The translations under genes and the position numbers were made by a program. From Acidobacteriota bacterium (lineage in GTDB: Bacteria; Acidobacteriota; Thermoanaerobaculia; Gp7-AA8): a stretch of 64,000 nucleotides of DNA. Below are positions 1 to 64,000 of the stretch, piece after piece. Where the stretch lies: positions 186,001-250,000 of the forward strand of contig QHVT01000005.1 in NCBI GenBank assembly GCA_003223645.1. The letters are read 5' to 3'. The notes beneath the pieces are model-generated. The model had not been told where the DNA came from. It saw nothing but the letters and a program-made list of their open reading frames with translations, and did no database searches. Positions within the stretch are counted from its first letter, which is position 1. Every line of letters begins with the position of its first letter.

Positions 1-1
1 C

Positions 2-184
2 GTCGCGCCATGGGCCTGTGTTGCGCTCGTCAAAATGAATCTGTGGGGCGTGCCGATTTACTTCGCCGGTTTCTCGCTGCTTGCAATCGTGTGCACCGCG
101 GTCGTCGCCGAGGAAGTGCGCGCACCCGCGGTCACTCTTCGTCCTTCATCGTTACAGGCTCATCCCGCCGAACATCCTTCCTGA
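2..184 (+). CDS. C-terminal fragment of a membrane protein (possible transporter), partial
   Basis: An open frame runs from the window edge to TGA at 182-184 and encodes about 60 residues. It contains a hydrophobic stretch (VPIYFAGFSLLAIVC) followed by a short charged and Pro-rich tail. This looks like the last transmembrane helix and cytoplasmic tail of a polytopic protein such as an MFS transporter. The start lies outside the window, so the family cannot be fixed. Its end overlaps the DUF5522 gene on the other strand by about 50 bases, a convergent arrangement. Confidence 0.4.
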   Translation, partial: VAPWACVALVKMNLWGVPIYFAGFSLLAIVCTAVVAEEVRAPAVTLRPSSLQAHPAEHPS

Positions 185-311
185 ATCCATACGGACAATG
201 CCGGCATCCCGACTCGCAGCAGTAGCCCCGCTCGCGAAGATACTTCTCCGTGAAGACCACGTACGGTCCTTCGCGATAGAAGTCGATGCCTTCCACAAGC
301 TGGTCATTCAT
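132..311 (-). CDS. DUF5522 family small Cys-rich protein
   Basis: This 59-residue protein starts at ATG (309-311) and ends at TGA. Its core is YVVFTEKYLRERGYCCESGC followed by RHCPYG, which is the conserved signature of the DUF5522 family: small proteins with a CC-x(3)-C-x(2)-C cluster, presumably metal binding. The function of the family is unknown to me. It is divergent from the heptose kinase gene that begins at 327 and convergent with the membrane-protein fragment. It is too short and too overlapped for many gene callers. Confidence 0.75.
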   Translation of the reverse strand: MNDQLVEGIDFYREGPYVVFTEKYLRERGYCCESGCRHCPYGFRKDVRRDEPVTMKDEE

Positions 312-326
312 CGATAGACTCGCCGC

Positions 327-1343
327 GTGTTTTCGCGCTCCCGGCTCCTGCAGCTGACGGAAGCGATGAAGGGAAAGCTGATCGTCGTCTACGGCGACAT
401 CGTAGCGGACCGCTTCATCTACGGCACCCCGAAGCGGATTTCCCGCGAGGCGCCGGTGCTGATTCTTCGCCAGTATCGCGACGATGTGCTCCTCGGCGGC
501 GCCGGCAACGCCATCAACAACATCCTCACCCTCGGCGGCCTGCCCGTTCCCGTCTCCGTCCTTGGCAATGACAACGCCGGCAACTCACTCGTCGAGCAAC
601 TGACCGCGAGCGGCATCGACTGCAGCGCGATCCTGCGCGCCGACCGCTATCACACCGCCACGAAGACGCGCATCCTCGGCGGCATGCCGCATGCGAGCCG
701 GCAGCAGATCGTCCGCTTCGACAACGAAGACGAGCTGGTGATGTCGGAAGAGGAGTCGAGTCAATTCGCGACGCTACTCCGTGAGCAGATCTCGATCTGC
801 CACGCAGCGCTCGTCAGCGACTACGGCTACGGCGTGGTGCACACGAATCTCGTCGCCACGCTCACGCAATTCGCGCACGGCAAACCGGTCACGCTCGACT
901 CGCGCTACAACCTCCTCAATTATCCCGGCGTGACCGCGGCAACGCCGAATGAAGAAGAAGCCGCGGCCGCGGCGGGAACGTCGCTCTTCAACGGCGAGGA
1001 TGAAGATCGTTTGTACGACGTCGCGGAGACGCTGCAGGAGTCGCTCGACTGCGAGTCGATTCTCATCACGCGCGGCAGCCGCGGAATGGCGTTGTTCGCG
1101 AGAGAAGGCGCGCCGCTGTTTTTGCCGGTGTACGGGACCGATCAGGTCGCGGACGTCACCGGCGCGGGCGACACGGTGATTGCGACGTTCACGCTTGCGC
1201 TCGCGGCCGGCGCGTCGTACGCCGAGGCTTCGAAGCTCGCCAACTATGGCGGCGGGATCGTCGTGATGAAGATGGGCACGGCGACGGTGTCGAACGACGA
1301 GCTCGCGCACGCGATCGAGCGCGACGAGGAGCTCGCGGAGTGA
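327..1343 (+). CDS. rfaE1: D-glycero-beta-D-manno-heptose-7-phosphate kinase
   Basis: This 338-residue PfkB/ribokinase-fold protein phosphorylates heptose 7-phosphate at C1 in the ADP-heptose pathway for the LPS inner core. The sugar-binding glycine motif LLGGAGNAINNILTLGG lies near residue 56, and the anion-hole and catalytic-base motif VTGAGDT is at 277-283. In E. coli this activity is the N-terminal half of bifunctional HldE; here it is a separate gene. The next gene (the adenylyltransferase half) overlaps it by 4 bases (GTGA), so the two are probably translationally coupled. Start chosen at GTG 327; an internal ATG at residue 14 is an alternative. Confidence 0.9.
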   Translation: MFSRSRLLQLTEAMKGKLIVVYGDIVADRFIYGTPKRISREAPVLILRQYRDDVLLGGAGNAINNILTLGGLPVPVSVLGNDNAGNSLVEQLTASGIDCSAILRADRYHTATKTRILGGMPHASRQQIVRFDNEDELVMSEEESSQFATLLREQISICHAALVSDYGYGVVHTNLVATLTQFAHGKPVTLDSRYNLLNYPGVTAATPNEEEAAAAAGTSLFNGEDEDRLYDVAETLQESLDCESILITRGSRGMALFAREGAPLFLPVYGTDQVADVTGAGDTVIATFTLALAAGASYAEASKLANYGGGIVVMKMGTATVSNDELAHAIERDEELAE

Positions 1344-1804
1344 TCCTCTCCGAAGAGGAATTGTCCGCGGCTCTCGAGCAGGAACGCAGGCAGGGAAAAA
1401 CCATCGCCTTTGCGAACGGCGTGTTCGATGTGCTGCACGTCGGACACGTGCGCTATCTGCAGGACGCATCCCGCGTTGCGGACGTGCTCGTCGTTGGCGT
1501 GAACGGCGACACCTCGGTGCGCGCGATCAAAGGCGCAGGACGGCCGGTGATGCCGGAGCGCGAGCGCGCGGAGATCGTGGACGCGATTCGCGGCGTCGCG
1601 TACGTGACGATCTTCGACGAGTCGAGTCCCGCGCGATTGCTGCAGACGCTGAAGCCCGACTTTCAGTGCAAGGGGACGGACTACACGGCGGACAGCGTGC
1701 CCGAGGCGGGCGTGGTGAAGGCGTACGGCGGGAGAGTCGTGATCGTCGGCGATCCGAAAGATCACTCCACCACCGAGATGCTGGATAGACTGCGGCGCCA
1801 GTGA
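1340..1804 (+). CDS. rfaE2: D-glycero-beta-D-manno-heptose 1-phosphate adenylyltransferase
   Basis: This 154-residue nucleotidyltransferase makes ADP-D,D-heptose from heptose 1-phosphate and ATP. The family HxGH motif appears as HVGH at residues 33-36 inside FANGVFDVLHVGHVRYL, and the second nucleotide motif is the DHSTTEML stretch near the C-terminus (the ISSTKI-type loop). Length matches stand-alone RfaE2 proteins. It starts with GTG inside the stop of the kinase gene and its own stop overlaps the next glycosyltransferase by 4 bases. The three genes form a tight LPS-core operon. Confidence 0.92.
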   Translation: MILSEEELSAALEQERRQGKTIAFANGVFDVLHVGHVRYLQDASRVADVLVVGVNGDTSVRAIKGAGRPVMPERERAEIVDAIRGVAYVTIFDESSPARLLQTLKPDFQCKGTDYTADSVPEAGVVKAYGGRVVIVGDPKDHSTTEMLDRLRRQ

Positions 1805-2724
1805 AACGAATCCTGGTCCTGCGCCTCTCCGCGCTCGGCGACGTCATCCACACCATTCCCGCCGTCGCCGCGCTGCGCGATCAAACGACTGTTCAATGGG
1901 TCGTCGAGGCGGCGTATCGCGAGCTCGTCGAGATCGTCGCCGGGGTCGAGGCGATCCCCGTGCGATTCAAGCAGTGGGGACGCTCGCCGATCACATCGCG
2001 CCACGCGATGCGCGAAGCGCTGCGCAGCATGCGCGGCGCGGAGACGTCGATCGATTTTCAGGGACTCGTAAAGTCGGCGATGTTAGGCGTGTTCGCGGGA
2101 GCGAAAGAGCGCATTGGATTCGATCGCGATGCCATTCGCGAGAGGCCGGCGTTGTTGTTCACGAATCATCGCGTTGCAGTGGACACGACGAAGCATGTGG
2201 TCGAGCAGAACATTCAACTCGCAAGTGGAGCGGCGGCCGCTTCGGCCGCCGGGTCCTCGCGAGAGGCCGGCGGCCGAGAGCGGCCGCCGCTCCACTGGGA
2301 CGAATACGCGGGCGCAGGCGAAAAAACGGACGGCATCGTCATCCTCCCCGGCGCAGGCAAGCCCAACAAGCTCTGGCCCGTCGATCGCTGGCGCGAGGTC
2401 GCGAAGCGGACGAACGCGATCATCGCTTGGGGACCGAACGAGCGCGAGCTCGCCGAAAGCATCGGCGGGCGGCTTGCGCCTCCCACCAACCTCCGCGAGC
2501 TCGCGGCATTGTTGCGAAGCGCAAAACTCGTCATAGGCGGAGACACGGGCCCGCTGCACCTCGCCGCCGCGCTCGATACGAGAGTTGTCGGCCTCTACGG
2601 TCCCACCAACTCGCACCGCAACGGCCCTTACGGTCAGCTTGATCATTGCATTCAAGAGAAATCCATGGACGCCATTTCTGTTGACGCAGTCATGAAGATG
2701 CTCGAAAAGGTGGCCGCGGAGTGA
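1801..2724 (+). CDS. Glycosyltransferase family 9 (heptosyltransferase-like)
   Basis: This 307-residue protein begins MKRILVLRLSALGDVIHTIP, the N-terminal acceptor-domain signature of WaaC/WaaF/WaaQ heptosyltransferases, and carries the C-terminal nucleotide-sugar motif GGDTGPLHLAAAL. It most likely transfers heptose from ADP-heptose onto lipid A-Kdo or the growing core. Residues about 142-165 (Ala/Ser/Gly/Arg-rich) are encoded by a copy of an interspersed palindromic repeat (2224-2296) inserted in frame between the two GT-B domains, where an added linker could be tolerated. It overlaps rfaE2 upstream and the DUF3108 gene downstream by 4 bases each. Confidence 0.85.
   Translation: MKRILVLRLSALGDVIHTIPAVAALRDQTTVQWVVEAAYRELVEIVAGVEAIPVRFKQWGRSPITSRHAMREALRSMRGAETSIDFQGLVKSAMLGVFAGAKERIGFDRDAIRERPALLFTNHRVAVDTTKHVVEQNIQLASGAAAASAAGSSREAGGRERPPLHWDEYAGAGEKTDGIVILPGAGKPNKLWPVDRWREVAKRTNAIIAWGPNERELAESIGGRLAPPTNLRELAALLRSAKLVIGGDTGPLHLAAALDTRVVGLYGPTNSHRNGPYGQLDHCIQEKSMDAISVDAVMKMLEKVAAE
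2224..2296. repeat. Palindromic repeat PR1, copy in the glycosyltransferase gene
   Basis: The left arm AGTGGAGCGGCGGCCGC and right arm GCGGCCGCCGCTCCACT are perfect reverse complements around a GC-rich core. The same arms occur at 33631-33710 and 41585-41669, and one arm occurs at 36040-36070. Here it lies wholly inside a coding frame and adds about 24 residues. Confidence 0.9.
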
Positions 2725-3461
2725 GCTTGCTCCTCGCCGCCATTTTCGCGGCGTCGTCGTTCGTAGCAGCAAGCCCCGTCGTCGGACAGTTCAACGCCGG
2801 CGAGACGCTCGACTACAACGTCGCCTGGCTGCGCATCACCGGCGGCACGGCGCGCATGACCATCGCGCCCGTCGACGACGCGCGCTATCGCATCACCTCG
2901 GTCGCGAAATCGTCGAGCGGCTTCTCGCGCATCTTCAGCGTCCACGATGCCATCGAGACCATCGTCTCGCGCGCCGACTTCTCCACGCTCAAGTACACGA
3001 AGCGCCTCAATGAAGAAGGCGACCAGATGGTTGAGGTCACGACGGTCGCGGACGGCGTCGCCACGCGCGTGCGCAAGAAGGTCAAGAAGACGCCGGTGCC
3101 GCATCCCGTCTTCGATCCGATCTCCGTCATCTTTCTCTTGCGCACGATGGATCTCACCGTCGGCCGGACGCACGAGATGACGCTCATCGCGGACGGCAAG
3201 GTCTACAGCGTCCACGCGCGCATCCTGCGACGCGAGACCATCACCACGCCTGCCGGAAAATTTGCGACCGTCGTCGTCGAGCCGCGCATGGAGAGCGGCG
3301 GCAAAGAGCGCGAGGAAAAACTGAACGTCTGGTACACCGAAGACCCGCGGCATCTGCCGGTCCGCGTGCGCACGGACGTCAAATTCGGCAGCGTCACCGC
3401 CAACCTTCGCGCCATGTCGCCGGGCGTCACCTCGATCGACCCGCCGCTCCTCAACAAGTGA
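2721..3461 (+). CDS. DUF3108 domain exported protein
   Basis: This 246-residue protein starts at GTG overlapping the glycosyltransferase stop. Residues 1-20 form a signal peptide (SLLLAAIFAASSFVAASPVV). The mature part begins with FNAGETLDYNVAWLRITGGT, typical of the DUF3108 family of periplasmic, mostly beta-strand proteins, and ends with a segment (LNVWYTEDPRHLPVRV) that is conserved in that family. DUF3108 genes often sit beside envelope biogenesis genes; the position at the end of an LPS-core operon agrees. Its molecular role is not known. Confidence 0.8.
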   Translation: MSLLLAAIFAASSFVAASPVVGQFNAGETLDYNVAWLRITGGTARMTIAPVDDARYRITSVAKSSSGFSRIFSVHDAIETIVSRADFSTLKYTKRLNEEGDQMVEVTTVADGVATRVRKKVKKTPVPHPVFDPISVIFLLRTMDLTVGRTHEMTLIADGKVYSVHARILRRETITTPAGKFATVVVEPRMESGGKEREEKLNVWYTEDPRHLPVRVRTDVKFGSVTANLRAMSPGVTSIDPPLLNK

Positions 3462-3552
3462 TTCCCGTCACGCACGCGTAAATAAGTCGCAATTCGCCTG
3501 TGTTACGGGGGTGCTAAACTCGCTCGGTCGCGGCCAGACTGCCAAATTACCT

Positions 3553-5268
3553 ATGAGTGTTCGTCTCGGTGAGTTGCTCATCAAAGCCAATCTGATCTCT
3601 CAGGATCAGCTCAAAGAAGCGCTTCGCGTCCAGAAAGAAACCTCCGGCAAGCTCGGCGAGACGCTGATCAAGCTCGGCTACGTCTCGGAAGAAGACATCA
3701 CCGAGTGTCTCAGCCAGCAGTTCGGCGTCCCCTCGATCAATCTCCAGCACTTCGAGATCGATCCCGCCGTCATCAAGCTGATCTCCGGCGACGTCGCGCG
3801 CAAATACAACATCCTTCCCGTCAACAAGACCGGCGCCACGATCACCATCGCCATGGCCGATCCGACGAACGTCTTCGCCATGGACGACATCAAGTTCATG
3901 ACCGGCTACAACGTCGAGCCGGTCGTCGCCTCGGAGCTCGGGATCAAGTCGGCCATCGACAGCTACTACGGCACGACGTCCTCGCTCGAGCTGAAGAAGG
4001 TCATGGAAGACCTTCAGCAGGCCGAGACGGCCGACCTCGAAGTCCTCGAAGAAGAAGAGGAGATGGACGTCGGCGCGCTGGCCGACTCCGCGGAAGAAGC
4101 GCCGGTCGTGAAGTTGTGCAACCTGATCCTCACCGACGCGATCAAGCGCGGCGCATCCGACATTCACGTCGAGCCGTACGAGAAGGAGTACCGCGTCCGC
4201 TTCCGCATCGACGGAATCCTCTACGAGATCATGAACCCGCCGTTGAAACTGAAAGACGCGATGACCTCGCGTATGAAGATTCTGGCGAAGCTCGACATCG
4301 CGGAGAAGCGTCTCCCGCAGGACGGCCGCATCAAGCTGAAGATCAAGCTCGAAGAACGAAACAAAGAGCTGGACTTCCGCGTGTCAACGCTGCCGACGCT
4401 GTTCGGCGAGAAGATCGTCCTCCGGCTTCTCGACAAAGACAATCTCAAGCTCGACATGACCAAACTCGGATTCGAGCCGGAGTCGCTGCAACGTTTCGAA
4501 GAGGCGATCTTCAAACCGTGGGGCATGGTGCTGGTCACGGGACCGACCGGCTCCGGAAAAACGAACACGCTCTACTCCGCGCTGTCGAAGGTGAATTCGC
4601 CGGAAGTGAACATCATGACCGCCGAAGACCCGGTCGAGTTCAACCTGCCGGGCGTGAATCAGGTACAGATGAAGGAGGGCATCGGCCTCAACTTCGCGGC
4701 GACGCTGCGCTCCTTCCTGCGCCAGGACCCGAACATCATTCTCGTCGGAGAGATCCGCGACTTCGAGACCGCGGAGATCGCGATCAAGGCTGCGCTGACG
4801 GGACACCTCGTGCTGTCGACGCTCCACACGAACGACGCGCCGTCGACGATCAACCGCCTCATGAACATGGGTATCGAGCCGTTCCTCGTCGCGACGGCGA
4901 CGCAGCTCATCGCCGCGCAGCGGCTCGCGCGCCGGATCTGTTCGCTCTGCAAGGAGGCGGTCGAAGTTCCGCAACAGGCGCTGATCAACCTCGGCTACAA
5001 GAAAGAAGAAGTCGGCAGCTTCACGGTTTACAAGGGACGCGGCTGCGAGAAGTGCAACAACACCGGCTACAAGGGACGCGTCGCGCTGATCGAGGTCATG
5101 GTGATCGACGACGACATCCGCGATCTCATCCTTTCCGGCGGCACCGCGATCGACATCAAACGCAAGGCGATGGAAAACGGCATGATCACATTGCGCCGTT
5201 CCGGTCTGGTTAAAATCAAAGAAGGCATGTGCACGATCGACGAAGTTGTTCGGGAGACAGTGCTTTGA
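3553..5268 (+). CDS. pilB: Type IV pilus assembly ATPase PilB
   Basis: The PilB/GspE extension motor drives type IV pilus polymerisation at the inner membrane. From ATG 3553 the protein is 571 residues; a GTG at 3511 would add 14 unlikely residues. It has an N-terminal MshEN/GspE-N domain (SVRLGELLIKANLISQDQL), the secretion-ATPase Walker A GPTGSGKTNTLYS, Asp and His boxes (LVGEIRDFETAEIA, GHLVLSTLHTND), and a tetracysteine zinc site made of RRICSLCKE and GCEKCNNTGYKGR. It is followed by pilT, pilC and pilS on the same strand, the usual motor-platform order. Confidence 0.95.
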   Translation: MSVRLGELLIKANLISQDQLKEALRVQKETSGKLGETLIKLGYVSEEDITECLSQQFGVPSINLQHFEIDPAVIKLISGDVARKYNILPVNKTGATITIAMADPTNVFAMDDIKFMTGYNVEPVVASELGIKSAIDSYYGTTSSLELKKVMEDLQQAETADLEVLEEEEEMDVGALADSAEEAPVVKLCNLILTDAIKRGASDIHVEPYEKEYRVRFRIDGILYEIMNPPLKLKDAMTSRMKILAKLDIAEKRLPQDGRIKLKIKLEERNKELDFRVSTLPTLFGEKIVLRLLDKDNLKLDMTKLGFEPESLQRFEEAIFKPWGMVLVTGPTGSGKTNTLYSALSKVNSPEVNIMTAEDPVEFNLPGVNQVQMKEGIGLNFAATLRSFLRQDPNIILVGEIRDFETAEIAIKAALTGHLVLSTLHTNDAPSTINRLMNMGIEPFLVATATQLIAAQRLARRICSLCKEAVEVPQQALINLGYKKEEVGSFTVYKGRGCEKCNNTGYKGRVALIEVMVIDDDIRDLILSGGTAIDIKRKAMENGMITLRRSGLVKIKEGMCTIDEVVRETVL

Positions 5269-5272
5269 GATC

Positions 5273-5338
5273 GATGGCAGATGGCGGATGGCGGATGGCA
5301 TTGGTTTTTGCCATCTGCCATCCGCCATCCGCCATCCG
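5273..5338. repeat. Palindromic repeat PR2 between pilB and pilT
   Basis: The word GATGGCAGATGGCGGATGG is iterated and then answered by its reverse complement (CCATCTGCCATCCGCCATCC) around a GGTTTTTG centre. It could fold as a long hairpin in mRNA between pilB and pilT. Related copies are at 32591-32714 and 44578-44664. Confidence 0.9.
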
Positions 5339-5347
5339 GAGAAATGA

Positions 5348-6478
5348 ATGGCCGTTACCCTTCATCAACTGTTGAAGACCATGGTCGAGCGCGGCGGCTC
5401 CGATCTTCACATCACCACCAACTCGCCGCCGCAGATCCGCATCGACGGCAAGCTCGTGCCGCTGGACATGCCGCCGCTCGCCGCGCCGGAGACGAAGCAG
5501 CTCGCCTACTCCGTGCTCACCGACGCGCAGAAACATCGCTTCGAGGAGGATCTCGAGCTCGACCTCTCGTTCGGCATCAAGGGACTCGCGCGCTTCCGCG
5601 CGAACATCTTCAACCAGCGCGGCGCGACCGCCGCGGTGTACCGGCAGATTCCGTACGAGATTCTCGGATTCAAAGAGCTCGGACTGCCACCTGTCGTCGA
5701 AGAGATCTGCAACAAGCCGCGAGGACTCGTGCTCGTCACCGGTCCGACGGGGTCCGGCAAGTCGACGACACTCGCGGCGATGATCGACAAGATCAATCGC
5801 GAGCGCCACGAGCACATCATCACGATCGAAGATCCGGTCGAGTTCCTCCACGCACACAAGAACTGCATCGTCAATCAGCGCGAGCTGCACGCCGACACGC
5901 ATTCGTTCAGCAACTCGCTCAAGTCCGCGCTGCGCCAGGATCCCGACGTCGTGCTGATCGGCGAGATGCGCGACCTCGAGACCATCGAGTCCGCGCTGCG
6001 CATCGCCGAGACCGGCCACCTCACGTTCGGCACGCTGCACACGAACTCCGCCGCGCAGACCATCAACCGCATCGTCGACGTCTTTCCCGCGCACCAGCAG
6101 CCGCAGATCCGCGCGCAGCTGTCGTTCGTGCTCGAGGGAATCCTCTGTCAGGCTCTGCTTCAGAAAGCGAACGGCAAGGGCCGCGTGATGGCGATGGAGA
6201 TCCTCGTTCCCAACGCCGCGATCCGCAATCTCATCCGCGAAGACAAGGTCCACCAGATCTATTCGATGATGCAGACGGGGCAGGCGAAGTACGGAATGCA
6301 GACTTTCAATCAGTCGTTGGCGACGCTGTACTTCAAGAAACTGATCACCCTGCAGACCGCGCTGTCGCGGTCGTCGAATCCCGACGAATTGCAGGAGATG
6401 ATTTCCCGCGGCGCGGGCTCACTCTTCCAGCAGGGATCACCTGCTGCGGCGAGCGGCGCGCGGTCGAGGGCGTCGTAG
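5348..6478 (+). CDS. pilT: Type IV pilus retraction ATPase PilT
   Basis: This 376-residue hexameric ATPase depolymerises the pilus and powers twitching. It shows the PilT N-terminal PAS-like region (TMVERGGSDLHITTNSPPQ), Walker A GPTGSGKSTTLAAMID, Asp box GEMRDLETIESAL, His box GHLTFGTLHTNSA and the diagnostic C-terminal AIRNLIRE motif. ATG 5348 is used, with GGAGA just upstream at the end of the PR2 repeat. A second ATG four bases earlier is out of frame. The C-terminal tail after residue 350 is Gly/Ala/Ser-rich and probably disordered. Confidence 0.95.
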   Translation: MAVTLHQLLKTMVERGGSDLHITTNSPPQIRIDGKLVPLDMPPLAAPETKQLAYSVLTDAQKHRFEEDLELDLSFGIKGLARFRANIFNQRGATAAVYRQIPYEILGFKELGLPPVVEEICNKPRGLVLVTGPTGSGKSTTLAAMIDKINRERHEHIITIEDPVEFLHAHKNCIVNQRELHADTHSFSNSLKSALRQDPDVVLIGEMRDLETIESALRIAETGHLTFGTLHTNSAAQTINRIVDVFPAHQQPQIRAQLSFVLEGILCQALLQKANGKGRVMAMEILVPNAAIRNLIREDKVHQIYSMMQTGQAKYGMQTFNQSLATLYFKKLITLQTALSRSSNPDELQEMISRGAGSLFQQGSPAAASGARSRAS

Positions 6479-6485
6479 AACAGAC

Positions 6486-6557
6486 GTGCTGCGTGCTAAG
6501 TGCTGCGTGCTGAGTTCAAGGCATTTCGCAGCACCCAGCACCCAGCACACAGCACCG
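6486..6557. repeat. Palindromic repeat PR3 between pilT and pilC
   Basis: Iterated GTGCTGCGTGCT-type words are followed by their reverse complement (GCAGCACCCAGCACCC). The same family recurs at 7786-7896, on the other side of pilC. Confidence 0.88.
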
Positions 6558-6578
6558 GGCGGTGGGTAGGAGGACATC

Positions 6579-7781
6579 ATGCCGACATTCGAATGGAAGG
6601 GAACAGCCCGTAACGGCCAGACGCAGACCGGCGTTTTGGTGGCGGACACGAAGGACGCCGTCATCACCACGATGCGGCGGCAGCAGATCGTCGTCACGGC
6701 GGTCAAGGAGAAGGGCAAAGAGATCGCGCTGCCGAAGTTCGGCGGACGCGTGCCGCCGCAGTCGATCGCGGTCTTTACCCGCCAGTTCTCGGTGATGATC
6801 GACGCCGGCCTCCCGCTCGTGCAGTGCCTGGAGATCCTCGGCAATCAGCAGGAGAACAAGATCTTCAAGCGGACGCTGATCCAGATCCGCCAGGACGTCG
6901 AAGCGGGCTCGAACCTCGCCGACGCGATGCGCAAGCATCCCAAGATCTTCAACGATCTCTACACGAACATGGTCGCCGCCGGTGAGGCGGGCGGTATTCT
7001 CGACACGATTCTGCAGCGCCTCGCGACGTACATCGAAAAGGCGGTCAAGCTCAACGCGCAGGTCAAGGCGGCGATGATCTATCCCGTCGCCGTCATCAGC
7101 ATCGCCGTCATCGTCGTGGCGATCATTCTCTGGAAAGTCATTCCCGTTTTCGCTTCGCTGTTCCAAAGCCTCGGCGCCGAGCTCCCGCTGCCGACGAAAG
7201 TCGTCATCGCGCTGTCGAACTTCATCGCCGACTTCTGGTGGCTGATCGGCATCCTCATCGCCGGCGGCACCTACGCGACGCGACGCTATTACGGGACCTA
7301 CAAAGGCAAACGCGTCATCGACAAGATCCTGTTGAAGTCGCCGGTGCTCGGCCTGCTGCTGCGTAAGATCGCGGTCGCGCGCTTCTGCCGAACACTGGCG
7401 ACGCTGACGTCGTCCGGCGTTCCGATTCTCGACGGCCTGCAGATCACCGCGCGCACCGCCGGCAACTCGATCGTGGAAGACGCGATCATGGCCACGCGCA
7501 AGTCGGTCGAAGAGGGCAAGACCATCAGCGAGCCGCTCGGCGACACGGAAGTGTTCCCGGCGATGGTCGTGCAGATGATCGCCGTCGGCGAACAGACCGG
7601 CGCGCTCGACACGATGCTCACGAAGATCGCGGACTTCTACGAAGACGAAGTCGACATCGCGGTCGCGGGCCTCATGAAACTGCTCGAGCCGCTGCTCATC
7701 GCGTTCCTCGGCGTCGCCATCGGCGGCATCGTCATCGCGATGTACATGCCGATGTTCTCGCTCATCGGACAGATCGGTTAG
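6579..7781 (+). CDS. pilC: Type IV pilus inner-membrane platform protein PilC
   Basis: This 400-residue GspF-fold protein is the polytopic platform on which PilB and PilT act. It contains two T2SSF domains (roughly 70-195 and 275-395), with the signature FTRQFSVMIDAGLPLVQCLE in the first and FCRTLATLTSSGVPILDGL in the second, and hydrophobic segments near 170-190, 215-235 and the C-terminus. A strong ribosome binding site (GGAGGA, 6568-6573) precedes ATG 6579. PR3 palindromes flank the gene on both sides. Confidence 0.95.
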   Translation: MPTFEWKGTARNGQTQTGVLVADTKDAVITTMRRQQIVVTAVKEKGKEIALPKFGGRVPPQSIAVFTRQFSVMIDAGLPLVQCLEILGNQQENKIFKRTLIQIRQDVEAGSNLADAMRKHPKIFNDLYTNMVAAGEAGGILDTILQRLATYIEKAVKLNAQVKAAMIYPVAVISIAVIVVAIILWKVIPVFASLFQSLGAELPLPTKVVIALSNFIADFWWLIGILIAGGTYATRRYYGTYKGKRVIDKILLKSPVLGLLLRKIAVARFCRTLATLTSSGVPILDGLQITARTAGNSIVEDAIMATRKSVEEGKTISEPLGDTEVFPAMVVQMIAVGEQTGALDTMLTKIADFYEDEVDIAVAGLMKLLEPLLIAFLGVAIGGIVIAMYMPMFSLIGQIG

Positions 7782-7785
7782 AACT

Positions 7786-7896
7786 GTGCTGGGTACATGG
7801 TGCTGGGTACATGGTGCTGGGTGCTGAGTTAGAAGCTCGGCAATCCAGCACCCAGCACCCGGCACGCAGCACCCAGCACCCAGCACCCAGCACCCG
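7786..7896. repeat. Palindromic repeat PR3 between pilC and pilS
   Basis: The arms are GTGCTGGGTACATGGTGCTGG and many CAGCACC/CAGCACCC units, ending directly at the pilS ATG. This is the longer of the two PR3 copies and shows clear unit-number expansion in its right arm. Confidence 0.88.
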
Positions 7897-9513
7897 ATGT
7901 CCTCCGATACGAGATTGCTCATGGCCGTCCGGGTCGTGGTCGTCACCACGCTCCTGCTCGCGGCTCTGATCATTCAGTACACCGTCGCCGAAGTCCTTCC
8001 GCTCAATTACCTCTACACCACCGCCGGCGTGACGTTCGCGCTGACGCTCGTCTACATCGCGCTGGCGATGACGGTGCCGTCGCGCAGCATCAACCTGGCG
8101 GTCCAGGTCGCCGGCGATCTGGTCATCGAGACGCTGCTCGTCTACTTCACCGGCGGACTCGACTCGCCGTTCTCGTTTCTCTATCTCGTCTCCGTCATCA
8201 CCGCGTCGACGCTCTTGTATCGCCGCGGCGGATTGCTCGCCGCCGCCGGCGCGTCGATCGGATACGGCGTGCTCGTCGATCTGATGTACTACGGCGTGCT
8301 GCCGATGCCGGAGCAGTCGATGTTCCTGCCGACGGCGTGGAGCGCGTCGCGCCTCTACATCAACATGGGGGCGAACTTCGCCGGCTTCTACGCGACCGCA
8401 CTTCTCACGTCCTTCCTTTCAGAAAAACTGAAGCGCGCATCCGCGGAGCTCGATGTGAACCGGCAGAATCTTGCCGAACTGCGCGCGCTCAATCAAAACG
8501 TGATCGAGTCGATCCCGTCGGGCCTCATCACGATCACGCCGCAGAGCATCGCCTCGTTCATCAACCCCGCCGGCGCGGCGATTCTCGAGGCGCAGCCGCT
8601 CGCGATCCTCGGCCGTCCCATCACGGAGCTCGGCTTCTTCACGACGGAAGAATGGGCGGAGGCGCGCGAGCGACTCGATCAGGGACGCGTCGTGCGCAAC
8701 GAGATTCATGACGCGGAAGTCGCGGGACATCAGCGCAGCATCGGCTTCGCCGTCAGTCCGCTGACCACGCTCGAAGGAATGTCGGCCGGCTACACGCTCA
8801 TCTTCCAGGACCTGACCGAGATGAAGAAGCTCGAAGCCGAACTGCGACTGAAAGACCGCATGGCCGCGGTCGGCGAGCTGTCCGCCGGCATCGCGCACGA
8901 GATCCGAAATCCGCTCGCCGCGATCGCGGGATCCGTGCAGATCCTGAAGAACTCGAAGTCGCTCTCGCAGCAGGAACAGCGGCTGATGTCGATCGTGCTG
9001 AAAGAGTCGGAGCGGCTCAACAAATCGATTTCTGACTTTTTGCGATTCGTGCGGCCGCAGGAGAAGAAGCCGATCGCGTTCGACGTCGCGGCGAGCCTGT
9101 CGGAGACGCTCGATCTGCTCGCCAATTCGTCCGAGCTGAACGAGCGTCACGCGATTCAGCGCGAGATCGCGCCGCCGTCGTTTCCGCTCGTCGGCGACGC
9201 CGATCTCATTCGCCAGGTGTTCTGGAACATCGCGCGCAACGCGATGCAGGCGATGCCGAACGGCGGCGTGCTCACCGTCCGCACGCAGGTCGACAATGGC
9301 TCGTACAAAATCGTCTTCGCCGACAACGGACGCGGCATGTCGCACGCCGACATCCAGCGCCTCTTCCAGCCCTTCCGCACCAACTTCCCCTCCGGCACGG
9401 GCCTCGGCATGGCGATCTCGTATCGCATCGTGCAGGAGCACGGCGGACGCATCGAAGTCGCGTCGACCGAAGGCGTCGGCACGGCGATCACGGTCGCGCT
9501 TCCGGTCAACTGA
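7897..9513 (+). CDS. pilS: Sensor histidine kinase PilS-like
   Basis: This 538-residue membrane kinase has about six transmembrane helices in residues 1-175, a short coiled linker, a PAS domain (about 195-300), a HisKA dimerisation domain with H-box ELSAGIAHEIRNPLAAIAGS, and an HATPase_c domain with N-box RNAMQAMPNGG and G-boxes DNGRGM and GTGLGM. The layout matches PilS, which with the NtrC-type regulator PilR controls pilin transcription. No pilR follows in this window; the next gene is on the opposite strand. The start codon abuts the PR3 repeat and has no obvious Shine-Dalgarno sequence. Confidence 0.88.
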   Translation: MSSDTRLLMAVRVVVVTTLLLAALIIQYTVAEVLPLNYLYTTAGVTFALTLVYIALAMTVPSRSINLAVQVAGDLVIETLLVYFTGGLDSPFSFLYLVSVITASTLLYRRGGLLAAAGASIGYGVLVDLMYYGVLPMPEQSMFLPTAWSASRLYINMGANFAGFYATALLTSFLSEKLKRASAELDVNRQNLAELRALNQNVIESIPSGLITITPQSIASFINPAGAAILEAQPLAILGRPITELGFFTTEEWAEARERLDQGRVVRNEIHDAEVAGHQRSIGFAVSPLTTLEGMSAGYTLIFQDLTEMKKLEAELRLKDRMAAVGELSAGIAHEIRNPLAAIAGSVQILKNSKSLSQQEQRLMSIVLKESERLNKSISDFLRFVRPQEKKPIAFDVAASLSETLDLLANSSELNERHAIQREIAPPSFPLVGDADLIRQVFWNIARNAMQAMPNGGVLTVRTQVDNGSYKIVFADNGRGMSHADIQRLFQPFRTNFPSGTGLGMAISYRIVQEHGGRIEVASTEGVGTAITVALPVN

Positions 9514-10533
9514 TCACGGCTGCGGCGAGATGAGCGTGATCTCCTGCGTGTCGTTGTTCGTCACGGAGATGAACGCCCAGATGCGTGACGGCGAAGCGAG
9601 CGAGACCTCCATCGTCGATCCTGCCGGGAGATTTGTCGGGAAATCGCTGAGCTCCGTATAGGCGGGCTCGAAGATGCTCGTCGACGGCTTCAGAAAAATC
9701 GGACTGACGCTCTGGCCGTTGAAGCTGAGGTTCGCGAACACGCTTCCGGAATCGAGACTGTAGACGCGGAGCATCTTGCGGAAACGCGGATCGGCCGGCA
9801 CTCCCATCAACACGATGCGATCGTTCGTGAAATCGGAAAGCTGCACCACCGGCACTTCCACGCCGGCGCTCATCGCCTGCCGCGACGTATCGCGCACGCG
9901 CAGGTTCGCGACGAGGGGATTGCCGCTCCTTCGGACCCAGAGCACGCGGCCCGTCGATCGCGAGCAGCCGGTCAGCAGTTCCTGGCTTTGCGAGATGACG
10001 TTCGCGTCGTACGGACCGGTCGTCGGCGTGAAGAGATAGCACGACGTTTCGATGCCGTAGAACGTCGACCTTTGCGCGAACGTGCGATTCGACACCCGCG
10101 CCGTCGTTTCGAATCGCGCGCCGAACGCACCTTCGATCGGCGGGAGAAAAACGGGAAAGAGCAGCGGATCGAATGCGGACTGCGGGTCGCCGGTGAAGGT
10201 GAATGCGCGATCGAGATGCGCGCTCCCGCTGGCGTCGCGATTGAAGACGGAGATCGAGACCGTCGTCGGCAGATGGGGCGGTGTTTTCACCTCGAGCGTC
10301 TGCTCGTCGATGAAGCGTACCGATGCCGCTTCCGTCGAGCCGAAAGAGACCGCCGGAGAAACGCCCGCGATCGGCGGCGAACCTAAGAGGACGTCGCTGA
10401 AACCCGAGCCTCTGACGATCACGATCGTGCCGCCGGCCACCGGCCCTTCCGATGGAGTAACGGACGTGATCGAAGGATCGGCGGCGAGTGTGGATGCGGC
10501 GACGAGCACAGACAGCAACAGCGCGTTTCTCAT
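9514..10533 (-). CDS. Exported IPT/TIG-domain protein
   Basis: This 339-residue protein starts at ATG 10533 with signal peptide MRNALLLSVLVAASTLAADP. It is followed by an IPT/TIG immunoglobulin-like domain (SITSVTPSEGPVAGGTIVIV, about 20-105), a fold found in surface and extracellular proteins. The remainder (110-339) is beta-rich with no recognised catalytic motif. Its stop is immediately adjacent to the pilS stop, a tail-to-tail arrangement. Function unknown; a surface-exposed or secreted role is inferred from the signal peptide and the TIG domain. Confidence 0.75.
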   Translation of the reverse strand: MRNALLLSVLVAASTLAADPSITSVTPSEGPVAGGTIVIVRGSGFSDVLLGSPPIAGVSPAVSFGSTEAASVRFIDEQTLEVKTPPHLPTTVSISVFNRDASGSAHLDRAFTFTGDPQSAFDPLLFPVFLPPIEGAFGARFETTARVSNRTFAQRSTFYGIETSCYLFTPTTGPYDANVISQSQELLTGCSRSTGRVLWVRRSGNPLVANLRVRDTSRQAMSAGVEVPVVQLSDFTNDRIVLMGVPADPRFRKMLRVYSLDSGSVFANLSFNGQSVSPIFLKPSTSIFEPAYTELSDFPTNLPAGSTMEVSLASPSRIWAFISVTNNDTQEITLISPQP

Positions 10534-10581
10534 CACTGCAAATAATAGATGCAGTCTCGTCTGTAGCGCTACACTGTCGTG

Positions 10582-11448
10582 ATGAAACGGATCGTGCCGC
10601 TCGCGGCGCTGCTGCTCGTCTTCGCCTGCGCCAAAAAGAAGCAAACCGCCGAAGCTCCGCCGACGACCACGACGCAGGAAGCACCGCCCGCGGTCGAGAC
10701 GCAGCCGCCGGCGACGAACACGGCTCCCCAGAATGCGACGACGCTCGCCGCAAACGCGCCGATTCCCGCGAGCGGCGTGCTGCTCTGGCTTGCCGCCGAC
10801 GACGCGACCGCGACGAACGGCAACGTGACGGTGTGGCAAAGCACGCAAGTCCCGACGAGCGCGCGTCCCCTGCACGAGAATCAGACGCCGGCGCTCGTGG
10901 CGAAGGCGCTCAACGGACACGCGGTCGTGCGCTTCGACGGCACCGATCAGCAGCTCATTTCCGACATCGACATCGGACCGCAACGCATGCCCGTGGGAAC
11001 GATCATCTCGGTGTTCCGCAGCGCGACCGCCGATGCGTCGCCGTTGCGCAAACTCTACGGCGACGATGACGGCGGATACGATCGCGCCGTCGGTCTCGAC
11101 GACCGCGCGGCGAAGACGAACTACACCGTCTTCACCGGCAACGGCGACGAACCGTACTTCCAGCTCGCCGCGAACGCGGCGTACATCACCGTCGATCAGT
11201 ACACGACGACAGACTTCACCGGCTGGGTGAACGGCGCCGCCACGCCCGTGATCACGCCGGCGAACTGGGGCGACGACGCGCTCGCCAACCTCTACCTCGG
11301 CGGCACCGGCACCGTCTATTCCGAGTTCTGGAACGGCGATCTCGCGGAGATCATCGTCTACAACCGCAAGCTGTCCGACGAGGAGCGCGCGAAGGTCGTC
11401 GACTATCTCGCCAAAAAGTACGGCGTGACGTTACAACCGTCATCGTAA
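10582..11448 (+). CDS. Lipoprotein with LamG/concanavalin-like domain
   Basis: A lipoprotein signal (LAALLLVFACAKKK, lipobox near residue 15) precedes a Thr/Pro/Ala-rich linker to about residue 60. The C-terminal 220 residues resemble a LamG-type jelly-roll domain: LLWLAADDATATNGNVTVWQ near the start, and LAEIIVYNRKLSDEERAKVV near the end, a phrase typical of that superfamily. ATG 10582 was preferred over the GTG one codon earlier. It probably binds carbohydrate or another surface ligand on the outer membrane. It is divergent from the TIG-domain gene. Confidence 0.7.
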   Translation: MKRIVPLAALLLVFACAKKKQTAEAPPTTTTQEAPPAVETQPPATNTAPQNATTLAANAPIPASGVLLWLAADDATATNGNVTVWQSTQVPTSARPLHENQTPALVAKALNGHAVVRFDGTDQQLISDIDIGPQRMPVGTIISVFRSATADASPLRKLYGDDDGGYDRAVGLDDRAAKTNYTVFTGNGDEPYFQLAANAAYITVDQYTTTDFTGWVNGAATPVITPANWGDDALANLYLGGTGTVYSEFWNGDLAEIIVYNRKLSDEERAKVVDYLAKKYGVTLQPSS

Positions 11449-11460
11449 ACTTCCCAATCA

Positions 11461-12480
11461 GTGGATCGCATCCTCGCCGCAACACCCGACGCCGACGACC
11501 TTCAAACCGAGCTTTCCCTTCGCCCGAAACTGCTGCGCGAGTACATCGGCCAGCAGAAGGTGAAGGCGAATCTCGAGATCTCGCTCACCGCCGCACGGAA
11601 ACGCAACGAGCCGCTCGATCACGTTCTGCTCTTCGGCCCTCCCGGCCTCGGCAAGACGACGCTCGCGAACATCATCTCCAACGAGATGAACGCGAGCCTT
11701 CGCTCGACGTCGGGGCCCGCCCTCGAAAAGCCGGGCGATCTCGTCGCGATCGTGACGAATCTCGAAGCCGGCGACGTGCTGTTCATCGACGAGATCCATC
11801 GCCTGCCGCCGATCGTCGAGGAAGTGTTGTACTCGGCGATGGAAGACTTTCACGTCGACGTCGTGATCGGACAAGGTCCCGCCGCGCGCACGCTGAAAGT
11901 CGAGCTGCCGCGCTTCACGCTCGTCGGCGCGACGACGCGCGCGGGCCTGCTCACCGCGCCGCTACGCGCGCGCTTCGGCATCGTGCACCGTCTCGACTTC
12001 TACGACGTCGAAGCGCTGACGATCATCGTGCGCCGCTCGTCCGAGATCCTAGGCATTCCGACCGAACGCGACGCCTCGTCCGAGATCGCGCGACGCGCGC
12101 GCGGCACGCCGCGCATCGCCAACCGCTTGCTGCGCCGCGTGCGCGATTACGCCGAGGTGCGGCATGAGGGACGCGTCAACGCGGACATCGCGCGCGAAGC
12201 GCTGGAGATGCTCGAGGTCGACGAATACGGACTCGACGAGATCGATCGCAAATTGCTGACGACGATCATCGAGCGATTCGGCGGCGGTCCGGTGGGCGTG
12301 AACGCGATCGCGTCGTCGATCGGCGAAGACCGCGGCACGATCGAGGATCTGTACGAGCCGTACCTGACCCAGATCGGCTTCCTGCAGCGCACGCCGCGCG
12401 GACGCGTCGCCAGCCGCGAAGCCTACGTGCACCTCGGATATCCCGCCGCGCACGCGCGCACGCAGAAAGATCTGTTCTAG
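11461..12480 (+). CDS. ruvB: Holliday junction branch migration ATPase RuvB
   Basis: This 339-residue AAA+ helicase motor works with RuvA at Holliday junctions. It shows [20 protein letters not shown] at the N-terminus, Walker [12 protein letters not shown], Walker B FIDEIHRL, the sensor region [19 protein letters not shown] with its arginine finger, and the C-terminal winged helix ([16 protein letters not shown]). GTG 11461 gives the expected length. ruvA and ruvC are not nearby. A PR5 palindrome begins 24 bases after the stop. Confidence 0.96.
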
Positions 12481-12504
12481 TGGTGCTCCAACCTTGAATC
12501 GCTG

Positions 12505-12607
12505 TGTCATCCTGAGCCGCGAAGACGGCGAAGGGTCCCCCGCCGACGGAGCGAGCAGCGTTCTTACGCCGGGGATTCCTCGCCGTCTCCGCGGCTCGGA
12601 ATGACAC
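12505..12607. repeat. Palindromic repeat PR5 downstream of ruvB
   Basis: It begins TGTCATCCTGAGCCGCGAAG and ends with the reverse complement GCGGCTCGGAATGACAC. A near-identical element lies at 28533-28636. Sequences of the TGTCATCCTGAGC type are, to my knowledge, common in genomes of several soil phyla. The ATG of the next reading frame lies in its right end. Confidence 0.9.
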
Positions 12608-14082
12608 ATGGATTCAATGTGAAAGCAACGCTAGTGCTCCGCCGCATTCCGACTGCGCTCGCGATGCTCTTCGTCGCCGTCGCGTACGTCTTCTTCGCGA
12701 GCTACGGCACGTTCGAGTTCCGCCGCACGAAGTGGGACTACAAAACCGAAAAGCCGGGCGAGGGTTACTACTCGAGCCTCGCCGAGGGATTTCGCAACGG
12801 GCATCTGTCGATGATGGACAAGCCCGATCCGATTCTGAAGGCGGTCTACGATCCGTACCGCCCCGAAGTGCGCGACAAATATGGCGCGCCGTATTTGTGG
12901 GACGCGAGCTACTTCGAAGGAAAGTACCACCTCTACTTCTCGCCGCTGCCGGTGCTGCTCTTCTATCTGCCGTTCCGCTGGCTGAGCGGCGGCTATCCGC
13001 TCGACTCGCTCGCATGCACGTTCTTCGCGGTCTGGATGTTCGTGATGTCGGTCGCCGCGTTGCGGCGCGCACTCGCGAATCGCAAACTGCACGTCCCGTT
13101 TTGGATCTGGATCCTGCTCCTCGGACTGGGCAACGTGCTGCCCTGGACGCTGATTCACGTCCGCATCTACGAAGTCGCGATCGTCGCCGGCGCGGCGATG
13201 ACGGCGACCTGGGCCTACGCGCTGATCCGCTTCACCGAGACCGGCAGCGCGCGTCACGCATTCTGGATGGGTCTTTGGCTCGCGCTCGCGATCGCCGCGC
13301 GCACGAACCTCGGCGTGCTGTTGCTCATCACCGCATTCGTTCTTCCGCTGCGCACGTGGCGCACCTCGTGGAAGCAACTCCTAGCCTGCTTCATCCCGCT
13401 CGCGCTCACCGCGCTCTCGCTCGCCGCATACAACTACGCGCGGTTTCGCGACGTGCGCGAGACCGGCATCACGTACCAGCTCACGTTCGTGCCGATGCGC
13501 AGCTGCCGGCGATGCAGTTTGCGCACGATCCCCGAGGGGATTCGCGTCATCAACAACAGCGTGCACTACCTCGTGTGGCCGCCGCACATGTACAGCCGCT
13601 TTCCGTACGTCGACCTCGACGGCGCGCGGCTCGACGGCGCGGTGTCGTTTCCGAACGTCGTCGAGCACATCGCCGGAATCTTTCCGCTGAATCCCGTCGT
13701 CGCGATCGGCTGCATCGTCACGCTGCTGTTGATTCCGCGGCGGCGCACGCTCGACGTTCACGCGCGCGACGGCCTGCGATTGATGATCGGCGCGTGGCTG
13801 GTGCTCGCGGTGCTGACGACGTGCTGGTACATCGTCGTCCGCTACTCGATCGATTTCTGGATGCTGATGGTCCTGGCGACGGCGATCATGATCGAGTACG
13901 GGTTCACGAATCTGCAGGACGCGGGATTCGGCATTCGCCCGCTGCGCGTGCTCACGATCGCGCTGGCGTTCTACTCGATCCTCTTCTGCTCACTCCTCGG
14001 CTTCAAGGGAAATCAGGACGCGTTTGGGCGGGGAAATCCGAAGCTGCTCGAGGCGCTGCAGAAGCAACTGAACGCGTCATGA
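12601..14082 (+). CDS. Polytopic membrane protein of unknown function
   Basis: This protein of up to 493 residues has about ten hydrophobic helices, a periplasmic loop after the first helix (residues 40-110, with DPILKAVYDPYRPEVRDK), and helices spread to the C-terminus. The overall pattern resembles GT-C-type membrane glycosyltransferases, but I see no diagnostic motif. The listed ATG 12601 falls in the PR5 repeat; GTG 12619 is a credible alternative. Its last 80 bases overlap the convergent gene at 14003-14992. Confidence 0.65.
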   Translation: MTHGFNVKATLVLRRIPTALAMLFVAVAYVFFASYGTFEFRRTKWDYKTEKPGEGYYSSLAEGFRNGHLSMMDKPDPILKAVYDPYRPEVRDKYGAPYLWDASYFEGKYHLYFSPLPVLLFYLPFRWLSGGYPLDSLACTFFAVWMFVMSVAALRRALANRKLHVPFWIWILLLGLGNVLPWTLIHVRIYEVAIVAGAAMTATWAYALIRFTETGSARHAFWMGLWLALAIAARTNLGVLLLITAFVLPLRTWRTSWKQLLACFIPLALTALSLAAYNYARFRDVRETGITYQLTFVPMRSCRRCSLRTIPEGIRVINNSVHYLVWPPHMYSRFPYVDLDGARLDGAVSFPNVVEHIAGIFPLNPVVAIGCIVTLLLIPRRRTLDVHARDGLRLMIGAWLVLAVLTTCWYIVVRYSIDFWMLMVLATAIMIEYGFTNLQDAGFGIRPLRVLTIALAFYSILFCSLLGFKGNQDAFGRGNPKLLEALQKQLNAS

Positions 14083-14992
14083 CGATTCCGGCGAAGAACA
14101 TCAGCGCGCCCGCGACCGCCGGCGCGACGTGCGTGACGTTGTTGTAGCCGATGACCGGATGCACGCCGATCGCGGTGACGAATCCGGCGATCCCTGCAAA
14201 GAGCAACGCCTGCCACAGACTTTTCGTGAGCCGCGAGCACCACACCGTCATCAGCATCACGAGTCCGCACGACGCGAGTCCGCCGCCGAATCCCGCGCGG
14301 TCGTGCGCGATGAGCGGAATCAGATTGTGATGAATCGCCGCGATGTGCGCGCGATCGATGCCCATGTACTCGAGATCCTGCGGCACGAACACGCGCGTCA
14401 TGCCGACCATCATGATCGTGAGTCCCGCCGCCATGATGCCGATCGTCGCGAGGAAGATGCAGAGGTGTCCGCTCGACATCCGTCCGCCGCGCACGAACAG
14501 CGTGCGCAATCCGCGCGGCTCGCGGACGAGATGTCTCGTCTTCGCGAGTCCCCAGATGTACAGGGGCAGCAGCGCGAGAGTCGACACGCCGTGCCAGGTG
14601 TCGAGATAGCCGTAGCCGAGGTACGTGAGGAAGCTGAGAAAACCGGCGATGCCGCTGACGGTGAACGCCCACCACGCCCACGCTTCGCCGCGCCGCAGCG
14701 GAAACTCGATGATCCACAGATACATGATGCCGAGTGCGATCAGCACGCCGCCGAACGACGCGCGGTCATGCATCATGAAGTGCACGATGCGGCAGCCCTG
14801 AATGCTGCAGAGCTGCTGCGCGGTCATGCCGAGGAACGCGGTGTCGTGCGGAAGAAAGTGGCCGGTGGCGGATTGAAAAATCGCGAACGCGCCGCAGCCG
14901 ATCAGCACGAGCGCGACGAGCCTCAGCAGCGGACGGCCATCGCCGATCAGCGTGCGGATGAAGCTGTCGTCGTCGTAGGACTTGTAGGACAT
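14003..14992 (-). CDS. Polytopic membrane protein, about eight TM segments
   Basis: This 329-residue hydrophobic protein contains a repeated theme: HDTAFLGMTAQQLCSIQGCR and later PQDLEYMGIDRAHIAAIHH, each followed by HDRASFGG or HDRAGFGG. It therefore looks like an internally duplicated two-half membrane protein. The first nine residues (MSYKSYDDD) are encoded by the PR6 repeat TAGGACTTGTAGGAC, so the start codon was supplied by a repeat or lies further inside. Unknown function. Its 3' end overlaps the convergent membrane protein gene. Confidence 0.65.
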   Translation of the reverse strand: MSYKSYDDDSFIRTLIGDGRPLLRLVALVLIGCGAFAIFQSATGHFLPHDTAFLGMTAQQLCSIQGCRIVHFMMHDRASFGGVLIALGIMYLWIIEFPLRRGEAWAWWAFTVSGIAGFLSFLTYLGYGYLDTWHGVSTLALLPLYIWGLAKTRHLVREPRGLRTLFVRGGRMSSGHLCIFLATIGIMAAGLTIMMVGMTRVFVPQDLEYMGIDRAHIAAIHHNLIPLIAHDRAGFGGGLASCGLVMLMTVWCSRLTKSLWQALLFAGIAGFVTAIGVHPVIGYNNVTHVAPAVAGALMFFAGIVMTRSVASAAPRAASDFPAQTRPDFP

Positions 14993-15053
14993 ATAGGACC
15001 TTTAGGACAATAGGACGTCCTAGGATGTCCTAGAAGTCCTAGAAGTCCTATTA
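14975..15053. repeat. Palindromic repeat PR6 between two minus-strand genes
   Basis: Units of the form TAGGACxTxTAGGAC are followed by GTCCTAGGATGTCCTAG and AGTCCTA units, the reverse complement. It contributes the start codon and first residues of the gene at 14003-14992 and the TAA stop of the gene at 15051-17063. A second copy is at 31995-32071. Confidence 0.88.
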
Positions 15054-17063
15054 GTGTCGCACGGCGCGATGCTTTGGCGGTCCCGACGGTCCCGTGAAGA
15101 ACGCCTTCGAGAATTCCGAGGTGTTTCCCGCGGGATCGGTCGCCGTCGCGGTGATGAACTTCAGCGTGTTTCCCTCGGCCGGCACGACTGCCGTGAAGGA
15201 CGCGTTGCCCCCCGCGTCGGTGCGCGTGGTCAGCGACGTGAGCCACGTCTCGCCTTCGCCGAACGTCGTCGGATCGGCTTCGAGACTCGAGTAAACGTCG
15301 ATCGTGAACGTGGTGTTGGGCGTGCTGTTGAGCGTCCCGCGAATCGAGAGCTGCGACGACGTCGAGGTGAAGCTGCTGAGCACCGGAAAGTTCTGGCGCG
15401 CGTTCGCGCCGGTGTCGCCGTCGCCGCTGTCGTTGAGCGTGACGCCGTCGCCGGCGAGATCGATTCCGAGTCCGCCGTTGCGTCCGATCGAATTGCGGCG
15501 GATCGTCTCGCGGGAGTTGTCGCGCAGGCGAATGCCGCCGCGCACGTTGTTCGTGATCGAGTTGAACTGAATCGCGCGCGCGGCCACTGTCGCGTTGCCG
15601 CCGATGTCGATTCCCCAGCCGCCGTTGTTCGCGATCACGTTGCCGGCGTTTTCCTCGCCGATCACGAGCGCGCCGTCGCTGACGCCGCCGACGCCGTTGC
15701 CGCCGTTCGGGAGCGGCATCAATCCGCCGAGATTGTTCGAGACGACGCCGATGCGGTTCGAGGTGATGACGCCGCGATTCGCGATCACGCCGTCGCCTCG
15801 GTTGCCGGAGATGAGATTGCCGGCGCTGGCGATCGGACCGCCGAGGATCGTGTTCTCGGTGGCGATCATGCGCACGCCGGTGCCGTTCGGGATCGCCGCG
15901 TCGCCGAGCGCGTTCACGCCGATGATGTTGCCCTCGATGTGAATGACGCTCGTCGAGTCGACGAGGATGCCTTCGTTCGTGTTGCCGCAGATGCGGTTGC
16001 CTTCGCCGGCGATCGCGCCGCCGACGCGCAGGTCGGCGACGTCGGTGATGTTGAGAATGCTGATGCCGATTCCGTTCGGCACCGCGCGCGTGATCTCGGG
16101 ATTCGTGCCGATGATGTTGCCCTGGATCAGCTGGTTGAATCCTTCGACGACGACGATGCCGGTGCCGTTGTTGGAGACGAGGTTCTTCACGACGACGTTG
16201 TCGCCGACGCCGCCGACGACGATGCCCTGCACGTTGCGAAGATCGGGATTGGCGAGGCCCTCGGGAGTCGTGCCGACGTAATTGCGCTCGATGTGATTGT
16301 CGCGCGACGGCTTGGAGACGACGATGCCGGAGAGCGACGACGTGATGACGTTGCGCGCGGCGTCGTTCGAGCCGCCGATCGTGTTGTTGCTGCCGTTCTC
16401 GATCGAGATGCCGGCGTTCACGTTCGGCAGCCGCACCGTGCCGCTGGAGTCGACGCCGAAGTAATTGCCGGCGACCGTGTTGTCGAACGCGCCGTTGTTG
16501 ATGAGAACACCCGTACCGTTGCCGCCGATGATGTTGCGGTCGGACGGCGAGAAGCCGCCGATCAGATTTCCCGACGTGCTCACCACGATGCCGACCTCAT
16601 TCATCGACAGCGAGCCGGCGTTCGAGCCGAGGACGTTGGCGGAGACGTGGACGCCGCTCGCGCCGAGGATGCGGATCGCGGCGAAATCGGACCCGCTGAC
16701 GCTGCGGATCTCGAGATTGCGAATCTCCGAGCCGTCGGCGCCGCTGTCGAGCACGAGTCCGTCGCCGGTGCCGGTGAAGCGATCGAGGATCACCGGAGGC
16801 TCCGGCCTGCCGACGGCCTGCGTCGCGCCGTCGAGGATGAGCGGCGACGTGATCACGAGCGGCGAGAGAAAGTTGATCAGCACGCGGTCGGTCGTCGCGA
16901 CGCTGAAGTCGATCTGGTCGAGACCGGGATGCGCGTTGGCGTCGAGAATCGCCTGCCGCAGCGTGCCGGGACCGGAGTCGTTCGGCGACGTGACGAAGTA
17001 CACATCCGCGCCGGCGACGGCGGCCAGAGAGACCAGGAACAGCAGCGAGAACACTCTACGCAT
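15051..17063 (-). CDS. Exported right-handed parallel beta-helix protein
   Basis: From ATG 17063 the protein is 670 residues with signal peptide MRRVFSLLFLVSLAAVAGAD. The next segment (VYFVTSPNDSGPGTLRQAIL) is typical of the start of CSLREA/autotransporter-like beta-helix proteins. The body, about 100-560, is a long series of N-rich beta-helix coils (GNxIGG, IxGNxIG patterns) as in pectate-lyase-like and NosD-like proteins. A C-terminal beta domain ends GPPKHRAVRH. Likely secreted or surface bound; no catalytic residues could be assigned. Confidence 0.78.
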   Translation of the reverse strand: MRRVFSLLFLVSLAAVAGADVYFVTSPNDSGPGTLRQAILDANAHPGLDQIDFSVATTDRVLINFLSPLVITSPLILDGATQAVGRPEPPVILDRFTGTGDGLVLDSGADGSEIRNLEIRSVSGSDFAAIRILGASGVHVSANVLGSNAGSLSMNEVGIVVSTSGNLIGGFSPSDRNIIGGNGTGVLINNGAFDNTVAGNYFGVDSSGTVRLPNVNAGISIENGSNNTIGGSNDAARNVITSSLSGIVVSKPSRDNHIERNYVGTTPEGLANPDLRNVQGIVVGGVGDNVVVKNLVSNNGTGIVVVEGFNQLIQGNIIGTNPEITRAVPNGIGISILNITDVADLRVGGAIAGEGNRICGNTNEGILVDSTSVIHIEGNIIGVNALGDAAIPNGTGVRMIATENTILGGPIASAGNLISGNRGDGVIANRGVITSNRIGVVSNNLGGLMPLPNGGNGVGGVSDGALVIGEENAGNVIANNGGWGIDIGGNATVAARAIQFNSITNNVRGGIRLRDNSRETIRRNSIGRNGGLGIDLAGDGVTLNDSGDGDTGANARQNFPVLSSFTSTSSQLSIRGTLNSTPNTTFTIDVYSSLEADPTTFGEGETWLTSLTTRTDAGGNASFTAVVPAEGNTLKFITATATDPAGNTSEFSKAFFTGPSGPPKHRAVRH

Positions 17064-17146
17064 GAGCACCTTGCACACAATAATACATGCGGACGCCATG
17101 CCGCGCGCGAGTTAGGCCGCCGGTCAGGCCGCTTGCGCAACCAAAT

Positions 17147-17168
17147 GGTTGCATGTCATCATGCAACC
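17147..17168. promoter_or_regulatory. Inverted repeat, candidate ArsR-family operator
   Basis: A perfect 9-bp inverted repeat GGTTGCATG-TCAT-CATGCAACC lies 13 bases upstream of the SRPBCC start codon at 17181, and a further GGTTGCAT half-site covers 17173-17180 next to the GGAGG ribosome binding site. The position and symmetry fit autoregulation by the ArsR-family protein encoded two genes on. Confidence 0.6.
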
Positions 17169-17180
17169 CGGAGGTTGCAT

Positions 17181-17636
17181 ATGCCTGATCGTATCGAAAA
17201 ACGAATCCTGCTTCGCGCGCCGCGCGAGCGCGTCTGGCGCGCCATTTCGGACAAGACCGAATACGGCGAATGGTTCAAGGTGAAGTTCCCGCCCGGCAAG
17301 TTCACGCCCGGCGAGCACGTGACGGGACACATTCTCGAGCCCGGATACGAGCATCTGACACTCGAGATATGGATCGTCGACGTGATTCCGGAAACGACGC
17401 TGTCGTTCCGCTGGCATCCGTACGGGATCGACCCGAACTACGACTACTCGTCGGAGCCGACCACGCTCGTCACGTTCACGCTCGAAGACGCCGACGGCGG
17501 CACGCGGCTGACGATCGTCGAGACGGGCTTCGACCAGATTCCGCTCCATCGCCGCGACGAAGCGTTCCGCATGAACACGGGCGGCTGGGAAGAACAGTCG
17601 AAGAGGATCGAACGCTATGTCACTGCGAACGGCTAA
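17181..17636 (+). CDS. SRPBCC / AHSA1-domain protein
   Basis: This 151-residue helix-grip (START-like) protein has the family N-terminus IEKRILLRAPRERVWRAISD, a central WRWHP-type segment (TLSFRWHPYGIDP), and the C-terminal TGGWEEQSKRIERYV. Such proteins bind hydrophobic ligands in a deep cavity. A GGAGG ribosome binding site precedes ATG 17181. The gene overlaps an ArsR regulator by 20 bases, a very common pairing in soil bacteria in which the ArsR protein controls the SRPBCC gene. The ligand is unknown. Confidence 0.82.
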   Translation: MPDRIEKRILLRAPRERVWRAISDKTEYGEWFKVKFPPGKFTPGEHVTGHILEPGYEHLTLEIWIVDVIPETTLSFRWHPYGIDPNYDYSSEPTTLVTFTLEDADGGTRLTIVETGFDQIPLHRRDEAFRMNTGGWEEQSKRIERYVTANG

Positions 17637-17955
17637 CGCGCTCAAGCGCTCCGCTCCGATCTTCGCCGCGCTCGGCGACGCGACACGGCTGCATGTCGTG
17701 TCGCGGTTGTCGGGCGGCGGCCCGATGTCGATCAATCAGCTCACCGAGGGCGCGAACGTCACGCGGCAGGCGGTGACGAAACATCTCAACGTGCTCGCGG
17801 ACGCGGGTCTCGTGCGCGACTCGTGGCGGGGACGCGAGCGCGTGTGGGAACTGAAGACGCGCCAGCTCGAAGAAGCGCGGCGCGTGCTCGACGCGATCTC
17901 CGCGCGATGGGACGAAGCGATCGAGCGACTGCGGGCGATGGTGGAAGAACCGTAG
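17617..17955 (+). CDS. ArsR-family transcriptional regulator
   Basis: This 112-residue winged-helix repressor has the classic ArsR core: APIFAALGDATRLHVVSRLS, then the recognition-helix region NQLTEGANVTRQAVTKHLNV and the wing GLVRDSWRGRERVWEL. There is no cysteine metal-binding motif, so it is probably not a metal sensor but the SRPBCC-associated type. It starts inside the end of the SRPBCC gene. It is the likely ligand for the inverted repeat at 17147-17168. Confidence 0.85.
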   Translation: MSLRTANALKRSAPIFAALGDATRLHVVSRLSGGGPMSINQLTEGANVTRQAVTKHLNVLADAGLVRDSWRGRERVWELKTRQLEEARRVLDAISARWDEAIERLRAMVEEP

Positions 17956-17982
17956 TCGCAGGCACACGCAGTAGAAGTGCCG

Positions 17983-18315
17983 TCAACTCTCCGGCTGCCA
18001 CTCCAGCGCGGCGCTGCGCAGTTTTTCGAGCCGTTTCCAGTGGCGGTCGATGGCCGCGCGGCCGCTGCGCGTGAGCGCGATCTGCGTCGTCGGCACCTTG
18101 CCGGCGTAGCCCTTGTCGATGCTCACCAGCTCCGCTTCTTCGAGCTTCGACAAGTGCGCGGAGAGGTTGCCTTTGGTGAGTCCGGTGAGGCGCTGCAGAA
18201 AGAGAAAGTCGGCGTTGCGGCACGCGGAAAGCGCGGTCAGAATCGACAGCCGCGCCGGCTCGTGCACGAGCCGGTCGAGATCGGCGATCTCTTCAAACGG
18301 TGCCGGCATCGCCAT
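17983..18315 (-). CDS. Winged-helix transcriptional regulator (MarR/PadR-like)
   Basis: This 110-residue DNA-binding protein contains LVHEPARLSILTALSACRNA followed by FLQRLTGLTKGNLSAHLSKL, the helix-turn-helix of the winged-helix group that represses adjacent membrane protein genes. It starts at ATG 18315, inside the end of the upstream membrane-protein gene (overlap 23 bases), so the two are co-transcribed. The regulated gene is most likely that neighbour. Confidence 0.8.
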   Translation of the reverse strand: MAMPAPFEEIADLDRLVHEPARLSILTALSACRNADFLFLQRLTGLTKGNLSAHLSKLEEAELVSIDKGYAGKVPTTQIALTRSGRAAIDRHWKRLEKLRSAALEWQPES

Positions 18316-18874
18316 CCTCCATCACCGGCCGCATGATCCGGGTCAGTTCGAAGTGATCGAGCAGGCCGCCAATGACGTATACCGCGCCGATCACGGCGAA
18401 GAAGAAATTGATCGCGTTCTTGCCGTTGGGAATGCCCGCGAGCGGCAGCGCACCCGTCGCCGCAACGATCGCAGCGATGAAGAGGTAGTGCAAGCGCCCG
18501 CGGCCGGTGGAGTTCCAGTACAGCAGGATTGCGGCGGCCCAGACGGGGCCGGACACGACCACCGGCGGCTTCCAGAGCAGGTCCACCGCGAGGGAGACCA
18601 TCATCATCGGATAGACGAAAGACCACTTCCACCGCTCGCGCCGCTCCGTTCGCGCGGTGATCGTCCGCACGCGGCCGTACGCGCGCGAGTAGTACTTCCC
18701 GACGCGCATCGAGACGAACATCGCCGCGATCAGTACGAGCAGGCCCACCTCGATCCGCGGCCGGAGCGCCGCCGTCATCAGCGCAATCCCCAGCGGCACC
18801 CAGCGCAGGCCCTGCCAGAAAAAGAAGTTGGCGGTGACGTTCTCAATGGTGCGAAGGCGCGCGGCGTCATTCAT
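18293..18874 (-). CDS. Membrane protein paired with winged-helix regulator
   Basis: This 193-residue protein has about five hydrophobic helices and a basic loop around residues 60-85 (YSRAYGRVRTITARTERRER). I do not recognise a family. Small membrane proteins of this sort are commonly paired with a winged-helix repressor, as here. It is transcribed from a promoter upstream of 18874 on the minus strand. Confidence 0.65.
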   Translation of the reverse strand: MNDAARLRTIENVTANFFFWQGLRWVPLGIALMTAALRPRIEVGLLVLIAAMFVSMRVGKYYSRAYGRVRTITARTERRERWKWSFVYPMMMVSLAVDLLWKPPVVVSGPVWAAAILLYWNSTGRGRLHYLFIAAIVAATGALPLAGIPNGKNAINFFFAVIGAVYVIGGLLDHFELTRIMRPVMEDGDAGTV

Positions 18875-18907
18875 AGACCGGTTTGTATCACAAACCGGTC
18901 CGCGACG

Positions 18908-20143
<1,236 letters not shown>

Positions 20144-20174
20144 GGCGGGCGACTCTAACCTACAATGCGCCCGC

Positions 20175-21230
20175 GTGACGAGCTACAAGGATTCCGGCGT
20201 CGACATCGATGCGCAGGACGAAGCGCTGCGCGAAGTGCGGCGCATCGCGCGCGATACGTACACCCCCGGCGTGATGTCGGACATCGGCTCGTTCGGCGGA
20301 CTTTTCCGCGGAACGTTCGAGGGAATGGAGTCGCCGATTCTCGTCTCGTCGACCGACGGCGTGGGGACGAAGCTGCGCGTCGCGCAGGCGATGAAGATTC
20401 ACGACACGGTCGGCTACGACCTCGTCTCTCACTGCGTGAACGACATCCTCGTGCAAGGTGCGCGTCCGCTGTTCTTCCTCGACTACTACGCGACCGGCAA
20501 ATTGCGCCCGCCGGTGATGACGGACGTGATCCGCGGAATGGCGCGCGCGTGCCGCGAGAACGGCTGCGCGCTGATCGGCGGCGAGACCGCGGAGATGCCG
20601 GGCTTCTATCACGACGATGACTACGACGTCGCCGGCTTCATCCTCGGCGTCGTCGACTCCAAAAATCTCATCGACGGCAAAGCCGTCCGCGAAGGCGACA
20701 TCCTCCTCGGATTGCCATCCGTCGGATTGCACACGAACGGCTACTCGCTCGCGCGAAAAATTTTGTTCGACAAGCTCGGACACGATCATCAGTCAATCCT
20801 CCCCGGCATCGGCAAGATCGGCGAGGCGCTGCTGCAGCCGCACATTTCGTATCTGAAGCCGCTCCTGCCGCTCACCGACGCGCGCGCGATCCACGCGCTG
20901 GCGCACATCACCGGCGGCGGCCTCACCGACAACGTGCCGCGCGTGCTGCCGCACAACCTCGACGCGCGCATCAAGCTCGGCGCGTGGCCGGTGCTGCCGA
21001 TCTTCCGCTTCCTGTACGAGAACGGCGGCGTCGACACGGAAGAGATGCTGCGCGTGTTCAACATGGGGATCGGGATGGTGGTGATCGTCGCGCCGGCGGA
21101 CGTCGATCGCGTGGCGAAGCACTTCACGCAGATCGCGCAGCCGTACTACTTCATCGGCAACGTGGTGAAGGGGAGCGGCAAGGTTCAGTACGACGCGCCG
21201 CCGAGCGGCTTCGCGTCGTGGATCGAGTGA
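20175..21230 (+). CDS. purM: Phosphoribosylformylglycinamidine cyclo-ligase
   Basis: PurM (AIR synthetase) catalyses the fifth step of purine synthesis. Starting at GTG 20175 the protein is 351 residues and begins [14 protein letters not shown], the family N-terminus; an upstream in-frame ATG lies within the divergent icd gene. It has the motif [18 protein letters not shown] and the glycine-rich motif [16 protein letters not shown]. The stop overlaps the purN start (TGATG), so the pair is coupled. Confidence 0.95.
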
Positions 21231-21787
21231 TGCGCCTCGCGGTGCTGCTCTCCGGACGCGGATCGAACTTCGAGGCGATTCACAATGCGATCGAGCGCGG
21301 CGAGCTGCACGCCGAGATCGTTTGCGTGATCACGAATCGTCCCGACGCGCCGGGATATCAATGCGCGCGCAAGTGGGGATACGACTCGTACGTCATCGAT
21401 CACAGACAGTTCGCGACGCGAGAGGCGCACGAAGCAGAAGTGTTGCGCGTGCTCGATCAAGCGAGACCCGATTACATCGCGCTGGCCGGCTACATGCGAC
21501 TGCTCACGCGGTCCTTCGTCGAGCGCTATCGCAATCGAATCCTCAACATTCACCCGTCGCTGCTGCCGTCGTTCCCCGGCGTCGACGCGCAGGCACAGGC
21601 GATCGCGCACGGCGTGAAGATCTCGGGCTGCACGGTGCACCTCGTCGACGAGAACCTCGACGCGGGACCGATTCTCGTGCAACGCGCGGTGGAGGTACGC
21701 GACGACGACACGGCGGAGTCGCTCGCCGCGCGCATCCTCGTCGAAGAGCACAAGGCTTACGTCGAAGCGCTCAGGAAGCTGAGTTGA
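21230..21787 (+). CDS. purN: Phosphoribosylglycinamide formyltransferase
   Basis: This 185-residue PurN (GART) transfers a formyl group from 10-formyl-THF to GAR in purine synthesis. The N-terminal nucleotide loop is LAVLLSGRGSNFEAI, and the active site appears as NRILNIHPSLLPSFPG (Asn-His pair) and HLVDENLDAGPIL (Asp). It overlaps purM by one base and is followed by a PR11 repeat. Confidence 0.95.
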   Translation: MRLAVLLSGRGSNFEAIHNAIERGELHAEIVCVITNRPDAPGYQCARKWGYDSYVIDHRQFATREAHEAEVLRVLDQARPDYIALAGYMRLLTRSFVERYRNRILNIHPSLLPSFPGVDAQAQAIAHGVKISGCTVHLVDENLDAGPILVQRAVEVRDDDTAESLAARILVEEHKAYVEALRKLS

Positions 21788-21804
21788 CGGCTGCTCAGTC
21801 TCTC

Positions 21805-21870
21805 GGTCGCGCAGTTGCGCGGCCGGTGCAACCGCGAGCTCACCGCGCAACCGCGTGACTGCGCGACCGC
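21805..21870. repeat. Palindromic repeat PR11 after purN
   Basis: GGTCGCGCAGTTGCGCGGC and the facing CCGCGCAACCGCGTGACTGC are built from GCGGTTGCGC-type words. It lies between the convergent purN and carboxypeptidase genes, a natural place for a bidirectional terminator. Related copy at 48411-48477. Confidence 0.75.
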
Positions 21871-21881
21871 TCAACCTTGGA

Positions 21882-23039
21882 CTAGAACGGCAGGAATGAC
21901 TTCCACCACGCCTGCTTCGGCACGTCCTGCGCCGCGATCGCCGGGATCTTCGCCAGCGTCTCGTTTCCGCGCTGCACGACGATCGTGCCGACGCGCTGTC
22001 CGCGTTTGACCGGCGCCGTCACCTTGCCGCCGCTGAACGCCACGCGCACGCCTTTTTCCTCGCCGCGCTTCACGAGCGCCTTCGCATCGGCCGCCGCCAC
22101 CACCGGCACGACCTTCGCGCGCCCTTCGCTCACCGGCGCCTGCGCGACGACCGTTCCCTGCTTCACCGGCGTGACCATCTTGTAGTTGATGAACGCCTGG
22201 TTCATGAGACGTCCGGCGATCTCGAATGAGCTCTCCGGACCGCGCGACGTCTTCGCGCCCATCACCACCGCGATCAGTTCCATGTTGTTGCGCTTCGCCG
22301 ACGCCGTCACGCAGAAGCCCGCCGGCCCGGAGAATCCGGTCTTGATGCCGGTCGTGCCTTCGTAGAAGCGGAGCAGGCGATTGGGGTTGTAGATCTTCTC
22401 GAGCGTGGCGTTGCGGAACTCCATCTCCGGGATGACGGCGAGCGAGCGCATGAACGGATGCTTCATCAGCTCGCGTCCGAGGATCGCGAGATCGTGCGCG
22501 CTCATCACGTTGTTCATCTTCGGATCTTTCGCCGGCAGTCCGTGCGGATCGTAGAAGTGCGAGTCTTTGAGTCCGAGCTCCTGCGCCTTCGCGTTCATCA
22601 GGTCGGCGAACGATTCCGCCGAGCCACCGATCTTTTCCGCGATCGCTTCCGCCGCGTCATTCGCGGAGTGCACCATCGTGGCGATGAGCAGGTTCTTGAC
22701 CGGCCAGACCGAGCCGGCGCGCAGATAAATCTGCGAGCCGCCCATCTTGCTCGCGCGCGCGGAGATCGTCACCTGTGTGTCGTAGTGGAGATTGCCGGCC
22801 TGGATCTCATCCATCGCCAGGAGCAGCGTCATCATCTTCGACATCGACGCAGTCGGCAGCGGCGTGTGCGAGTTGTACTCGTACAACACGCGTCCCGTCG
22901 ACGGCTCCATGACATATGCGGCGGTGTAGCCGGTCGGATTGTTGAGAATCGACGACGAGACCGGTCCGCCTTCTTCCTGTGCGTATGCGGAAATCGCCGC
23001 CAGCGCGACGACCATCAATGCGACGATTGTTCTTCTCAT
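21882..23039 (-). CDS. D-alanyl-D-alanine carboxypeptidase (PBP5/6 type)
   Basis: This serine-type D,D-carboxypeptidase trims peptidoglycan stem peptides. From ATG 23039 (GGAGG upstream) it is 385 residues with signal peptide MRRTIVALMVVALAAISAYA. The three active-site motifs are present: SxxK as TASMSKMM, SxN as SANDAAEA, and KTG as GIKTGFSG. A C-terminal PBP5 beta domain follows (GKVTAPVKRGQRVGTIVVQR), and the last residues (AWWKSFLPF) are the amphipathic membrane-anchor type. Confidence 0.93.
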   Translation of the reverse strand: MRRTIVALMVVALAAISAYAQEEGGPVSSSILNNPTGYTAAYVMEPSTGRVLYEYNSHTPLPTASMSKMMTLLLAMDEIQAGNLHYDTQVTISARASKMGGSQIYLRAGSVWPVKNLLIATMVHSANDAAEAIAEKIGGSAESFADLMNAKAQELGLKDSHFYDPHGLPAKDPKMNNVMSAHDLAILGRELMKHPFMRSLAVIPEMEFRNATLEKIYNPNRLLRFYEGTTGIKTGFSGPAGFCVTASAKRNNMELIAVVMGAKTSRGPESSFEIAGRLMNQAFINYKMVTPVKQGTVVAQAPVSEGRAKVVPVVAAADAKALVKRGEEKGVRVAFSGGKVTAPVKRGQRVGTIVVQRGNETLAKIPAIAAQDVPKQAWWKSFLPF

Positions 23040-23079
23040 GGTGCACCTCCGGACTGCACGGCGCATACCACTGATGAGA

Positions 23080-23367
23080 TTACTTGCGTGCGCGTTTTTT
23101 CGTCGCGCGTGAGGTGCGCGGGATCGAGCTGATGACCGTCCAGTCGTGCTTGTGCACGACGACCGGCTCCTTCTGTTTCGGCCAGAGATCGATGGGGATG
23201 TAGTAGTAGCCGTCGCCGAGAACGCGGGACTTGATCGCCAGATCGCGCATGCTCTTACAGAGGCCATGCTTCCCGCGAATCGCCGAGCGCTCCACCACGA
23301 GCCCCGTCTGCTCGCCCACACCCTGAAACACGCTGATTTCTGCGCAAAGAGAATTCACCAACGTCAT
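23080..23367 (-). CDS. Hypothetical 95-residue basic protein
   Basis: An open frame from ATG 23367 encodes a protein with a conserved-looking middle (VLGDGYYYIPIDLWPKQKEP) and a Lys/Arg-rich C-terminus (SRATKKRARK). I do not recognise it. It lies upstream of the carboxypeptidase on the same strand. It could be a real small protein; translation may begin at an internal ATG (MRDLAIKSRV). Confidence 0.45.
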   Translation of the reverse strand: MTLVNSLCAEISVFQGVGEQTGLVVERSAIRGKHGLCKSMRDLAIKSRVLGDGYYYIPIDLWPKQKEPVVVHKHDWTVISSIPRTSRATKKRARK

Positions 23368-23481
23368 GCCTAACGCGTCGGTAGCAAGAAATGCACCTGT
23401 TGCGCTTGGCGGCGCGAGTTTCAGCGTGCTCAGCGGCTCGTCACGCGCATCCGTTCAAGCTGTAGACATCGCGCACGGGCC

Positions 23482-23622
23482 GGAATGCAGAACGCAGAAC
23501 GCAGAATGAAATTGAGAAACCCACCCCTCGCGAGATGGCGCATCGCGCTTCGCGCTCGCTGGCCTCGGTGTGGGGGAAGTGCTTCTCACTTCTGCCTTCT
23601 GCGTTCTGCGCTCTGCGTTCCG
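23482..23622. repeat. Palindromic repeat PR4 in the gap before the HNH gene
   Basis: GGAATGCAGAACGCAGAACG at the left is mirrored by TTCTGCGCTCTGCGTTCC at the right, around a core beginning TTGAGAAACCCACCC. The core start is shared with the PR4 copy at 59799-59892, showing common origin beyond the simple word. It fills most of the 329-base gap 23368-23695. Confidence 0.88.
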
Positions 23623-23643
23623 GGGCCGGTGCTCGTAAAACAC

Positions 23644-23667
23644 GAACGGGCGCTCACGCGCCCGTTC
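23644..23667 (-). terminator. Hairpin downstream of the HNH nuclease gene
   Basis: GAACGGGCGC-TCAC-GCGCCCGTTC is a perfect 10-bp stem located 29 bases beyond the HNH stop on the minus strand, followed in that direction by GTGTTTTACG. It fits a Rho-independent terminator with a weak T-run. Confidence 0.65.
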
Positions 23668-23695
23668 ATTTGTAAACACGTTTTACGATTCTTGA

Positions 23696-24280
23696 CTACG
23701 ACCGCAGCTCCACGTTCCAGTACGCCTCATCCAGAAAGTTCTTCCAGATCTCCGGATACGTGCGGCCTTGCAGGCGGTGGAGCGGGTGCCACTTCGGTCT
23801 TTGCGGATGACGGATCAGCCGGATGTCCGACTCGCTGAGGAGTTTGTTGCCTTTGCGCACGTTGCACGGCAGGCAGGCGCAGACGACGTTCTCCCATGTC
23901 GACTTTCCGCCGCGGGAGATCGGGACGACGTGATCGAGCGAGAGCTCGCTCGACGAAAACTTTTTCCCGCAGTACTGGCAGCGGTTGTGGTCGCGCAGAT
24001 AGATGTTGCCGCGCGAGAACTTCACTTCCTGCCGCGGCAGGCGATCAAATACGAGGAGCTGCACCACGTGAGGGATGAGGATGTTCCTGCTCGGCGTCCG
24101 CACGTAATGGTCCTCGGGCTGCACGGGGATGTCCGCCCAGTTCACGAAGTCGTAGGTGCGGTAGTCGGAGTCGACGGCGCGCACCTGTCCCTTGTACAGG
24201 AGCGTCAGCGCGCGGCGCACCGACGTGATCTGCACGGCCTGGAACACTCGGTTCAACACCAGCACGTGACCGTCGAGCAT
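23696..24280 (-). CDS. HNH endonuclease family protein
   Basis: This 194-residue protein has a C-terminal HNH domain: CQYCGKKFSSSELSLDHVVP, then SRGGKSTWENVVCACLPCN, giving the two CxxC zinc ligands and the HN residues of the beta-beta-alpha metal fold. The N-terminal half (VLVLNRVFQAVQITSVRRAL) is the conserved extension of a widespread chromosomal HNH family that occurs singly, outside phages and restriction systems. A housekeeping nucleic-acid role is likely but uncharacterised. The start is ATG 24280. Confidence 0.85.
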   Translation of the reverse strand: MLDGHVLVLNRVFQAVQITSVRRALTLLYKGQVRAVDSDYRTYDFVNWADIPVQPEDHYVRTPSRNILIPHVVQLLVFDRLPRQEVKFSRGNIYLRDHNRCQYCGKKFSSSELSLDHVVPISRGGKSTWENVVCACLPCNVRKGNKLLSESDIRLIRHPQRPKWHPLHRLQGRTYPEIWKNFLDEAYWNVELRS

Positions 24281-24506
24281 AGGTTTGACTCACTCTCCCT
24301 AACAGCCGCCGCGGCGATCCTGTTTCCGTCTCCGCGCGGTTCTGGGACTGGTCGCAATCATGATACACGACGCCTTCCAGCCGCCAACCGTTGCAAAAAA
24401 CCCCTGATTTGAGACACACTTAGCGTCTAGACGAGACCGAAACGTATCGTGAGGCGCCCACGCGATCAGCGCACCGGGGCGTCGCGGGTGTGATTTGGGA
24501 GGCAAT

Positions 24507-26009
24507 ATGCGCGTTGGTTCACGGGTCGCTCTTCTCTTCGCAGCAGTCGTCGTCTGCGCTCCGATTCTCACGGCGGATCACTTCATCGGCGAGTGTCCTC
24601 TTTCACTCGTCGACTCGACTCCGCCGACGACGGAGTTCGTCACCGGACCGCACGGCACGTTCCGCAACGGAAACCTCGTGCACGTGCTGAACGGCAACAT
24701 CCTCACGACCTATAACGTGACGGACCTCGGCGATCTCTCGATCGCGCGCCAGGACTTCATGGCGTCGCTCGCCGGCCGCGAGACGAACGCCGGCACCACC
24801 TTCGCGAACGGCTATCTGTTCGTCAGCAGCGAAGCCGGTCTCGAGATCTTCGACCTCCGCAACGTGCGCGCGGGCGGCAACGCTCCGATCCTCGTCACGC
24901 GCCGCGCGGGACTTCACTACCGCAAGCTGATCGTCAACGGAAACCTGCTCGCCGGTCTTTATCCGCTGTACGACATCCCCTGCTATCCGTTCCCGAATCT
25001 GACGCTGCCGTGCAGCAATTCGGTCGATCTCTTCAGCATCACCACGATCAGCAACCCGACGCTCATCAGCTCCATCCCGACGCCGCCCGCGACCATCGGC
25101 TTCAACGACATCTCGTTCAACTTCAACTTCCTGCTCACGCTGCACGACGACAGGATCGGCGTCTACAACATCTCCAATCCGTTTGCGCCGCAGCTCATCT
25201 TCACCGAGGAGTCGCTCGGCGGCGGCAAATGGTTCATCACCAACAACACTGACTTCGTCGGCGTCGGCACGGACCAGGTCATCCGCATCTATCGCTTCAA
25301 TCCGCAGTTCGCGATCTTCACGCCGGTGCGTCTCCTGACGATTCCGTTCTACCTTACGATCGATCGCGGCAACGACATCCGCTTCCATCCGCAGGCGTTC
25401 TACGACGAGCCGAACGCGCGCCTGATCACGCTCATCGAAGAGATCAATCCGATGACGCTCAAGCCCGCGCGCACGGTCGCGTTCGACGTCTTCGACTTCA
25501 CGGTCATTCAGTACGAAGGCTCCGCTGAGCGGATCTACGAAGACATGACGCCGACGCTCACGGACGAAGTGAAGTACAGCCCGCTCGCCGCCGGATCGTC
25601 AATCTTCGTCATCGGCGATGAGAGCGGACTGCAGGAATGGGGCGCGTGCAATCGCGTGACGGGACGCATCGAGCTGGACAGCCCGACGTTCCTCACCTGC
25701 AGCGGCTCGGAGGTTCACGGCTGGGTGACGGGCACGCAGAAGATCACGAACGTGGAGCTCTTCCTCGACAACACGTCCCTCGGCGCAGCCACGGTCACCG
25801 GCCTGATTCGCAACGACGTGTCGTCGACGACGCCGGCGTTCACGTGGCGCATCAACGTCAACCTCGACACCACCGCGCGCGGCGAGCATCTCCTCCGCGC
25901 GATCGGCACCGATGCTCTCGGACAGCGGAAGCAGTTCGCCTTCAAGCGCCTGTTCTTCCCCGGCTCGCCGAACAACTGCACGGTGCCGAAGCGACGCGCG
26001 GTGCGTTAA
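24507..26009 (+). CDS. Exported beta-propeller (LVIVD-type) protein
   Basis: This 500-residue protein has signal peptide MRVGSRVALLFAAVVVCAPI and a GGGAGG ribosome binding site. The body consists of repeated blade-like units with phrases such as LFVSSEAGLEIFDLRN and DDRIGVYNISNPFAPQLIF, the LVIVD pattern of bacterial cell-surface propellers. A C-terminal region from about 380 resembles an Ig-like beta domain. The final residues KRRAVR recur, with variation, at the end of two other exported proteins here (15051 and 44673), suggesting a shared C-terminal signature. Confidence 0.72.
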   Translation: MRVGSRVALLFAAVVVCAPILTADHFIGECPLSLVDSTPPTTEFVTGPHGTFRNGNLVHVLNGNILTTYNVTDLGDLSIARQDFMASLAGRETNAGTTFANGYLFVSSEAGLEIFDLRNVRAGGNAPILVTRRAGLHYRKLIVNGNLLAGLYPLYDIPCYPFPNLTLPCSNSVDLFSITTISNPTLISSIPTPPATIGFNDISFNFNFLLTLHDDRIGVYNISNPFAPQLIFTEESLGGGKWFITNNTDFVGVGTDQVIRIYRFNPQFAIFTPVRLLTIPFYLTIDRGNDIRFHPQAFYDEPNARLITLIEEINPMTLKPARTVAFDVFDFTVIQYEGSAERIYEDMTPTLTDEVKYSPLAAGSSIFVIGDESGLQEWGACNRVTGRIELDSPTFLTCSGSEVHGWVTGTQKITNVELFLDNTSLGAATVTGLIRNDVSSTTPAFTWRINVNLDTTARGEHLLRAIGTDALGQRKQFAFKRLFFPGSPNNCTVPKRRAVR

Positions 26010-26010
26010 G

Positions 26011-26113
26011 TGTCATCCCGAACGTAGTGAGGGACCTGGGCGGGCGGGGAGCGATGCACGAGCCTCGTACCGCCACCCGAGCCCCAGATCCCTCGCTCAC
26101 GCTCGGGATGACA
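26011..26113. repeat. Palindromic repeat, PR5 variant, between convergent genes
   Basis: TGTCATCCCGAACGTAGTGA at the left and CGCTCACGCTCGGGATGACA at the right are near reverse complements. It separates the convergent propeller and pyrF genes, and the pyrF stop codon (26097-26099) lies in its right arm. Confidence 0.85.
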
Positions 26114-26783
26114 TATCGTCAATCACCCTCAATGCGGCCGACCTCGGGTTGGCCGCATTCGTGATGGGGCGTCCCACGACGATGTAGTCGGCGCCCGCGC
26201 TGATCGCTTCGCGCGGCGTCATCGTGCGGCGTTGATCGCCCGCGTCCGCGCCGCTCGGGCGAATGCCGGGCGTGAGGATGACGAAGTCGCTGCCGCACGC
26301 TTCGCGAATCGCGGCGATCTCGTGAGGTGACGCGACAACGCCGCGCAGGCCGGAAGCTTGTGCGAGTCGCGCGAGACGCGCGGCGGTGTCGATCGCGTTG
26401 TCGGTGAAGCCGACGCTTTGCAGCGAGGCGTCATCGAGGCTCGTGAGAACTGTGACGCCGAGGACGAGGACGGAGTCGTGCGCGCAGGCGCGGAGCATCG
26501 ACTCGCCGCCGGACGCGTGAACCGTCGTCATCGAGGCCCCGAGGGAGGCGACTTCGTGGATGGCGTGCGAGGCGGTGTTGGGGATGTCGTGGATTTTCAG
26601 ATCGAGGAAGACGCGCTCGCCGCGGGCGACGACTTCGCGCACGATCGAAGGGCCGAGGGCGGTGAACGCCTGCAGTCCGATCTTGAAAACACCGGCCGCA
26701 TCGTGGAGCTGATCGAGGAGCCGGAGCACGTCGTTGCGCGTGGAAACATCGAGGGCGACGACAAGGCGGTCACGTGGTTGCAT
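26097..26783 (-). CDS. pyrF: Orotidine 5'-phosphate decarboxylase
   Basis: This 228-residue TIM-barrel enzyme makes UMP in pyrimidine synthesis. The N-terminus LVVALDVSTRNDVLRLL, the catalytic segment VFLDLKIHDIPNT (Asp-Lys-Asp) and the phosphate-binding loop VVGRPITNA are all present. ATG 26783 is the start; upstream sequence in frame is a PR7 repeat. The last codons (SSRA, stop) are encoded by the right arm of a PR5-type palindrome, so the C-terminus has been trimmed or rebuilt by the repeat. Confidence 0.93.
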   Translation of the reverse strand: MQPRDRLVVALDVSTRNDVLRLLDQLHDAAGVFKIGLQAFTALGPSIVREVVARGERVFLDLKIHDIPNTASHAIHEVASLGASMTTVHASGGESMLRACAHDSVLVLGVTVLTSLDDASLQSVGFTDNAIDTAARLARLAQASGLRGVVASPHEIAAIREACGSDFVILTPGIRPSGADAGDQRRTMTPREAISAGADYIVVGRPITNAANPRSAALRVIDDMSSRA

Positions 26784-26799
26784 GATAAGTTCGGCGCGC

Positions 26800-26874
26800 A
26801 GCGGGTAGCGGGCAGCGAGCAGGAGTGAGACAACCAATCTCCTGCCCGCTGCCCGCTACCCGCCGCCTGCTCGC
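26800..26874. repeat. Palindromic repeat PR7 between pyrF and the PolX-like gene
   Basis: CAGCGGGTAGCGGGCAGCGA and the facing GCCCGCTGCCCGCTACCCGC are reverse complements around an AT-rich centre. It fills the divergent gap between pyrF and the PolX-like gene, so both promoters must lie in or beside it. Confidence 0.87.
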
Positions 26875-26876
26875 TT

Positions 26877-28544
26877 ATGGACAAGTTTACCGTGGCCCGC
26901 GCGCTCGACGAGATCGCGCATTACATCGAACTGAGCGACCCCAAGCCGTTTCGCGCGCGTGCATTCGAAAAAGCGGCGCGTGCCGTCGAACGGTTGGACG
27001 AAGATCTCGACGAGCTCGTCGCGTCGGGAAAAATCTACGACGTCTCCGGCGTCGGCAAGGCGACCGGACAGATCGTCGAAGAGCTCGTGCGCGACGGCAC
27101 GTCGCGCTATCTCGAAGAACTGCGAGCGCAATATCCGCCCGGCATCTTCGATCTGCTGCGCGTGCCGAAGCTCGGCCTCAAGAAAATCGGTCAGGTCTAC
27201 TCCGAGCTCGGCATCGCATCGCTCGACGAGTTGGAAGCGGCGGCGAAGAACGGATCGCTGGCGAAGCTGAAAGGCTTCGGCTCGAAGACGGCCGAGTACG
27301 TCCTCCAGGGAATCGAGTTCGCGCGACTGCGGCAGTCGCAGTTCCTGCTGCCGGTCGGTATCGAAGTCGGCGAGACACTGCGCGAGCGGCTCGTAGAAGT
27401 CGACGAGATCGAAGACGCGGAGATCACCGGCAGCGTGCGGCGAAGACTCGAGACGATCCGCAACGTGAACATTCTGATCGCGACGAAGAAGCCGAAAGCC
27501 GTCGCGCAGAAACTCGCCGGCATCGTCGCCGATCTCGAATCGCTCGACGACAAAACGTTCAAAGGCGTCGCGCGCAGCGAAGTCGACGTGCTGTTTCATC
27601 TCGCATCGCCCGCCGAATTCGGAAGCGAGCTGCTGCGCACGACCGGCTCCCGCGAATTCGTCGAAGCGTTCGGCGAGATTCCGAAGGCGGCGAAGGAGAA
27701 GGACGCGTTTCGCGCGGCGAAGAAACCGTACGTCGAGCCGGAACGGCGCGAGAGCGCGGACGATCTGAAAGCGAAGAAGCGTCCGAAGCTGCTCGAGCTC
27801 GACGACATCCGCGGCACGTTTCACGTGCACACGACGTACTCCGACGGCCGCAACAGCATGAGCGAGATGCTTCACGCCGCGCGCGAGCGCGGATGGGAGT
27901 ACGTCGGCATCTCCGATCACTCGCAGGCGGCCTACTACGCCGGCGGCTTGAACGACGTGCGCCTGAAGCAGCAGCACGCGGAGATCGCGAGTCTCGAAGA
28001 CGAAGTCGCGCCGATGCGCGTCTTCCGCGGAACGGAAGCCGACATCCTCAACGACGGCACGATGGACTACGGCGCGAAGATCCTCTCGCGCTTCGACTTC
28101 GTCATCGCGTCCGTGCATTCGAACTTCAAGATGTCGAAAGAGGAGATGACCGAGCGCATGCTGAAAGCGCTCGACGATCCGCACGTCACGTTCATCGGCC
28201 ACCTGACCGGCCGCAAGCTCCTCGCGCGCGAGGGCTACAGCGTCGACTACGACCGCATCTTCGAGAAAGCCGGCGAGCGCGGCGTGATGATCGAGATCAA
28301 CGGAAACCCGAACCGCCTCGACGTCGACTGGCGCCACGTCAAACGCGCGCTCGACCGTGGCGTCGTGCTCAGCATCCATCCCGACGCGCATTCGGTCGGC
28401 GAGTACAACGCGATGATCACCGGCTCGTGGGTCGCGCGGAAAGCAGGACTCTCGAAAAACGAGATCTTCAACGCGCGGCCGCTCGAGGAAGTTGCGGAGT
28501 GGCTGGCATCGCGAAAGGCGCGGCGAGAACGAGTGTCATCCTGA
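26877..28544 (+). CDS. polX: Family X DNA polymerase/PHP protein with degenerate polymerase site
   Basis: This 555-residue protein has the domain order of bacterial PolX: HhH 8-kDa domain (VSGVGKATGQIVEEL, VPKLGLKKIGQVY), palm, then a C-terminal PHP domain. The PHP domain is intact (GTFHVHTTYSDG, ISDHSQ, NGNPNRLD, HPDAH) and should act as a manganese-dependent 3'-5' exonuclease or phosphoesterase. The palm motif that carries two catalytic aspartates in PolX (D-x-D after GSxRR) reads GSVRRRLETIRNVNILIAT, i.e. N-V-N; the third Asp may remain (SEVDV). Polymerase activity is probably lost. The stop codon lies in a PR5 repeat. Confidence 0.85.
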   Translation: MDKFTVARALDEIAHYIELSDPKPFRARAFEKAARAVERLDEDLDELVASGKIYDVSGVGKATGQIVEELVRDGTSRYLEELRAQYPPGIFDLLRVPKLGLKKIGQVYSELGIASLDELEAAAKNGSLAKLKGFGSKTAEYVLQGIEFARLRQSQFLLPVGIEVGETLRERLVEVDEIEDAEITGSVRRRLETIRNVNILIATKKPKAVAQKLAGIVADLESLDDKTFKGVARSEVDVLFHLASPAEFGSELLRTTGSREFVEAFGEIPKAAKEKDAFRAAKKPYVEPERRESADDLKAKKRPKLLELDDIRGTFHVHTTYSDGRNSMSEMLHAARERGWEYVGISDHSQAAYYAGGLNDVRLKQQHAEIASLEDEVAPMRVFRGTEADILNDGTMDYGAKILSRFDFVIASVHSNFKMSKEEMTERMLKALDDPHVTFIGHLTGRKLLAREGYSVDYDRIFEKAGERGVMIEINGNPNRLDVDWRHVKRALDRGVVLSIHPDAHSVGEYNAMITGSWVARKAGLSKNEIFNARPLEEVAEWLASRKARRERVSS

Positions 28545-28636
28545 GCCGCGAAGACGGCGAAGGATCCCCCGCCGACGGAGCGAGCAGCGCTCTTGCGCCG
28601 GGGATTCCTCGCCGTCTTCGCGGCTCGGAATGACAC
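28533..28636. repeat. Palindromic repeat PR5 overlapping the PolX-like gene end
   Basis: GTGTCATCCTGAGCCGCGAA to CGGCTCGGAATGACAC, nearly identical to 12505-12607. The CCTGAG of its left arm supplies the TGA stop of the PolX-like gene. Confidence 0.9.
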
Positions 28637-28712
28637 AAACGCGTCGGGCGCGACGCACGGGGTGAGCGTTCCGTGCGTCGCGCCCTGTAGGAGAAAGAAC
28701 GCGCTGGTTCGT

Positions 28713-29387
28713 TTAGCGCTTGGCTGTAAACACGATCATGAGCGCGCGCTGACTTTGCGCATTCTTCGTCGCGCCGATGATCACGGTTTGCCCTAATTTC
28801 AGATTCAACGTCGTCTTCATCACCTGCGTGAGCTGATCGCCGGTGAGTTGCGAGAGCTTGAAGTCGACGAGGTTGATCGAGTCGCTGGCGGGGTCGTATT
28901 CGCCGAACTTGAAGTCCGCGCGATAGCTCGTCAGGTCGATCTGTCCCGGCTCGCCTTCCTTCCCCTCGACTTCGGCGCCGCCGACGCTGTCGAGCGCGTT
29001 GTAGCGCAGGAGCGCGAGCTTCGGCGCGACGTCGCGCAGCTCGGCCGGCACGCGCGCTTCGTTCTGCGCCGCGCGTCCCGCCGAAACGAGACGCACCGAC
29101 AAACGGAACGGCTGCGCCTCGACGTCGAAGTCCTGCAGCGCCGTCACGACCTGCTTGATGTTCTCCGCGCGATCGCTGACGACGAGCGCGTTGCCGGTCG
29201 CGCGAATGGACATCGATCCTTCTTCGCTCAAGAGAGGTTTGATCAGCGCGGCCGCGTTCTCAGCCTTCTTGAACTTCAGCTGGAACGTCCGCACCAGAAG
29301 GCTCTTCGCAGGCTCCGCCGCGTCATCCGCGAACGCGGACGCCGTGACGAAGAGGAGAGCCAGTGCAATGGTCAATAAACGCTTCAT
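28713..29387 (-). CDS. Exported protein with secretin N-domain-like fold
   Basis: This 224-residue protein has signal peptide MKRLLTIALALLFVTASAFA. It is followed by a region resembling secretin N-domains: LVRTFQLKFKKAENAAALIK, then LVVSDRAENIKQVVTALQDF. In secretins this domain packs in the periplasm; here no C-terminal secretin pore is present. The C-terminal half (TLNLKLGQTVIIGATKN) recalls the start of a secretin barrel without completing it. It is the third gene of a sigma/anti-sigma operon, overlapping the anti-sigma gene by 4 bases. Confidence 0.7.
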   Translation of the reverse strand: MKRLLTIALALLFVTASAFADDAAEPAKSLLVRTFQLKFKKAENAAALIKPLLSEEGSMSIRATGNALVVSDRAENIKQVVTALQDFDVEAQPFRLSVRLVSAGRAAQNEARVPAELRDVAPKLALLRYNALDSVGGAEVEGKEGEPGQIDLTSYRADFKFGEYDPASDSINLVDFKLSQLTGDQLTQVMKTTLNLKLGQTVIIGATKNAQSQRALMIVFTAKR

Positions 29388-29905
29388 AAGTCCGCCGGAA
29401 GATTCTCATCGAAGATCATGACGATCTTCACATCGTCATTTGGTTCATTCGGTACTTCCATGATCGTCGCGCTCTGCGATTCATACGTTTCGACGATGGG
29501 TTTCGTCACGAGCGCGATCTGATGCGCCGCGATCGGAGCGCGCTTGATGCTCGTCATCATCGACGACGGAATCGCGGAGTTGTGGCGGTAGACGAGCGAG
29601 CCGCTCGTCACTGCCGTCGCGAGCGTCGCCGCAATCGCAAGGCGCCGCATCCAGCTCACCGGGCGCTGAATGGTCGCAACCTTCTCCGCGCCGCGCACGC
29701 GCACCTGGCGCATCACGTCGTCGACGAAGAGCTCGACGCCGCCCGGCGGCACGAGATCTTCTCCGCCGAGAGCGCGAAACATCACGTCGGGATCAACGTT
29801 CGCGGCAAAGTCGAGGCAGCGATCGCACGTGCGGAGATGCCCGAGGAGCGCGGCGTTCTCCGTGTCGGCGTGGAACGTCGAGCGGAAAATCTCGCACGTC
29901 ATCAT
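29384..29905 (-). CDS. Anti-sigma factor, zinc-finger type, membrane anchored
   Basis: This 173-residue protein starts at ATG 29905 within the end of the sigma gene (overlap 4 bases). The N-terminus has the anti-sigma pattern H-x(3)-C-x(2)-C (HLRTCDRC), and one hydrophobic helix lies near 90-110 (LAIAATLATAVTSGSLVYRH). It would hold the co-encoded ECF sigma factor at the membrane until a signal releases it. The C-terminal periplasmic part is about 65 residues. Confidence 0.75.
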   Translation of the reverse strand: MMTCEIFRSTFHADTENAALLGHLRTCDRCLDFAANVDPDVMFRALGGEDLVPPGGVELFVDDVMRQVRVRGAEKVATIQRPVSWMRRLAIAATLATAVTSGSLVYRHNSAIPSSMMTSIKRAPIAAHQIALVTKPIVETYESQSATIMEVPNEPNDDVKIVMIFDENLPADL

Positions 29906-30519
29906 CGCGACCTCCACAGCTGCGCGTATTCGGGATAGCGCTTCTGCAACTGCGCCTGCATCGCCTTGCGCGCGTTGAAGAGATGATTGCGCACGGTCGA
30001 CTCGCGGCATCCGAGGATCTTCGCGATCTCGGCGGACGGCAGATCTTCCATCTGGTTCATGATGAAGATCGTCTTCTGTTTCGGTGAGAGCACGGAAGAG
30101 ACGTCGTTGAACACGTTCTCGACTTCCTTCCGCTGCACGACCACGCCCTGCTCCGCGTCCGCTTCCGTCTTCACGAGGCGCAGCGTCGAGTTGACGGCGT
30201 TGTCGCGCGACTGCTTGTTGCGCATGAAGTCGATCGCGACGTTCGTGACCATGCGGTACAGCCAGGTGTCGAACGCGTAGGCGGGATCGTATTTCTCGAG
30301 GTTCTCCCACAGCTTGAGAAAGACGAGCTGCGAGATGTCTTTCGCGTCTTCGGCGTTGCCGATGATGCGATAGCAGAGGGCGTAGACCTTCGTGGTTTTG
30401 CGGCGGACGAGCGTCTCGAATGCGTCGGCATCGCCCTCGCGAATGGTCTGCACGAGCTGGCGATCGTCGGTTTCGACCACTGGAGTCGTCGGCATCATCA
30501 GGCGGAGTTCCCGGGACAT
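29902..30519 (-). CDS. ECF-type RNA polymerase sigma factor
   Basis: This 205-residue sigma factor has region 2 (FETLVRRKTTKVYALCYRII, then DAKDISQLVFLKLWENLEKY and FDTWLYRMVTNVAIDFMR) and region 4 (LSPKQKTIFIMNQMEDLPSA, then EIAKILGCRESTVRNHLFNA). It heads a three-gene operon with an anti-sigma factor and a secretin-N-like exported protein, each joined by 4-base overlaps. This suggests an envelope signal controls the exported product. Start ATG 30519; an internal Met-Met at residues 8-9 is possible. Confidence 0.88.
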   Translation of the reverse strand: MSRELRLMMPTTPVVETDDRQLVQTIREGDADAFETLVRRKTTKVYALCYRIIGNAEDAKDISQLVFLKLWENLEKYDPAYAFDTWLYRMVTNVAIDFMRNKQSRDNAVNSTLRLVKTEADAEQGVVVQRKEVENVFNDVSSVLSPKQKTIFIMNQMEDLPSAEIAKILGCRESTVRNHLFNARKAMQAQLQKRYPEYAQLWRSR

Positions 30520-30570
30520 TTGCCCTAATTACGGGCGCCCCTCGCAGAACGTCTAGTCCGTCTGGGCACT

Positions 30571-30654
30571 TCCCGCGCCCGTGCCCGCGCCCGCTCCCGT
30601 GCCCGGGGCGGGCGGGTCACTTCGCTCACCGGGCACGGGCGCGGACGCGGGGGC
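30571..30654. repeat. Palindromic repeat PR10 upstream of purD
   Basis: CCCGCGCCCGTGCCCGCGCC is mirrored by GGGCACGGGCGCGGACGCGG. It lies in the divergent gap between the sigma gene and purD. Related shorter copy at 50499-50541. Confidence 0.83.
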
Positions 30655-30686
30655 GCCGACGCTCCAACTGCTACAATTCTCAGAAC

Positions 30687-31997
30687 ATGCGAGTTCTCGT
30701 CGTCGGTCAGGGTGCGCGCGAGCACGCCATCTGTTGGAAGCTCAAGCAGTTCCCTTCCGTCAAGGAAATCTACGCCGCGCCCGGCAACGCCGGCATCTCT
30801 GCGGTCGCCGACTGCGTGCCGATCGGGGTGGCCGACATCATCGAGCTCGCCGATTTTGCCGAAAAGCTGAAAATGGACCTCACCATCGTCGGTCCCGAGC
30901 TTCCCCTCACCCTCGGCATCGTCGACGAGTTCCAGAAACGCGGCCTCCCGATCTTCGGCCCGACCCGTCTTGCCGCGGAGTTGGAGGGGTCAAAAGTCTT
31001 CTCGAAAGAGTTCATGCGGAAGTACGCGATCCCGACGGCGAACGCGATCTCCTGCAGCTCGATCGACGAGGCGAAGAAGGCGATGAAGGAGTTCGGCTAC
31101 TCCTGCGTCCTCAAAGTGGACGGACTCGCGGCCGGCAAAGGCGTGCTCGTCGTCAACTCGGCGAAGGAGACGGAAGACTTTCTGCGGATGGTGTACGACG
31201 AGAAGAAATTCGGCACCGCGGCGAACCGCATCCTCGTCGAAGAGTTTCTGCGCGGCGAAGAAGTCTCGTTCATGGTCGTGACGGACGGAAAGAAAGTGCT
31301 GCCGCTCGCGCCGGCGAAGGACTACAAGAAGGCGTTCGACGGCGACGCGGGCCCGAACACCGGCGGCATGGGCGCGCACTCGCCGGCGGTCGTGTTAGGC
31401 GCGGAAACCGCGGCCGAGGTGATGCGCACGATCATGCTGCCGACAGTGCAGGGAATGGAGACTGAGGGACGGCCGTACACGGGAGTGTTGTACGCGGGAC
31501 TGATGCTCACCGCCGACGGACCGAAAGTGCTCGAGTACAACTGCCGCTTCGGCGATCCGGAAACGCAGGTGCAGATGCTGCGGCTGGAAGACGACCTCGC
31601 GGACATCTGTCTGAAAGTCGCGCGCGGAAATCTCGGCGACCTGAAATCGCTGACGTGGAGAAAAGAAGCGGCGGCGTGCGTCGTGCTCGCGGTCGAAGGC
31701 TATCCCGACGATTTTCCGAAGGGACAGGAAGTGGCAATCGATCCGATCGATGATGAGTCGGTCGTGATCTTCCACGCCGGCATCGTGAAGCGCGACGGGA
31801 AGCTGATCAATCAAGCCGGACGCGTGGCCAGCGTCTGCGCGCGCGGCGCGACACTGACCGAGGCACTGACGAAGGCGTACGCGGCGGCGCCGAAAGTGCG
31901 CTTCCAGGGAGCGTTCTACCGCCGCGACATCGGCTATCGCGCGCTGGAGACCGTGCAGACGCCGGGTCGAAGCGGGATCAGCTTTCGGTCGGCGTAG
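30687..31997 (+). CDS. purD: Phosphoribosylamine-glycine ligase
   Basis: This 436-residue ATP-grasp enzyme (GAR synthetase) performs the second step of purine synthesis. ATG 30687 begins MRVLVVGQGAREHAICWKL, the family N-terminus with its glycine-rich loop. ATP-grasp motifs include LKVDGLAAGKGVLVVNS and the PurD signature FGDPETQ. The stop codon TAG is the first word of a PR6 repeat. purE follows 93 bases on. Confidence 0.95.
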   Translation: MRVLVVGQGAREHAICWKLKQFPSVKEIYAAPGNAGISAVADCVPIGVADIIELADFAEKLKMDLTIVGPELPLTLGIVDEFQKRGLPIFGPTRLAAELEGSKVFSKEFMRKYAIPTANAISCSSIDEAKKAMKEFGYSCVLKVDGLAAGKGVLVVNSAKETEDFLRMVYDEKKFGTAANRILVEEFLRGEEVSFMVVTDGKKVLPLAPAKDYKKAFDGDAGPNTGGMGAHSPAVVLGAETAAEVMRTIMLPTVQGMETEGRPYTGVLYAGLMLTADGPKVLEYNCRFGDPETQVQMLRLEDDLADICLKVARGNLGDLKSLTWRKEAAACVVLAVEGYPDDFPKGQEVAIDPIDDESVVIFHAGIVKRDGKLINQAGRVASVCARGATLTEALTKAYAAAPKVRFQGAFYRRDIGYRALETVQTPGRSGISFRSA

Positions 31998-32071
31998 GAC
32001 GAATAGGACAAATAGGACGAATAGGACGTCCTACAACGTCCTATTCGTCCTATTCGTCCTATCTGTCCTAT
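31995..32071. repeat. Palindromic repeat PR6 between purD and purE
   Basis: TAGGACGAATAGGAC units followed by GTCCTATTCGTCCTA units. Its first TAG is the purD stop codon. Same family as 14975-15053. Confidence 0.9.
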
Positions 32072-32090
32072 CAGTAAACTGTAAAAACCA

Positions 32091-32591
32091 ATGACCACCA
32101 AACCTTGGATCCTCATCATCATGGGCAGCGACTCCGATGCCGAGGTGATGTCGCAGGCTGCCGCCGCGCTCGACGAAGTTGGCGTGCCGTACGAGCTCAC
32201 GGTCGCATCGGCGCATCGCAGTCCCGACCGCACGAAGCGCGCGATCGCGGAGGCGGAAGCGAACGGCGCGCAGGTATTCATCGCCGGCGCGGGGATGGCC
32301 GCGCATCTGCCAGGCGTCGTCGCGTCGATGACGACGAAGCCGGTGATCGGCGTGCCGCTCGCGAGCGGCGCGCTGCAAGGCCTCGACGCGTTGTATGCGA
32401 TCGTGCAGATGCCGCCGGGCATCCCGGTGGCGACGGTCGCGATCGGCGGCGCGCGCAACGCGGGCGCGCTCGCGGCGCAGATCCTCGCCACGAGCGACGC
32501 GGAGATCGCGGAGCGCTTGCGATCGCAGCGCAGCGCGATGGCGGACGCGGTCGCGCAGAAGTCGAAGAAGGTGGAGAAGTCGACCCGTTAG
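32091..32591 (+). CDS. purE: N5-carboxyaminoimidazole ribonucleotide mutase
   Basis: This 166-residue PurE (class I) converts N5-CAIR to CAIR. The N-terminal motif ILIIMGSDSDAEVM, the SAHRSPDRT loop and FIAGAGMAAHLPGVVASMTT are diagnostic. Length matches the bacterial type. purK, its usual partner, is not adjacent. A PR6 element precedes it and PR2 follows immediately at the stop. Confidence 0.95.
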   Translation: MTTKPWILIIMGSDSDAEVMSQAAAALDEVGVPYELTVASAHRSPDRTKRAIAEAEANGAQVFIAGAGMAAHLPGVVASMTTKPVIGVPLASGALQGLDALYAIVQMPPGIPVATVAIGGARNAGALAAQILATSDAEIAERLRSQRSAMADAVAQKSKKVEKSTR

Positions 32592-32714
32592 ATGGCGGGA
32601 TGGCGGATGACGGATTGCAGATAGCAGATGGCAGATGGCAAAACCAATCATCAACTCCGCTATCGCCATCCGCCCTCTGCCATCCGCCATCCGCCATCTG
32701 CCATCCCCCATCTG
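32591..32714. repeat. Palindromic repeat PR2 between purE and the CDF gene
   Basis: GATGGCGGGATGGCGGATGA to CCGCCATCTGCCATCCCCCA, a long copy with several unit repeats on each side. It ends three bases before the CDF start codon. Confidence 0.88.
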
Positions 32715-32716
32715 AA

Positions 32717-33628
32717 ATGCATCATCACCATCATCATCAAGACGTCTCGCGCAAGCTGACGCTCGCGACCTGCGCGAACCTCGTCGTCGTTCTCGGCGAG
32801 ATCATCGTCGGGATCTACTCCGGCTCGCTCGCACTCCTCGGAGACGCGCTGCACAACCTGACGGATTCCGTCGCGTTGATGATCGCGCTGGTTGCTGTTC
32901 GACTGGAGCGCCGTCCGCCGACGAGCGGAAAATCGTTCGGCTATCAACGCGCCGGCATCCTCGCCGCGTTCATCAACGCCGGGATGCTCGTCGCGTTCAC
33001 CATCTTCGTGTTTCGCGAAGCGTACCTGCGTCTCCTGCAGCCGCACGCAGTGCAGACATGGCCGATGCTGATCACCGCGATCGTCGCGCTGCTCGTCAAC
33101 GGCGCGACCGCGATGTCGTTGCAGCACGAGAGCCGCGAAGACGTGAACATCCGCGGCGCGTTCGTGCACATGATCGGCGACGCGGTGTCGTCGGCCGGCA
33201 TCATCGTCGCGGCGATCCTGATCCGCGTCACCGGCGCGACGCAGTGGGACGCGATCCTCTCGATGTTCATCGGCGTGCTGATTCTCTTGAGCAGCTACGG
33301 CGTGCTGAAGGAGTCGGTGAACCTGCTGCTCGAAGGTACGCCGTCCGGAATTGATCCGACCGACGTGATGCAGTCGCTCTCGAAGATCGATGGCATTCAC
33401 GGCGTGCATCACCTGCACATCTGGGCCCTCGGCCCGTCGAGTCCCGCGCTGTCATGTCACCTCATGGTCGGCGACGTGCCGCTGGCGAGCACGGCGAAGA
33501 TCCTCGAGGCGGTGAACGAAGTGCTCGCGCACGACTACCGCATCGCGCACACGACCATCCAGTTCGAGCTGGCGGAATGCGACGAGAACGATCCCTACTG
33601 CGTGCCGTTCGCCGGCAAACAACCGTGA
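32717..33628 (+). CDS. Cation diffusion facilitator (zinc/cadmium efflux type)
   Basis: This 303-residue CDF exporter has six transmembrane helices. Metal-site motifs GDALHNLTDS (helix II) and HMIGDAVSSAG (helix V) give the HxxxD and DxxxS patterns of zinc-type CDF proteins. A C-terminal cytoplasmic dimer domain carries GVHHLHIWALGPSSPALSCH. The protein begins MHHHHHHQD, a natural six-histidine N-terminus that could bind cytosolic zinc. Start ATG 32717 immediately follows the PR2 repeat. Confidence 0.92.
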   Translation: MHHHHHHQDVSRKLTLATCANLVVVLGEIIVGIYSGSLALLGDALHNLTDSVALMIALVAVRLERRPPTSGKSFGYQRAGILAAFINAGMLVAFTIFVFREAYLRLLQPHAVQTWPMLITAIVALLVNGATAMSLQHESREDVNIRGAFVHMIGDAVSSAGIIVAAILIRVTGATQWDAILSMFIGVLILLSSYGVLKESVNLLLEGTPSGIDPTDVMQSLSKIDGIHGVHHLHIWALGPSSPALSCHLMVGDVPLASTAKILEAVNEVLAHDYRIAHTTIQFELAECDENDPYCVPFAGKQP

Positions 33629-33630
33629 GT

Positions 33631-33710
33631 CCAGTGGAGCGGCGGCCGCCCTCGGCCGCTGCGAGCGAAGCGAAAAAGCCGGCGGCCGAGGGCGGCCGCC
33701 GCTCCACTGG
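33631..33710. repeat. Palindromic repeat PR1 after the CDF gene
   Basis: CCAGTGGAGCGGCGGCCGCC to GGCGGCCGCCGCTCCACTGG, a full copy in the gap between the convergent CDF and TPR genes. Confidence 0.92.
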
Positions 33711-33716
33711 ACGACG

Positions 33717-35423
33717 TCACGGAGTAAACGAATCGGGATAGGTGAACGTCACGACCGCGCGCGTGACGCCGTTCGGCAGCGGCATCGCGAGGTTCGGCGA
33801 GAGGATGTAGAACGGACGCAGGTCGATGGGATTGGAGAGCAGCGTGCCGCCCGCGGTGCCGCAGAGATCGCCGCGCTGCAGCGTCGTCTCGATCGGTTTC
33901 TTGACCCGCATGTTGACGTAGAGCTTCGAGATGTCGTCGCGCAACGCGCCCTGCGCCTTCTGCGCGTACGTCTTCTCGAACGACGTCACCGTCAATTCTT
34001 CTTTTGCCAGCCGCGACGCGGCGTCGTACGTGTACGCGACCGTCGCCGCCCAATCGACCCTCGGCATTCCCTCGGCGAGGAATCCTTCGTAGCCGCCTTT
34101 GAGACTCGCGGCCGTCAGCGCGTCGCCGTTGTACGCGTAGTCGGCGGTCATGCTGATGAGGTGATTGCACGCGGCGGTGTTCTGATAATCGACCTGCTGC
34201 TGCGCGACGTGTCCCGCGGCGTCGTAGGTGTAGTGATTCGTGTAGCGCTGCGCGTCGACGACGAGGTCTTCGCGATCGAGGAGCCAGTAGCCTTCGCCGC
34301 CGGGATGCGCGACGTAGGTCAGCACTTCGCCGCCCGTCGATGACGTGATCTTCTCGAGATAGTCCGCGCCCTGCTGGTAGCGGATCGTGTTGCCCTGCTT
34401 GTCGCTCCAGTTCGCGAGCACGTCGCCGGAGTACGTCCACCCTTCGGCGCGGCGCGCGTCCTGGATCGCGCGCTGTTTCGCGGCGCTGTAGCGCAGCGAA
34501 TCGAACATCGTTCCCTGTTTGAAGAGACACGGCAGGATGTCGTTCTTGTTGAAGCGCGCGTCGGCGAAGTACGTGGCGCGCGTTGCGGACGCGCCTTCGA
34601 CGCACGGACGCGAGTTCCACACCGGCGACTTCACGAGATACGGACCGTGCCAGCAGTGATGACACCACGTCGTGCCAGCGGGAAGTTTGTAGCCGCAGAA
34701 CGAGCAGACGATCTTCGTGCGCATCTCGTCGAGCTCGCGCTGCAGCGCGTACACGCGCTCTTCGATCTCCGTTTTCTTTTCGACCTCGGGCTCCAATTCG
34801 GCGTAGCGGCGAAAGCGCTCGATCGCCTTCACGTAGTCGCCCTGTTTCTCGAGAACGACGGCTTGGTTGTACGGACCGGCGGGATCGGTCGGGCGCAGCT
34901 GCTCGGCTTGCGTGAAGAGCTGCATCGCATTCGCGAGCTCGCCTTTGCCGTAGAGAAACTTCGCGCGATTGAAGAGATCCGCGTATTCCTGATCGCTCTG
35001 ACGCTTTTTCTGCAGCTCGCGCTGGAACTCGAGCTCGAGCTGCAGCTTCGCGACGTTCGGCTTCTCCGCGCCGTTCGGATAAATCTGCAGATAGCGATCG
35101 GCTTTCACTTGCGCGTCAGAGTAGCGGCCCGCGCGCGCCAGCACGACGGCCATGTCATACAGCACCGCCGCCTGATCCGGCTTCGCTGCATCCGCCTTCG
35201 CGTACTGCTCGTATGCGGATGCGTACTCACCCATGTCGGCGAATTTCTTTCCGAAGAACACGGCTTTCGTGAATTCTTCGTCGGGATTGGCGGCGGGAGG
35301 CTCTTGCGCGAACGTATGAAGGCAGAAGGCAGAAGGCAGAAGGCAGAAGTAAGAAACTAGACGGAGAACGCGGCGCGAGCCTGTTCTGCCTTCTGCTTTC
35401 TGCCTTCTGCCTTCTGCCTTCAT
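33717..35423 (-). CDS. Exported TPR / zinc-ribbon protein, signal peptide from a repeat
   Basis: This 568-residue protein has TPR repeats over about residues 45-200 (SAYEQYAKADAAKPDQAAVL, YNQAVVLEKQGDYVKAIERF), a coiled segment, a zinc ribbon near 235 (CSFCGYKL, then WCHHC), and RHS/YD-like pieces (YTYDAAGHV, YTYDAASRL). ATG 35423 overlaps the stop of the upstream gene as ATGA, supporting this start. The first 40 residues are encoded by a PR4 repeat: its left arm gives the basic N-region MKAEGRRQKAEGR and its right arm the hydrophobic core YFCLLPSAFCLHTFA. The signal sequence is therefore repeat-derived. Function unknown. Confidence 0.75.
   Translation of the reverse strand: MKAEGRRQKAEGRTGSRRVLRLVSYFCLLPSAFCLHTFAQEPPAANPDEEFTKAVFFGKKFADMGEYASAYEQYAKADAAKPDQAAVLYDMAVVLARAGRYSDAQVKADRYLQIYPNGAEKPNVAKLQLELEFQRELQKKRQSDQEYADLFNRAKFLYGKGELANAMQLFTQAEQLRPTDPAGPYNQAVVLEKQGDYVKAIERFRRYAELEPEVEKKTEIEERVYALQRELDEMRTKIVCSFCGYKLPAGTTWCHHCWHGPYLVKSPVWNSRPCVEGASATRATYFADARFNKNDILPCLFKQGTMFDSLRYSAAKQRAIQDARRAEGWTYSGDVLANWSDKQGNTIRYQQGADYLEKITSSTGGEVLTYVAHPGGEGYWLLDREDLVVDAQRYTNHYTYDAAGHVAQQQVDYQNTAACNHLISMTADYAYNGDALTAASLKGGYEGFLAEGMPRVDWAATVAYTYDAASRLAKEELTVTSFEKTYAQKAQGALRDDISKLYVNMRVKKPIETTLQRGDLCGTAGGTLLSNPIDLRPFYILSPNLAMPLPNGVTRAVVTFTYPDSFTP
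35317..35423. repeat. Palindromic repeat PR4 encoding the N-terminus of the TPR protein
   Basis: GAAGGCAGAAGGCAGAAGGC to GCCTTCTGCCTTCTGCCTTC around a non-repetitive core. Unlike other copies it is entirely translated on the minus strand, from the ATG in its outer end to the predicted signal-peptidase site. Confidence 0.9.
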
Positions 35424-36694
35424 CTTAGAAACTCCTCCACCACCGCCGACAACCACAGTCTCTGCTCCTCCGACGGCTGCGTCCTCGCCAGCACGAGATA
35501 CAGCGCGTGCCGCTTCTGTGCGGGCGTGTACTTGCCGCCGCTGTCGCGCAGCACGCGATCGGGGTCGGCGGCGATGTTCGACTCGACGTCGAACACGACG
35601 TCGCGCGCGTCTTTCGGCGCCCAATGTTTTCGCACGTCGTCGCCGAAGAGCTTCGTCATCAGCGCGAGGCGCGCGTCTTCGCTGTCCGCGCTGCGCGCGG
35701 CGCTGGCGAGGCGTCCGCGCATTCCAGATCCTTCGATCAGCAGCCGCAAATTCGACAGCAGCTGGATGCGCTGCATGCACGTTTCGAAGATCTTCGACTT
35801 CACTTCTTCATCCGCGATCGTCCCCGATGCCTTGAGCACGTTCTGAATGCGCTGCGTTTCGTAGCTGACGAATTGCTCCGCCGTGTCCTGCGCGGACAGC
35901 ATCTCTTCTTCCGTCGGCGCGTTCGGCGAAGGCGCAGGTGCGGACTCGGCGACGACTTTTTGTTCTTCGACGGGAGGCTCGGCGGGGGTGGGGGATGGGG
36001 GTACCGGGTTCGGGGCGCCGTTCGTTGGGATCACGGGTGCCAGTGGAGCGGCGGCCGCCTCGGCCGCCGGAGGAGCTGCTCCGATGTCCACGAGCGGCAA
36101 GTCCATCGCCGTCACCGTCGGCTTCGTGGTGTCGAGCGTCTTCGTCGGCCTGAGATCGTCCGGTGATGTGACGACCGCTGCCGCGATGTTTTGCGGCGGC
36201 GGGACGAGCTTCGGCGCGCCTAACATCGGCGTGGACGGAGGATCGATGTCGAGCGCGCGGACGATCTCGTTGTCGCTCAAGAGGCCCATGTCGAGGAGAC
36301 GCTCGCGCACGCGCAAGCGGATGTCTTCCGCCATCCGGATCTGCAGCGCGCGATTCGCGTCGCCGAGGTAGAACGGGCTGCTCTTGTCGCTCGTCATGTC
36401 GCAGTGACACGGTCCATATCGATCGACGTCGTACTGCGGCTGTTTGGCGCGGATGAACGCGACGACTTTCGCATTCGCTTCCACGCGCGCATCGCGCGCG
36501 CGCTCGCACGCCGTCTGCGTCGCGAACTGCGGCGTCGCGTAGAACTCGACGCGCTGCTTCGTGTCCGGCCGATAGAGCGAGACGTGATAGTGGAAGACTT
36601 CGCAGGCGCGGCCGCCGGCCGGCGGCGGGCACGTGAGCGCCGGCGTTTGCGCGGCCAGCGGGAGCGCTGCCAGCATCAGGAGAGGAATTCGCAT
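35420..36694 (-). CDS. Exported protein of unknown function with Pro/Ala linker
   Basis: This 424-residue protein has a short signal peptide MRIPLLMLAALPLAAQTPAL. The first domain (25-130) has Cys pairs (CPPPAGGRAC, CHCDMTSD). A Pro/Ala-rich linker covers about 165-255, and an alpha-helical C-terminal domain covers 265-424. The linker contains half a PR1 repeat translated as PAAEAAAAPLAP. Its stop overlaps the start of the TPR gene, so the two are coupled and probably act together in the envelope. No family recognised. Confidence 0.68.
   Translation of the reverse strand: MRIPLLMLAALPLAAQTPALTCPPPAGGRACEVFHYHVSLYRPDTKQRVEFYATPQFATQTACERARDARVEANAKVVAFIRAKQPQYDVDRYGPCHCDMTSDKSSPFYLGDANRALQIRMAEDIRLRVRERLLDMGLLSDNEIVRALDIDPPSTPMLGAPKLVPPPQNIAAAVVTSPDDLRPTKTLDTTKPTVTAMDLPLVDIGAAPPAAEAAAAPLAPVIPTNGAPNPVPPSPTPAEPPVEEQKVVAESAPAPSPNAPTEEEMLSAQDTAEQFVSYETQRIQNVLKASGTIADEEVKSKIFETCMQRIQLLSNLRLLIEGSGMRGRLASAARSADSEDARLALMTKLFGDDVRKHWAPKDARDVVFDVESNIAADPDRVLRDSGGKYTPAQKRHALYLVLARTQPSEEQRLWLSAVVEEFLR
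36040..36070. repeat. Half PR1 repeat inside a coding sequence
   Basis: CCAGTGGAGCGGCGGCCGCC and a short continuation; the matching right arm is missing. It lies in frame in the Ala/Pro linker of the 35420-36694 gene. Confidence 0.85.
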
Positions 36695-36730
36695 GGACAC
36701 GGGTATCGAGGCCAGGCCGCGATTATAAGG

Positions 36731-36803
36731 TGGAGGAGAGGCAATCCTGCCTCTCCTCGAGGGCCTCTGTCGACAGGGACAGGCGGGATTGCCTCTCCTC
36801 CAC
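36731..36803. repeat. Palindromic repeat PR12 upstream of the Spy-like gene
   Basis: GTGGAGGAGAGGCAATCCTG and the facing GGATTGCCTCTCCTCCAC are reverse complements, with an inner GAGGAGAGGCA / TGCCTCTCCTC repetition. It lies between divergent genes. Confidence 0.87.
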
Positions 36804-36867
36804 GTAAACGAATGATTCAACACCCGCGTCTGACGGTCGTAATGCAGAGAAAAGGAGACACAACCCC

Positions 36868-37350
36868 ATGAAGAAACGCATCGCAATCGTCGGAAGCATT
36901 CTCGTGGTCGCCGCGCTCGCGGCGGTCCCGTTCGTTTACGCGGAGCCCGGATTTGGCGGCGGCATGCGCGGTCACGCGCACGGCGGCGGCGCCCTCGGAT
37001 TTTTCGGCGGCCGTCATCTCGACAAACTCGCCGAAAAGCTGAACCTCAGCGAGCAGCAGGTCGATCAGATCAAGGCCATCTACGCCTCGCTGCACGACCA
37101 GAACGCGCAGTATCGCGAGTCGATGCGCGGCGGCATGAAGGACATCACCGAGACGCTGCTCAAGAACCCGAACGATCTCGCCGCGGCGCAGGCGCTCATC
37201 GATCAGCAGTCCAACGCCGAGCGCGCGATGAAGACGAACATGCTCCAGGCCACCTCCAAGGCGCTGAACGTCCTCACCGCCGACCAGCGCGCGGAGCTCG
37301 GGAAGATGATCGAAGAGCGCGCGGCGCGCTTCGAAAAGCATCGCCAATAA
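36868..37350 (+). CDS. Spy/CpxP-like (LTxxQ) periplasmic protein
   Basis: This 160-residue protein has signal peptide MKKRIAIVGSILVVAALAAV and a Gly/His-rich stretch (GMRGHAHGGGALGFFGGRH) that could bind metal. A helical domain carries LNLSEQQVDQIKAIYASLHD and a second LTADQRAEL motif, as in Spy/CpxP chaperones and sensors. AAGGAGA at 36851-36857 is a good ribosome binding site. It directly precedes an ECF sigma gene and, two genes on, a second LTxxQ protein, suggesting it is part of an envelope or metal stress module. Confidence 0.8.
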   Translation: MKKRIAIVGSILVVAALAAVPFVYAEPGFGGGMRGHAHGGGALGFFGGRHLDKLAEKLNLSEQQVDQIKAIYASLHDQNAQYRESMRGGMKDITETLLKNPNDLAAAQALIDQQSNAERAMKTNMLQATSKALNVLTADQRAELGKMIEERAARFEKHRQ

Positions 37351-37355
37351 GTCGT

Positions 37356-37907
37356 GTGGAATCCGAACGCGAGCTCGTCGAGCACGCGCAGGCCGGGGAC
37401 ACCGGGGCATTCGACGCCCTGGTGTCCCTTTACTCGAAGCGGGTCTTATCGATCGCATGGGGCATCGTGCGCAACGCGATCGACGCCGAGGAGCTGGCGC
37501 AGGAGGCATTCGTGAAGGCGTATCAGAACATCGCACGCTTTCGCTCCGGCGAGCCGTTCGGACCGTGGATCTTTCGCATCACGACGAATCTCGCGCTCGA
37601 TGTGCTGAAGCATCGCAGGCGCGTGAAGCACGAAGAGCTCACGGAGCGCGAGCCGGCCATGCGCCGGGACCGCGCCGATCTTCCGGCGATCGCGAACGAG
37701 ATCGCGCGGCGGATCGGCGGGGCCATCGACGAGCTGCCGGAGATGCAGCGCGTCGTCGCGCAGTTGCATTTGATCGAACAGTTCGAACATCGCGAGATCG
37801 CGTCGATGACGGGACTGAGCGAGGGAACGGTGCGGTCGCACCTTTCGCTCGCGCGCGCGAAGCTCCGGGAGAAGCTGGCGGACTTGTACGGAGACGGCGA
37901 TGACTGA
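37356..37907 (+). CDS. ECF-type RNA polymerase sigma factor
   Basis: This 183-residue sigma factor begins at GTG 37356, five bases after the Spy-like gene. Region 2 is FDALVSLYSKRVLSIAWGIV plus ELAQEAFVKAYQNIARFRSG, and region 4 is LPEMQRVVAQLHLIEQFEHR plus IASMTGLSEGTVRSHLSLAR. The next gene, overlapping by 8 bases, encodes a single-helix protein that is the likely anti-sigma factor, so the cluster reads as sigma, anti-sigma, sensor. Confidence 0.9.
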   Translation: MESERELVEHAQAGDTGAFDALVSLYSKRVLSIAWGIVRNAIDAEELAQEAFVKAYQNIARFRSGEPFGPWIFRITTNLALDVLKHRRRVKHEELTEREPAMRRDRADLPAIANEIARRIGGAIDELPEMQRVVAQLHLIEQFEHREIASMTGLSEGTVRSHLSLARAKLREKLADLYGDGDD

Positions 37908-38193
37908 CGAAACATTCTTCTCGCGCGTACGCGTCGACGCGGCGCCGCTGCGCTACGAGCCCGATCCGTTCGCGATGGCGCGCATCCGCGCCGGCGTGCG
38001 CGAGCGCATCCTCCGTCCGACGGTCGCGCAACTGCTCGCGCGGTGGTTCCGCCCGATCGCCGCGACCCTCGGCATCATCGCGATCGCCGCAGGAATCAGC
38101 ATCGCGACGATCGACAGCAATGACAACGGCTCGATGGGCGACTCGAGCGTGGAGATCGTGATGGCGGGAGACAGCTACAGTGTCGGTCAGTGA
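37900..38193 (+). CDS. Small single-helix membrane protein, putative anti-sigma factor
   Basis: This 97-residue protein has about 45 cytosolic residues (MTDETFFSRVRVDAAPLRYE), one transmembrane helix (ATLGIIAIAAGISIATI) and a short acidic periplasmic tail. It overlaps both the ECF sigma gene and the next gene (by 14 bases). Size, topology and position match CnrY-type anti-sigma factors; no zinc-finger motif is present. The role is inferred from context. Confidence 0.65.
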   Translation: MTDETFFSRVRVDAAPLRYEPDPFAMARIRAGVRERILRPTVAQLLARWFRPIAATLGIIAIAAGISIATIDSNDNGSMGDSSVEIVMAGDSYSVGQ

Positions 38194-38614
38194 CCCCGTG
38201 ATCGCCGCACCGCCGCGCGGATCGAAGAAGACGATCGTCATCGCCGTGATCGTCGTGCTGGTCGCGTTCGTCTCCGGCGCGATCGCCGGGATGCTGATCG
38301 AACACGTGCACCTGATGCGGCGCATGCACGGCCGCACCTCGCGCTTCGCGCCGCAGGCAATGGTGCGGCGCCTCGACAAGACGCTCGATCTCACGCCCGA
38401 GCAGCACACTAAAGTCGAGGAGATCGTGATGCGCCATCACCAGCGCATCGTCGCGCTCACGGAGTCGGTGCGGCCGCGCGTACGGCAGGAGCTGGAAGCG
38501 GCGAACCGCGAGATCGAAGCCGTGCTCACGCCCGAGCAGCGCGAGAAGTTTGCGCAGCTGCGCCTGCACCTCGAGCATCGCGAAGGTAGATCGCGAACGG
38601 AATCCACCAGATGA
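38180..38614 (+). CDS. CnrX/Metal_resist-like periplasmic sensor protein
   Basis: This 144-residue protein has an N-terminal membrane anchor (TIVIAVIVVLVAFVSGAIAG) and a helical periplasmic domain with LDLTPEQHTKVEEIVMRHHQ and AVLTPEQREKFAQL. The two LTxxQ-type motifs and the anchor match the metal-resistance/CnrX family, whose members sense metal and control a CnrY-CnrH pair. The His-rich MRRMHG and RHHQ pieces fit metal binding. Start GTG 38180. Its end overlaps a convergent gene by 89 bases. Confidence 0.72.
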   Translation: MSVSDPVIAAPPRGSKKTIVIAVIVVLVAFVSGAIAGMLIEHVHLMRRMHGRTSRFAPQAMVRRLDKTLDLTPEQHTKVEEIVMRHHQRIVALTESVRPRVRQELEAANREIEAVLTPEQREKFAQLRLHLEHREGRSRTESTR

Positions 38615-38945
38615 AATCGTTCGTGATGCAGAGCACCGCGCTCTTCAGCGGCCACGCGCCGCTGGCGATCAGCTGAACGAGCCCGATCGGGCCGAGGACC
38701 TTGCCGAGGAGACCGATTGCGGCGATCAGGAAGCCGCGTTCGGGATTGCGCGCCACGTCCCAATAAAGGAAGCCGTAGATTCCGACGACCATGCCGAGGC
38801 AGGCAAAGATTTCCGGGTAGTTGGAGAGCGGCATCCCGGCGAAACGGAACAGCCACTGCGGATCGATCGCGCTGTACGCGCCCCAGCCGAGGTTGTACGC
38901 GCCGGCGACGGCGAAGACGATGCGGTGGAAGTTGCGGCGCTTCAT
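38526..38945 (-). CDS. Small membrane protein, four TM segments
   Basis: This 139-residue hydrophobic protein starts at ATG 38945 (MKRRNFHRIVFAVAGAYNLG) and contains AIDPQWLFRFAGMPLSNYPE after the first helix. I do not know the family. It is the last gene of the cysK operon and overlaps the preceding gene by 4 bases. A 55-bp segment of this gene, with one mismatch, is found out of context at 55807-55862. Its 3' end overlaps the convergent CnrX-like gene. Confidence 0.68.
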   Translation of the reverse strand: MKRRNFHRIVFAVAGAYNLGWGAYSAIDPQWLFRFAGMPLSNYPEIFACLGMVVGIYGFLYWDVARNPERGFLIAAIGLLGKVLGPIGLVQLIASGAWPLKSAVLCITNDFIWWIPFAIYLRDARGAGAAAQTSRAARA

Positions 38946-39841
38946 TGCGCGCAGAAGCGTAGCAACTCTTCGGCGTCGAACACGCTCGGCGTGAGGCAGC
39001 CGCGCAATCCGAGGAGAGCGGGCGTCCCGCCCGCCCCCGGGAGGCGGGCAAGATGCCCGCTCTCCTTGGCTTCTTCGAGATGCTCGAGTGCGAACACGAC
39101 CGGCAAAATCGCGAGCCGCTGATCGCGGCTCTCGATGCGCGCGACGCGATCTCCGCTGCGCACTTCGACGGCTCCGCCGGGCTTGCCGAAGCGAAACGGT
39201 TTCGCGAGCTTCGCAGCGAAGCGCGGCCAGCGGCCGAGGAGTCGCAGCATCGGACGCGCGATTGCCGACTCGAACTCGACGCGTGCCTCCGCGTCGATAC
39301 CGAGCTCGCGGCGCAGCAGCTCCCGATCGGGCGTGTGCAGCGTGCGGCCGCCGCTCGCGGCGGCGCTGGCGATGGCGGCTGCGCCTTTCGCGTTGCGGTT
39401 GTTGATGTGGAGCGTGATCGTGACGTTCTTCGGCGAGCCGAGTCTTCTCACGAGCGCGCCGGAGACCGCGGGCAGCGACGAGAGTCCCGGGATCACTGCG
39501 ACGTTTTTCTCGCGCGCGAGCGCGTCGAGCGAAGAGTCGTCGACGAGATCGAAGAACCATCCTTCGTCATCGGCGATGTCGAGCCAATGCGCGCCGGCTT
39601 CGACGGCCATGCGCGCGAGGTTGCGGTCGAGTGTCTGAAATGGACCAGCTGCGCAGAGAACAGCGAAGATGGAGTGGTGCGCGCCTCCGGCGCGCCTTTG
39701 GGAGGCGGGCTGGAAGCCCGCACCACTCCAATCGAAGTCTCGGCCTGCGGGAACCACGTCGTACTTCCCTTGAAGCTCGCGCACGAGGAGCGAGCCGAAG
39801 ACGCCGCGCGCGCCGAGGACGACTACGCGTTTCGCAGCCAT
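38942..39841 (-). CDS. Saccharopine dehydrogenase-like NAD(P)-binding protein
   Basis: This 299-residue protein begins MAAKRVVVLGARGVFGSLLV, a Rossmann dinucleotide loop, and contains VLCAAGPFQTLDRNLARMAV, then AGAHWLDIADDE, as in saccharopine dehydrogenase-family oxidoreductases. The substrate is unknown. Two interspersed repeats are translated in frame: PR14 as GAGFQPASQRRAGGAHHS at about residues 38-57, where the Rossmann fold should continue, and PR13 as HLARLPGAGGTPALLG near the C-terminus. The first insertion may impair cofactor binding. Third gene of the cysK operon, overlapping both neighbours. Confidence 0.72.
   Translation of the reverse strand: MAAKRVVVLGARGVFGSLLVRELQGKYDVVPAGRDFDWSGAGFQPASQRRAGGAHHSIFAVLCAAGPFQTLDRNLARMAVEAGAHWLDIADDEGWFFDLVDDSSLDALAREKNVAVIPGLSSLPAVSGALVRRLGSPKNVTITLHINNRNAKGAAAIASAAASGGRTLHTPDRELLRRELGIDAEARVEFESAIARPMLRLLGRWPRFAAKLAKPFRFGKPGGAVEVRSGDRVARIESRDQRLAILPVVFALEHLEEAKESGHLARLPGAGGTPALLGLRGCLTPSVFDAEELLRFCAQ
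39013..39065. repeat. Palindromic repeat PR13 in the saccharopine dehydrogenase-like gene
   Basis: GGAGAGCGGGCGTCCCGCCC to GGCGGGCAAGATGCCCGCTC (within 20-base halves), a compact double hairpin in frame near the 3' end of the gene. Confidence 0.83.
39671..39729. repeat. Palindromic repeat PR14 in the saccharopine dehydrogenase-like gene
   Basis: GGAGTGGTGCGCGCCTCCGG to GCTGGAAGCCCGCACCACTC. It is in frame within the Rossmann-domain coding region. A relative lies at 46540-46604. Confidence 0.87.
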
Positions 39842-40425
39842 CGCGCGATGAGAATCGTCCAGAGCGTGAAGAGGGGAAAGAGAATCGCGGACGAGACGAT
39901 CTCGCCGAGCGCGTGATGCATCAGCGCCGCGATCGCGAGCGCGAATCCGCTGACCGCGAGCGGCGCGGCGAGCGCGTTGGCGAGCTTCGGCAGCTCGCGC
40001 CATCCGGCGACGACGAACAGCACGAACGCGAGCGTGTACAAGCCGTTCGCGGCGTAGCCGGTCATCGCTTCCAGCTCGCGATCTAGGAGCGCGAACGCAT
40101 CGCCGTGCAGCTTCGGCAGGATCACGATGAAGCGCATCTGCGTCGCGACGTCGATCGACGCGCCCGCGGTGCCGATCGCGAGCGCCGCGAGCGGGAGCGC
40201 GCCGCGGAAGCGACGTGCAAGCACGGCGTAGAGCGCGATGAGCGAGAGCACCGCGAGCTGCCACGTCAGCCAGCCGCTCGTCCACGCGATGCGATGCGAC
40301 GCGATGTACGGGATGCGCTCGTCATCGGGCGCGGGAGGAAGTCCCGCGCGTAACCACAACAGCATGGCCGCCGCCGCGACGGCGTGCGCCGCGGCGGCGA
40401 TCCATGCGATGGTCGTGTCACGCAT
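39823..40425 (-). CDS. Membrane protein, about six TM segments
   Basis: This 200-residue protein has helices at MRDTTIAWIAAAAHAVAAAA, SGWLTWQLAVLSLIALYAVL and four more. The internal segment ASIDVATQMRFIVILPKLHG, then GYAANGLYTLAFVLFVVAGW, resembles DUF4386-like polytopic proteins, with low confidence. It overlaps cysK by 8 bases and the saccharopine dehydrogenase-like gene by 19 bases, so it is co-transcribed with both. Confidence 0.68.
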   Translation of the reverse strand: MRDTTIAWIAAAAHAVAAAAMLLWLRAGLPPAPDDERIPYIASHRIAWTSGWLTWQLAVLSLIALYAVLARRFRGALPLAALAIGTAGASIDVATQMRFIVILPKLHGDAFALLDRELEAMTGYAANGLYTLAFVLFVVAGWRELPKLANALAAPLAVSGFALAIAALMHHALGEIVSSAILFPLFTLWTILIARWLRNA

Positions 40426-41431
40426 TCGCAGCAGCAGCAGCAGCGGCCTGCATCTCAGCCCACATCTGCGGCGTCGTCGCCGGCGCGTTCACGACGTCGG
40501 TGTACTCGAAGAGCGCGGTCGAGAGATAACGCTCGCCCGTGTCCGGCAGCACCGCGACGACGCGCTTGCCCACTCCGAGCTCTTTTGCGACTTCGAACGC
40601 GGACCACGCGACGGCGCCGGCGGAGATGCCGACGAACAGTCCTTCTTCTTTCGACAGAGCGCGCGCAACACGCACCGCGTCCTCGAATGCGACGTCGATG
40701 ACCTGATCGACGACGCTCGCGTCGTAGATCGCCGGAATGAGACCGGCGCCGATGCCCTGAATCTTGTGCGGGCTGTGCGTGCCGCCTTTGAGCACCGTCG
40801 ACTCGACCGGCTCGACGGCAACGATGCGGATCTTGTCCTTGCCCAGCTCCTGCTTGAGGATCTGTCCGACGCCCGTCACCGTGCCTCCGGTGCCGACGCC
40901 CGCGACGACCGCGTCGACGCGTCCGCCGGTGTCGCGCAGAATCTCGCGCGCCGTCGTCTCACGATGGATCTTCACGTTCGCGGGATTGTCGAACTGCCGC
41001 GAGAGCCACGCGCCCGGCGTCCTCTGTGCGTACTCGCCGGCGACGCGCTGCGCTTCTTTGATGCCGGCCGGTCCCGGCGTGAGGATCAGCTCCGCGCCGA
41101 GCGCTTGCAGAAGCTTGCGGCGCTCGATCGAGAACGTGTCCGGCATGACCAGCACGCAGCGATAGCCTTTCGCCGCCGCGACGAACGCGAGTCCGATGCC
41201 GGTGTTGCCGCTCGTCGCCTCGACGATCGTCGAGCCGGGCCCGATCTCGCCCGACTTCTCCGCCTCGTTGACCATCGAGATCGCGATGCGATCCTTCACA
41301 GACGAGAGAGGGTTGAACGACTCGAGCTTCGCCAGTACCTCGGCCGCGTTCTCCGGGCCGACTCTGCGAATGCGCACGAGAGGCGTGTTTCCGATGAGCT
41401 CCGTGATGTTGTCGTAGATCCGTTCAGACAT
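40418..41431 (-). CDS. cysK: Cysteine synthase A (O-acetylserine sulfhydrylase)
   Basis: This 337-residue PLP enzyme makes cysteine from O-acetylserine and sulfide. It has the PLP-lysine segment NPLSSVKDRIAISMVNEAEK, the substrate loop VEATSGNTGIGLAFVAAAKG, and the phosphate-binding GTGGTVTGVGQ. AAGGAGA precedes ATG 41431. The 5' leader (41440-41570) carries a cysteine-rich leader peptide and mutually exclusive hairpins consistent with transcription attenuation. Three further genes (two membrane proteins and an oxidoreductase-like gene) overlap in series downstream and would share this control. Confidence 0.94.
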   Translation of the reverse strand: MSERIYDNITELIGNTPLVRIRRVGPENAAEVLAKLESFNPLSSVKDRIAISMVNEAEKSGEIGPGSTIVEATSGNTGIGLAFVAAAKGYRCVLVMPDTFSIERRKLLQALGAELILTPGPAGIKEAQRVAGEYAQRTPGAWLSRQFDNPANVKIHRETTAREILRDTGGRVDAVVAGVGTGGTVTGVGQILKQELGKDKIRIVAVEPVESTVLKGGTHSPHKIQGIGAGLIPAIYDASVVDQVIDVAFEDAVRVARALSKEEGLFVGISAGAVAWSAFEVAKELGVGKRVVAVLPDTGERYLSTALFEYTDVVNAPATTPQMWAEMQAAAAAAANA

Positions 41432-41452
41432 TTGCTCTCCTTCTTACCAAAA

Positions 41453-41482
41453 GAAAAAACCCAAGCCGGTGAAGGCTCGGGT
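41453..41482 (-). terminator. Attenuator terminator upstream of cysK
   Basis: On the minus strand, ACCCGAGCC-TTCACC-GGCTTGGGT forms a 9-bp stem (one G-U pair) followed by TTTTTTC. It lies in the cysK leader about 22 bases before the start codon. The strand ACGGACCCG that leads into this stem can instead pair with CGGGTCCGT upstream (41514-41523), giving an antiterminator. Confidence 0.75.
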
Positions 41483-41511
41483 CCGTGTTTCGCTGCGAAT
41501 GTGATGGCGTA

Positions 41512-41568
41512 CTACGGACCCGTTTCGCCGCAACGACAGATGCAGACGGCGTGGTCCCTATGACGCAT
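41512..41568 (-). CDS. Cysteine-rich leader peptide of the cysK operon
   Basis: An ATG at 41566-41568 opens an 18-codon frame, MRHRDHAVCICRCGETGP, ending TAG. Cys codons occupy positions 9, 11 and 13. The last codons (ACG GGT CCG T) overlap the RNA segment that forms the antiterminator with the base of the downstream terminator. A ribosome stalled on Cys codons would leave that segment free, favouring cysK transcription; a ribosome at the stop codon would mask it. This is the trp-type logic with cysteine as the signal. Confidence 0.65.
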   Translation of the reverse strand: MRHRDHAVCICRCGETGP

Positions 41569-41584
41569 GGCGCGCGATTGTATA

Positions 41585-41669
41585 CCAGTGGAGCGGCGGC
41601 CGCCCTCGGCCGCCGAGGCGTTCCGGCGCGCGATCCTTTCGGCACCCGAGGGCGGGCGCCGCTCCACTA
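41585..41669. repeat. Palindromic repeat PR1 upstream of the cysK leader
   Basis: CCAGTGGAGCGGCGGCCGCC to GCGGGCGCCGCTCCACTAG. The terminal CTA gives the TAG stop of the response regulator gene (41667-41669 on the minus strand). Confidence 0.9.
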
Positions 41670-42383
41670 GTGGTCCGTGGCCGGTCCGCTGGTCTGCCCC
41701 AGGTAGCGATAGCCGATCTTTGCGACGGCGACGATCACGGCCGCGTCCGTGCCGACCGCTTTCTGCAGTTTGCGGCGCAGTCGCGTGACGTGGGTGTCGA
41801 CGGTGCGGCTATTGAGATTGAGATCGACGCGATAGTTCCAGACGCGCGAGAGCAATTCGTCGCGCGGGACGACCCGCTCTTTGTTCTTGAAGAGATACAT
41901 CAGCAGATCGAATTCTTTCGGCGAGAGTTTGAGCTTCTGTCCGTTCGCCGCCGCTTCGCGCGTCGCGGGATCGAGGCGGATCAGCGAGTCTTCGCAGACC
42001 GCCTTCGAGGACTGCGTCACGACTTCGCTGCGGCGCATGACCGCGTCGATGCGCGCGAACAGCTCCTGCACGCCGAACGGCTTCGTCACGTAGTCGTCCG
42101 CGCCGCCGCGCAGTCCGCGCACTTTGTCGGTCTCCTGTCCGCGCGCCGTCAGCAGGATCACCGGCACTTTCGATACTTTGCGGATGTGATCGAGCACTTC
42201 GAATCCGCTCTTCTTCGGCAGCATGAGGTCGAGCAGGATGAGATCGGGCGCCTCCGCGTGGAACAGGCGGATCGCTTCTTCGCCGTCGCCGGCCGTCACG
42301 GTCTCGTAGTTCTCGTGGCGGAGATTGATCTCCAGCCCCTGGCGCAGACCAGCCTCATCCTCCACGATCAGGATCTTCGTCAT
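41667..42383 (-). CDS. OmpR/PhoB-family response regulator
   Basis: This 238-residue regulator has a receiver domain (ILIVEDEAGLRQGLEINLRH; phosphoacceptor in APDLILLDLMLPKKSG; conserved Lys in DDYVTKPFGVQEL) and a winged-helix Trans_reg_C domain (LSPKEFDLLMYLFKNKERVV, then SRTVDTHVTRLRRKL). It is the third gene of a PDZ-kinase-regulator operon. The stop codon is provided by the PR1 repeat, and the C-terminus ends QTSGPATDH. Confidence 0.92.
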   Translation of the reverse strand: MTKILIVEDEAGLRQGLEINLRHENYETVTAGDGEEAIRLFHAEAPDLILLDLMLPKKSGFEVLDHIRKVSKVPVILLTARGQETDKVRGLRGGADDYVTKPFGVQELFARIDAVMRRSEVVTQSSKAVCEDSLIRLDPATREAAANGQKLKLSPKEFDLLMYLFKNKERVVPRDELLSRVWNYRVDLNLNSRTVDTHVTRLRRKLQKAVGTDAAVIVAVAKIGYRYLGQTSGPATDH

Positions 42384-42430
42384 TCATCACTCCGTTCGAA
42401 CTTGTTACGACTCGATGCCGGGGAAGTTTC

Positions 42431-43990
42431 CTAAAAGGCTTCGCTCGCGCGCAAGGCCGGCACTTCCTGGGGTGCGCCGGAGAGGTCACGCGGGAACATC
42501 AGGCGGAACGTGGAGCCATTGCCGGGGACGGACTCGAGCTCGACGCGGCCGCCGTGCGACTCGAGGATCTGCTGCACGAGCGTGAGACCGAGTCCCGCGC
42601 CGCGCCGCGTGTGAGTATCGGAGAAACGCGCGCGATAGTACGGCTCGAAAATCTTCGAGGCGTCTTTCGCGTCGATGCCGAGGCCGTGGTCTTTCACTTC
42701 GATGATCACGTGATCGGCAGTTTGACGCAACACGATGTCGATCGCGTGGTTGTCGTCGCCGGAGTATTTGATCGCGTTGTCGATCAGGTTGAGCAGCGCG
42801 CGAGAGACGGAGTCGCGATCCCACATCTGCTCTTCGACCGTCTCGTCGAGATGCTGCGACACGGTGAAGCCCTTGCTGCGGATCCACGACTCGTACGTCG
42901 AGACGAGATTGCGGATGAGATCGCGCGGACCGATCGGCGTGAAGGCCAGCGCCTTCGAGTTCTGGTTCTGGATGCGCGCGACGTCGAGGACGTTCTCGAC
43001 GAGATGCGAGAGCAGCAGCACTTCGTGAAGGACCTGGTCCTGGATTTCCGTGCGCTCGTGATCGCGCAGCTTGCCGCGCTTGAGCGTCTCCGCGCCGAGG
43101 CGGATCATCGAGAGCGGAGTGCGCAGCTCGTGCGAGACGTTTGCGATCAGCGCGCCGCGCAGTTTCATCGTCTCCGATTCTTTGTTGATGCCGCGGATCG
43201 CGAGCAGCACGCCCGACGCGGTCAGGATGACGGCCAGAAGACTCAGCCAGAGACTCGTCGTGCGCGGGTTCTGCCAGCCGTGTCCGCCCGCGAATTCGGT
43301 GCGCACGACCGCGCGCACGCCGAACCCGTCGAACGGCGCAGCGAGCTTCGCGGTGAATGCGTATCCGTCCGCGACTTTCTCCGGCCTCTCCGGCCCGGTG
43401 GTGCGAACGATCGCCACCTCGGTGACTCGCTTCGCGAGCGTCCCTCGCGGATCGATGCTCACGAGCGGCTGCTGCCGCGCCGTCCGCTGCAACTCCGTCA
43501 GCAGGCGCTGCGGGTCGTAGTCGTACTTCACCGTTCCCGTCGACGTGTAAAACTCTTTCGACATCCTCGAGCCCTGTTTGGCCGAGCTCGCGACTTCCGA
43601 CACGTACACGCCGCTCGCGGGGTCGTAGTCGGGGACGTAGACCGCGAACAGGATCCACTCGTGTTTCGTGACCCATTGGCGCAGGGACGCGAACGTCGGC
43701 GCCGGACTGCGGCGCTCCATCTGCTGCCATTCTTCGGCGACGCGCGTCAGCTCGCCCGCGACGGCACCGTCGACGCGACGCGCGGTGATGTCGGCGACAT
43801 AGCCGCCGTACTGCTGCGCGAGCTCGCTCGCGCCGCGCTCCATGGTCGCGGAGAGGTTGTACGAGCGCCACGCCAGCGCGCCGAGCCCGACGGAGATGAT
43901 CAGGAAGGGAACGAGAATCGAAAAGCGTCGCGGCCGTGCTCCCCTGCGGGAGACGGTGAGTCTCAACTTCGCGAGAATCGCGTCGAGCAT
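42431..43990 (-). CDS. Sensor histidine kinase
   Basis: This 519-residue membrane kinase starts at ATG 43990. It has a first TM helix near residues 23-41, a large periplasmic sensor to about 255, a second TM near 258-280 (SLWLSLLAVILTASGVLLAI), HisKA with H-box ANVSHELRTPLSMIRLGAET, and HATPase_c with N-box LLNLIDNAIKYSGDD and G-box GAGLGLTLV. It is 47 bases upstream of the response regulator gene, its partner. The periplasmic region shows no named sensor domain. Confidence 0.9.
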   Translation of the reverse strand: MLDAILAKLRLTVSRRGARPRRFSILVPFLIISVGLGALAWRSYNLSATMERGASELAQQYGGYVADITARRVDGAVAGELTRVAEEWQQMERRSPAPTFASLRQWVTKHEWILFAVYVPDYDPASGVYVSEVASSAKQGSRMSKEFYTSTGTVKYDYDPQRLLTELQRTARQQPLVSIDPRGTLAKRVTEVAIVRTTGPERPEKVADGYAFTAKLAAPFDGFGVRAVVRTEFAGGHGWQNPRTTSLWLSLLAVILTASGVLLAIRGINKESETMKLRGALIANVSHELRTPLSMIRLGAETLKRGKLRDHERTEIQDQVLHEVLLLSHLVENVLDVARIQNQNSKALAFTPIGPRDLIRNLVSTYESWIRSKGFTVSQHLDETVEEQMWDRDSVSRALLNLIDNAIKYSGDDNHAIDIVLRQTADHVIIEVKDHGLGIDAKDASKIFEPYYRARFSDTHTRRGAGLGLTLVQQILESHGGRVELESVPGNGSTFRLMFPRDLSGAPQEVPALRASEAF

Positions 43991-44009
43991 CGGCCGGAGA
44001 TCACGATCA

Positions 44010-44480
44010 TCACTGAGCGCCCGCCGTGGTGGTGTGACTCTCCGCCAGGTGGGCCGCGATGATCTTGTCGATCTGCTCCTTTGTATACGGCTCGAGCTGC
44101 GCATCGACCCGCCGATACGCCCCGCGCCGCCAGATGATCAGCCACAGCTTTCCGTCTGCGCGCGCGCCGGCGAGGATCTGCTTGAACTCTTTCGCCGACG
44201 CCTGCGTCAGCGAACGTCCGTTCAGCGCGATCAGCCGGTCGCCTTCTTTCAGACCGTAGCGTTCGGCAGGACTCTTCGCGGTGATTGCCTTGACGACGAG
44301 TCCGCCGGGACGCTGCTCTTCGATCGTCACGCCTAAGAAACGGCGCCCGCTCAGCATCTGGCGGATGCGCTGCTCGCATTCACGCGCGGACGCGCTGCAT
44401 TTCGGGTCGTCCGCATGGACGGCAGCAGCGCCGGCGAGCAATGCCGCGACGACGATCGTTCTGGAAAGGTTATGGAACAT
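44010..44480 (-). CDS. Exported PDZ-domain protein
   Basis: This 156-residue protein has signal peptide MFHNLSRTIVVAALLAGAAA, a small Cys-containing region (CSASARECEQRIRQML) and a PDZ domain (RFLGVTIEEQRPGGLVVKAI, GLKEGDRLIALNGRSLTQAS). ATG 44480 is preferred over TTG 44486. It precedes the histidine kinase and response regulator on the same strand, suggesting it feeds or is controlled by that system, as PDZ proteins do in envelope-stress pathways. Confidence 0.8.
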   Translation of the reverse strand: MFHNLSRTIVVAALLAGAAAVHADDPKCSASARECEQRIRQMLSGRRFLGVTIEEQRPGGLVVKAITAKSPAERYGLKEGDRLIALNGRSLTQASAKEFKQILAGARADGKLWLIIWRRGAYRRVDAQLEPYTKEQIDKIIAAHLAESHTTTAGAQ

Positions 44481-44577
44481 GGACAAAAGGGTCTCCCTGG
44501 CCGCCGTTCACTGTATACGCCGTTACCCGGGATTGCCATTTACAAATCAGAAAAGTTCCGTTGAATTCCCTGAATCG

Positions 44578-44664
44578 ATGGCAGATGGCAGATGACAGAT
44601 GGCGAGCGAAAGTGTCTCAGTTCTGGCACTTTCACCCGCCATCCGCCATCTGCCATCTGCCATC
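44578..44664. repeat. Palindromic repeat PR2 between PDZ and propeller genes
   Basis: ATGGCAGATGGCAGATGACA to CCGCCATCTGCCATCTGCCA around an AGTGTCTCAG-TTCTGGCACT inner arm. Confidence 0.88.
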
Positions 44665-44672
44665 AGCGCAGC

Positions 44673-46499
44673 TCAGTGCCTCGTCGCGCGCCGCTTCACC
44701 GGGGCCGCCGGCGGAGGCGCGGTGTCGGGCCCGAAGACGCGCACGCTGTAGCGGTCGGCAACGACGATTTTTTCACCGGCGACGGCGATTTGCCGCGGCG
44801 CGAGGACGCGCAGGCCGGTGTCGGCCACGTTCGATGGATCTGCCACTTCGATGCGATCGAGCACGCCGTCGTTCGTGACGAAGATGCTCGTCGCCGACGT
44901 GCCGAAGACGTCCGGCCGCGCGATCGGGATCTTCGCGATCTCTTTCGGATGGAAGCGGTCTTCGAGTGTGAGCAGCATCAGGTGATCGACGCCGCGCCAG
45001 ACGAGATACCGCGGCGAGGGGGAGATCGGCGGCACGGAGTCGAGTTGCGCGTAGCCGAGGACGTTGCGGTCTTCGACGACGACCACGTGATTGCGATCGG
45101 TGAGATCGAGCGCGAGGAACGCCTCCGGCTGCATCGCGTAGACCGCATCGTCGCCGGCGACGACGTCCGTGTAATGCCAGATGCGCCACGCGATGAGACG
45201 CGCGTTTTGCGGCACGCTGTAGTCGACGATGTGCAGGCCGCTGTGCTGGTTCGCCTCGACGATCGAGTCGCGCAGAAACGCGGCGGCGCTGGCCGGCCGC
45301 CCGCTCGAGTTCCACGTCGCGAGATATTTCGGCTTCAGCGGATTCGAGACGTCGACGAAGTTCACGAGTCCGCGTCCGTAAAGGATCGCAGTGCCGTCGC
45401 GCACCCGGATGTGGTCCTGGATGTTCGGAACGACGATCGACGCGAGCTCGCGCGGCGCATCGGTCTTCGACACGTCGAGGACGCGGAGATACGGCGCGTC
45501 GACGATGATCGCGATCGAGCCGTCCGTCCACGCGCCGCTCACCGGTCCAGCGTAATCGTTGAACTGCGTGGCGACGTGCGGCGATGCGACGTCCGTGGCG
45601 TCGTACACGAGCACCGGGATACCGGTCTCGTAGACCATTCCGTCGATGTCGATGTTCGTGCCGGAGAGGAAGAGGCGCGTGTCTCTCGCGGCGATCGTGC
45701 GCACCCACTCATGCACGCTCGACACTTCGCGCGCGTCGCGCGGGTTCGTCGCGTCGAACACGTGCACGACGTTGATCGACTCGATCGCGTAGACGCGCGT
45801 GCCGCTCGCGGCGACGGAGGTGAGTTTCAAGACGCCGGGCTGCGTGCGGCCGAGGATTTCGGGAGCGGAGGATTCGGTGACGTCGAGCGCGACGAGTCCC
45901 TGCGAGATGCTCGCAACCCAGAGCGTCGAGCCGGAGCGCGCAAAGTCGGAGGCGTCGACGGGAAGATCGGCGAGCTGCGCGCCGCTCGCGGGATCGATCA
46001 CGAAGATCGCCGTTTCGGAGACGCCGACGTAGAGCACCTCGCCCACGAATGCGACCGCGCGGACGGGAGTGAGGTACTTCAGATGGCGGACGACGTTCAG
46101 TCCGCTGTCGAAGATCGTGACGTCGGAGCCGGCGACGGCCGCGATGTAGTCGTTGTTCGCGGCGATGCGCGTGAAGTCGCGGATGTCGTGGAACGAATCG
46201 ATGCGCGTCAGCGTGCCGGCATCATCGACGTTGAAGCGATCGATGCCGCGCACCGTCGCGACGAGGAGCGTGCTGCGCATCAGCGCGAGGTCGCGCGTCT
46301 CGTCGTCGCCGGTCTCGACGTCGATGCGCCGCACCGTCGACGGGTTCGAGATGTCATACGCCGACACTCCTCGGCCGTCTGCAGCGTAAAGGCGGCTGCC
46401 GTCGATGAGAAACCGCTGGCTCACCCCGCGCGAGCCCCACTCGCCAGCGCGCACTTGCAGCGCGGTTGCAATGAGGAGAAGGAGAATGGATTTCCGCAC
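44673..46499 (-). CDS. Exported LVIVD beta-propeller protein
   Basis: This 608-residue protein has signal peptide MRKSILLLLIATALQVRAGE. It is followed by many blade repeats with phrases such as LYAADGRGVSAYDISNPSTV, TLWVASISQGLVALDVTE and SGLHIVDYSVPQNARLIAWR, the LVIVD repeat of bacterial surface propellers. It ends RRATRH, similar to the C-terminus of the beta-helix protein at 15051-17063 (RRAVRH-like). Probably extracytoplasmic and ligand binding; no enzyme site seen. It is separated by three bases from the methyltransferase gene upstream. Confidence 0.75.
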   Translation of the reverse strand: MRKSILLLLIATALQVRAGEWGSRGVSQRFLIDGSRLYAADGRGVSAYDISNPSTVRRIDVETGDDETRDLALMRSTLLVATVRGIDRFNVDDAGTLTRIDSFHDIRDFTRIAANNDYIAAVAGSDVTIFDSGLNVVRHLKYLTPVRAVAFVGEVLYVGVSETAIFVIDPASGAQLADLPVDASDFARSGSTLWVASISQGLVALDVTESSAPEILGRTQPGVLKLTSVAASGTRVYAIESINVVHVFDATNPRDAREVSSVHEWVRTIAARDTRLFLSGTNIDIDGMVYETGIPVLVYDATDVASPHVATQFNDYAGPVSGAWTDGSIAIIVDAPYLRVLDVSKTDAPRELASIVVPNIQDHIRVRDGTAILYGRGLVNFVDVSNPLKPKYLATWNSSGRPASAAAFLRDSIVEANQHSGLHIVDYSVPQNARLIAWRIWHYTDVVAGDDAVYAMQPEAFLALDLTDRNHVVVVEDRNVLGYAQLDSVPPISPSPRYLVWRGVDHLMLLTLEDRFHPKEIAKIPIARPDVFGTSATSIFVTNDGVLDRIEVADPSNVADTGLRVLAPRQIAVAGEKIVVADRYSVRVFGPDTAPPPAAPVKRRATRH

Positions 46500-46502
46500 G
46501 GG

Positions 46503-47330
46503 TCAGCCTGCCTGCAAGCTGCCCGCCCGATCACCGGCTGGAGTGGTGCGCGCTTCCAGCGCGCCTCCCGCCCTGAAAGGCGCGCCTGAGGCGCGCACCA
46601 CTCCCTCGAAACTGAACGCGGCGATGATGCTCGTGCCGGCGAGAACGGACGGCAGGACGCGATATTCGAGCACCAGCGCCTTCGCAACGATCCTGTGAAT
46701 CCAGCGCGTCCAAGCCGAAGGCGCCGTCAGCGCGACGTTGCGCTGCAATTTCAATCGCGCGGCGAGCCAGAGCGGTGGATAGAGCGGGCGGAAGAAGTAC
46801 CTGCGCCACGTGGAGCGCGCCTGCAGCGCATCCGCGAGTTTGGCGATCCCCGGCAGCGTGTAGCGCATGTGATGTCCGTAAAACTCGTCGTGGTTCGACC
46901 ACAGCTCCGGACGTGCGGGGACGGTCACGATTACATGGATCGCGTTGGGAAATGCAGCGAGCAACGCGCGCAGAAAGACAACCGGATCGGGAACGTGCTC
47001 GATCACGTCGAGCAGCAGAATCGTCTTCGTCTGTTCCCGCTCGACGAGCGGCAGATCGAGCGCATTCATGTTGACGCGAATGAAGTGCTCGACGCCGGCG
47101 AGAGGCTTCGCCGGCCCGAGCTCGACGCCGCTGCAATCCACGCCTCGCCCGCGCAACGAGCGGACGACGATGCCACGTCCGCAGCCGACGTCGAGCACGC
47201 GTCCTCGCGTCGCGCCGATCCGTTCGCAAACGTCGAACACGATCTCGCTCCGCGCAACATGCCACCAGTGATGTTCCGCGCCATCGGGATACGCGAGCTC
47301 GTACTGCTCCGCTTCGAATTGCGACGCCAT
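46503..47330 (-). CDS. Class I SAM-dependent methyltransferase, C-terminus extended by a repeat
   Basis: This 275-residue protein has the SAM-binding motif I GRVLDVGCGRGIVVRSL, a motif II Asp in VDCSGVEL, and ILLLDVIEHVPDPVVFLRAL, typical of Methyltransf_11/23 proteins often found near glycan genes. The segment FYGHHMRYTLPGIAKL and the basic C-terminal hydrophobic part suggest membrane association. The last 30 residues (VVRASGAPFRAGGALEARTT and onward) are encoded by a PR14 repeat and are not part of the family, so the native C-terminus was replaced. Confidence 0.8.
   Translation of the reverse strand: MASQFEAEQYELAYPDGAEHHWWHVARSEIVFDVCERIGATRGRVLDVGCGRGIVVRSLRGRGVDCSGVELGPAKPLAGVEHFIRVNMNALDLPLVEREQTKTILLLDVIEHVPDPVVFLRALLAAFPNAIHVIVTVPARPELWSNHDEFYGHHMRYTLPGIAKLADALQARSTWRRYFFRPLYPPLWLAARLKLQRNVALTAPSAWTRWIHRIVAKALVLEYRVLPSVLAGTSIIAAFSFEGVVRASGAPFRAGGALEARTTPAGDRAGSLQAG
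46540..46604. repeat. Palindromic repeat PR14 at the end of the methyltransferase gene
   Basis: GGAGTGGTGCGCGCTTCCAG to GCGCGCCTGAGGCGCGCACC, in frame in the last 30 codons of the methyltransferase. Confidence 0.87.
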
Positions 47331-47335
47331 GATCA

Positions 47336-47417
47336 GGTCAAAGGTAAAAGGAAAAAGGTAAAAGTGCTCGCGCCGAGAACACTTTCACCTTTTACCTTTC
47401 ACCTTTTACCTTTTCAC
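47336..47417. repeat. Palindromic repeat PR8, A/G-rich, between CBM9 and methyltransferase genes
   Basis: AAAGGTAAAAGGAAAAAGG to CACCTTTTACCTTTTCACC. It is the only AT-rich family here. It encodes the last residues (EKVKGER) and the TAA stop of the CBM9-like gene. Confidence 0.9.
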
Positions 47418-48048
47418 CGAATCGCAGCACGCCGAACGCCGCGGTCACGTGAAAGTCCGCCGGCGTCTTCATCGTCGGCTGCCACGCGCTGAACTCGTCG
47501 CCGTGCCGCGAATGGCGATCGATTCTGAAAAAGTTTCCGCGCCACTCCTCCCCTGCAGCCGGCGTCCTGCGGCCGACGCCGGCAAACGGGATGCGGATCA
47601 GCGTGTCGATCGTCATCGCGCCATCCGCCTCCGTCGTCTTGCGAATCGCGGCGAAGAGTCCCTCGCAGTTCCAGTCGCGATCGACCTCCATCGTCGCGCG
47701 CACGCCGTCGGGCGAATGCACGCGCGCGTCGAACAGCGTGCCGCGCGGGCTGGCTTCGAGCTCGAAGTAGTCGCCGGCGCGCTCCGGCGCAACGAACGCT
47801 TCAACGACATCGTGCTCGTACAGCGGCGCATCATGCTGCAGATGCGTCGCGTCGACGTGATCGTCGTCCGCGCTGAACAATACGGTCAAATAGTCATCGT
47901 CGTACCAGACGGCGACGCGCGTCGCGAGGCGCGGCGATGCACCATCGGTGGCGCGTCGCAGGCGCACCGGCTTGCACTCCGGCGGCACGCTCCACGGCTC
48001 TTCGATGTCGAACGCCGCGCGCGGGACGATGAGGCTCTCCGTGCTCAT
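47392..48048 (-). CDS. CBM9-like carbohydrate-binding domain protein
   Basis: This 218-residue protein matches the carbohydrate-binding family 9-like pattern: WSVPPECKPVRL, ATRVAVWYDDDYLTVLFSAD, then YEHDVVEAFVAPERAGDYFE and, later, RGNFFRIDRHSRHGDEFSAW. No signal peptide is evident. CBM9-like domains bind glycan ends, though many bacterial stand-alone members are uncharacterised. The C-terminal seven residues and stop come from a PR8 repeat. Confidence 0.78.
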   Translation of the reverse strand: MSTESLIVPRAAFDIEEPWSVPPECKPVRLRRATDGASPRLATRVAVWYDDDYLTVLFSADDDHVDATHLQHDAPLYEHDVVEAFVAPERAGDYFELEASPRGTLFDARVHSPDGVRATMEVDRDWNCEGLFAAIRKTTEADGAMTIDTLIRIPFAGVGRRTPAAGEEWRGNFFRIDRHSRHGDEFSAWQPTMKTPADFHVTAAFGVLRFGEKVKGER

Positions 48049-48106
48049 CGCACACGATCATAGGTCAGACGTGCGGCACACGGCGTGCAGAAGAGGCGGC
48101 GGGACC

Positions 48107-48409
48107 ATGGTGGACACGGAGCTGGACGACCTCAGGCGGGTGTTTCTGGACGAAGCGCGCGAGAAGGTGAACGAGATGCAGTCGGCGCTCGAGGGCTCCC
48201 CGGAGAAGGCAATCGAGCGCCTCACCTATCTCGCGCATCAGCTCAAAGGCTCCGGCGGATCGTACGGCTATCAGCGGATTTCCTCGGACGCCGCGGCGCT
48301 GGAAGACGCGCTGGAGCGCCAGGGCAACGACGATCTCGATGCTCGCGTCCAGCAGTACGTGGTGAATCTGCGCCTCGAGATCGAGCGCTGCGCGCGCGAG
48401 CTGCACTGA
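48107..48409 (+). CDS. Hpt (histidine phosphotransfer) domain protein
   Basis: This 100-residue single-domain protein has the Hpt signature LTYLAHQLKGSGGSYGYQRI with the phosphoacceptor histidine in HQLKGSGG. ATG 48107 was chosen by domain boundary; the open frame continues upstream without similarity. It would relay phosphate between a kinase and a receiver. The convergent neighbour is a receiver-GGDEF protein, a plausible partner. Confidence 0.85.
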   Translation: MVDTELDDLRRVFLDEAREKVNEMQSALEGSPEKAIERLTYLAHQLKGSGGSYGYQRISSDAAALEDALERQGNDDLDARVQQYVVNLRLEIERCARELH

Positions 48410-48410
48410 T

Positions 48411-48477
48411 CGGTTGCGCCGTTGCCCGGTCGCGCGGTTACGCAGACTCGTTGCCCCACCGCGTGACTCCGCAACCT
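48411..48477. repeat. Palindromic repeat PR11 between Hpt and GGDEF genes
   Basis: CGGTTGCGCCGTTGCCCGGT to CCGCGTGACTCCGCAACC; imperfect copy between two convergent stops, a possible shared terminator. Confidence 0.72.
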
Positions 48478-49439
48478 CATACCGCTTGCTCCTGCGGCGC
48501 CTTCCGCGGCGCGGCCGGATCCCGCCGTTTCTCGCACTGCACCTGATTGCGCCCGTTCTTCTTTGCGCGATAGAGCGCTTTGTCGGCCGCGACGATCAGC
48601 TCCTTCGGCGTCGTGATGCGGCTGTGGGGAACGCTGGCGACGCCGATGCTGACGGTGACGGGAATCGATCCCGCCGCGGTATCGAACGACGTCGACTCGA
48701 TGATCGAACGGATTTTCTCGGCGAACACGGCCGCGTCTTCGAGGTCCGTCTCCGGCATCATCACCGCGAACTCCTCGCCGCCATAACGCGCGACGAGATC
48801 GGTGCTGCGCGCCGACTGCCTGAACAACTTCGCCGCGCACTTCAACACCTCGTCGCCGACCGCGTGCCCGTACGTGTCGTTCACTTTCTTGAAGAAATCG
48901 AGATCGATCATCGCCAGCGACAGCGGACGTCCATAGCGCATCGACTCCTCGAACGCGCGCACGAGCTCGTCCTGAAAATAGCGATGGTTGTTGAGCTTCG
49001 TGAGGCCGTCGGTGATGGAGAGGAGCTCGAGGCGCTTGTTGGTCTCCAGCAGTTCCTTCTGCAGCCGCACGATGCGCTCGCCGGCGCGAATGCGCGCGAG
49101 AAACTCGCGCGGCTGAAACGGCTTGGTGACGTAGTCGTCGGCACCGCTCTCCAGCCCTTCGACTTTCGCGTCCTGATCGTCCTCGCCGGTCAGCATCACG
49201 ATGTATCGCCACCGGAATTCCGGAATGGCCTTCAGCTCCTCGGCGAGCGCGATGCCGTCCATCTCCGGCAATCGACGATCGAGAATCGCGAGATCCCATG
49301 GCTCTTCGCGCAACGAGACACTCGCTTCCTGTCCGGTCGCGTACTCACGCGTCTCGTAACCCGCGCGATGCAGAAGCAGCCGCAGCAGCCGGCGGATCGC
49401 GGCGTCATCATCGACGACGGCGACGGTAAAGGATGACAT
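48477..49439 (-). CDS. Response regulator with GGDEF diguanylate cyclase domain
   Basis: This 320-residue protein (from ATG 49439) has a CheY receiver (VAVVDDDAAIRRLLRLLL; phosphoacceptor in DLAILDRRLPEMDG; Lys in DDYVTKPFQPREF), a coiled linker, and a GGDEF domain with the catalytic motif RYGGEEFAVM. An RxxD inhibitory site (RSTD) lies five residues before GGEEF, so c-di-GMP feedback is expected. It resembles PleD/WspR-type cyclases with one receiver. The nearby Hpt protein may deliver phosphate. Confidence 0.92.
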   Translation of the reverse strand: MSSFTVAVVDDDAAIRRLLRLLLHRAGYETREYATGQEASVSLREEPWDLAILDRRLPEMDGIALAEELKAIPEFRWRYIVMLTGEDDQDAKVEGLESGADDYVTKPFQPREFLARIRAGERIVRLQKELLETNKRLELLSITDGLTKLNNHRYFQDELVRAFEESMRYGRPLSLAMIDLDFFKKVNDTYGHAVGDEVLKCAAKLFRQSARSTDLVARYGGEEFAVMMPETDLEDAAVFAEKIRSIIESTSFDTAAGSIPVTVSIGVASVPHSRITTPKELIVAADKALYRAKKNGRNQVQCEKRRDPAAPRKAPQEQAV

Positions 49440-49477
49440 TGCCGGACAGATCGGCGCAACGACCATGCCACGGGACG

Positions 49478-49668
49478 AGGCTCAGGGGCACATGGGCTCA
49501 GGGGCGCATGGGGGCTACGCCTATGAGCCTATGCGCCTATGAGCCTATGCGCTCCACGGGGAGGAGGCTCACGGGCTCATAGGCTCAGGGGCGCCTAGGG
49601 GGCCCCCATGAAGCCTGTGAGCCTATGCGCCCATGAGCCTATGAGCCTATGAGCCTATGTGTGCCCAT
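49478..49668. repeat. Palindromic repeat PR9, double element after nadC
   Basis: Two adjacent palindromes of words such as CTCATAGGCTCATAGGC and GCCTATGAGCCTATG. They fill the gap 49467-49638 and enter nadC, giving its final codons (THRLIGS) and TAG stop. The regular look could suggest a CRISPR array, but there are no distinct spacers. Confidence 0.85.
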
Positions 49669-50475
49669 CTCAATTCGCATCGAAATATCGAGCGCTTTCA
49701 CCGAGTGCGTGAGCGCACCGATGGAGATGCGGTCGACGCCGGTCTCCGCCACTTCACGCACGTTGGCGAGCGTAATCCCTCCCGACGCTTCGAGTTGCAC
49801 GCGGCTGGCGGCGCGCTCGACCGCGGTGCGCATGTCGTCGTTCGACATGTTGTCGAGCAGGATGAAGTCCGGAGCGAGTGCGAGCGCTTCATCGAGCTCG
49901 ACCAGATCGCGCACCTCGACCATCACCGGCTGCGGCATCTTTCGCGCACGCACGCGCTCGACCGCCGCGGTGATCGAGCCCGCGCGATCGACATGATTGT
50001 TCTTGATCAAAAACATGTCGTGCAGCCCGATGCGATGGTTGTCCCCGCCGCCCGCCCGCACCGCGTACTTGTCGAGCATCCGCAACCCGGGCGCGGTCTT
50101 CCGCGTGTCGTAAATCTTCGCGCGCGTCCCGCGGACCGCATCGACATACGCGCGCGTCGCCGTCGCAATCCCCGACGCGCGCTGCATCAGATTCAACGCC
50201 GTGCGCTCGCCGGAAAGCAACGCGATCACCGACGCGCGAACGTGCGCGACGATGTCGCCGCTCTCCACCACGTCGCCGTCTTTCTTCTCGATGTCGATCT
50301 CAGCCGTTTCATCGAGCATGCGAAACACGGTCTCGATCAGGTCGAGCCCGGCAATCACGCCGTGCGCCTTGACCAGAAAGTGCGCCTCGCCCCGATCGCT
50401 GCGATCGAAGATCGCCTCGCTCGTGATGTCCGGCAGGTCTTCTTCAAATGCGCGTCGAACGATTTCCTCGAACAT
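49639..50475 (-). CDS. nadC: Nicotinate-nucleotide pyrophosphorylase (carboxylating)
   Basis: This 278-residue NadC (QPRTase) makes nicotinate mononucleotide from quinolinate and PRPP in NAD synthesis. Motifs are SGERTALNLMQRASGIATAT, KIYDTRKTAPGLRMLDKYAV, GGGDNHRIGLHDMFLIKNNH and the glycine-rich VQLEASGGITLANV. Start ATG 50475 (MFEEIVRRAFEEDLPDITSE). The last seven residues are from the PR9 repeat. Other nad genes are not in view. Confidence 0.94.
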   Translation of the reverse strand: MFEEIVRRAFEEDLPDITSEAIFDRSDRGEAHFLVKAHGVIAGLDLIETVFRMLDETAEIDIEKKDGDVVESGDIVAHVRASVIALLSGERTALNLMQRASGIATATRAYVDAVRGTRAKIYDTRKTAPGLRMLDKYAVRAGGGDNHRIGLHDMFLIKNNHVDRAGSITAAVERVRARKMPQPVMVEVRDLVELDEALALAPDFILLDNMSNDDMRTAVERAASRVQLEASGGITLANVREVAETGVDRISIGALTHSVKALDISMRIEMGTHRLIGS

Positions 50476-50498
50476 CCGTCTCTCTTTCGGCGCCTTCT

Positions 50499-50541
50499 TC
50501 CCGCGCCCGCACCCGTGCCCGCTCCCGCGCCCGGGGCGGGC
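50499..50541. repeat. Palindromic repeat PR10 upstream of nadC
   Basis: CCCGCGCCCGCACCCGTGCC with the short facing GCGCCCGGGGCGGGCGG; partly truncated relative to 30571-30654. Confidence 0.7.
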
Positions 50542-50606
50542 GGAAGCAAGCACCCGAAATTCTGCCACGCACGTACCCGTTTTCGAATGCGGCTCGTTGA
50601 CAAATT

Positions 50607-50958
50607 GGGGGCGTACCGGCTTCGACGGGGACTCGTCGGGGTCGTGGTTGCATGCCGAGCTCGATCAACTCGTAAACCTGATCGAAAAACACAAACGCGA
50701 ACACTGATTTCGCTCTCGCGGCTTAATTAACCACGAGCGCTCGCCCACCGCCCGCTCACGGCGATGGGACCGAGCGTCATGATGTGAGCTGGTGCCACGC
50801 GTAACGCCTACGCGCGCGGCACGAGATCAAGAGGCTGGTCCGCGTCCGGTTCCCGCTCTCCGGACAAGGCGTGGACGAGATTAAACGGAGAGAAACGCAT
50901 GTAGGAGCCACACCACCACAGTTTTCGGACGCGGGTTCGACTCCCGCCGCCTCCACCA
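50607..50958 (+). ncRNA. ssrA: Transfer-messenger RNA (tmRNA), intact copy
   Basis: The 5' end GGGGGCGTACCGGCTTCGAC and 3' end CGCCTCCACCA pair as the tRNA-like acceptor stem, and the T-arm is CGGGTTCGACTCCCG. The tag frame 50697-50726 reads GCG AAC ACT GAT TTC GCT CTC GCG GCT TAA, giving ANTDFALAA, a normal ALAA-type degradation tag. Length is about 352 nt. It rescues stalled ribosomes with SmpB. The gene is the integration target for the following islands: the last 25 bases recur at 54375-54399, the last 243 at 55863-56105, and a degenerate end at 59279-59301. No terminator hairpin follows this copy directly. Confidence 0.95.
50934..50958 (+). other. Attachment-site-like direct repeat 1 (ssrA 3' end)
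   Basis: The 25-base T-arm and acceptor end of ssrA, GGTTCGACTCCCGCCGCC plus TCCACCA. It is repeated exactly at 54375-54399 and 56081-56105, the pattern left by integrases that target tmRNA genes. Confidence 0.85.
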
Positions 50959-51067
50959 ACGAAAGTGCTTTTACTTCATTGACTTACGGTCATCGGCTTG
51001 GCCGCGTACTGCCCAAGAGTGGACAATCTGTCGGCCGCCACGGCACTCCGGTTCAACGGGCCGTCGT

Positions 51068-54000
51068 TCATGCTCGCAGGGACCACAGCGTAAAGGTGCC
51101 GCGAAAGCCCTTCATCGCTTCACCAGCGTGGCGCTTCCACTTGAGCCCTTGATGTCGCTCTGCGCGGAGAGCATGAATATCTTCGTGCGCCCTGTCGCTC
51201 AGCCACACGTTAGCGCCTTTCGCCGCCCCGACAACGCGCGCCGCAAAGTTAACTGTCCCTCCGAACACGTCATCCTCTTCGATTTGCATCGCACCCACAT
51301 GGATCCCGGCTCGAACCTGAATTTGCCGATCCCCTGGCGCTTCTTGAAGAGCAAGCGAAAAGTCCAGTGCCTCCTCCACACGACGAAACGCGACCATGAA
51401 ACTGTCGCCAATCGTCTTTATCTCCCGTCCGCGATACTGCGCCAAGAGCTTACGGGCTTGTGCGAAATGACTGCGTCGCACCACATTCATCCGCTCGCTT
51501 CCGATTCGATTCTCCAAAGCCGTGGAACCCACTACGTCTGTAAAGACGATGGCCAGCATGGCACGCGCGTCACCAGCCCAGCCGACAAAGCTTTCAGTGT
51601 GCGTTTCGCCGCTTGCGGATACAATCAGGGCGTCAAAATCACGCTGACGGTCAGCAGACCTATCCATGACCGCCACTTGCGACGGGTACTTCGCACCGAG
51701 CCGCTCTTCGGGCTCGACGATCGCCACCTTTGAACCACAGGGGCACTCGAACTCTCGCTTGCCTTTCTCGCGCAGAATCTTCACGTATCGCTCTGGCACT
51801 GGCGACGCACACTCCACGCAAATAAAGTAGCGCGTCAGATCGATGGACCCATCAATCGCACGGCGCCGCAAGTGCGAATGGACGTAGTCTTCGAAATGGA
51901 AACGGGTTTGTTCGCTGGCCTCCGAGTCGAAGAAAAGAAGCACTTGGCCATGACCCTCGTCAGCAAACTCTCGCACAAAGATTCCACAACCTCCGCCAGC
52001 CGTCGCGCTAAAGACAGCGGCATTGCGCCACATTTTGGTGCGATCGGTAGCAAACAGGCCGCTGTGACTAAGCCTTACCGCAAGCGTCGAGTAGATGCTC
52101 TGTACTGGCCCATCGAACGAAATTACAACCGCCGTTCCTTCTGGTTCTGGCGCCGCGGAGTAGTCGCGGTTAAACTGTGACGGAAATACCAGATATCGAC
52201 CGTTGTCGGCGTTCTCTCTTAGTGCAAGATCATGCTTGACGAGTTCCTCGACGGTGGCATGAAGCAATAGTTGCTCTTGGCCCCTGTCCGCAATCTTCTG
52301 CTCGTTTGGCACGAAGAATCGTCCACCGAGTGCGTCATCCTCTGAGATCGAGCCGAATCCATCAGGCTCGTTCTTCGCGTGATTGACGATCGCCGACGCG
52401 TAGGCATCGAGTAGTTCCGGCTGAAGCAGAACATATCCACCGAAGCTTAAACGTCGGATAAGGTCGCGATTTTCTAACCGGCCGATGCATGTCTCAAATT
52501 CGGCCCGCGTCGCATTATCGCGACCGAACTCGTCGTGAAGCTGCGATACAGCGGCGAGTAACCGTCCACTTTCCTTGATCCGCAACAGAAAGGCTTTGAT
52601 TTCTGCAAACAGCCGTTCGGAGCTTACTACCGGCAGATATGGCCACGGAATTGCCGATTTGACGGCGGTACGAAGGTCGTCGATCTGCCATCCCTCTTTA
52701 GCACTTGTCTCGAAATAGCCATCGAAGCCGAACTCTACGCAGAACGCTTTGATGCGCGCTTTGCTGACGGACACGGCACCCCGATCAGTGCGCGCAGAAA
52801 CTAAGAACTTCTTCATCGGTACCGACCGCGATCCACCGCGCGTATGAGCCAAGCGTAGCGCCCGCTCCCAGTGACGAACACCCGATAAGGGATCCGTTTC
52901 GCTGCGCGCGTCGAACACCACAAGCGCAACCGCAACCTCGTTCAAGTGCAACTGATGGATTATGCGGTATCCCGGCTGGCCGGCGAGGTCCCAGAGTAGC
53001 GTTTCGCGAGTTTGACGTCGATTAGGACCAATGGATGTTTCTTCCGAATCGAACGTCCACACGTGGCGCCCTGGCGTCGAATCGGTGGCTTCGAAGGGTT
53101 GGCCGTTTAGCACGAGGCTAAGACCGGATTTCCCCACACCGGTATCGCCTACGAGCACAACTTTGGCGTTCACATAATGGATTGCGGTGTCGCTCCGTTG
53201 CCCAAGCAGAACATCTGCGTCGAACTGCCAGAGACGTATAGCCCGCGCAGATGGGTTCGCGCCCCGAGACACGACCGAGGCAAGCAACGGTAACGTCGGA
53301 TGGAACGCAAGCGAATGTTGCGAAACGTCAGCTGCGATAGGGGCGTCGAGAATGGCAGACGTTTCCCAGGTCTCACAATTCCAAACTCGGATTGTCGAGT
53401 CCAATGACCGCGAGGCCAAAAAGGCGCCGTCTGGCGAGAAGGCTAGCGCGTCGACCACGTCGGTGTGTCCTTCGAGCGCGCAGACCAACTCGCCCGTCAT
53501 GGGATCCCTCACGTCGATTGCATTGCCAGGGGCGGAACTTGCGAAAAACTGACGATGCGGATGAAAGCATACCGCAAGCGTGTCGTTGCGCGAGTCATCC
53601 GTGAACCGAGATTCGTGAAGACACTTTCCCGTGGCAACGTTCCATGACCGTACGGCCTTGTCGCCGCAGGTCGCCACGATTTCAGCCGCTGCATGAAATG
53701 CGACTCCTCTGGCCCACCGCGCATGGTCTAGAGATCTGATTAACTGGTATCCGGGCACGCTCCAGACGCGCACATTAGATCCGCCCCAAGTGCTCAGTAA
53801 GCGACCATCGACGCTATAGGCGACTTGCCAAATCGGGCCTTGGAGGATCTTTTCTGTCTCACCGGTCGCTACGTCGATGACTTGAGCGTGGTGCTGCTGG
53901 CTTCCGCACGCCAGCAGTTGACCATCAGGATGAAACGCGAGTGAAAAGACCTCTCGGTGATTACCAAGCACCCGAAGCGGTCGTCCCGTCGCGAGATCCC

Positions 54001-54211
54001 AGATCTTCAACGGGCCATCCGTGGAAGAGGTCACGAGAGTATGGCTTCGAGGATCGAATGCGAAGGAACAAATGGAATCGGTGTCGTCAAGCGTTTGCAG
54101 TAGCTCGAAACTGGACGGAGGTCTCTGGTGGTCGGTACTACTTGGTGCCATACATCCATGAAAGGGTAAAGGCGGCGCGTTGTCAATGAGCGAACGCTTG
54201 TGAGCTTTCAA
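51068..54211 (-). CDS. WD40 - Ras/ROCO-like GTPase - zinc ribbon - class III adenylate cyclase fusion
   Basis: This 1047-residue protein has four parts. Residues 40-335 form WD40 repeats (e.g. LAFHPDGQLL, FSPDGAFLASRSLDSTIRVW). Residues 350-520 form a Ras/Roc-like GTPase with Walker A GDTGVGKS (355-362), G3 DLAGQ (408) and SAK (503). Residues 530-790 resemble a COR-like winged-helix region. A zinc ribbon follows with Cys 798, 801, 823, 825. The C-terminal class III cyclase (885-1045) has metal Asp 892 (FTD) and 936 (GD), purine Lys 932 and Asp 981, and transition-state Asn 988 and Arg 992, which predicts cAMP synthesis. It is a single-protein sensor, switch and second-messenger generator on an ssrA island. 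A start at residue 21 (MAPSST) is possible. Confidence 0.82.
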   Translation of the reverse strand: MKAHKRSLIDNAPPLPFHGCMAPSSTDHQRPPSSFELLQTLDDTDSICSFAFDPRSHTLVTSSTDGPLKIWDLATGRPLRVLGNHREVFSLAFHPDGQLLACGSQQHHAQVIDVATGETEKILQGPIWQVAYSVDGRLLSTWGGSNVRVWSVPGYQLIRSLDHARWARGVAFHAAAEIVATCGDKAVRSWNVATGKCLHESRFTDDSRNDTLAVCFHPHRQFFASSAPGNAIDVRDPMTGELVCALEGHTDVVDALAFSPDGAFLASRSLDSTIRVWNCETWETSAILDAPIAADVSQHSLAFHPTLPLLASVVSRGANPSARAIRLWQFDADVLLGQRSDTAIHYVNAKVVLVGDTGVGKSGLSLVLNGQPFEATDSTPGRHVWTFDSEETSIGPNRRQTRETLLWDLAGQPGYRIIHQLHLNEVAVALVVFDARSETDPLSGVRHWERALRLAHTRGGSRSVPMKKFLVSARTDRGAVSVSKARIKAFCVEFGFDGYFETSAKEGWQIDDLRTAVKSAIPWPYLPVVSSERLFAEIKAFLLRIKESGRLLAAVSQLHDEFGRDNATRAEFETCIGRLENRDLIRRLSFGGYVLLQPELLDAYASAIVNHAKNEPDGFGSISEDDALGGRFFVPNEQKIADRGQEQLLLHATVEELVKHDLALRENADNGRYLVFPSQFNRDYSAAPEPEGTAVVISFDGPVQSIYSTLAVRLSHSGLFATDRTKMWRNAAVFSATAGGGCGIFVREFADEGHGQVLLFFDSEASEQTRFHFEDYVHSHLRRRAIDGSIDLTRYFICVECASPVPERYVKILREKGKREFECPCGSKVAIVEPEERLGAKYPSQVAVMDRSADRQRDFDALIVSASGETHTESFVGWAGDARAMLAIVFTDVVGSTALENRIGSERMNVVRRSHFAQARKLLAQYRGREIKTIGDSFMVAFRRVEEALDFSLALQEAPGDRQIQVRAGIHVGAMQIEEDDVFGGTVNFAARVVGAAKGANVWLSDRAHEDIHALRAERHQGLKWKRHAGEAMKGFRGTFTLWSLRA

Positions 54212-54374
54212 AAGTGTGCGGATTTGGTTCGAGTTGCCTCATAACTCCGATGCGACGCGGTCGTGCGGTTCGCCCGCGTACTCAATACGTACTGCGGATA
54301 GGATTCTTCAGCGGTTCGGGCAGGTTTAGCGGTATAGTGTTTTATACCTTACTGAAACTAAAAGAGTACGGATA

Positions 54375-54399
54375 GGTTCGACTCCCGCCGCCTCCACCA
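54375..54399 (+). other. Attachment-site-like direct repeat 2
   Basis: Exact copy of the last 25 bases of ssrA, preceded by unrelated sequence (GAGTACGGATA). It marks the distal end of island A. Confidence 0.85.
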
Positions 54400-54413
54400 C
54401 CAACCACGCGAAC

Positions 54414-55718
54414 CTAAAAGTACGGAGCAACGTTCGCGGCGATGGTCCGCATCTCTTCATCGGTCAAAGGCACCGTCGTGCGGAAGGTCAGCCACTCCTG
54501 CCGCGCGTACGGCGGTCCGAGGTCGCTGCCGTAGAGCACGCGTTTCACACCGACTTGGCGAATGCGGGCGGCGAAGCGCTTCAGCTCGTCCTCCGGCTGC
54601 TCGTCGGCGACCGTGGCGACGTCGAAGTAGAGGTTCTTGGTGCGCGGATCCCCCTTCTGGATCGCGTCGGCGAACACGGCGAGGGCGGAATCGGTGTAAC
54701 CCGGTCCGCCGCCGGCGAAGTGCGCGATCTGCACGACGATGTCCGGCGCCTCGGGGAGCAGCTGTTCGAGAAACACCCGCGAGTGCTCGGCGCCGTAGGT
54801 GGGGTCGATCGTCCACAAATGCGCCACGATCGGCATCCGCAGCCGGTTCGCGGCACGGAAGAACTCCTTCATCGTCGCCACGTGCTGCGGGTTCTTCAGA
54901 TCGATCTGCGAGTTGCCGAAGTGCAGCTTCACCCCCTTGAAACGGCCGCTCTTTGCGCAGCGTTCGAGCTCGCCGAGGGCGTAGTCCTTCAGCGGATTCA
55001 CGCTCATGAACGCGATGAGGCGGCCGGGGTAGCGCGCCGCCTGCTCCGCGTTCCAGTCGTTCTCCGCGCGCACTTTCTCGAGCTCGTTCTCGACGTTCTC
55101 GTGGAACGGGCTGCCGAACCAGTACGCGGCCGAGAGCACCGCCGCGCGCCGGATGCCGGCGGCGTCGAGATTCTCGATCAATTGATCGGCGTTGTACTCT
55201 GTGCGGACCGTCGGGCCGGGGAAGACCGGCGACTCCGCGGCGATGCGCCACTTTCCGTCGCCGCCTTTGCGCAACGACATCTGCACCTCGCCGAAATACT
55301 TCTCGGGGCGTGTGAAGTAGCCGGCGAGATAGCCGGTCGCCCCGTCGAGGTGGACCGCCACCGGCGTCACGGTGTACGGCCGCGCGAAGCGGCCGCCGAG
55401 AAAGTCGGCGACGTCTGCGCGGCCCTTGATCCAGTTGTGATCGTCGAGCGTGTAGACGACACTGTCCTCGGTGAAGAGATCCTGGAGCGCCTTCTTATCG
55501 TTCCAATGCGCGGCACGGTCGGCCAGAAGCTGCGCGATCGCCGGCGGCACGTCCACCGCCGCCAGCGGATGTTCCCCGCCGAGCTTCGCCGCTTCGGCAC
55601 TGAGGAGATGCTGATGATGGTCCGCCGCCGGCGCCACGCTGCACGACGGCGCGGCCCCGGAGGATGCACAGGCGACGGCAAAGAGAAGGGGTGCGAGAAC
55701 GGCGAGCAGGCGATTCAT
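54414..55718 (-). CDS. Lipoprotein amidohydrolase with a nested SnoaL-like domain
   Basis: This 434-residue protein has a lipoprotein signal (LAPLLFAVACASSG). The metal-binding start of an Amidohydrolase_2 barrel appears at once (APAADHHQHLLS, residues 30-41). About 110 residues resembling a SnoaL/NTF2-like domain (DRAAHWNDKKALQDLFTEDS ... GDGKWRIAAESPVF) are inserted, then the barrel resumes (LIENLDAAGIRRAAVLSAAY, GVKLHFGNSQIDLKNPQHVA, VAHLWTIDPTYGAEHS, VLYGSDLGPPY). It would be a surface or periplasmic metal-dependent hydrolase or decarboxylase of unknown substrate. Its base composition is host-like. It lies between attachment repeat 2 and the ssrA 3' copy. Confidence 0.8.
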   Translation of the reverse strand: MNRLLAVLAPLLFAVACASSGAAPSCSVAPAADHHQHLLSAEAAKLGGEHPLAAVDVPPAIAQLLADRAAHWNDKKALQDLFTEDSVVYTLDDHNWIKGRADVADFLGGRFARPYTVTPVAVHLDGATGYLAGYFTRPEKYFGEVQMSLRKGGDGKWRIAAESPVFPGPTVRTEYNADQLIENLDAAGIRRAAVLSAAYWFGSPFHENVENELEKVRAENDWNAEQAARYPGRLIAFMSVNPLKDYALGELERCAKSGRFKGVKLHFGNSQIDLKNPQHVATMKEFFRAANRLRMPIVAHLWTIDPTYGAEHSRVFLEQLLPEAPDIVVQIAHFAGGGPGYTDSALAVFADAIQKGDPRTKNLYFDVATVADEQPEDELKRFAARIRQVGVKRVLYGSDLGPPYARQEWLTFRTTVPLTDEEMRTIAANVAPYF

Positions 55719-55755
55719 CCGCGTATTGTACGACGAGCTTCGTACTCGACCTTGG

Positions 55756-55803
55756 CTCCTTTGATGAGCAGCCAGAAGCCGAGACCGAATTCGTAGACGC
55801 CCA
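55756..55803 (-). pseudogene. 3' scrap of a DUF4386-family gene
   Basis: On the minus strand the sequence encodes GVYEFGLGFWLLIKGAK, the C-terminal end of the DUF4386 protein encoded at 60876-61511 (GVYEFGLGFWLLIKGVR). The DNA matches that gene with one mismatch over about 48 bases. There is no start or remainder of the gene. It lies directly upstream of the amidohydrolase promoter region. Confidence 0.75.
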
Positions 55804-55806
55804 ACG

Positions 55807-55862
55807 GCGCGATCGATCCGCAGTGGCTGCTCCGTTTCGCCGGGATGCCGCTCTCCAACTAC
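55807..55862 (+). pseudogene. Internal scrap of the 38.5-kb membrane protein gene
   Basis: The plus strand encodes AIDPQWLLRFAGMPLSNY. This is the internal segment AIDPQWLFRFAGMPLSNY of the gene at 38526-38945, and the DNA differs at one base in about 55. It joins without a gap to the DUF4386 scrap on its left and to the partial ssrA copy on its right. Confidence 0.78.
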
Positions 55863-56105
55863 CGCGGCTTAAATTAACCACGAGCGCTCGCCCACCGCCC
55901 GCTCACGGCGATGGGACCGAGTGTCATGATGTGAGCTGGTGCCGCGCGTAACGCCTACGCGCGCGTCACGAGATCAAGAGGCTGGTCCGCGTCCGGTTCC
56001 CGCTCTCCGGACAAGGCGTGGACGAGATTTAACGGAGAGAAACGCATGTAGGAGCCACACCACCACAGTTTTCGGACGCGGGTTCGACTCCCGCCGCCTC
56101 CACCA
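55863..56105 (+). pseudogene. Partial ssrA copy (3' two thirds of tmRNA)
   Basis: The copy begins at the last tag codons (CGCGGCTTAA) and runs to the acceptor end, matching 50717-50958 with about five changes: an inserted A after the stop, C to T, A to G, G to T and A to T. One change (GGCAC to GTCAC) breaks pairing in a pseudoknot stem, so it is not under full selection. It lacks the 5' acceptor strand and the tag and cannot be a functional tmRNA. Confidence 0.85.
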
Positions 56106-56131
56106 AATCAGATTCCAGCACGATCCAAAGA

Positions 56132-56175
56132 CAGCCGCGAAACTTACTCAGAGTAAGGCTTTGCGGCTCTTTTTG
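56132..56175 (+). terminator. Hairpin terminator after the partial ssrA copy
   Basis: AGCCGC...GCGGCT encloses an inner CTTACTC/GAGTAAG stem and is followed by CTTTTTGTG. It lies 27 bases after the CCA end, the expected place for the ssrA terminator, which is missing after the intact copy. It may be the original ssrA terminator carried outward by integration. Confidence 0.75.
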
Positions 56176-56201
56176 TGTCTACTGGCGTCCGGTGACATGC
56201 A

Positions 56202-56510
56202 TTGAGATCCGGGGACGCGAAATGGAATGCTCTCGCGCGGACCGCGATCGATCTCGGCGCTCGCATCGCGCGGCTACAGGGCATAGAAACGGAGAAGGCG
56301 ATCGAGGTGCGATTGCCGGAGCGATACCGCGCATGGATCGATGACGACGGGTCATTCGGGGCGTTCACGCCTGCGCGACACGGCTCGGTTCTCGGGCACC
56401 TTCATGACATGGTCTCCGTCCAAGTACCGGGCGTCCGGAACATGCAAGAAATGCTCTTTGGGCCTCTACCCCTGGTCGAGCCCAAGCTGATCGCTATACT
56501 GACCGAATGA
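56202..56510 (+). CDS. Small protein of unknown function, first gene of the island B operon
   Basis: This 102-residue protein is read from TTG 56202 (MRSGDAKWNALARTAIDLGA) and ends overlapping the methyltransferase ATG by 4 bases. It contains IEVRLPERYRAWIDDDGSFG and LFGPLPLVEPKLIAILTE. I do not recognise it. The overlap and the intact frame argue that it is a real partner of the methyltransferase, but it could also be the C-terminal remnant of a longer gene truncated by integration next to ssrA. Confidence 0.5.
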   Translation: MRSGDAKWNALARTAIDLGARIARLQGIETEKAIEVRLPERYRAWIDDDGSFGAFTPARHGSVLGHLHDMVSVQVPGVRNMQEMLFGPLPLVEPKLIAILTE

Positions 56511-57331
56511 CTTCCATGCAACCGCTGCTGCGGTGGGCCGGGAGCAAGCGAAAGCTTCTCCCTGAGTTGGCACGCTACTGGTCGCCTGGTTTCTCGCGCT
56601 ACGTAGAACCATTCGCGGGATCTGCATGCCTCTTCTTCCGCCTCGCTCCGGAACGAGCACTGATCGGAGACATCAACGAGGAACTCGTTCATGTTTACAA
56701 ACAGGTGAAAAAGGACTCCGCATCGATCGGGAAGGCACTCCGTCGCATGAAGATCGGACGCGACGAATACCTCGCGGTTCGATCTCGTAACCCCGCTTTG
56801 CTTTCGCCTCCCGTGCGCGCTGCTCGCTTCATCTATTTGAATCGTTTCTGCTTCAACGGCCTCTGGCGAACCAACCAGCAGGGTCGCTTCAACGTTCCGT
56901 ACGGCGGTCGAAAGTGCGGTCAGCTTCCCACGGAAAGCCAACTCCAGGCGGTCGCCCGCCGGTTGAAAAGTACACGACTGGTCGCTGGAGACTTCGAAAC
57001 CGTTCTCCGGCAGACGAAAGCGGGAGACTTTGTCTACATGGACCCGCCATTTCGGGTGACGGCTCGGCGCGTCTTTACTCAATACGATCGAAACGCCTTT
57101 AGTCACTCGGACCTTCTGCGGCTGCGGACGTGGATGGAACGTCTCGACGCACGCCGGATCACCTTCTTGGTGAGCTATGCGGAGAGCGATGAGTCAGCGT
57201 TCTTGAGCGAGGGTTTCGCAACCCGCAAATTATCGGTGCGACGGAACATTGCCGGGTTCACCGCGCGCCGTCGCGCATTCAGCGAGGTTCTCATCTCCAA
57301 CATAAACCTCGGAGGAGATTCTCCGTGCTGA
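56507..57331 (+). CDS. Dam-type (D12 class) DNA adenine N6-methyltransferase
   Basis: This 274-residue MTase has the alpha-class order: SAM motif LLRWAGSKRKLLPEL (FxGxG-like FAGSACLFFRL at 36-46), IGDINEELVHVYK, the D12 signature LNRFCFNGLWRTNQQGRFNV, and catalytic DPPF at 179-182 (DPPY/F). It would methylate adenine in a short recognition site. No restriction endonuclease is adjacent; the partners are a ParB-like and a phosphoribosyltransferase-like protein. It overlaps both neighbours (4 and 7 bases), so the four genes are one coupled unit. Confidence 0.88.
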   Translation: MTSMQPLLRWAGSKRKLLPELARYWSPGFSRYVEPFAGSACLFFRLAPERALIGDINEELVHVYKQVKKDSASIGKALRRMKIGRDEYLAVRSRNPALLSPPVRAARFIYLNRFCFNGLWRTNQQGRFNVPYGGRKCGQLPTESQLQAVARRLKSTRLVAGDFETVLRQTKAGDFVYMDPPFRVTARRVFTQYDRNAFSHSDLLRLRTWMERLDARRITFLVSYAESDESAFLSEGFATRKLSVRRNIAGFTARRRAFSEVLISNINLGGDSPC

Positions 57332-58347
57332 CAGCGAAGTCGGATCGTCATGGACAGAGTACCTTCATACCGCGCGGAAAGCTCTTGCACCTCCGGCCAA
57401 GTCAACTCAAACCAAACCCGCAGAACCCCCGTCGGCTTTTCGATCCTGATCCGCTGAGTGACCTAAAGGAGAACATTCGCGTTCACGGGGTTCTTGTCCC
57501 CATCACTGTCTACCAACTTAAGGGACAAGAGAAGTACGCCATTCTGGACGGCGAGCGGCGACTCAGGTGCTGCGTTGAGCTGGAAGAAGAAGGCAAGCAG
57601 GTAACGATCCCGGCGAACGTTGTCGAACAACCTGACAAAGTCGCGGGTCTTCTCTACATGTTCTCGATCCACAACTTTCGAGAGCAATGGGAACTGATGC
57701 CCGTCGCGTACAGCCTTCGAGTTGTCATGAAGGAACTGGGCGAAGAGAACCCGCTTAAGTTGTCCAAATTGACGGGGCTGAGTGTCAAGCAGATCGAACG
57801 ATGCAAGATCCTCCTGAACTTCCCGGACAAGTTCCAGCAGATGTCCCTGGAGGTCGACCCCTCCGAGCGAATTCCCGCGAACTTCTGGATCGAGTTGCAC
57901 CCAGTGTTGGAGCTAACGCAGAAGCACCTGCCGGACGTTTACGAGCAATTCGGTAGGGATGGGGTTACCGAGAAATTCGTCGAGAAGTACAGAGAGGGAG
58001 CAATCAAGAGTGTAATCCACTTCCGACGCATTTCTGAAGCCTTCGAGGTAAACGAGGAAGACCGATCAGGCCTTGTGAAGGCTTTGCGTCGCTATGTGAA
58101 CGAACCCGCCCTTGAGACTCGCTCTGCGTTCGACGCCTTTCTTGCGGATAGGAAGGGCCGAACTCAAACAGCTATCCGAGCGTGCGACACATTCGTCACA
58201 CAGCTTGAGAAATCTCGCGTAGTTCACACTAGCGAGGATCGCGAGTCCCTGATCGAGCATCTTCGCGACGTTCAGCGCTATGTATCCGATCTTCTCGATC
58301 GGCTCGAAGGTGGCGACGCTCCGAGAAGCTCGGAGAGCAAGCCCTAA
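57325..58347 (+). CDS. ParB/Srx-fold protein with helix-turn-helix
   Basis: This 340-residue protein has a ParB N-terminal fold (LHLRPSQLKPNPQNPRRLFD, then GVLVPITVY and ILDGERRLRCCVEL with the GERR box at 76-79) and a central HTH (LKLSKLTGLSVKQIERCKIL). A C-terminal helical region follows. GERR-box ParB proteins bind CTP and act as DNA clamps or, in some families, as nucleases. There is no ParA gene nearby, so this is not a partition locus. GGAGGAG precedes GTG 57325. It sits between the Dam MTase and the PRTase-like gene. Confidence 0.85.
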   Translation: MLTAKSDRHGQSTFIPRGKLLHLRPSQLKPNPQNPRRLFDPDPLSDLKENIRVHGVLVPITVYQLKGQEKYAILDGERRLRCCVELEEEGKQVTIPANVVEQPDKVAGLLYMFSIHNFREQWELMPVAYSLRVVMKELGEENPLKLSKLTGLSVKQIERCKILLNFPDKFQQMSLEVDPSERIPANFWIELHPVLELTQKHLPDVYEQFGRDGVTEKFVEKYREGAIKSVIHFRRISEAFEVNEEDRSGLVKALRRYVNEPALETRSAFDAFLADRKGRTQTAIRACDTFVTQLEKSRVVHTSEDRESLIEHLRDVQRYVSDLLDRLEGGDAPRSSESKP

Positions 58348-59175
58348 ATGCTCGATCTCCTGCGCGCCTACTTTCGGGCGATGCACGAGTTCCGCGACTA
58401 TTCACCAAAGAAGGTGAGCACGGGCAGCGTTTCTGAATGGCTAGACCCCTGGGGGAAAGGCGACCGCGCGCTGATTCTGAAGCTCCTCCGTCACGTCAAA
58501 TATGTTACGGCGTCGCAGTTTCGACACGCTCTGATTTCACAGAACAAGGCTTTGCTCGATCACCTTCGTCGGTCGGAGGTGCCCGCAAAGAAGGTGATCT
58601 ACGTGTCAATCCACGACGCGGGCAGCAGCAGCCCGGCGGTCCTGAATGAGCTTCGTGATCGCGCGCAACTGGTCCAGCGAGGGTGCAGCTTCGTGGATGG
58701 ACACAACATCGAAGGCATTTCTCGGACTACGGAGAAACTAGAGGACGGCGCGATCGTGTATGTCGACGACTTTCTTGCATCCGGTAACCAACTGCTGGGC
58801 GAGCGAAACCGCATCGCCGAGTACATCATCGGGAGTTTTTCGGAGTTCGCACTAGCCGTTTGCGTTTGCGAGGAAGCGGTCGCGAGCCTAGGGAGAGTCG
58901 GAGTCGAGACCCGATCGCAGTACGTTCACAGCCGAGCAGAAAGGCCACTGCATGATTGCTCAACCATCCTCGGGGCCGACGAAAAGGCGCGATTGATCGA
59001 GATATGTACGCAAATTGATAAGCGTGCACCCCTAGGTTACGAAGCGATGGCTACGATGTACATCCTGCATCGCAATGCTCCTAACACCGTTCCCCGCGTC
59101 TTACGTGGAAGCACGCGGCAATCGCCGCGTATTGGGCTTTTCCCTCGATCAGACGACCTACCTGTCGACAATTAG
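58348..59175 (+). CDS. Phosphoribosyltransferase-like protein (candidate conflict-system effector)
   Basis: This 275-residue protein starts on the base after the ParB stop. The segment DGAIVYVDDFLASGNQLLGE (133-152) matches the PRPP loop of type I phosphoribosyltransferases (hydrophobics, DD, x, SG, then polar). The N-terminal half (KKVIYVSIHDAGSSSPAVLN) could supply the hood and pyrophosphate site. It is not a known salvage enzyme. PRTase-fold proteins of this sort have been proposed as effectors in bacterial conflict operons; that role here is inferred from the fold and the MTase-ParB context. Confidence 0.7.
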   Translation: MLDLLRAYFRAMHEFRDYSPKKVSTGSVSEWLDPWGKGDRALILKLLRHVKYVTASQFRHALISQNKALLDHLRRSEVPAKKVIYVSIHDAGSSSPAVLNELRDRAQLVQRGCSFVDGHNIEGISRTTEKLEDGAIVYVDDFLASGNQLLGERNRIAEYIIGSFSEFALAVCVCEEAVASLGRVGVETRSQYVHSRAERPLHDCSTILGADEKARLIEICTQIDKRAPLGYEAMATMYILHRNAPNTVPRVLRGSTRQSPRIGLFPRSDDLPVDN

Positions 59176-59278
59176 GCAACCTGCGTTCAGTTTGAGCTGG
59201 CACCGCGTGGGGTACGTTCCGGGCGTGTTCCTCGTTGTCGGACAAAATCTCTGATCCAGCAATACATTAGCTCGCTCT

Positions 59279-59301
59279 TCGACTCCTGCCGCCTTCACCA
59301 A
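59279..59301 (+). other. Degenerate ssrA-end attachment repeat
   Basis: TCGACTCCTGCCGCCTTCACCA matches the ssrA end TCGACTCCCGCCGCCTCCACCA with two mismatches. It marks the likely distal boundary of island B and suggests a fourth ssrA-derived end. Confidence 0.6.
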
Positions 59302-59798
59302 TCGTCGCTTGCTAACCCAGAGTTTCGTGTTCCCCATCGATGGGATGGAATTGACCGAAGCGGAGTTCAACAGGGGCGTTGCCTCCGTCAGAGCGTCCTC
59401 ATCCCGAATAGCCTTTAATAAACGCGCGAGATCCCAGCGCAAGGGATCCGGGCGGCGCGCGACAACGATCCCCCACGCGTTCGTCGGGGCGCAATCGTAA
59501 CCGGCGCATTGGCCGGAATACGGTCTCGCTGAGTGGGAAACAACTCTCAGTCGGAGGACCAGAGTTGAAGCGCGGCGAGATCAACTATCTCGCCCACCCG
59601 TGCTTTAAACCGCGCGAGGATGCGTTCTACGATCTCGTGATCGGCGTGGCGGAAGGCCGCGTCAGCAAAGCGGCCATCACCGTTTTTCTCGAGAAGCACT
59701 CTCGATCGGCCTAAACCGCGAGCGTTTGGCAGAAGGCGCGGCGCCGTCCCGGTAGGTAATGGAAGAGAAACGATGGCGTGACCGTCGTGCACCGGCGC
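59302..59798. other. Gap after island B without a clear gene
   Basis: No confident gene is seen. On the minus strand a 106-codon frame (59547-59867) runs through the PR4 repeat, whose arm gives NSAFCLLPSAP, and is likely spurious. A 49-codon plus-strand frame at 59565-59714 is listed separately. The composition is intermediate between island and host. Confidence 0.5.
59565..59714 (+). CDS. Possible small protein or gene remnant
   Basis: TTG 59565, with GGAGG about eight bases upstream, opens a 49-residue frame: MKRGEINYLAHPCFKPREDA followed by FYDLVIGVAEGRVSKAAITV and a short basic end. The latter half looks like an ordinary alpha-helical protein end, so this may be a small gene or the 3' remnant of a longer one truncated at the island boundary. 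No family recognised. Confidence 0.3.
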   Translation: MKRGEINYLAHPCFKPREDAFYDLVIGVAEGRVSKAAITVFLEKHSRSA

Positions 59799-59892
59799 GG
59801 AAGGCAGAAGGCAGAAGGCAGAATTGAGAATCACGTCCCAACCCACCTTGGTGGGCGGGTTTCTCAATTCTGCCTTCTGCCTTCTGCCTTCC
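59799..59892. repeat. Palindromic repeat PR4 downstream of island B
   Basis: GGAAGGCAGAAGGCAGAAGG to CCTTCTGCCTTCTGCCTTCC around ATTGAGAA...TTCTCAAT, an inner arm. The TTGAGAAACCC core element is shared with the copy at 23482-23622. The outer flanks also mirror (CACCGG / CCGGTG). Confidence 0.9.
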
Positions 59893-60184
59893 GGTGCCGT
59901 GCCGCGTAGAGAAAAGCTCTGCCGGCGAAGAGAAAGCTTTACCGTCAGAGCAAAAAGCTTTGCCCGCGATCAGGCTTCTTGCGAGCCCGCTGTTCGTCCG
60001 TACGTCGACGCCGAGGACGCGTCAGCTGCTACGCGGTGGGTCACTCCGGCCACTGCAACGCCTCCGATTCCTCGGCTATCGAGCCCCAATCAAATCGACA
60101 GGCCGGGTCGCCTTCCAGTATTTGTTGTTCGAGGCGGGGGCGCTTCGCCGGGGCGCCAGAGCTTGGCCGTGATCGTTCAGCCCC
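59893..60184. other. Non-coding stretch with a threefold AAAGCTxTGCC repeat
   Basis: Between the PR4 element and the DUF4386 gene I see no gene. The first part has three approximate 20-base direct repeats centred on AAAAGCTCTGCC, AAAGCTTTACC and AAAAGCTTTGCC (about 59915-59972). Confidence 0.5.
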
Positions 60185-60892
60185 TCATGGGCGCTCCAGA
60201 GCAGGCTGCGCCTCCACCTTCGCTCCCTTGATCAACAGCCACAACATGATCCACACCTCGCCCAACTCGGGGATCAGCGCCCACTTGTTCAATACGCTCA
60301 CATACGGCAGGCCTAACAATGCGGTCGTGCTGATGAGGAGGTAGGGGACGGCGTTGATCACGAGCAGGATGCCGAGGATTCTGGGGAGGAAGCGCGAGCG
60401 CATCACCAGAAGGCCGAAGGGGATGAGCCAGAGGCCCCAGAAGATCTGGACGACGAGCAAGCCCTGACCGTGGAGATGGAGAAAGAAGAGGGCGAGGGCT
60501 TCGCGCTGGGGTTGATTGAAGACGGTGAGGAAGCCGGTGCTGCCGCGCAGGAGTGTGAGGGCGGCGATTTCGCTGATGACATTCAGATACGAGATCGGCG
60601 CGGAGACGACGGCACCGAGGATGACCATGAGTGCGGCCTGCATCCTGTTGACGTTGTTGAGAAGGCGATAGAGAGTCATCACCAGAAAGATTGCCGTGGT
60701 CGCTGTCATCAGCTCGCAGAGGATGCCGAGGCGGAACATCGATTGAGCGGCGAGGATTTTCTGCGCGGTGACGGCGGGGTTGTTTTTCACAATGAAGGTG
60801 GCGGGAACGTAGAGAAGGCTGAACGGCGCGGTCACGCCGACAAGGACGTACAGCGCGGCGGCGAGACGAGCGGTTCTATTCGTTGGTTGCAT
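60185..60892 (-). CDS. DUF4386 family membrane protein
   Basis: This 235-residue polytopic protein begins MQPTNRTARLAAALYVLVGV and contains NNPAVTAQKILAAQSMFRLG, the conserved segment after helix 1 in DUF4386 proteins, with about six helices in total. It ends WLLIKGAKVEAQPALERP. The neighbouring gene (60876-61511) is a second family member, so the pair probably arose by duplication. They overlap by 17 bases. The function of the family is unknown. Confidence 0.8.
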   Translation of the reverse strand: MQPTNRTARLAAALYVLVGVTAPFSLLYVPATFIVKNNPAVTAQKILAAQSMFRLGILCELMTATTAIFLVMTLYRLLNNVNRMQAALMVILGAVVSAPISYLNVISEIAALTLLRGSTGFLTVFNQPQREALALFFLHLHGQGLLVVQIFWGLWLIPFGLLVMRSRFLPRILGILLVINAVPYLLISTTALLGLPYVSVLNKWALIPELGEVWIMLWLLIKGAKVEAQPALERP

Positions 60893-61511
60893 GACGCACT
60901 CCTTTGATGAGCAGCCAGAAGCCGAGGCCGAATTCGTAGACGCCCATCGGCATCATGTAGACCATGCCGATGCGCGACGACAGGTGCGGGAAGGCGATGA
61001 AGGTCAATTCGGCGAGCGCCATGAGCGTTGAGGCGAAGATGCCCCACCAGGCGATCGCGCGAGGGATGTAGCGCGAGCGGAGCCATAAGTAGCTGAAGAT
61101 CAGTGAGCCGATGCCGAGGAAGAAGAAGCCGATGCGGAATGTGTCGCCGTAGAGGCCGAGGAATTTCGAGGCGAGATTGGGGTCATTGAGAACGCGCAAT
61201 GCGGCGAATTCGTGCGTGGTCGCCATGGCGAGGACGATGTTCTCGACGAGGCGCCAGAATGCGGCGAGCAAGGCGAGGTTCGCATTGACGGGTTTGAGTA
61301 CGACATAGAGCGCGAGGACGAGCATGACGACGCAGGCGATCGTGACCAGTTCGCTGACCATACCAAGGCGGAAGAGTCGCTCCGTCGCGGCGATATTTTT
61401 CGCGGTCTGTACTGCATCGCCGCGCACGATGGCTTGTGTGCGCGCATAGAACGCGAAAATTGCCGTCGCGTTCGTAAAGAGGTAGAGGAATCCCGCGAGC
61501 CGCGCGATCAT
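60876..61511 (-). CDS. DUF4386 family membrane protein
   Basis: This 211-residue protein starts at ATG 61511 (MIARLAGFLYLFTNATAIFA), with AKNIAATERLFRLGMVSELV as the conserved loop and a C-terminal WLLIKGVRHATNE. About six helices. It overlaps the preceding gene by 4 bases and the next DUF4386 gene by 17. Its last 48 bases were copied to 55756-55803 with one mismatch, showing recent mosaic DNA exchange within the chromosome. Confidence 0.8.
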   Translation of the reverse strand: MIARLAGFLYLFTNATAIFAFYARTQAIVRGDAVQTAKNIAATERLFRLGMVSELVTIACVVMLVLALYVVLKPVNANLALLAAFWRLVENIVLAMATTHEFAALRVLNDPNLASKFLGLYGDTFRIGFFFLGIGSLIFSYLWLRSRYIPRAIAWWGIFASTLMALAELTFIAFPHLSSRIGMVYMMPMGVYEFGLGFWLLIKGVRHATNE

Positions 61512-62212
61512 GCGGCGATCGCCTGTTCGTGCACGGCGGACGGCGTTTGCTCCGGCTGCCGCGGCTTGCGATTGCGCATCCGAATCCGCCAAAAGATCAT
61601 TGCGCCGAGGAGGAAAATGTGCGGCGCGAAGATGAACGGCGAGTGTTTCCATGCCGCGGAGAAGAGCCTGGCCTGGCCGGGATAGAGCGACAACGTCGTA
61701 ATGAGCAGCGCGAGGCACATGCGCGAGAGGTGGCGCGCGATGCGGCGCGTGCCGGCGACGCCGCCGCGCGCGAGCAGGCGGACGTCGAAGACAGCGTGGA
61801 GCAGCGCAATGGTGCCGAAAATGAAATACGGCGGCGCCGGTATGCGGTCGAGCCGGCCCGTCCTGCTGCCCGCGGCCTCGAATCCGAACCACAGTCCGCC
61901 GAAGGCAACGACTGTGACGAAAAGCAATGCGGCGTAATCGAATGACGTCACCCGCGCCTCGCGATGCCGCGCGGTCCACCATGCGGTCAGCACGAGATAG
62001 AACGTGAGCATGCCGGCCGCGGTGTTGACCGAATTCGGCCGGAAATACGTGGCAAGGAACGCCGCGCTGAGCGTCATGCCCGTCATCGACACGAAGAACA
62101 CTGTCCCGGCCGCATTGTGGAGTCCGGAGCCTTTGCGGAAGAACATCGCCAGGTATCCGGAGATCAGTCCGAGGACGGCGCCGCAGATGTGAGTCATCAA
62201 CAGGATGGTCAT
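61508..62212 (-). CDS. Membrane protein, DUF2306-like
   Basis: This 234-residue protein (ATG 62212) has seven or so helices: MTILLMTHICGAVLGLISGY, KGSGLHNAAGTVFFVSMTGM, and a C-terminal basic tail after LLGAMIFWRIRMRNRKPRQP. The His-containing THICGA, GLHNAAG and LLHAVFD pieces resemble heme-binding or DUF2306-type membrane proteins, with limited confidence. It overlaps both neighbours by 4 bases in the six-gene operon. Confidence 0.65.
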   Translation of the reverse strand: MTILLMTHICGAVLGLISGYLAMFFRKGSGLHNAAGTVFFVSMTGMTLSAAFLATYFRPNSVNTAAGMLTFYLVLTAWWTARHREARVTSFDYAALLFVTVVAFGGLWFGFEAAGSRTGRLDRIPAPPYFIFGTIALLHAVFDVRLLARGGVAGTRRIARHLSRMCLALLITTLSLYPGQARLFSAAWKHSPFIFAPHIFLLGAMIFWRIRMRNRKPRQPEQTPSAVHEQAIAA

Positions 62213-62652
62213 GGCCGTGATCTCCGAAGAATGAGGTAACCGGCAAGCACACAATGGATGGCGAACAGTGCGAGCGCGAGCCGCGAAATGTCCGTACGCA
62301 GCGAAAGGATGGAAAGCGCCAGCGAGCGCAGCGGCTCCGTGAAAAGGCTCAGGTAGTGGGCGCCTTTGAGCACGATCACCACGGCGAGTTGGAAGACTCC
62401 GCCGATCGCGCCAATGGCGAATGCGAGGAGGCTGAACGACATCGCAGTCAGCGCGAGTTTTCGCACCGAAGCTGCGAACAGGTCGTAAACGAGGACTGTA
62501 GACGCGGCGTAACAGGCAATTGCCAGGAAATCGGCGGCGAGGAAATACGCCGCGAAAGCCGCCGCCATGGCCAACAGGAGCCACAAAATGCGCGGCGGCC
62601 CGAAACGCGGCGACGACTGTGCAACCGGTTGTACGGCGAAGGCGGCGGTCAT
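62209..62652 (-). CDS. Small membrane protein, four TM segments
   Basis: This 147-residue hydrophobic protein (MTAAFAVQPVAQSSPRFGPP, then LWLLLAMAAAFAAYFLAADF) contains FTEPLRSLALSILSLRTDIS and ends YLILRRSRP. Its spacing of helices resembles the DUF4386 group, of which it may be a shortened member. It overlaps the next gene by 4 bases and follows the ABC permease gene by 13. Confidence 0.6.
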   Translation of the reverse strand: MTAAFAVQPVAQSSPRFGPPRILWLLLAMAAAFAAYFLAADFLAIACYAASTVLVYDLFAASVRKLALTAMSFSLLAFAIGAIGGVFQLAVVIVLKGAHYLSLFTEPLRSLALSILSLRTDISRLALALFAIHCVLAGYLILRRSRP

Positions 62653-62665
62653 GATGAGGTCTCCG

Positions 62666-63526
62666 TTAGATCGGCTCGCGATTGCGGCGCAGCCGTATTG
62701 CCGCGATCAGAAATCCCGCGGCGAAAATCAGTCCGATCCATAGGCCGGGTGTCGTCAGGAACGTGCCCGGTGTGAGTTGTGACAACGAGTCGATGTGCCC
62801 GTCCTTACCGGCCACGAATGCCCGCTTCAGGTGCCCCATGAAGCGGTAACCCAGCATGTTTGCGAACAGCTGCGTATTGAAGGCGAGTTTCTCGAGGATG
62901 CAGACGGCGAGAAGTGGCAGCACCGCCCACAAGAATGTCGCGCGTTTGGCCCACGCGGAGACCGCCAGAAGCCAGCCGTACATCGGCGCATGCCACAACG
63001 CGAGGGCGATGAGGCCATAGAACAGAATCACGGAATTCGAGAGAAGGTGAACGCGCGACCAGGTCGTGGCACCGAGTCCGCTCGGCGCCAGAACGGCGGT
63101 ACTCATCAGCACCATCACGAATTGCGTGACGATCACCACAATGAACGTAATCGCCGGCAGAATGACGAGCGGAATGCTCGCCTTCGCGATCACGGCCGTA
63201 TGATCGGAAACGGGCAGCGATTTCCAGAAGAGAATGCTGCGGTCGCGCCGCTCGCCGTACAGCGTATCGAGGCAATAGAAGATCCCGATGATGATGCCGG
63301 TCATCAGCAACACCATCGCGGCGACGTCGTACGGCACCTGAATCGCGGCGCGCTGGTGCGCGGGGTCGAGGAGCAGCACGGCGCGCCGGCGCTGCGGCAT
63401 GCCGATCGTGCTGATGGCGAAGCCGAACAGGACGACTGCCGCGACGGCCACCGGCGCGATGTAGATCGAGCGGTTTTCCCACAATTCACGCCGGACGGAC
63501 CAGTACAGAGGACGGGTCTCGTTCAT
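62666..63526 (-). CDS. ABC transporter permease (ABC-2 type)
   Basis: This 286-residue protein begins MNETRPLYWSVRRELWENRS, has an N-terminal cytosolic arm, a first TM helix (IAPVAVAAVVLFGFAISTIG), a large loop and five further helices. RDRSILFWKSLPVSDHTAVI is a typical coupling-helix region of ABC-2 permeases. It overlaps the ATP-binding gene by 4 bases. The substrate is unknown; export of a lipid, peptide or antibiotic is typical for this type. Confidence 0.82.
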   Translation of the reverse strand: MNETRPLYWSVRRELWENRSIYIAPVAVAAVVLFGFAISTIGMPQRRRAVLLLDPAHQRAAIQVPYDVAAMVLLMTGIIIGIFYCLDTLYGERRDRSILFWKSLPVSDHTAVIAKASIPLVILPAITFIVVIVTQFVMVLMSTAVLAPSGLGATTWSRVHLLSNSVILFYGLIALALWHAPMYGWLLAVSAWAKRATFLWAVLPLLAVCILEKLAFNTQLFANMLGYRFMGHLKRAFVAGKDGHIDSLSQLTPGTFLTTPGLWIGLIFAAGFLIAAIRLRRNREPI

Positions 63527-64000
63527 GCCGCCACCCCCTGCGCCGTCTCATTGCCGATCACCGCGACGAACAGATCGGCAATGCTCGGCGTGCGCACGTC
63601 GCCCAATGCCGCGAGTTGCTGCCGCTCGATGCCGTCGAACAGCAGGATGCTGCGTCCGAATACCTGCCGCTCGTAAATCGGCCGTAACGCGCGCGCGGCG
63701 GCGACGTTGTCGGGGTTCACCATCACCTCGACATACCGCTCCTCGAATGTCTCCATGCTGCAATCCAGCACGAAGCGTCCGCGATGGATGAACTTGAAAT
63801 CGGTCAGGACGTCCTGGATCTCTTCGACCTGATGCGTCGTGATGATGATGGTGCGGCTGTGGTCGAAGTAATCATTGAGGAGCGAGTCGTAGAACTGTTT
63901 GCGATAGAGGATGTCGAGGCCGATCGTCGGCTCGTCGAGGACGAGCAATTTCACGTCGATGGCCATCACCAGCGCGAGGTGAAGCTGCGTGACCATCCCC
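63523..64000 (-). CDS. ABC transporter ATP-binding protein, C-terminal part
   Basis: This gene is cut by the window end. The available 159 residues hold the end of the signature motif (GMVTQLHLALVMAIDVKLLV), Walker B LVLDEPTIGLD and the H-loop IIITTHQVEEIQD, followed by the regulatory tail. The Walker A half lies outside the window. It pairs with the permease at 62666-63526. The gene heads the operon with five membrane-protein genes behind it. Confidence 0.88.
   Translation of the reverse strand, partial: GMVTQLHLALVMAIDVKLLVLDEPTIGLDILYRKQFYDSLLNDYFDHSRTIIITTHQVEEIQDVLTDFKFIHRGRFVLDCSMETFEERYVEVMVNPDNVAAARALRPIYERQVFGRSILLFDGIERQQLAALGDVRTPSIADLFVAVIGNETAQGVAA

What the first reader, a model, noticed from the sequence alone, without database searches (positions are those of the whole stretch)
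51068..54211. Single 1047-residue protein joining WD40 sensor, Ras/ROCO GTPase, zinc ribbon and a complete class III adenylate cyclase
All catalytic cyclase positions appear present (Asp892, Asp936, Lys932, Asp981, Asn988, Arg992), and the GTPase has Walker A, DLAGQ and SAK. This gives a complete path from propeller binding through a GTP switch to cAMP in one chain. It is the only gene of an island at ssrA with no mobility gene, which points to selection for the cargo itself. Bacterial GTPase-cyclase fusions with WD40 are rare in my knowledge and could be a defence or stress-signalling device.
Basis: partly seen in the sequence, partly recalled or inferred. Interest (0 to 1): 0.78.

Follow-up and report, generated by a model that had tools for sequence, protein, structure and literature searches.

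The report
One-protein sensor switch with cyclase
This is a single bacterial protein that joins a variable sensor, a GTP switch predicted to have the same fold as the Parkinson's-disease protein LRRK2, and an enzyme that should make a cyclic-nucleotide signal; most relatives read carry a TIR domain in the enzyme's place, so it looks like a one-gene immune-type receptor carried on a small mobile DNA unit, though nothing has been tested in the laboratory.

Summary
In detail: window 51068-54211(-) encodes an intact 1047-aa protein with a WD40 propeller, a Ras/Roc GTPase, zinc-ribbon cysteines and a class III cyclase with all six named catalytic residues. The gene is the sole cargo of a 3441-bp unit between exact 25-nt repeats of the tmRNA 3' end, without integrase. 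Among 78 relatives read (14 named phyla, Archaea included) the C-terminal enzyme is exchanged: of 72 readable tails 54 match TIR, 20 cyclase (some both), 2 PNP, 1 DUF4062. The cyclase has lost catalytic residues in the three tails with PNP or DUF4062 and in one cut by a contig end; otherwise it is intact but for one K-to-R. In the window's clade Roc-COR is about 71-73% identical, WD40 only 38%, near the background between clades. Best reading (untested): a one-protein, NLR-like conflict receptor whose Roc-COR dimer switches on cyclic-nucleotide synthesis; a new variant of predicted AP-GTPase/Roco conflict systems, probably neither housekeeping cyclase nor Pycsar.

The parts
50607..50958 (+). 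tmRNA gene (ssrA), integration target; tag ANTDFALAA
   Evidence: ARAGORN; Rfam RF00023 189 bits
50934..50958 (+). left 25-nt direct repeat = 3' end of tmRNA (attL-like)
   Evidence: the repeat finder D3; three copies genome-wide at <=3 mismatches
54375..54399 (+). right 25-nt direct repeat, identical (attR-like); unit 50959-54399 = 3441 bp
54278..54293 (+). GTACTCAATACGTACT motif near the right end, shared with tmRNA/tRNA-linked units in relatives
51068..54211 (-). P0001 gene: WD40-Roc-COR-zinc ribbon-class III cyclase, 1047 aa
53222..54109 (-). seven-bladed WD40 propeller, residues ~35-330 (putative sensor, variable among relatives)
   Evidence: full-length Foldseek's 50 listed hits are WD40 propellers
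52622..53179 (-). Roc GTPase, residues ~345-530 (P-loop 355-362, DLAGQ 408-412, ARTD 473-476, SAK 503-505)
51842..52621 (-). COR-type domain, residues ~531-790 (boundaries approximate; seen by fold, not by Pfam)
51737..51820 (-). zinc-ribbon-like cysteines C798, C801, C823, C825 (two invariant, two at 90% or more in alignments)
51605..51676 (-). linker helix, residues 846-869, before the exchangeable C-terminal enzyme
   Evidence: secondary structure of model
51071..51559 (-). class III nucleotidyl cyclase, residues 885-1047, six catalytic residues present (effector slot)

Best explanation
P0001 is a one-protein, NLR-like conflict (probably anti-phage) receptor built on a Roco GTPase. The propeller binds an unknown, changing trigger; the Roc-COR tandem is a nucleotide-dependent dimer switch; when switched, the two C-terminal cyclase domains, which must pair to form active sites, come together and make a cyclic nucleotide (most likely cAMP, from Lys932/Asp981; specificity is open). 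The product acts as an alarm through cNMP-binding proteins of the host, or its synthesis drains nucleotide. It travels as a single-gene payload on a small tmRNA-targeted unit that does not encode an integrase. Shown: domains, catalytic residues, predicted Roc-COR fold, exchange of the C-terminal enzyme among relatives, divergence of the sensor, horizontal spread, bounding repeats. Inferred: ligand sensing, GTP gating, dimer activation, product, defence role, downstream target.
For: Fold of residues 335-875: Foldseek's first 23 hits are all Roco proteins (LRRK1, LRRK2, C. tepidum Roco, M. barkeri Roco2), 22 of them over 525-579 columns; LRRK2 Z 22.1, rmsd 5.0, 448 residues. Effector exchange: of 72 readable tails 54 match TIR_2, 20 Guanylate_cyc, 2 PNP_UDP_1, 1 DUF4062, overlapping where both occur; more distant relatives carry metallophosphoesterase (one with CHAT) or DUF4365, the last with an N-terminal TIR by eye. 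On the Roc-COR tree (quick method) the label cyclase/TIR/other needs at least 6 changes. The six catalytic residues are intact in 17 of 22 cyclase rows; the five exceptions are L049 and L051 (PNP added), L078 (DUF4062 added), L059 (contig end) and L028 (K-to-R). Sensor divergence: 45 pairs of ten clade members, WD40 37.8% vs Roc 72.8, COR 70.6, cyclase 61.9; WD40 against TIR-type relatives 34.8%; WD40 dN/dS above Roc and COR in three groups of close TIR-type relatives. Spread: the 13-row clade holding P0001 (SH-aLRT 100) covers five phyla and both prokaryotic domains by record title, besides the window's host; the Methanosarcina copy lies near diphthamide-synthesis and exosome genes. L025 has a tandem paralogue with a bSEFIR-type tail. 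An integrase lies near the gene in L030 and on the Calothrix plasmid. cNMP cyclases and AP-GTPases are both named in predicted conflict systems (PMC7159879 and PMC8195603, passages and one section).
Against: No activity, ligand or phenotype is known. P0001 matches no known-system model in PADLOC except a weak repeat hit. No gene family recurs in more than 2 of 19 cyclase-type neighbourhoods (204 mechanically chosen ORFs). Of 10 hand-picked neighbours, 4 had a PADLOC hit at 1e-5, one of them a generic ABC ATPase: no control, so weak either way. No relative of the core was found in phage or IMG/VR contigs. Pycsar cyclases need a receptor gene; none is here. dN/dS never exceeds 1 in the means, and that test used TIR-type, not cyclase-type, relatives. 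WD40s are about 35% alike by default, so fast change and propeller replacement cannot be told apart. Only the best 78 of 251 stretches were read, so the tail counts favour close relatives. The model is weak at 979-984, which holds D981.
Confidence: 0.57

Rival explanations
1. An ordinary signalling adenylate cyclase: the WD40-Roc-COR part senses a cellular or nutritional cue and sets cAMP levels for CRP-like regulators of the host; no conflict role.
For: Catalytic residues of an ATP-type cyclase; closest solved sequence is M. avium Ma1120; the host genome has 17 places matching cNMP_binding.
Against: Sporadic (own genome only among 60 relatives), on a repeat-bounded unit, cross-domain spread, and the same slot is usually TIR among the tails read.
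Confidence: 0.22
2. A Pycsar-like arrangement: the cyclase makes a pyrimidine cyclic nucleotide read by a receptor encoded elsewhere in the genome.
For: Pycsar uses a cyclase with PycTM or PycTIR effectors (PMC11224242, passages). Seven of 72 tails match one PycC model (best 7.8e-9), others fewer. Cyclase and TIR are fused in L020, L032, L034. By my own alignment of motifs, F890 and K932 could correspond to F60 and K104, two of three UTP residues of AnPycC.
Against: No receptor gene in the unit and no recurrent neighbour in 19 loci; P0001 itself matches no PycC model at E<=0.01; the third AnPycC residue F109 would be S937, and D981 aligns as in Ma1120.
Confidence: 0.14
3. A maintenance or exclusion gene of the mobile unit itself, with any phage defence a by-product.
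For: Sole cargo of an integrase-less unit, next to another unit with D12 methylase, ParB-like protein and PRTase-CE.
Against: Of 40 loci of relatives scanned, 7 have a tRNA in the stretch held and none a tmRNA gene, so the tie to tmRNA is not general; no antidote-like partner recurs.
Confidence: 0.08

Closest known systems
AP-GTPase (Roco) conflict systems predicted by Kaur et al. 2021 (PMC8195603; section 15 read in full, other passages seen)
   Same: AP-GTPase/Roc plus COR in the middle, rapidly evolving repeats N-terminal, exchangeable C-terminal effector (section 15 names GT4, TIR, DRHyd, caspase, trypsin, FGS, EADs among at least 24).
   Different: Section 15 describes LRR sensors and names neither WD40 nor cyclase for this group; the paper's introduction does name WD repeats for STAND and AP-GTPase switches in general. 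Figures and source tables were not available. Here: WD40, cysteine pairs after COR, class III cyclase.
[quoted passage not shown] 2020 (PMC7159879, passages)
   Same: cNMP cyclases are named there as common second-messenger domains in effector positions, and AP-GTPase-COR as a rarer vWA-linked domain.
   Different: Those are multi-gene systems; here one protein with WD40-Roc-COR.
Roco proteins: C. tepidum Roco, M. barkeri Roco2, LRRK1/2
   Same: Predicted Roc-COR fold matches at 13-16% identity.
   Different: A 2019 review says all prokaryotic Rocos identified so far are LRR-RocCOR (PMC6337361, passages); no kinase here, and the WD40 is N-terminal.
Pycsar (PycC plus PycTM/PycTIR)
   Same: Cyclase in an immune role; TIR as partner activity.
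   Different: No separate receptor gene here; cyclase fused behind a GTPase switch; no PycC match for P0001.
Apaf-1/NLR-type STAND receptors
   Same: Repeat sensor, NTP switch and effector (works like).
   Different: The switch is a Ras-like Roc-COR GTPase, not a STAND ATPase; different domain order.
Ma1120, M. avium class III cyclase (PDB 4wp9 and others)
   Same: Closest solved relative of the cyclase domain, catalytic residues align.
   Different: Only the cyclase domain matches.

Membership tests
Roco (Roc-COR) proteins | Roc GTPase domain | tested here: met
   Pfam Roc 46.7 bits, cut-off 27; 73 of 73 members of A3 match Roc at E<=1
Roco (Roc-COR) proteins | COR domain directly after Roc | tested here: met
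   By predicted fold: first 23 Foldseek hits are Roco chains, LRRK2 Z 22.1 over 448 residues. By sequence not seen: none of the 5 Pfam matches of P0001's core is COR, nor is any of the 25 families shown of 103 for 73 members
Prokaryotic Roco group 1 | N-terminal LRR | tested here: not met
   WD40 propeller instead
AP-GTPase conflict systems (Kaur 2021) | Roc-COR core with variable C-terminal effector domains | tested here: met
   72 of 78 loci with readable tails: TIR_2 54, Guanylate_cyc 20, PNP 2, DUF4062 1
AP-GTPase conflict systems (Kaur 2021) | Rapidly evolving N-terminal LRRs | tested here: not met
   N-terminal repeats do diverge fast (WD40 37.8% vs Roc 72.8% in 45 pairs) but they are WD40, not LRR
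AP-GTPase conflict systems (Kaur 2021) | Counter-invader function | not testable with these tools
   a prediction in the section read as well
Class III nucleotidyl cyclase | Two metal Asp, base-specifying Lys/Asp, transition-state Asn/Arg (roles recalled) | tested here: met
   D892, D936, K932, D981, N988, R992; Pfam 59.3 bits
Class III nucleotidyl cyclase | Cyclase activity | not testable with these tools
   needs an assay
Pycsar | Adjacent cyclic-nucleotide receptor/effector gene | tested here: not met
   P0001 alone in its unit; no recurrent neighbour in 19 loci
Pycsar | PycC family match | tested here: not met
   P0001: none at E<=0.01; up to 7 of 72 relatives' tails match a PycC model weakly
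STAND/NLR receptors | STAND ATPase | tested here: not met
   no NACHT/NB-ARC among the 25 families shown of 33 for P0001; the switch is Roc, and for its core all 5 matches are shown, none STAND

The most novel reading that the evidence does not exclude
A class of stand-alone bacterial and archaeal immune receptors in which an LRRK2-like Roc-COR GTPase couples an exchangeable WD40 sensor to an exchangeable killing or signalling enzyme, with the window's form using GTP-gated cyclic-nucleotide synthesis, without any dedicated receptor gene, as the immune output, and travelling here as a single-gene, integrase-less tmRNA unit.
Probability: 0.35. Interest if true: 0.82.

Novelty: new variant of a known kind. 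Interest (0 to 1): 0.62.

Why it matters
Roco GTPases are studied because of LRRK2, yet what prokaryotic Rocos do is largely open. This family offers single-gene Rocos with a readable enzyme output (cyclic nucleotide, or NAD loss for TIR forms) that could show directly how a Roc-COR dimer switches a fused enzyme. If defensive, it would be a Roco-based counterpart of NLR immunity with a cyclase as output, linking WD40 sensing, a GTP switch and nucleotide signalling in one chain.

Tried and rejected
Considered and set aside. (1) Housekeeping cyclase: weakened by sporadic presence. (2) Pycsar: no partner gene, though F890/K932 leave pyrimidine specificity open; I raised this rival from 0.12 to 0.14 and lowered the best reading from 0.58 to 0.57 on rechecking. 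(3) Prophage or plasmid gene: one phage record matches the cyclase part only; none found in IMG/VR contigs by pattern scans; of 22 plasmid records 2 (Calothrix, Nostoc) hold the Roc-COR core, the other 18 listed match the cyclase part only, 2 were not listed. (4) COR by sequence: no Pfam match for P0001; the PDB sequence profile lists Rab-type chains in the 60 shown of 444. (5) A recombinase acting in trans: 7 PF00589 places in the genome, none in the window; the type of the L119/L122 remnants was not recognised by eye among them, not a rigorous test. (6) Promoters/terminators: 1 and 5 found, shuffles 1.4 and 3.9. (7) VIA-align: Rab chains tie with LRRK2 in Z because the GTPase alone scores high; the Roco assignment rests on aligned length and the Foldseek order.

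Limits. The genome scan kept the best 80 of 251 stretches (78 loci). Tail counts leave out L019, L035, L095 (stop inside the match), L086 (frame), L077 and L090 (no tail): 72 of 78 counted. The tree is a quick one; long branches include L004, L005, L008, L093; 6 changes is a minimum, and starred branches force fewer for TIR (2) and four for the pure cyclase label. Domain boundaries are approximate. A fourth close group was one pair whose Roc dS could not be computed. Several relatives are metagenome bins; only L027's surroundings were checked. The amidohydrolase between the two units is called host-like by GC only; it was not found in any of the 10 tmRNA regions of relatives. Literature; no title or abstract start listed there describes WD40-Roc-COR-cyclase proteins; subscription papers and all supplements were out of reach.
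Full report
What is there. The gene at 51068-54211(-) is open over 1047 codons. The full-length AlphaFold2 model is confident overall (pLDDT 85.4, pTM 0.84): 28 strands that make a seven-bladed propeller by my count, the GTPase, a long middle part, the cysteine pairs, a helix at 846-869, and the cyclase; 979-984, with D981, is weak. Residues 1-28 are disordered, so the true start may be the ATG at residue 21. The GTPase lacks a canonical NKxD (it has ARTD; R and D are invariant in alignments A2 and A3).

Between GTPase and cysteines lies a COR-type domain. Pfam gives P0001's core five matches, none COR, but a model of residues 335-875 (pLDDT 87.9, pTM 0.85) has Roco proteins as its first 23 Foldseek hits: LRRK1, LRRK2, C. 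tepidum Roco and M. barkeri Roco2, at 13-16% identity, 22 of them over 525-579 columns. VIA-align matches LRRK2 1323-1867 over 448 residues, Z 22.1, rmsd 5.0; single Rab chains reach nearly the same Z over about 165 residues. So the protein is WD40-Roc-COR-zinc ribbon-cyclase. Its cyclase is closest to M. avium Ma1120 among solved chains.

Where it sits. The 25-nt 3' end of the tmRNA gene is repeated exactly after the gene (50934-50958 and 54375-54399); the 25-mer has three copies in the 6.38-Mb assembly at up to three mismatches, the third ending a 235-nt partial tmRNA copy at 55872-56106. The 3441-bp unit holds only P0001 and no integrase. In ten tmRNA regions fetched from relatives nadC precedes tmRNA in 9 (L124 is a contig end) and GGDEF is found in 7; P0001, the amidohydrolase and the genes of the second unit are found in none of the ten, and what follows tmRNA differs by eye. 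A GTACYNAATACGTACT motif near the window unit's right end has six exact matches in five of 60 genomes (the window's own included) and no control match; by reading, five lie in or at the ends of stretches next to tmRNA and one next to a tRNA-Pro. Two of these genomes (L119, L122) carry, right after tmRNA, the start of a tyrosine-integrase-like frame recognised by eye; both frames stop early. I take the window's unit as a non-autonomous or decayed member of such elements; this is inference.

Relatives. The Roc-COR-zinc core was used to scan the 84,980-species collection: 251 stretches encode relatives, the best 80 were kept as 78 loci. They fall in 14 named phyla by record title, one of them archaeal. 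Among 60 relatives of the host only its own genome holds P0001 at E<=1e-30; 4 of 297 genomes of the phylum, own included, match its C-terminal 713 residues at E<=1e-20, the other three over 196-498 residues of the Roc-COR part. In the Roc-COR tree P0001 lies in a 13-row clade (support 100) with Planctomycetota, Bacteroidota, Pseudomonadota, Verrucomicrobiota and methanogenic archaea; the Methanosarcina copy lies near a diphthamide-synthesis and an exosome gene, as expected in an archaeon. This speaks for horizontal spread.

The enzyme slot is exchanged. Of 72 readable C-terminal tails, 54 match TIR_2, 20 Guanylate_cyc, 2 PNP_UDP_1 and 1 DUF4062, overlapping where both occur; three tails are cyclase followed by TIR (L034 by eye). 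DUF4062 is reported as a family of TIR-like NADases in a 2026 preprint (PMC13174449: start of abstract in a listing and three passages). More distant relatives carry metallophosphoesterase, one with CHAT, or DUF4365. The label cyclase/TIR/other needs at least 6 changes on the tree. The six residues are intact in 17 of 22 cyclase rows. The exceptions: L049, L051 (PNP follows) and L078 (DUF4062 follows) lack two or more, L059 (contig end) lacks three, L028 has R for K. That is what one expects if the cyclase is the working output and becomes dispensable once another effector is added, though three cases are few and TIR-bearing tails keep it.

The sensor diverges. Among ten full-length clade members (45 pairs) Roc is 72.8% identical, COR 70.6%, cyclase 61.9%, WD40 only 37.8%, close to the 34.8% between their WD40s and those of twelve TIR-type relatives. 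In three groups of close TIR-type relatives WD40 dN/dS (0.55, 0.12, 0.10) exceeds Roc (0.15, 0.04, 0.06) and COR (0.17, 0.09, 0.05) but is below 1. In L025 a second WD40-Roc gene follows 61 bp after the first: propellers 50% alike, cores 34%, and a bSEFIR-type tail instead of the cyclase, which hints at propeller exchange.

How it most likely works. Repeat sensor, nucleotide switch and exchangeable enzyme in one chain is the plan of NLR-type receptors. Kaur et al. predicted conflict systems around bacterial AP-GTPase-COR proteins with LRR sensors and at least 24 C-terminal domains (PMC8195603, section 15 read), and named cNMP cyclases as effector-position domains in other conflict systems (PMC7159879, passages). 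Roco proteins dimerise through COR (PMC6337361, passages); class III cyclases form active sites between two subunits (general knowledge). The simplest model is that sensing changes the Roc-COR dimer and so pairs the cyclase domains. The output is probably cAMP, though F890 and K932 would also fit one set of Pycsar residues (my alignment); the host has 17 cNMP-binding places that could read it. Gating, product and purpose are untested. Against a defence role: no known-system model fits P0001, no partner recurs, and no activity has been measured.

Verdict. The proteins are a WD40-bearing branch of Roco proteins with cyclase, TIR or other enzymes; a 2019 review knew only LRR-type prokaryotic Rocos. 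I rate it a new variant of a known (predicted) kind.

Noticed in passing
window 56106-59300: A second integrase-less unit at the same site: D12 adenine methylase, ParB_N protein and PRTase-CE (PADLOC PRTase_III-A hits), preceded by a 235-nt 98% copy of the tmRNA 3' part (55872-56106) and followed by a degenerate copy of the 25-nt repeat (59276-59300, 84%).
   Followed up: partly
window 54278-54293; L119, L122, L124, L137: A 16-nt motif GTACYNAATACGTACT occurs six times in five of 60 genomes (own included), five times in stretches next to tmRNA and once next to tRNA-Pro, with different genes around: perhaps ends of a family of small elements.
   Followed up: partly
L119 (G303) and L122 (G254), just after tmRNA: Start of a tyrosine-integrase-like frame (HLKSCPHTSRSYRRCA...), recognised by eye, stopping early in both: possible integrase remnants at the same site.
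   Followed up: partly
L025:6978-13361: Two tandem WD40-Roc genes, one ending in a cyclase, the next in a bSEFIR-type domain; propellers more alike (50%) than cores (34%).
   Followed up: partly
L124 (G306), stretch after tmRNA: A short TIR-like reading frame (85 aa, by eye) inside another tmRNA-linked stretch of the same host family.
   Followed up: no
L064, L069, L073, L076, L089: Actinobacterial relatives have 685-1271 aa before the Roc-COR core instead of about 330 (first possible start taken); what the extra part is was not examined.
   Followed up: no
L049, L051: Relatives with an eroded cyclase followed by a nucleoside-phosphorylase-like (PNP_UDP_1) domain, possibly another nucleotide-based effector.
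   Followed up: partly
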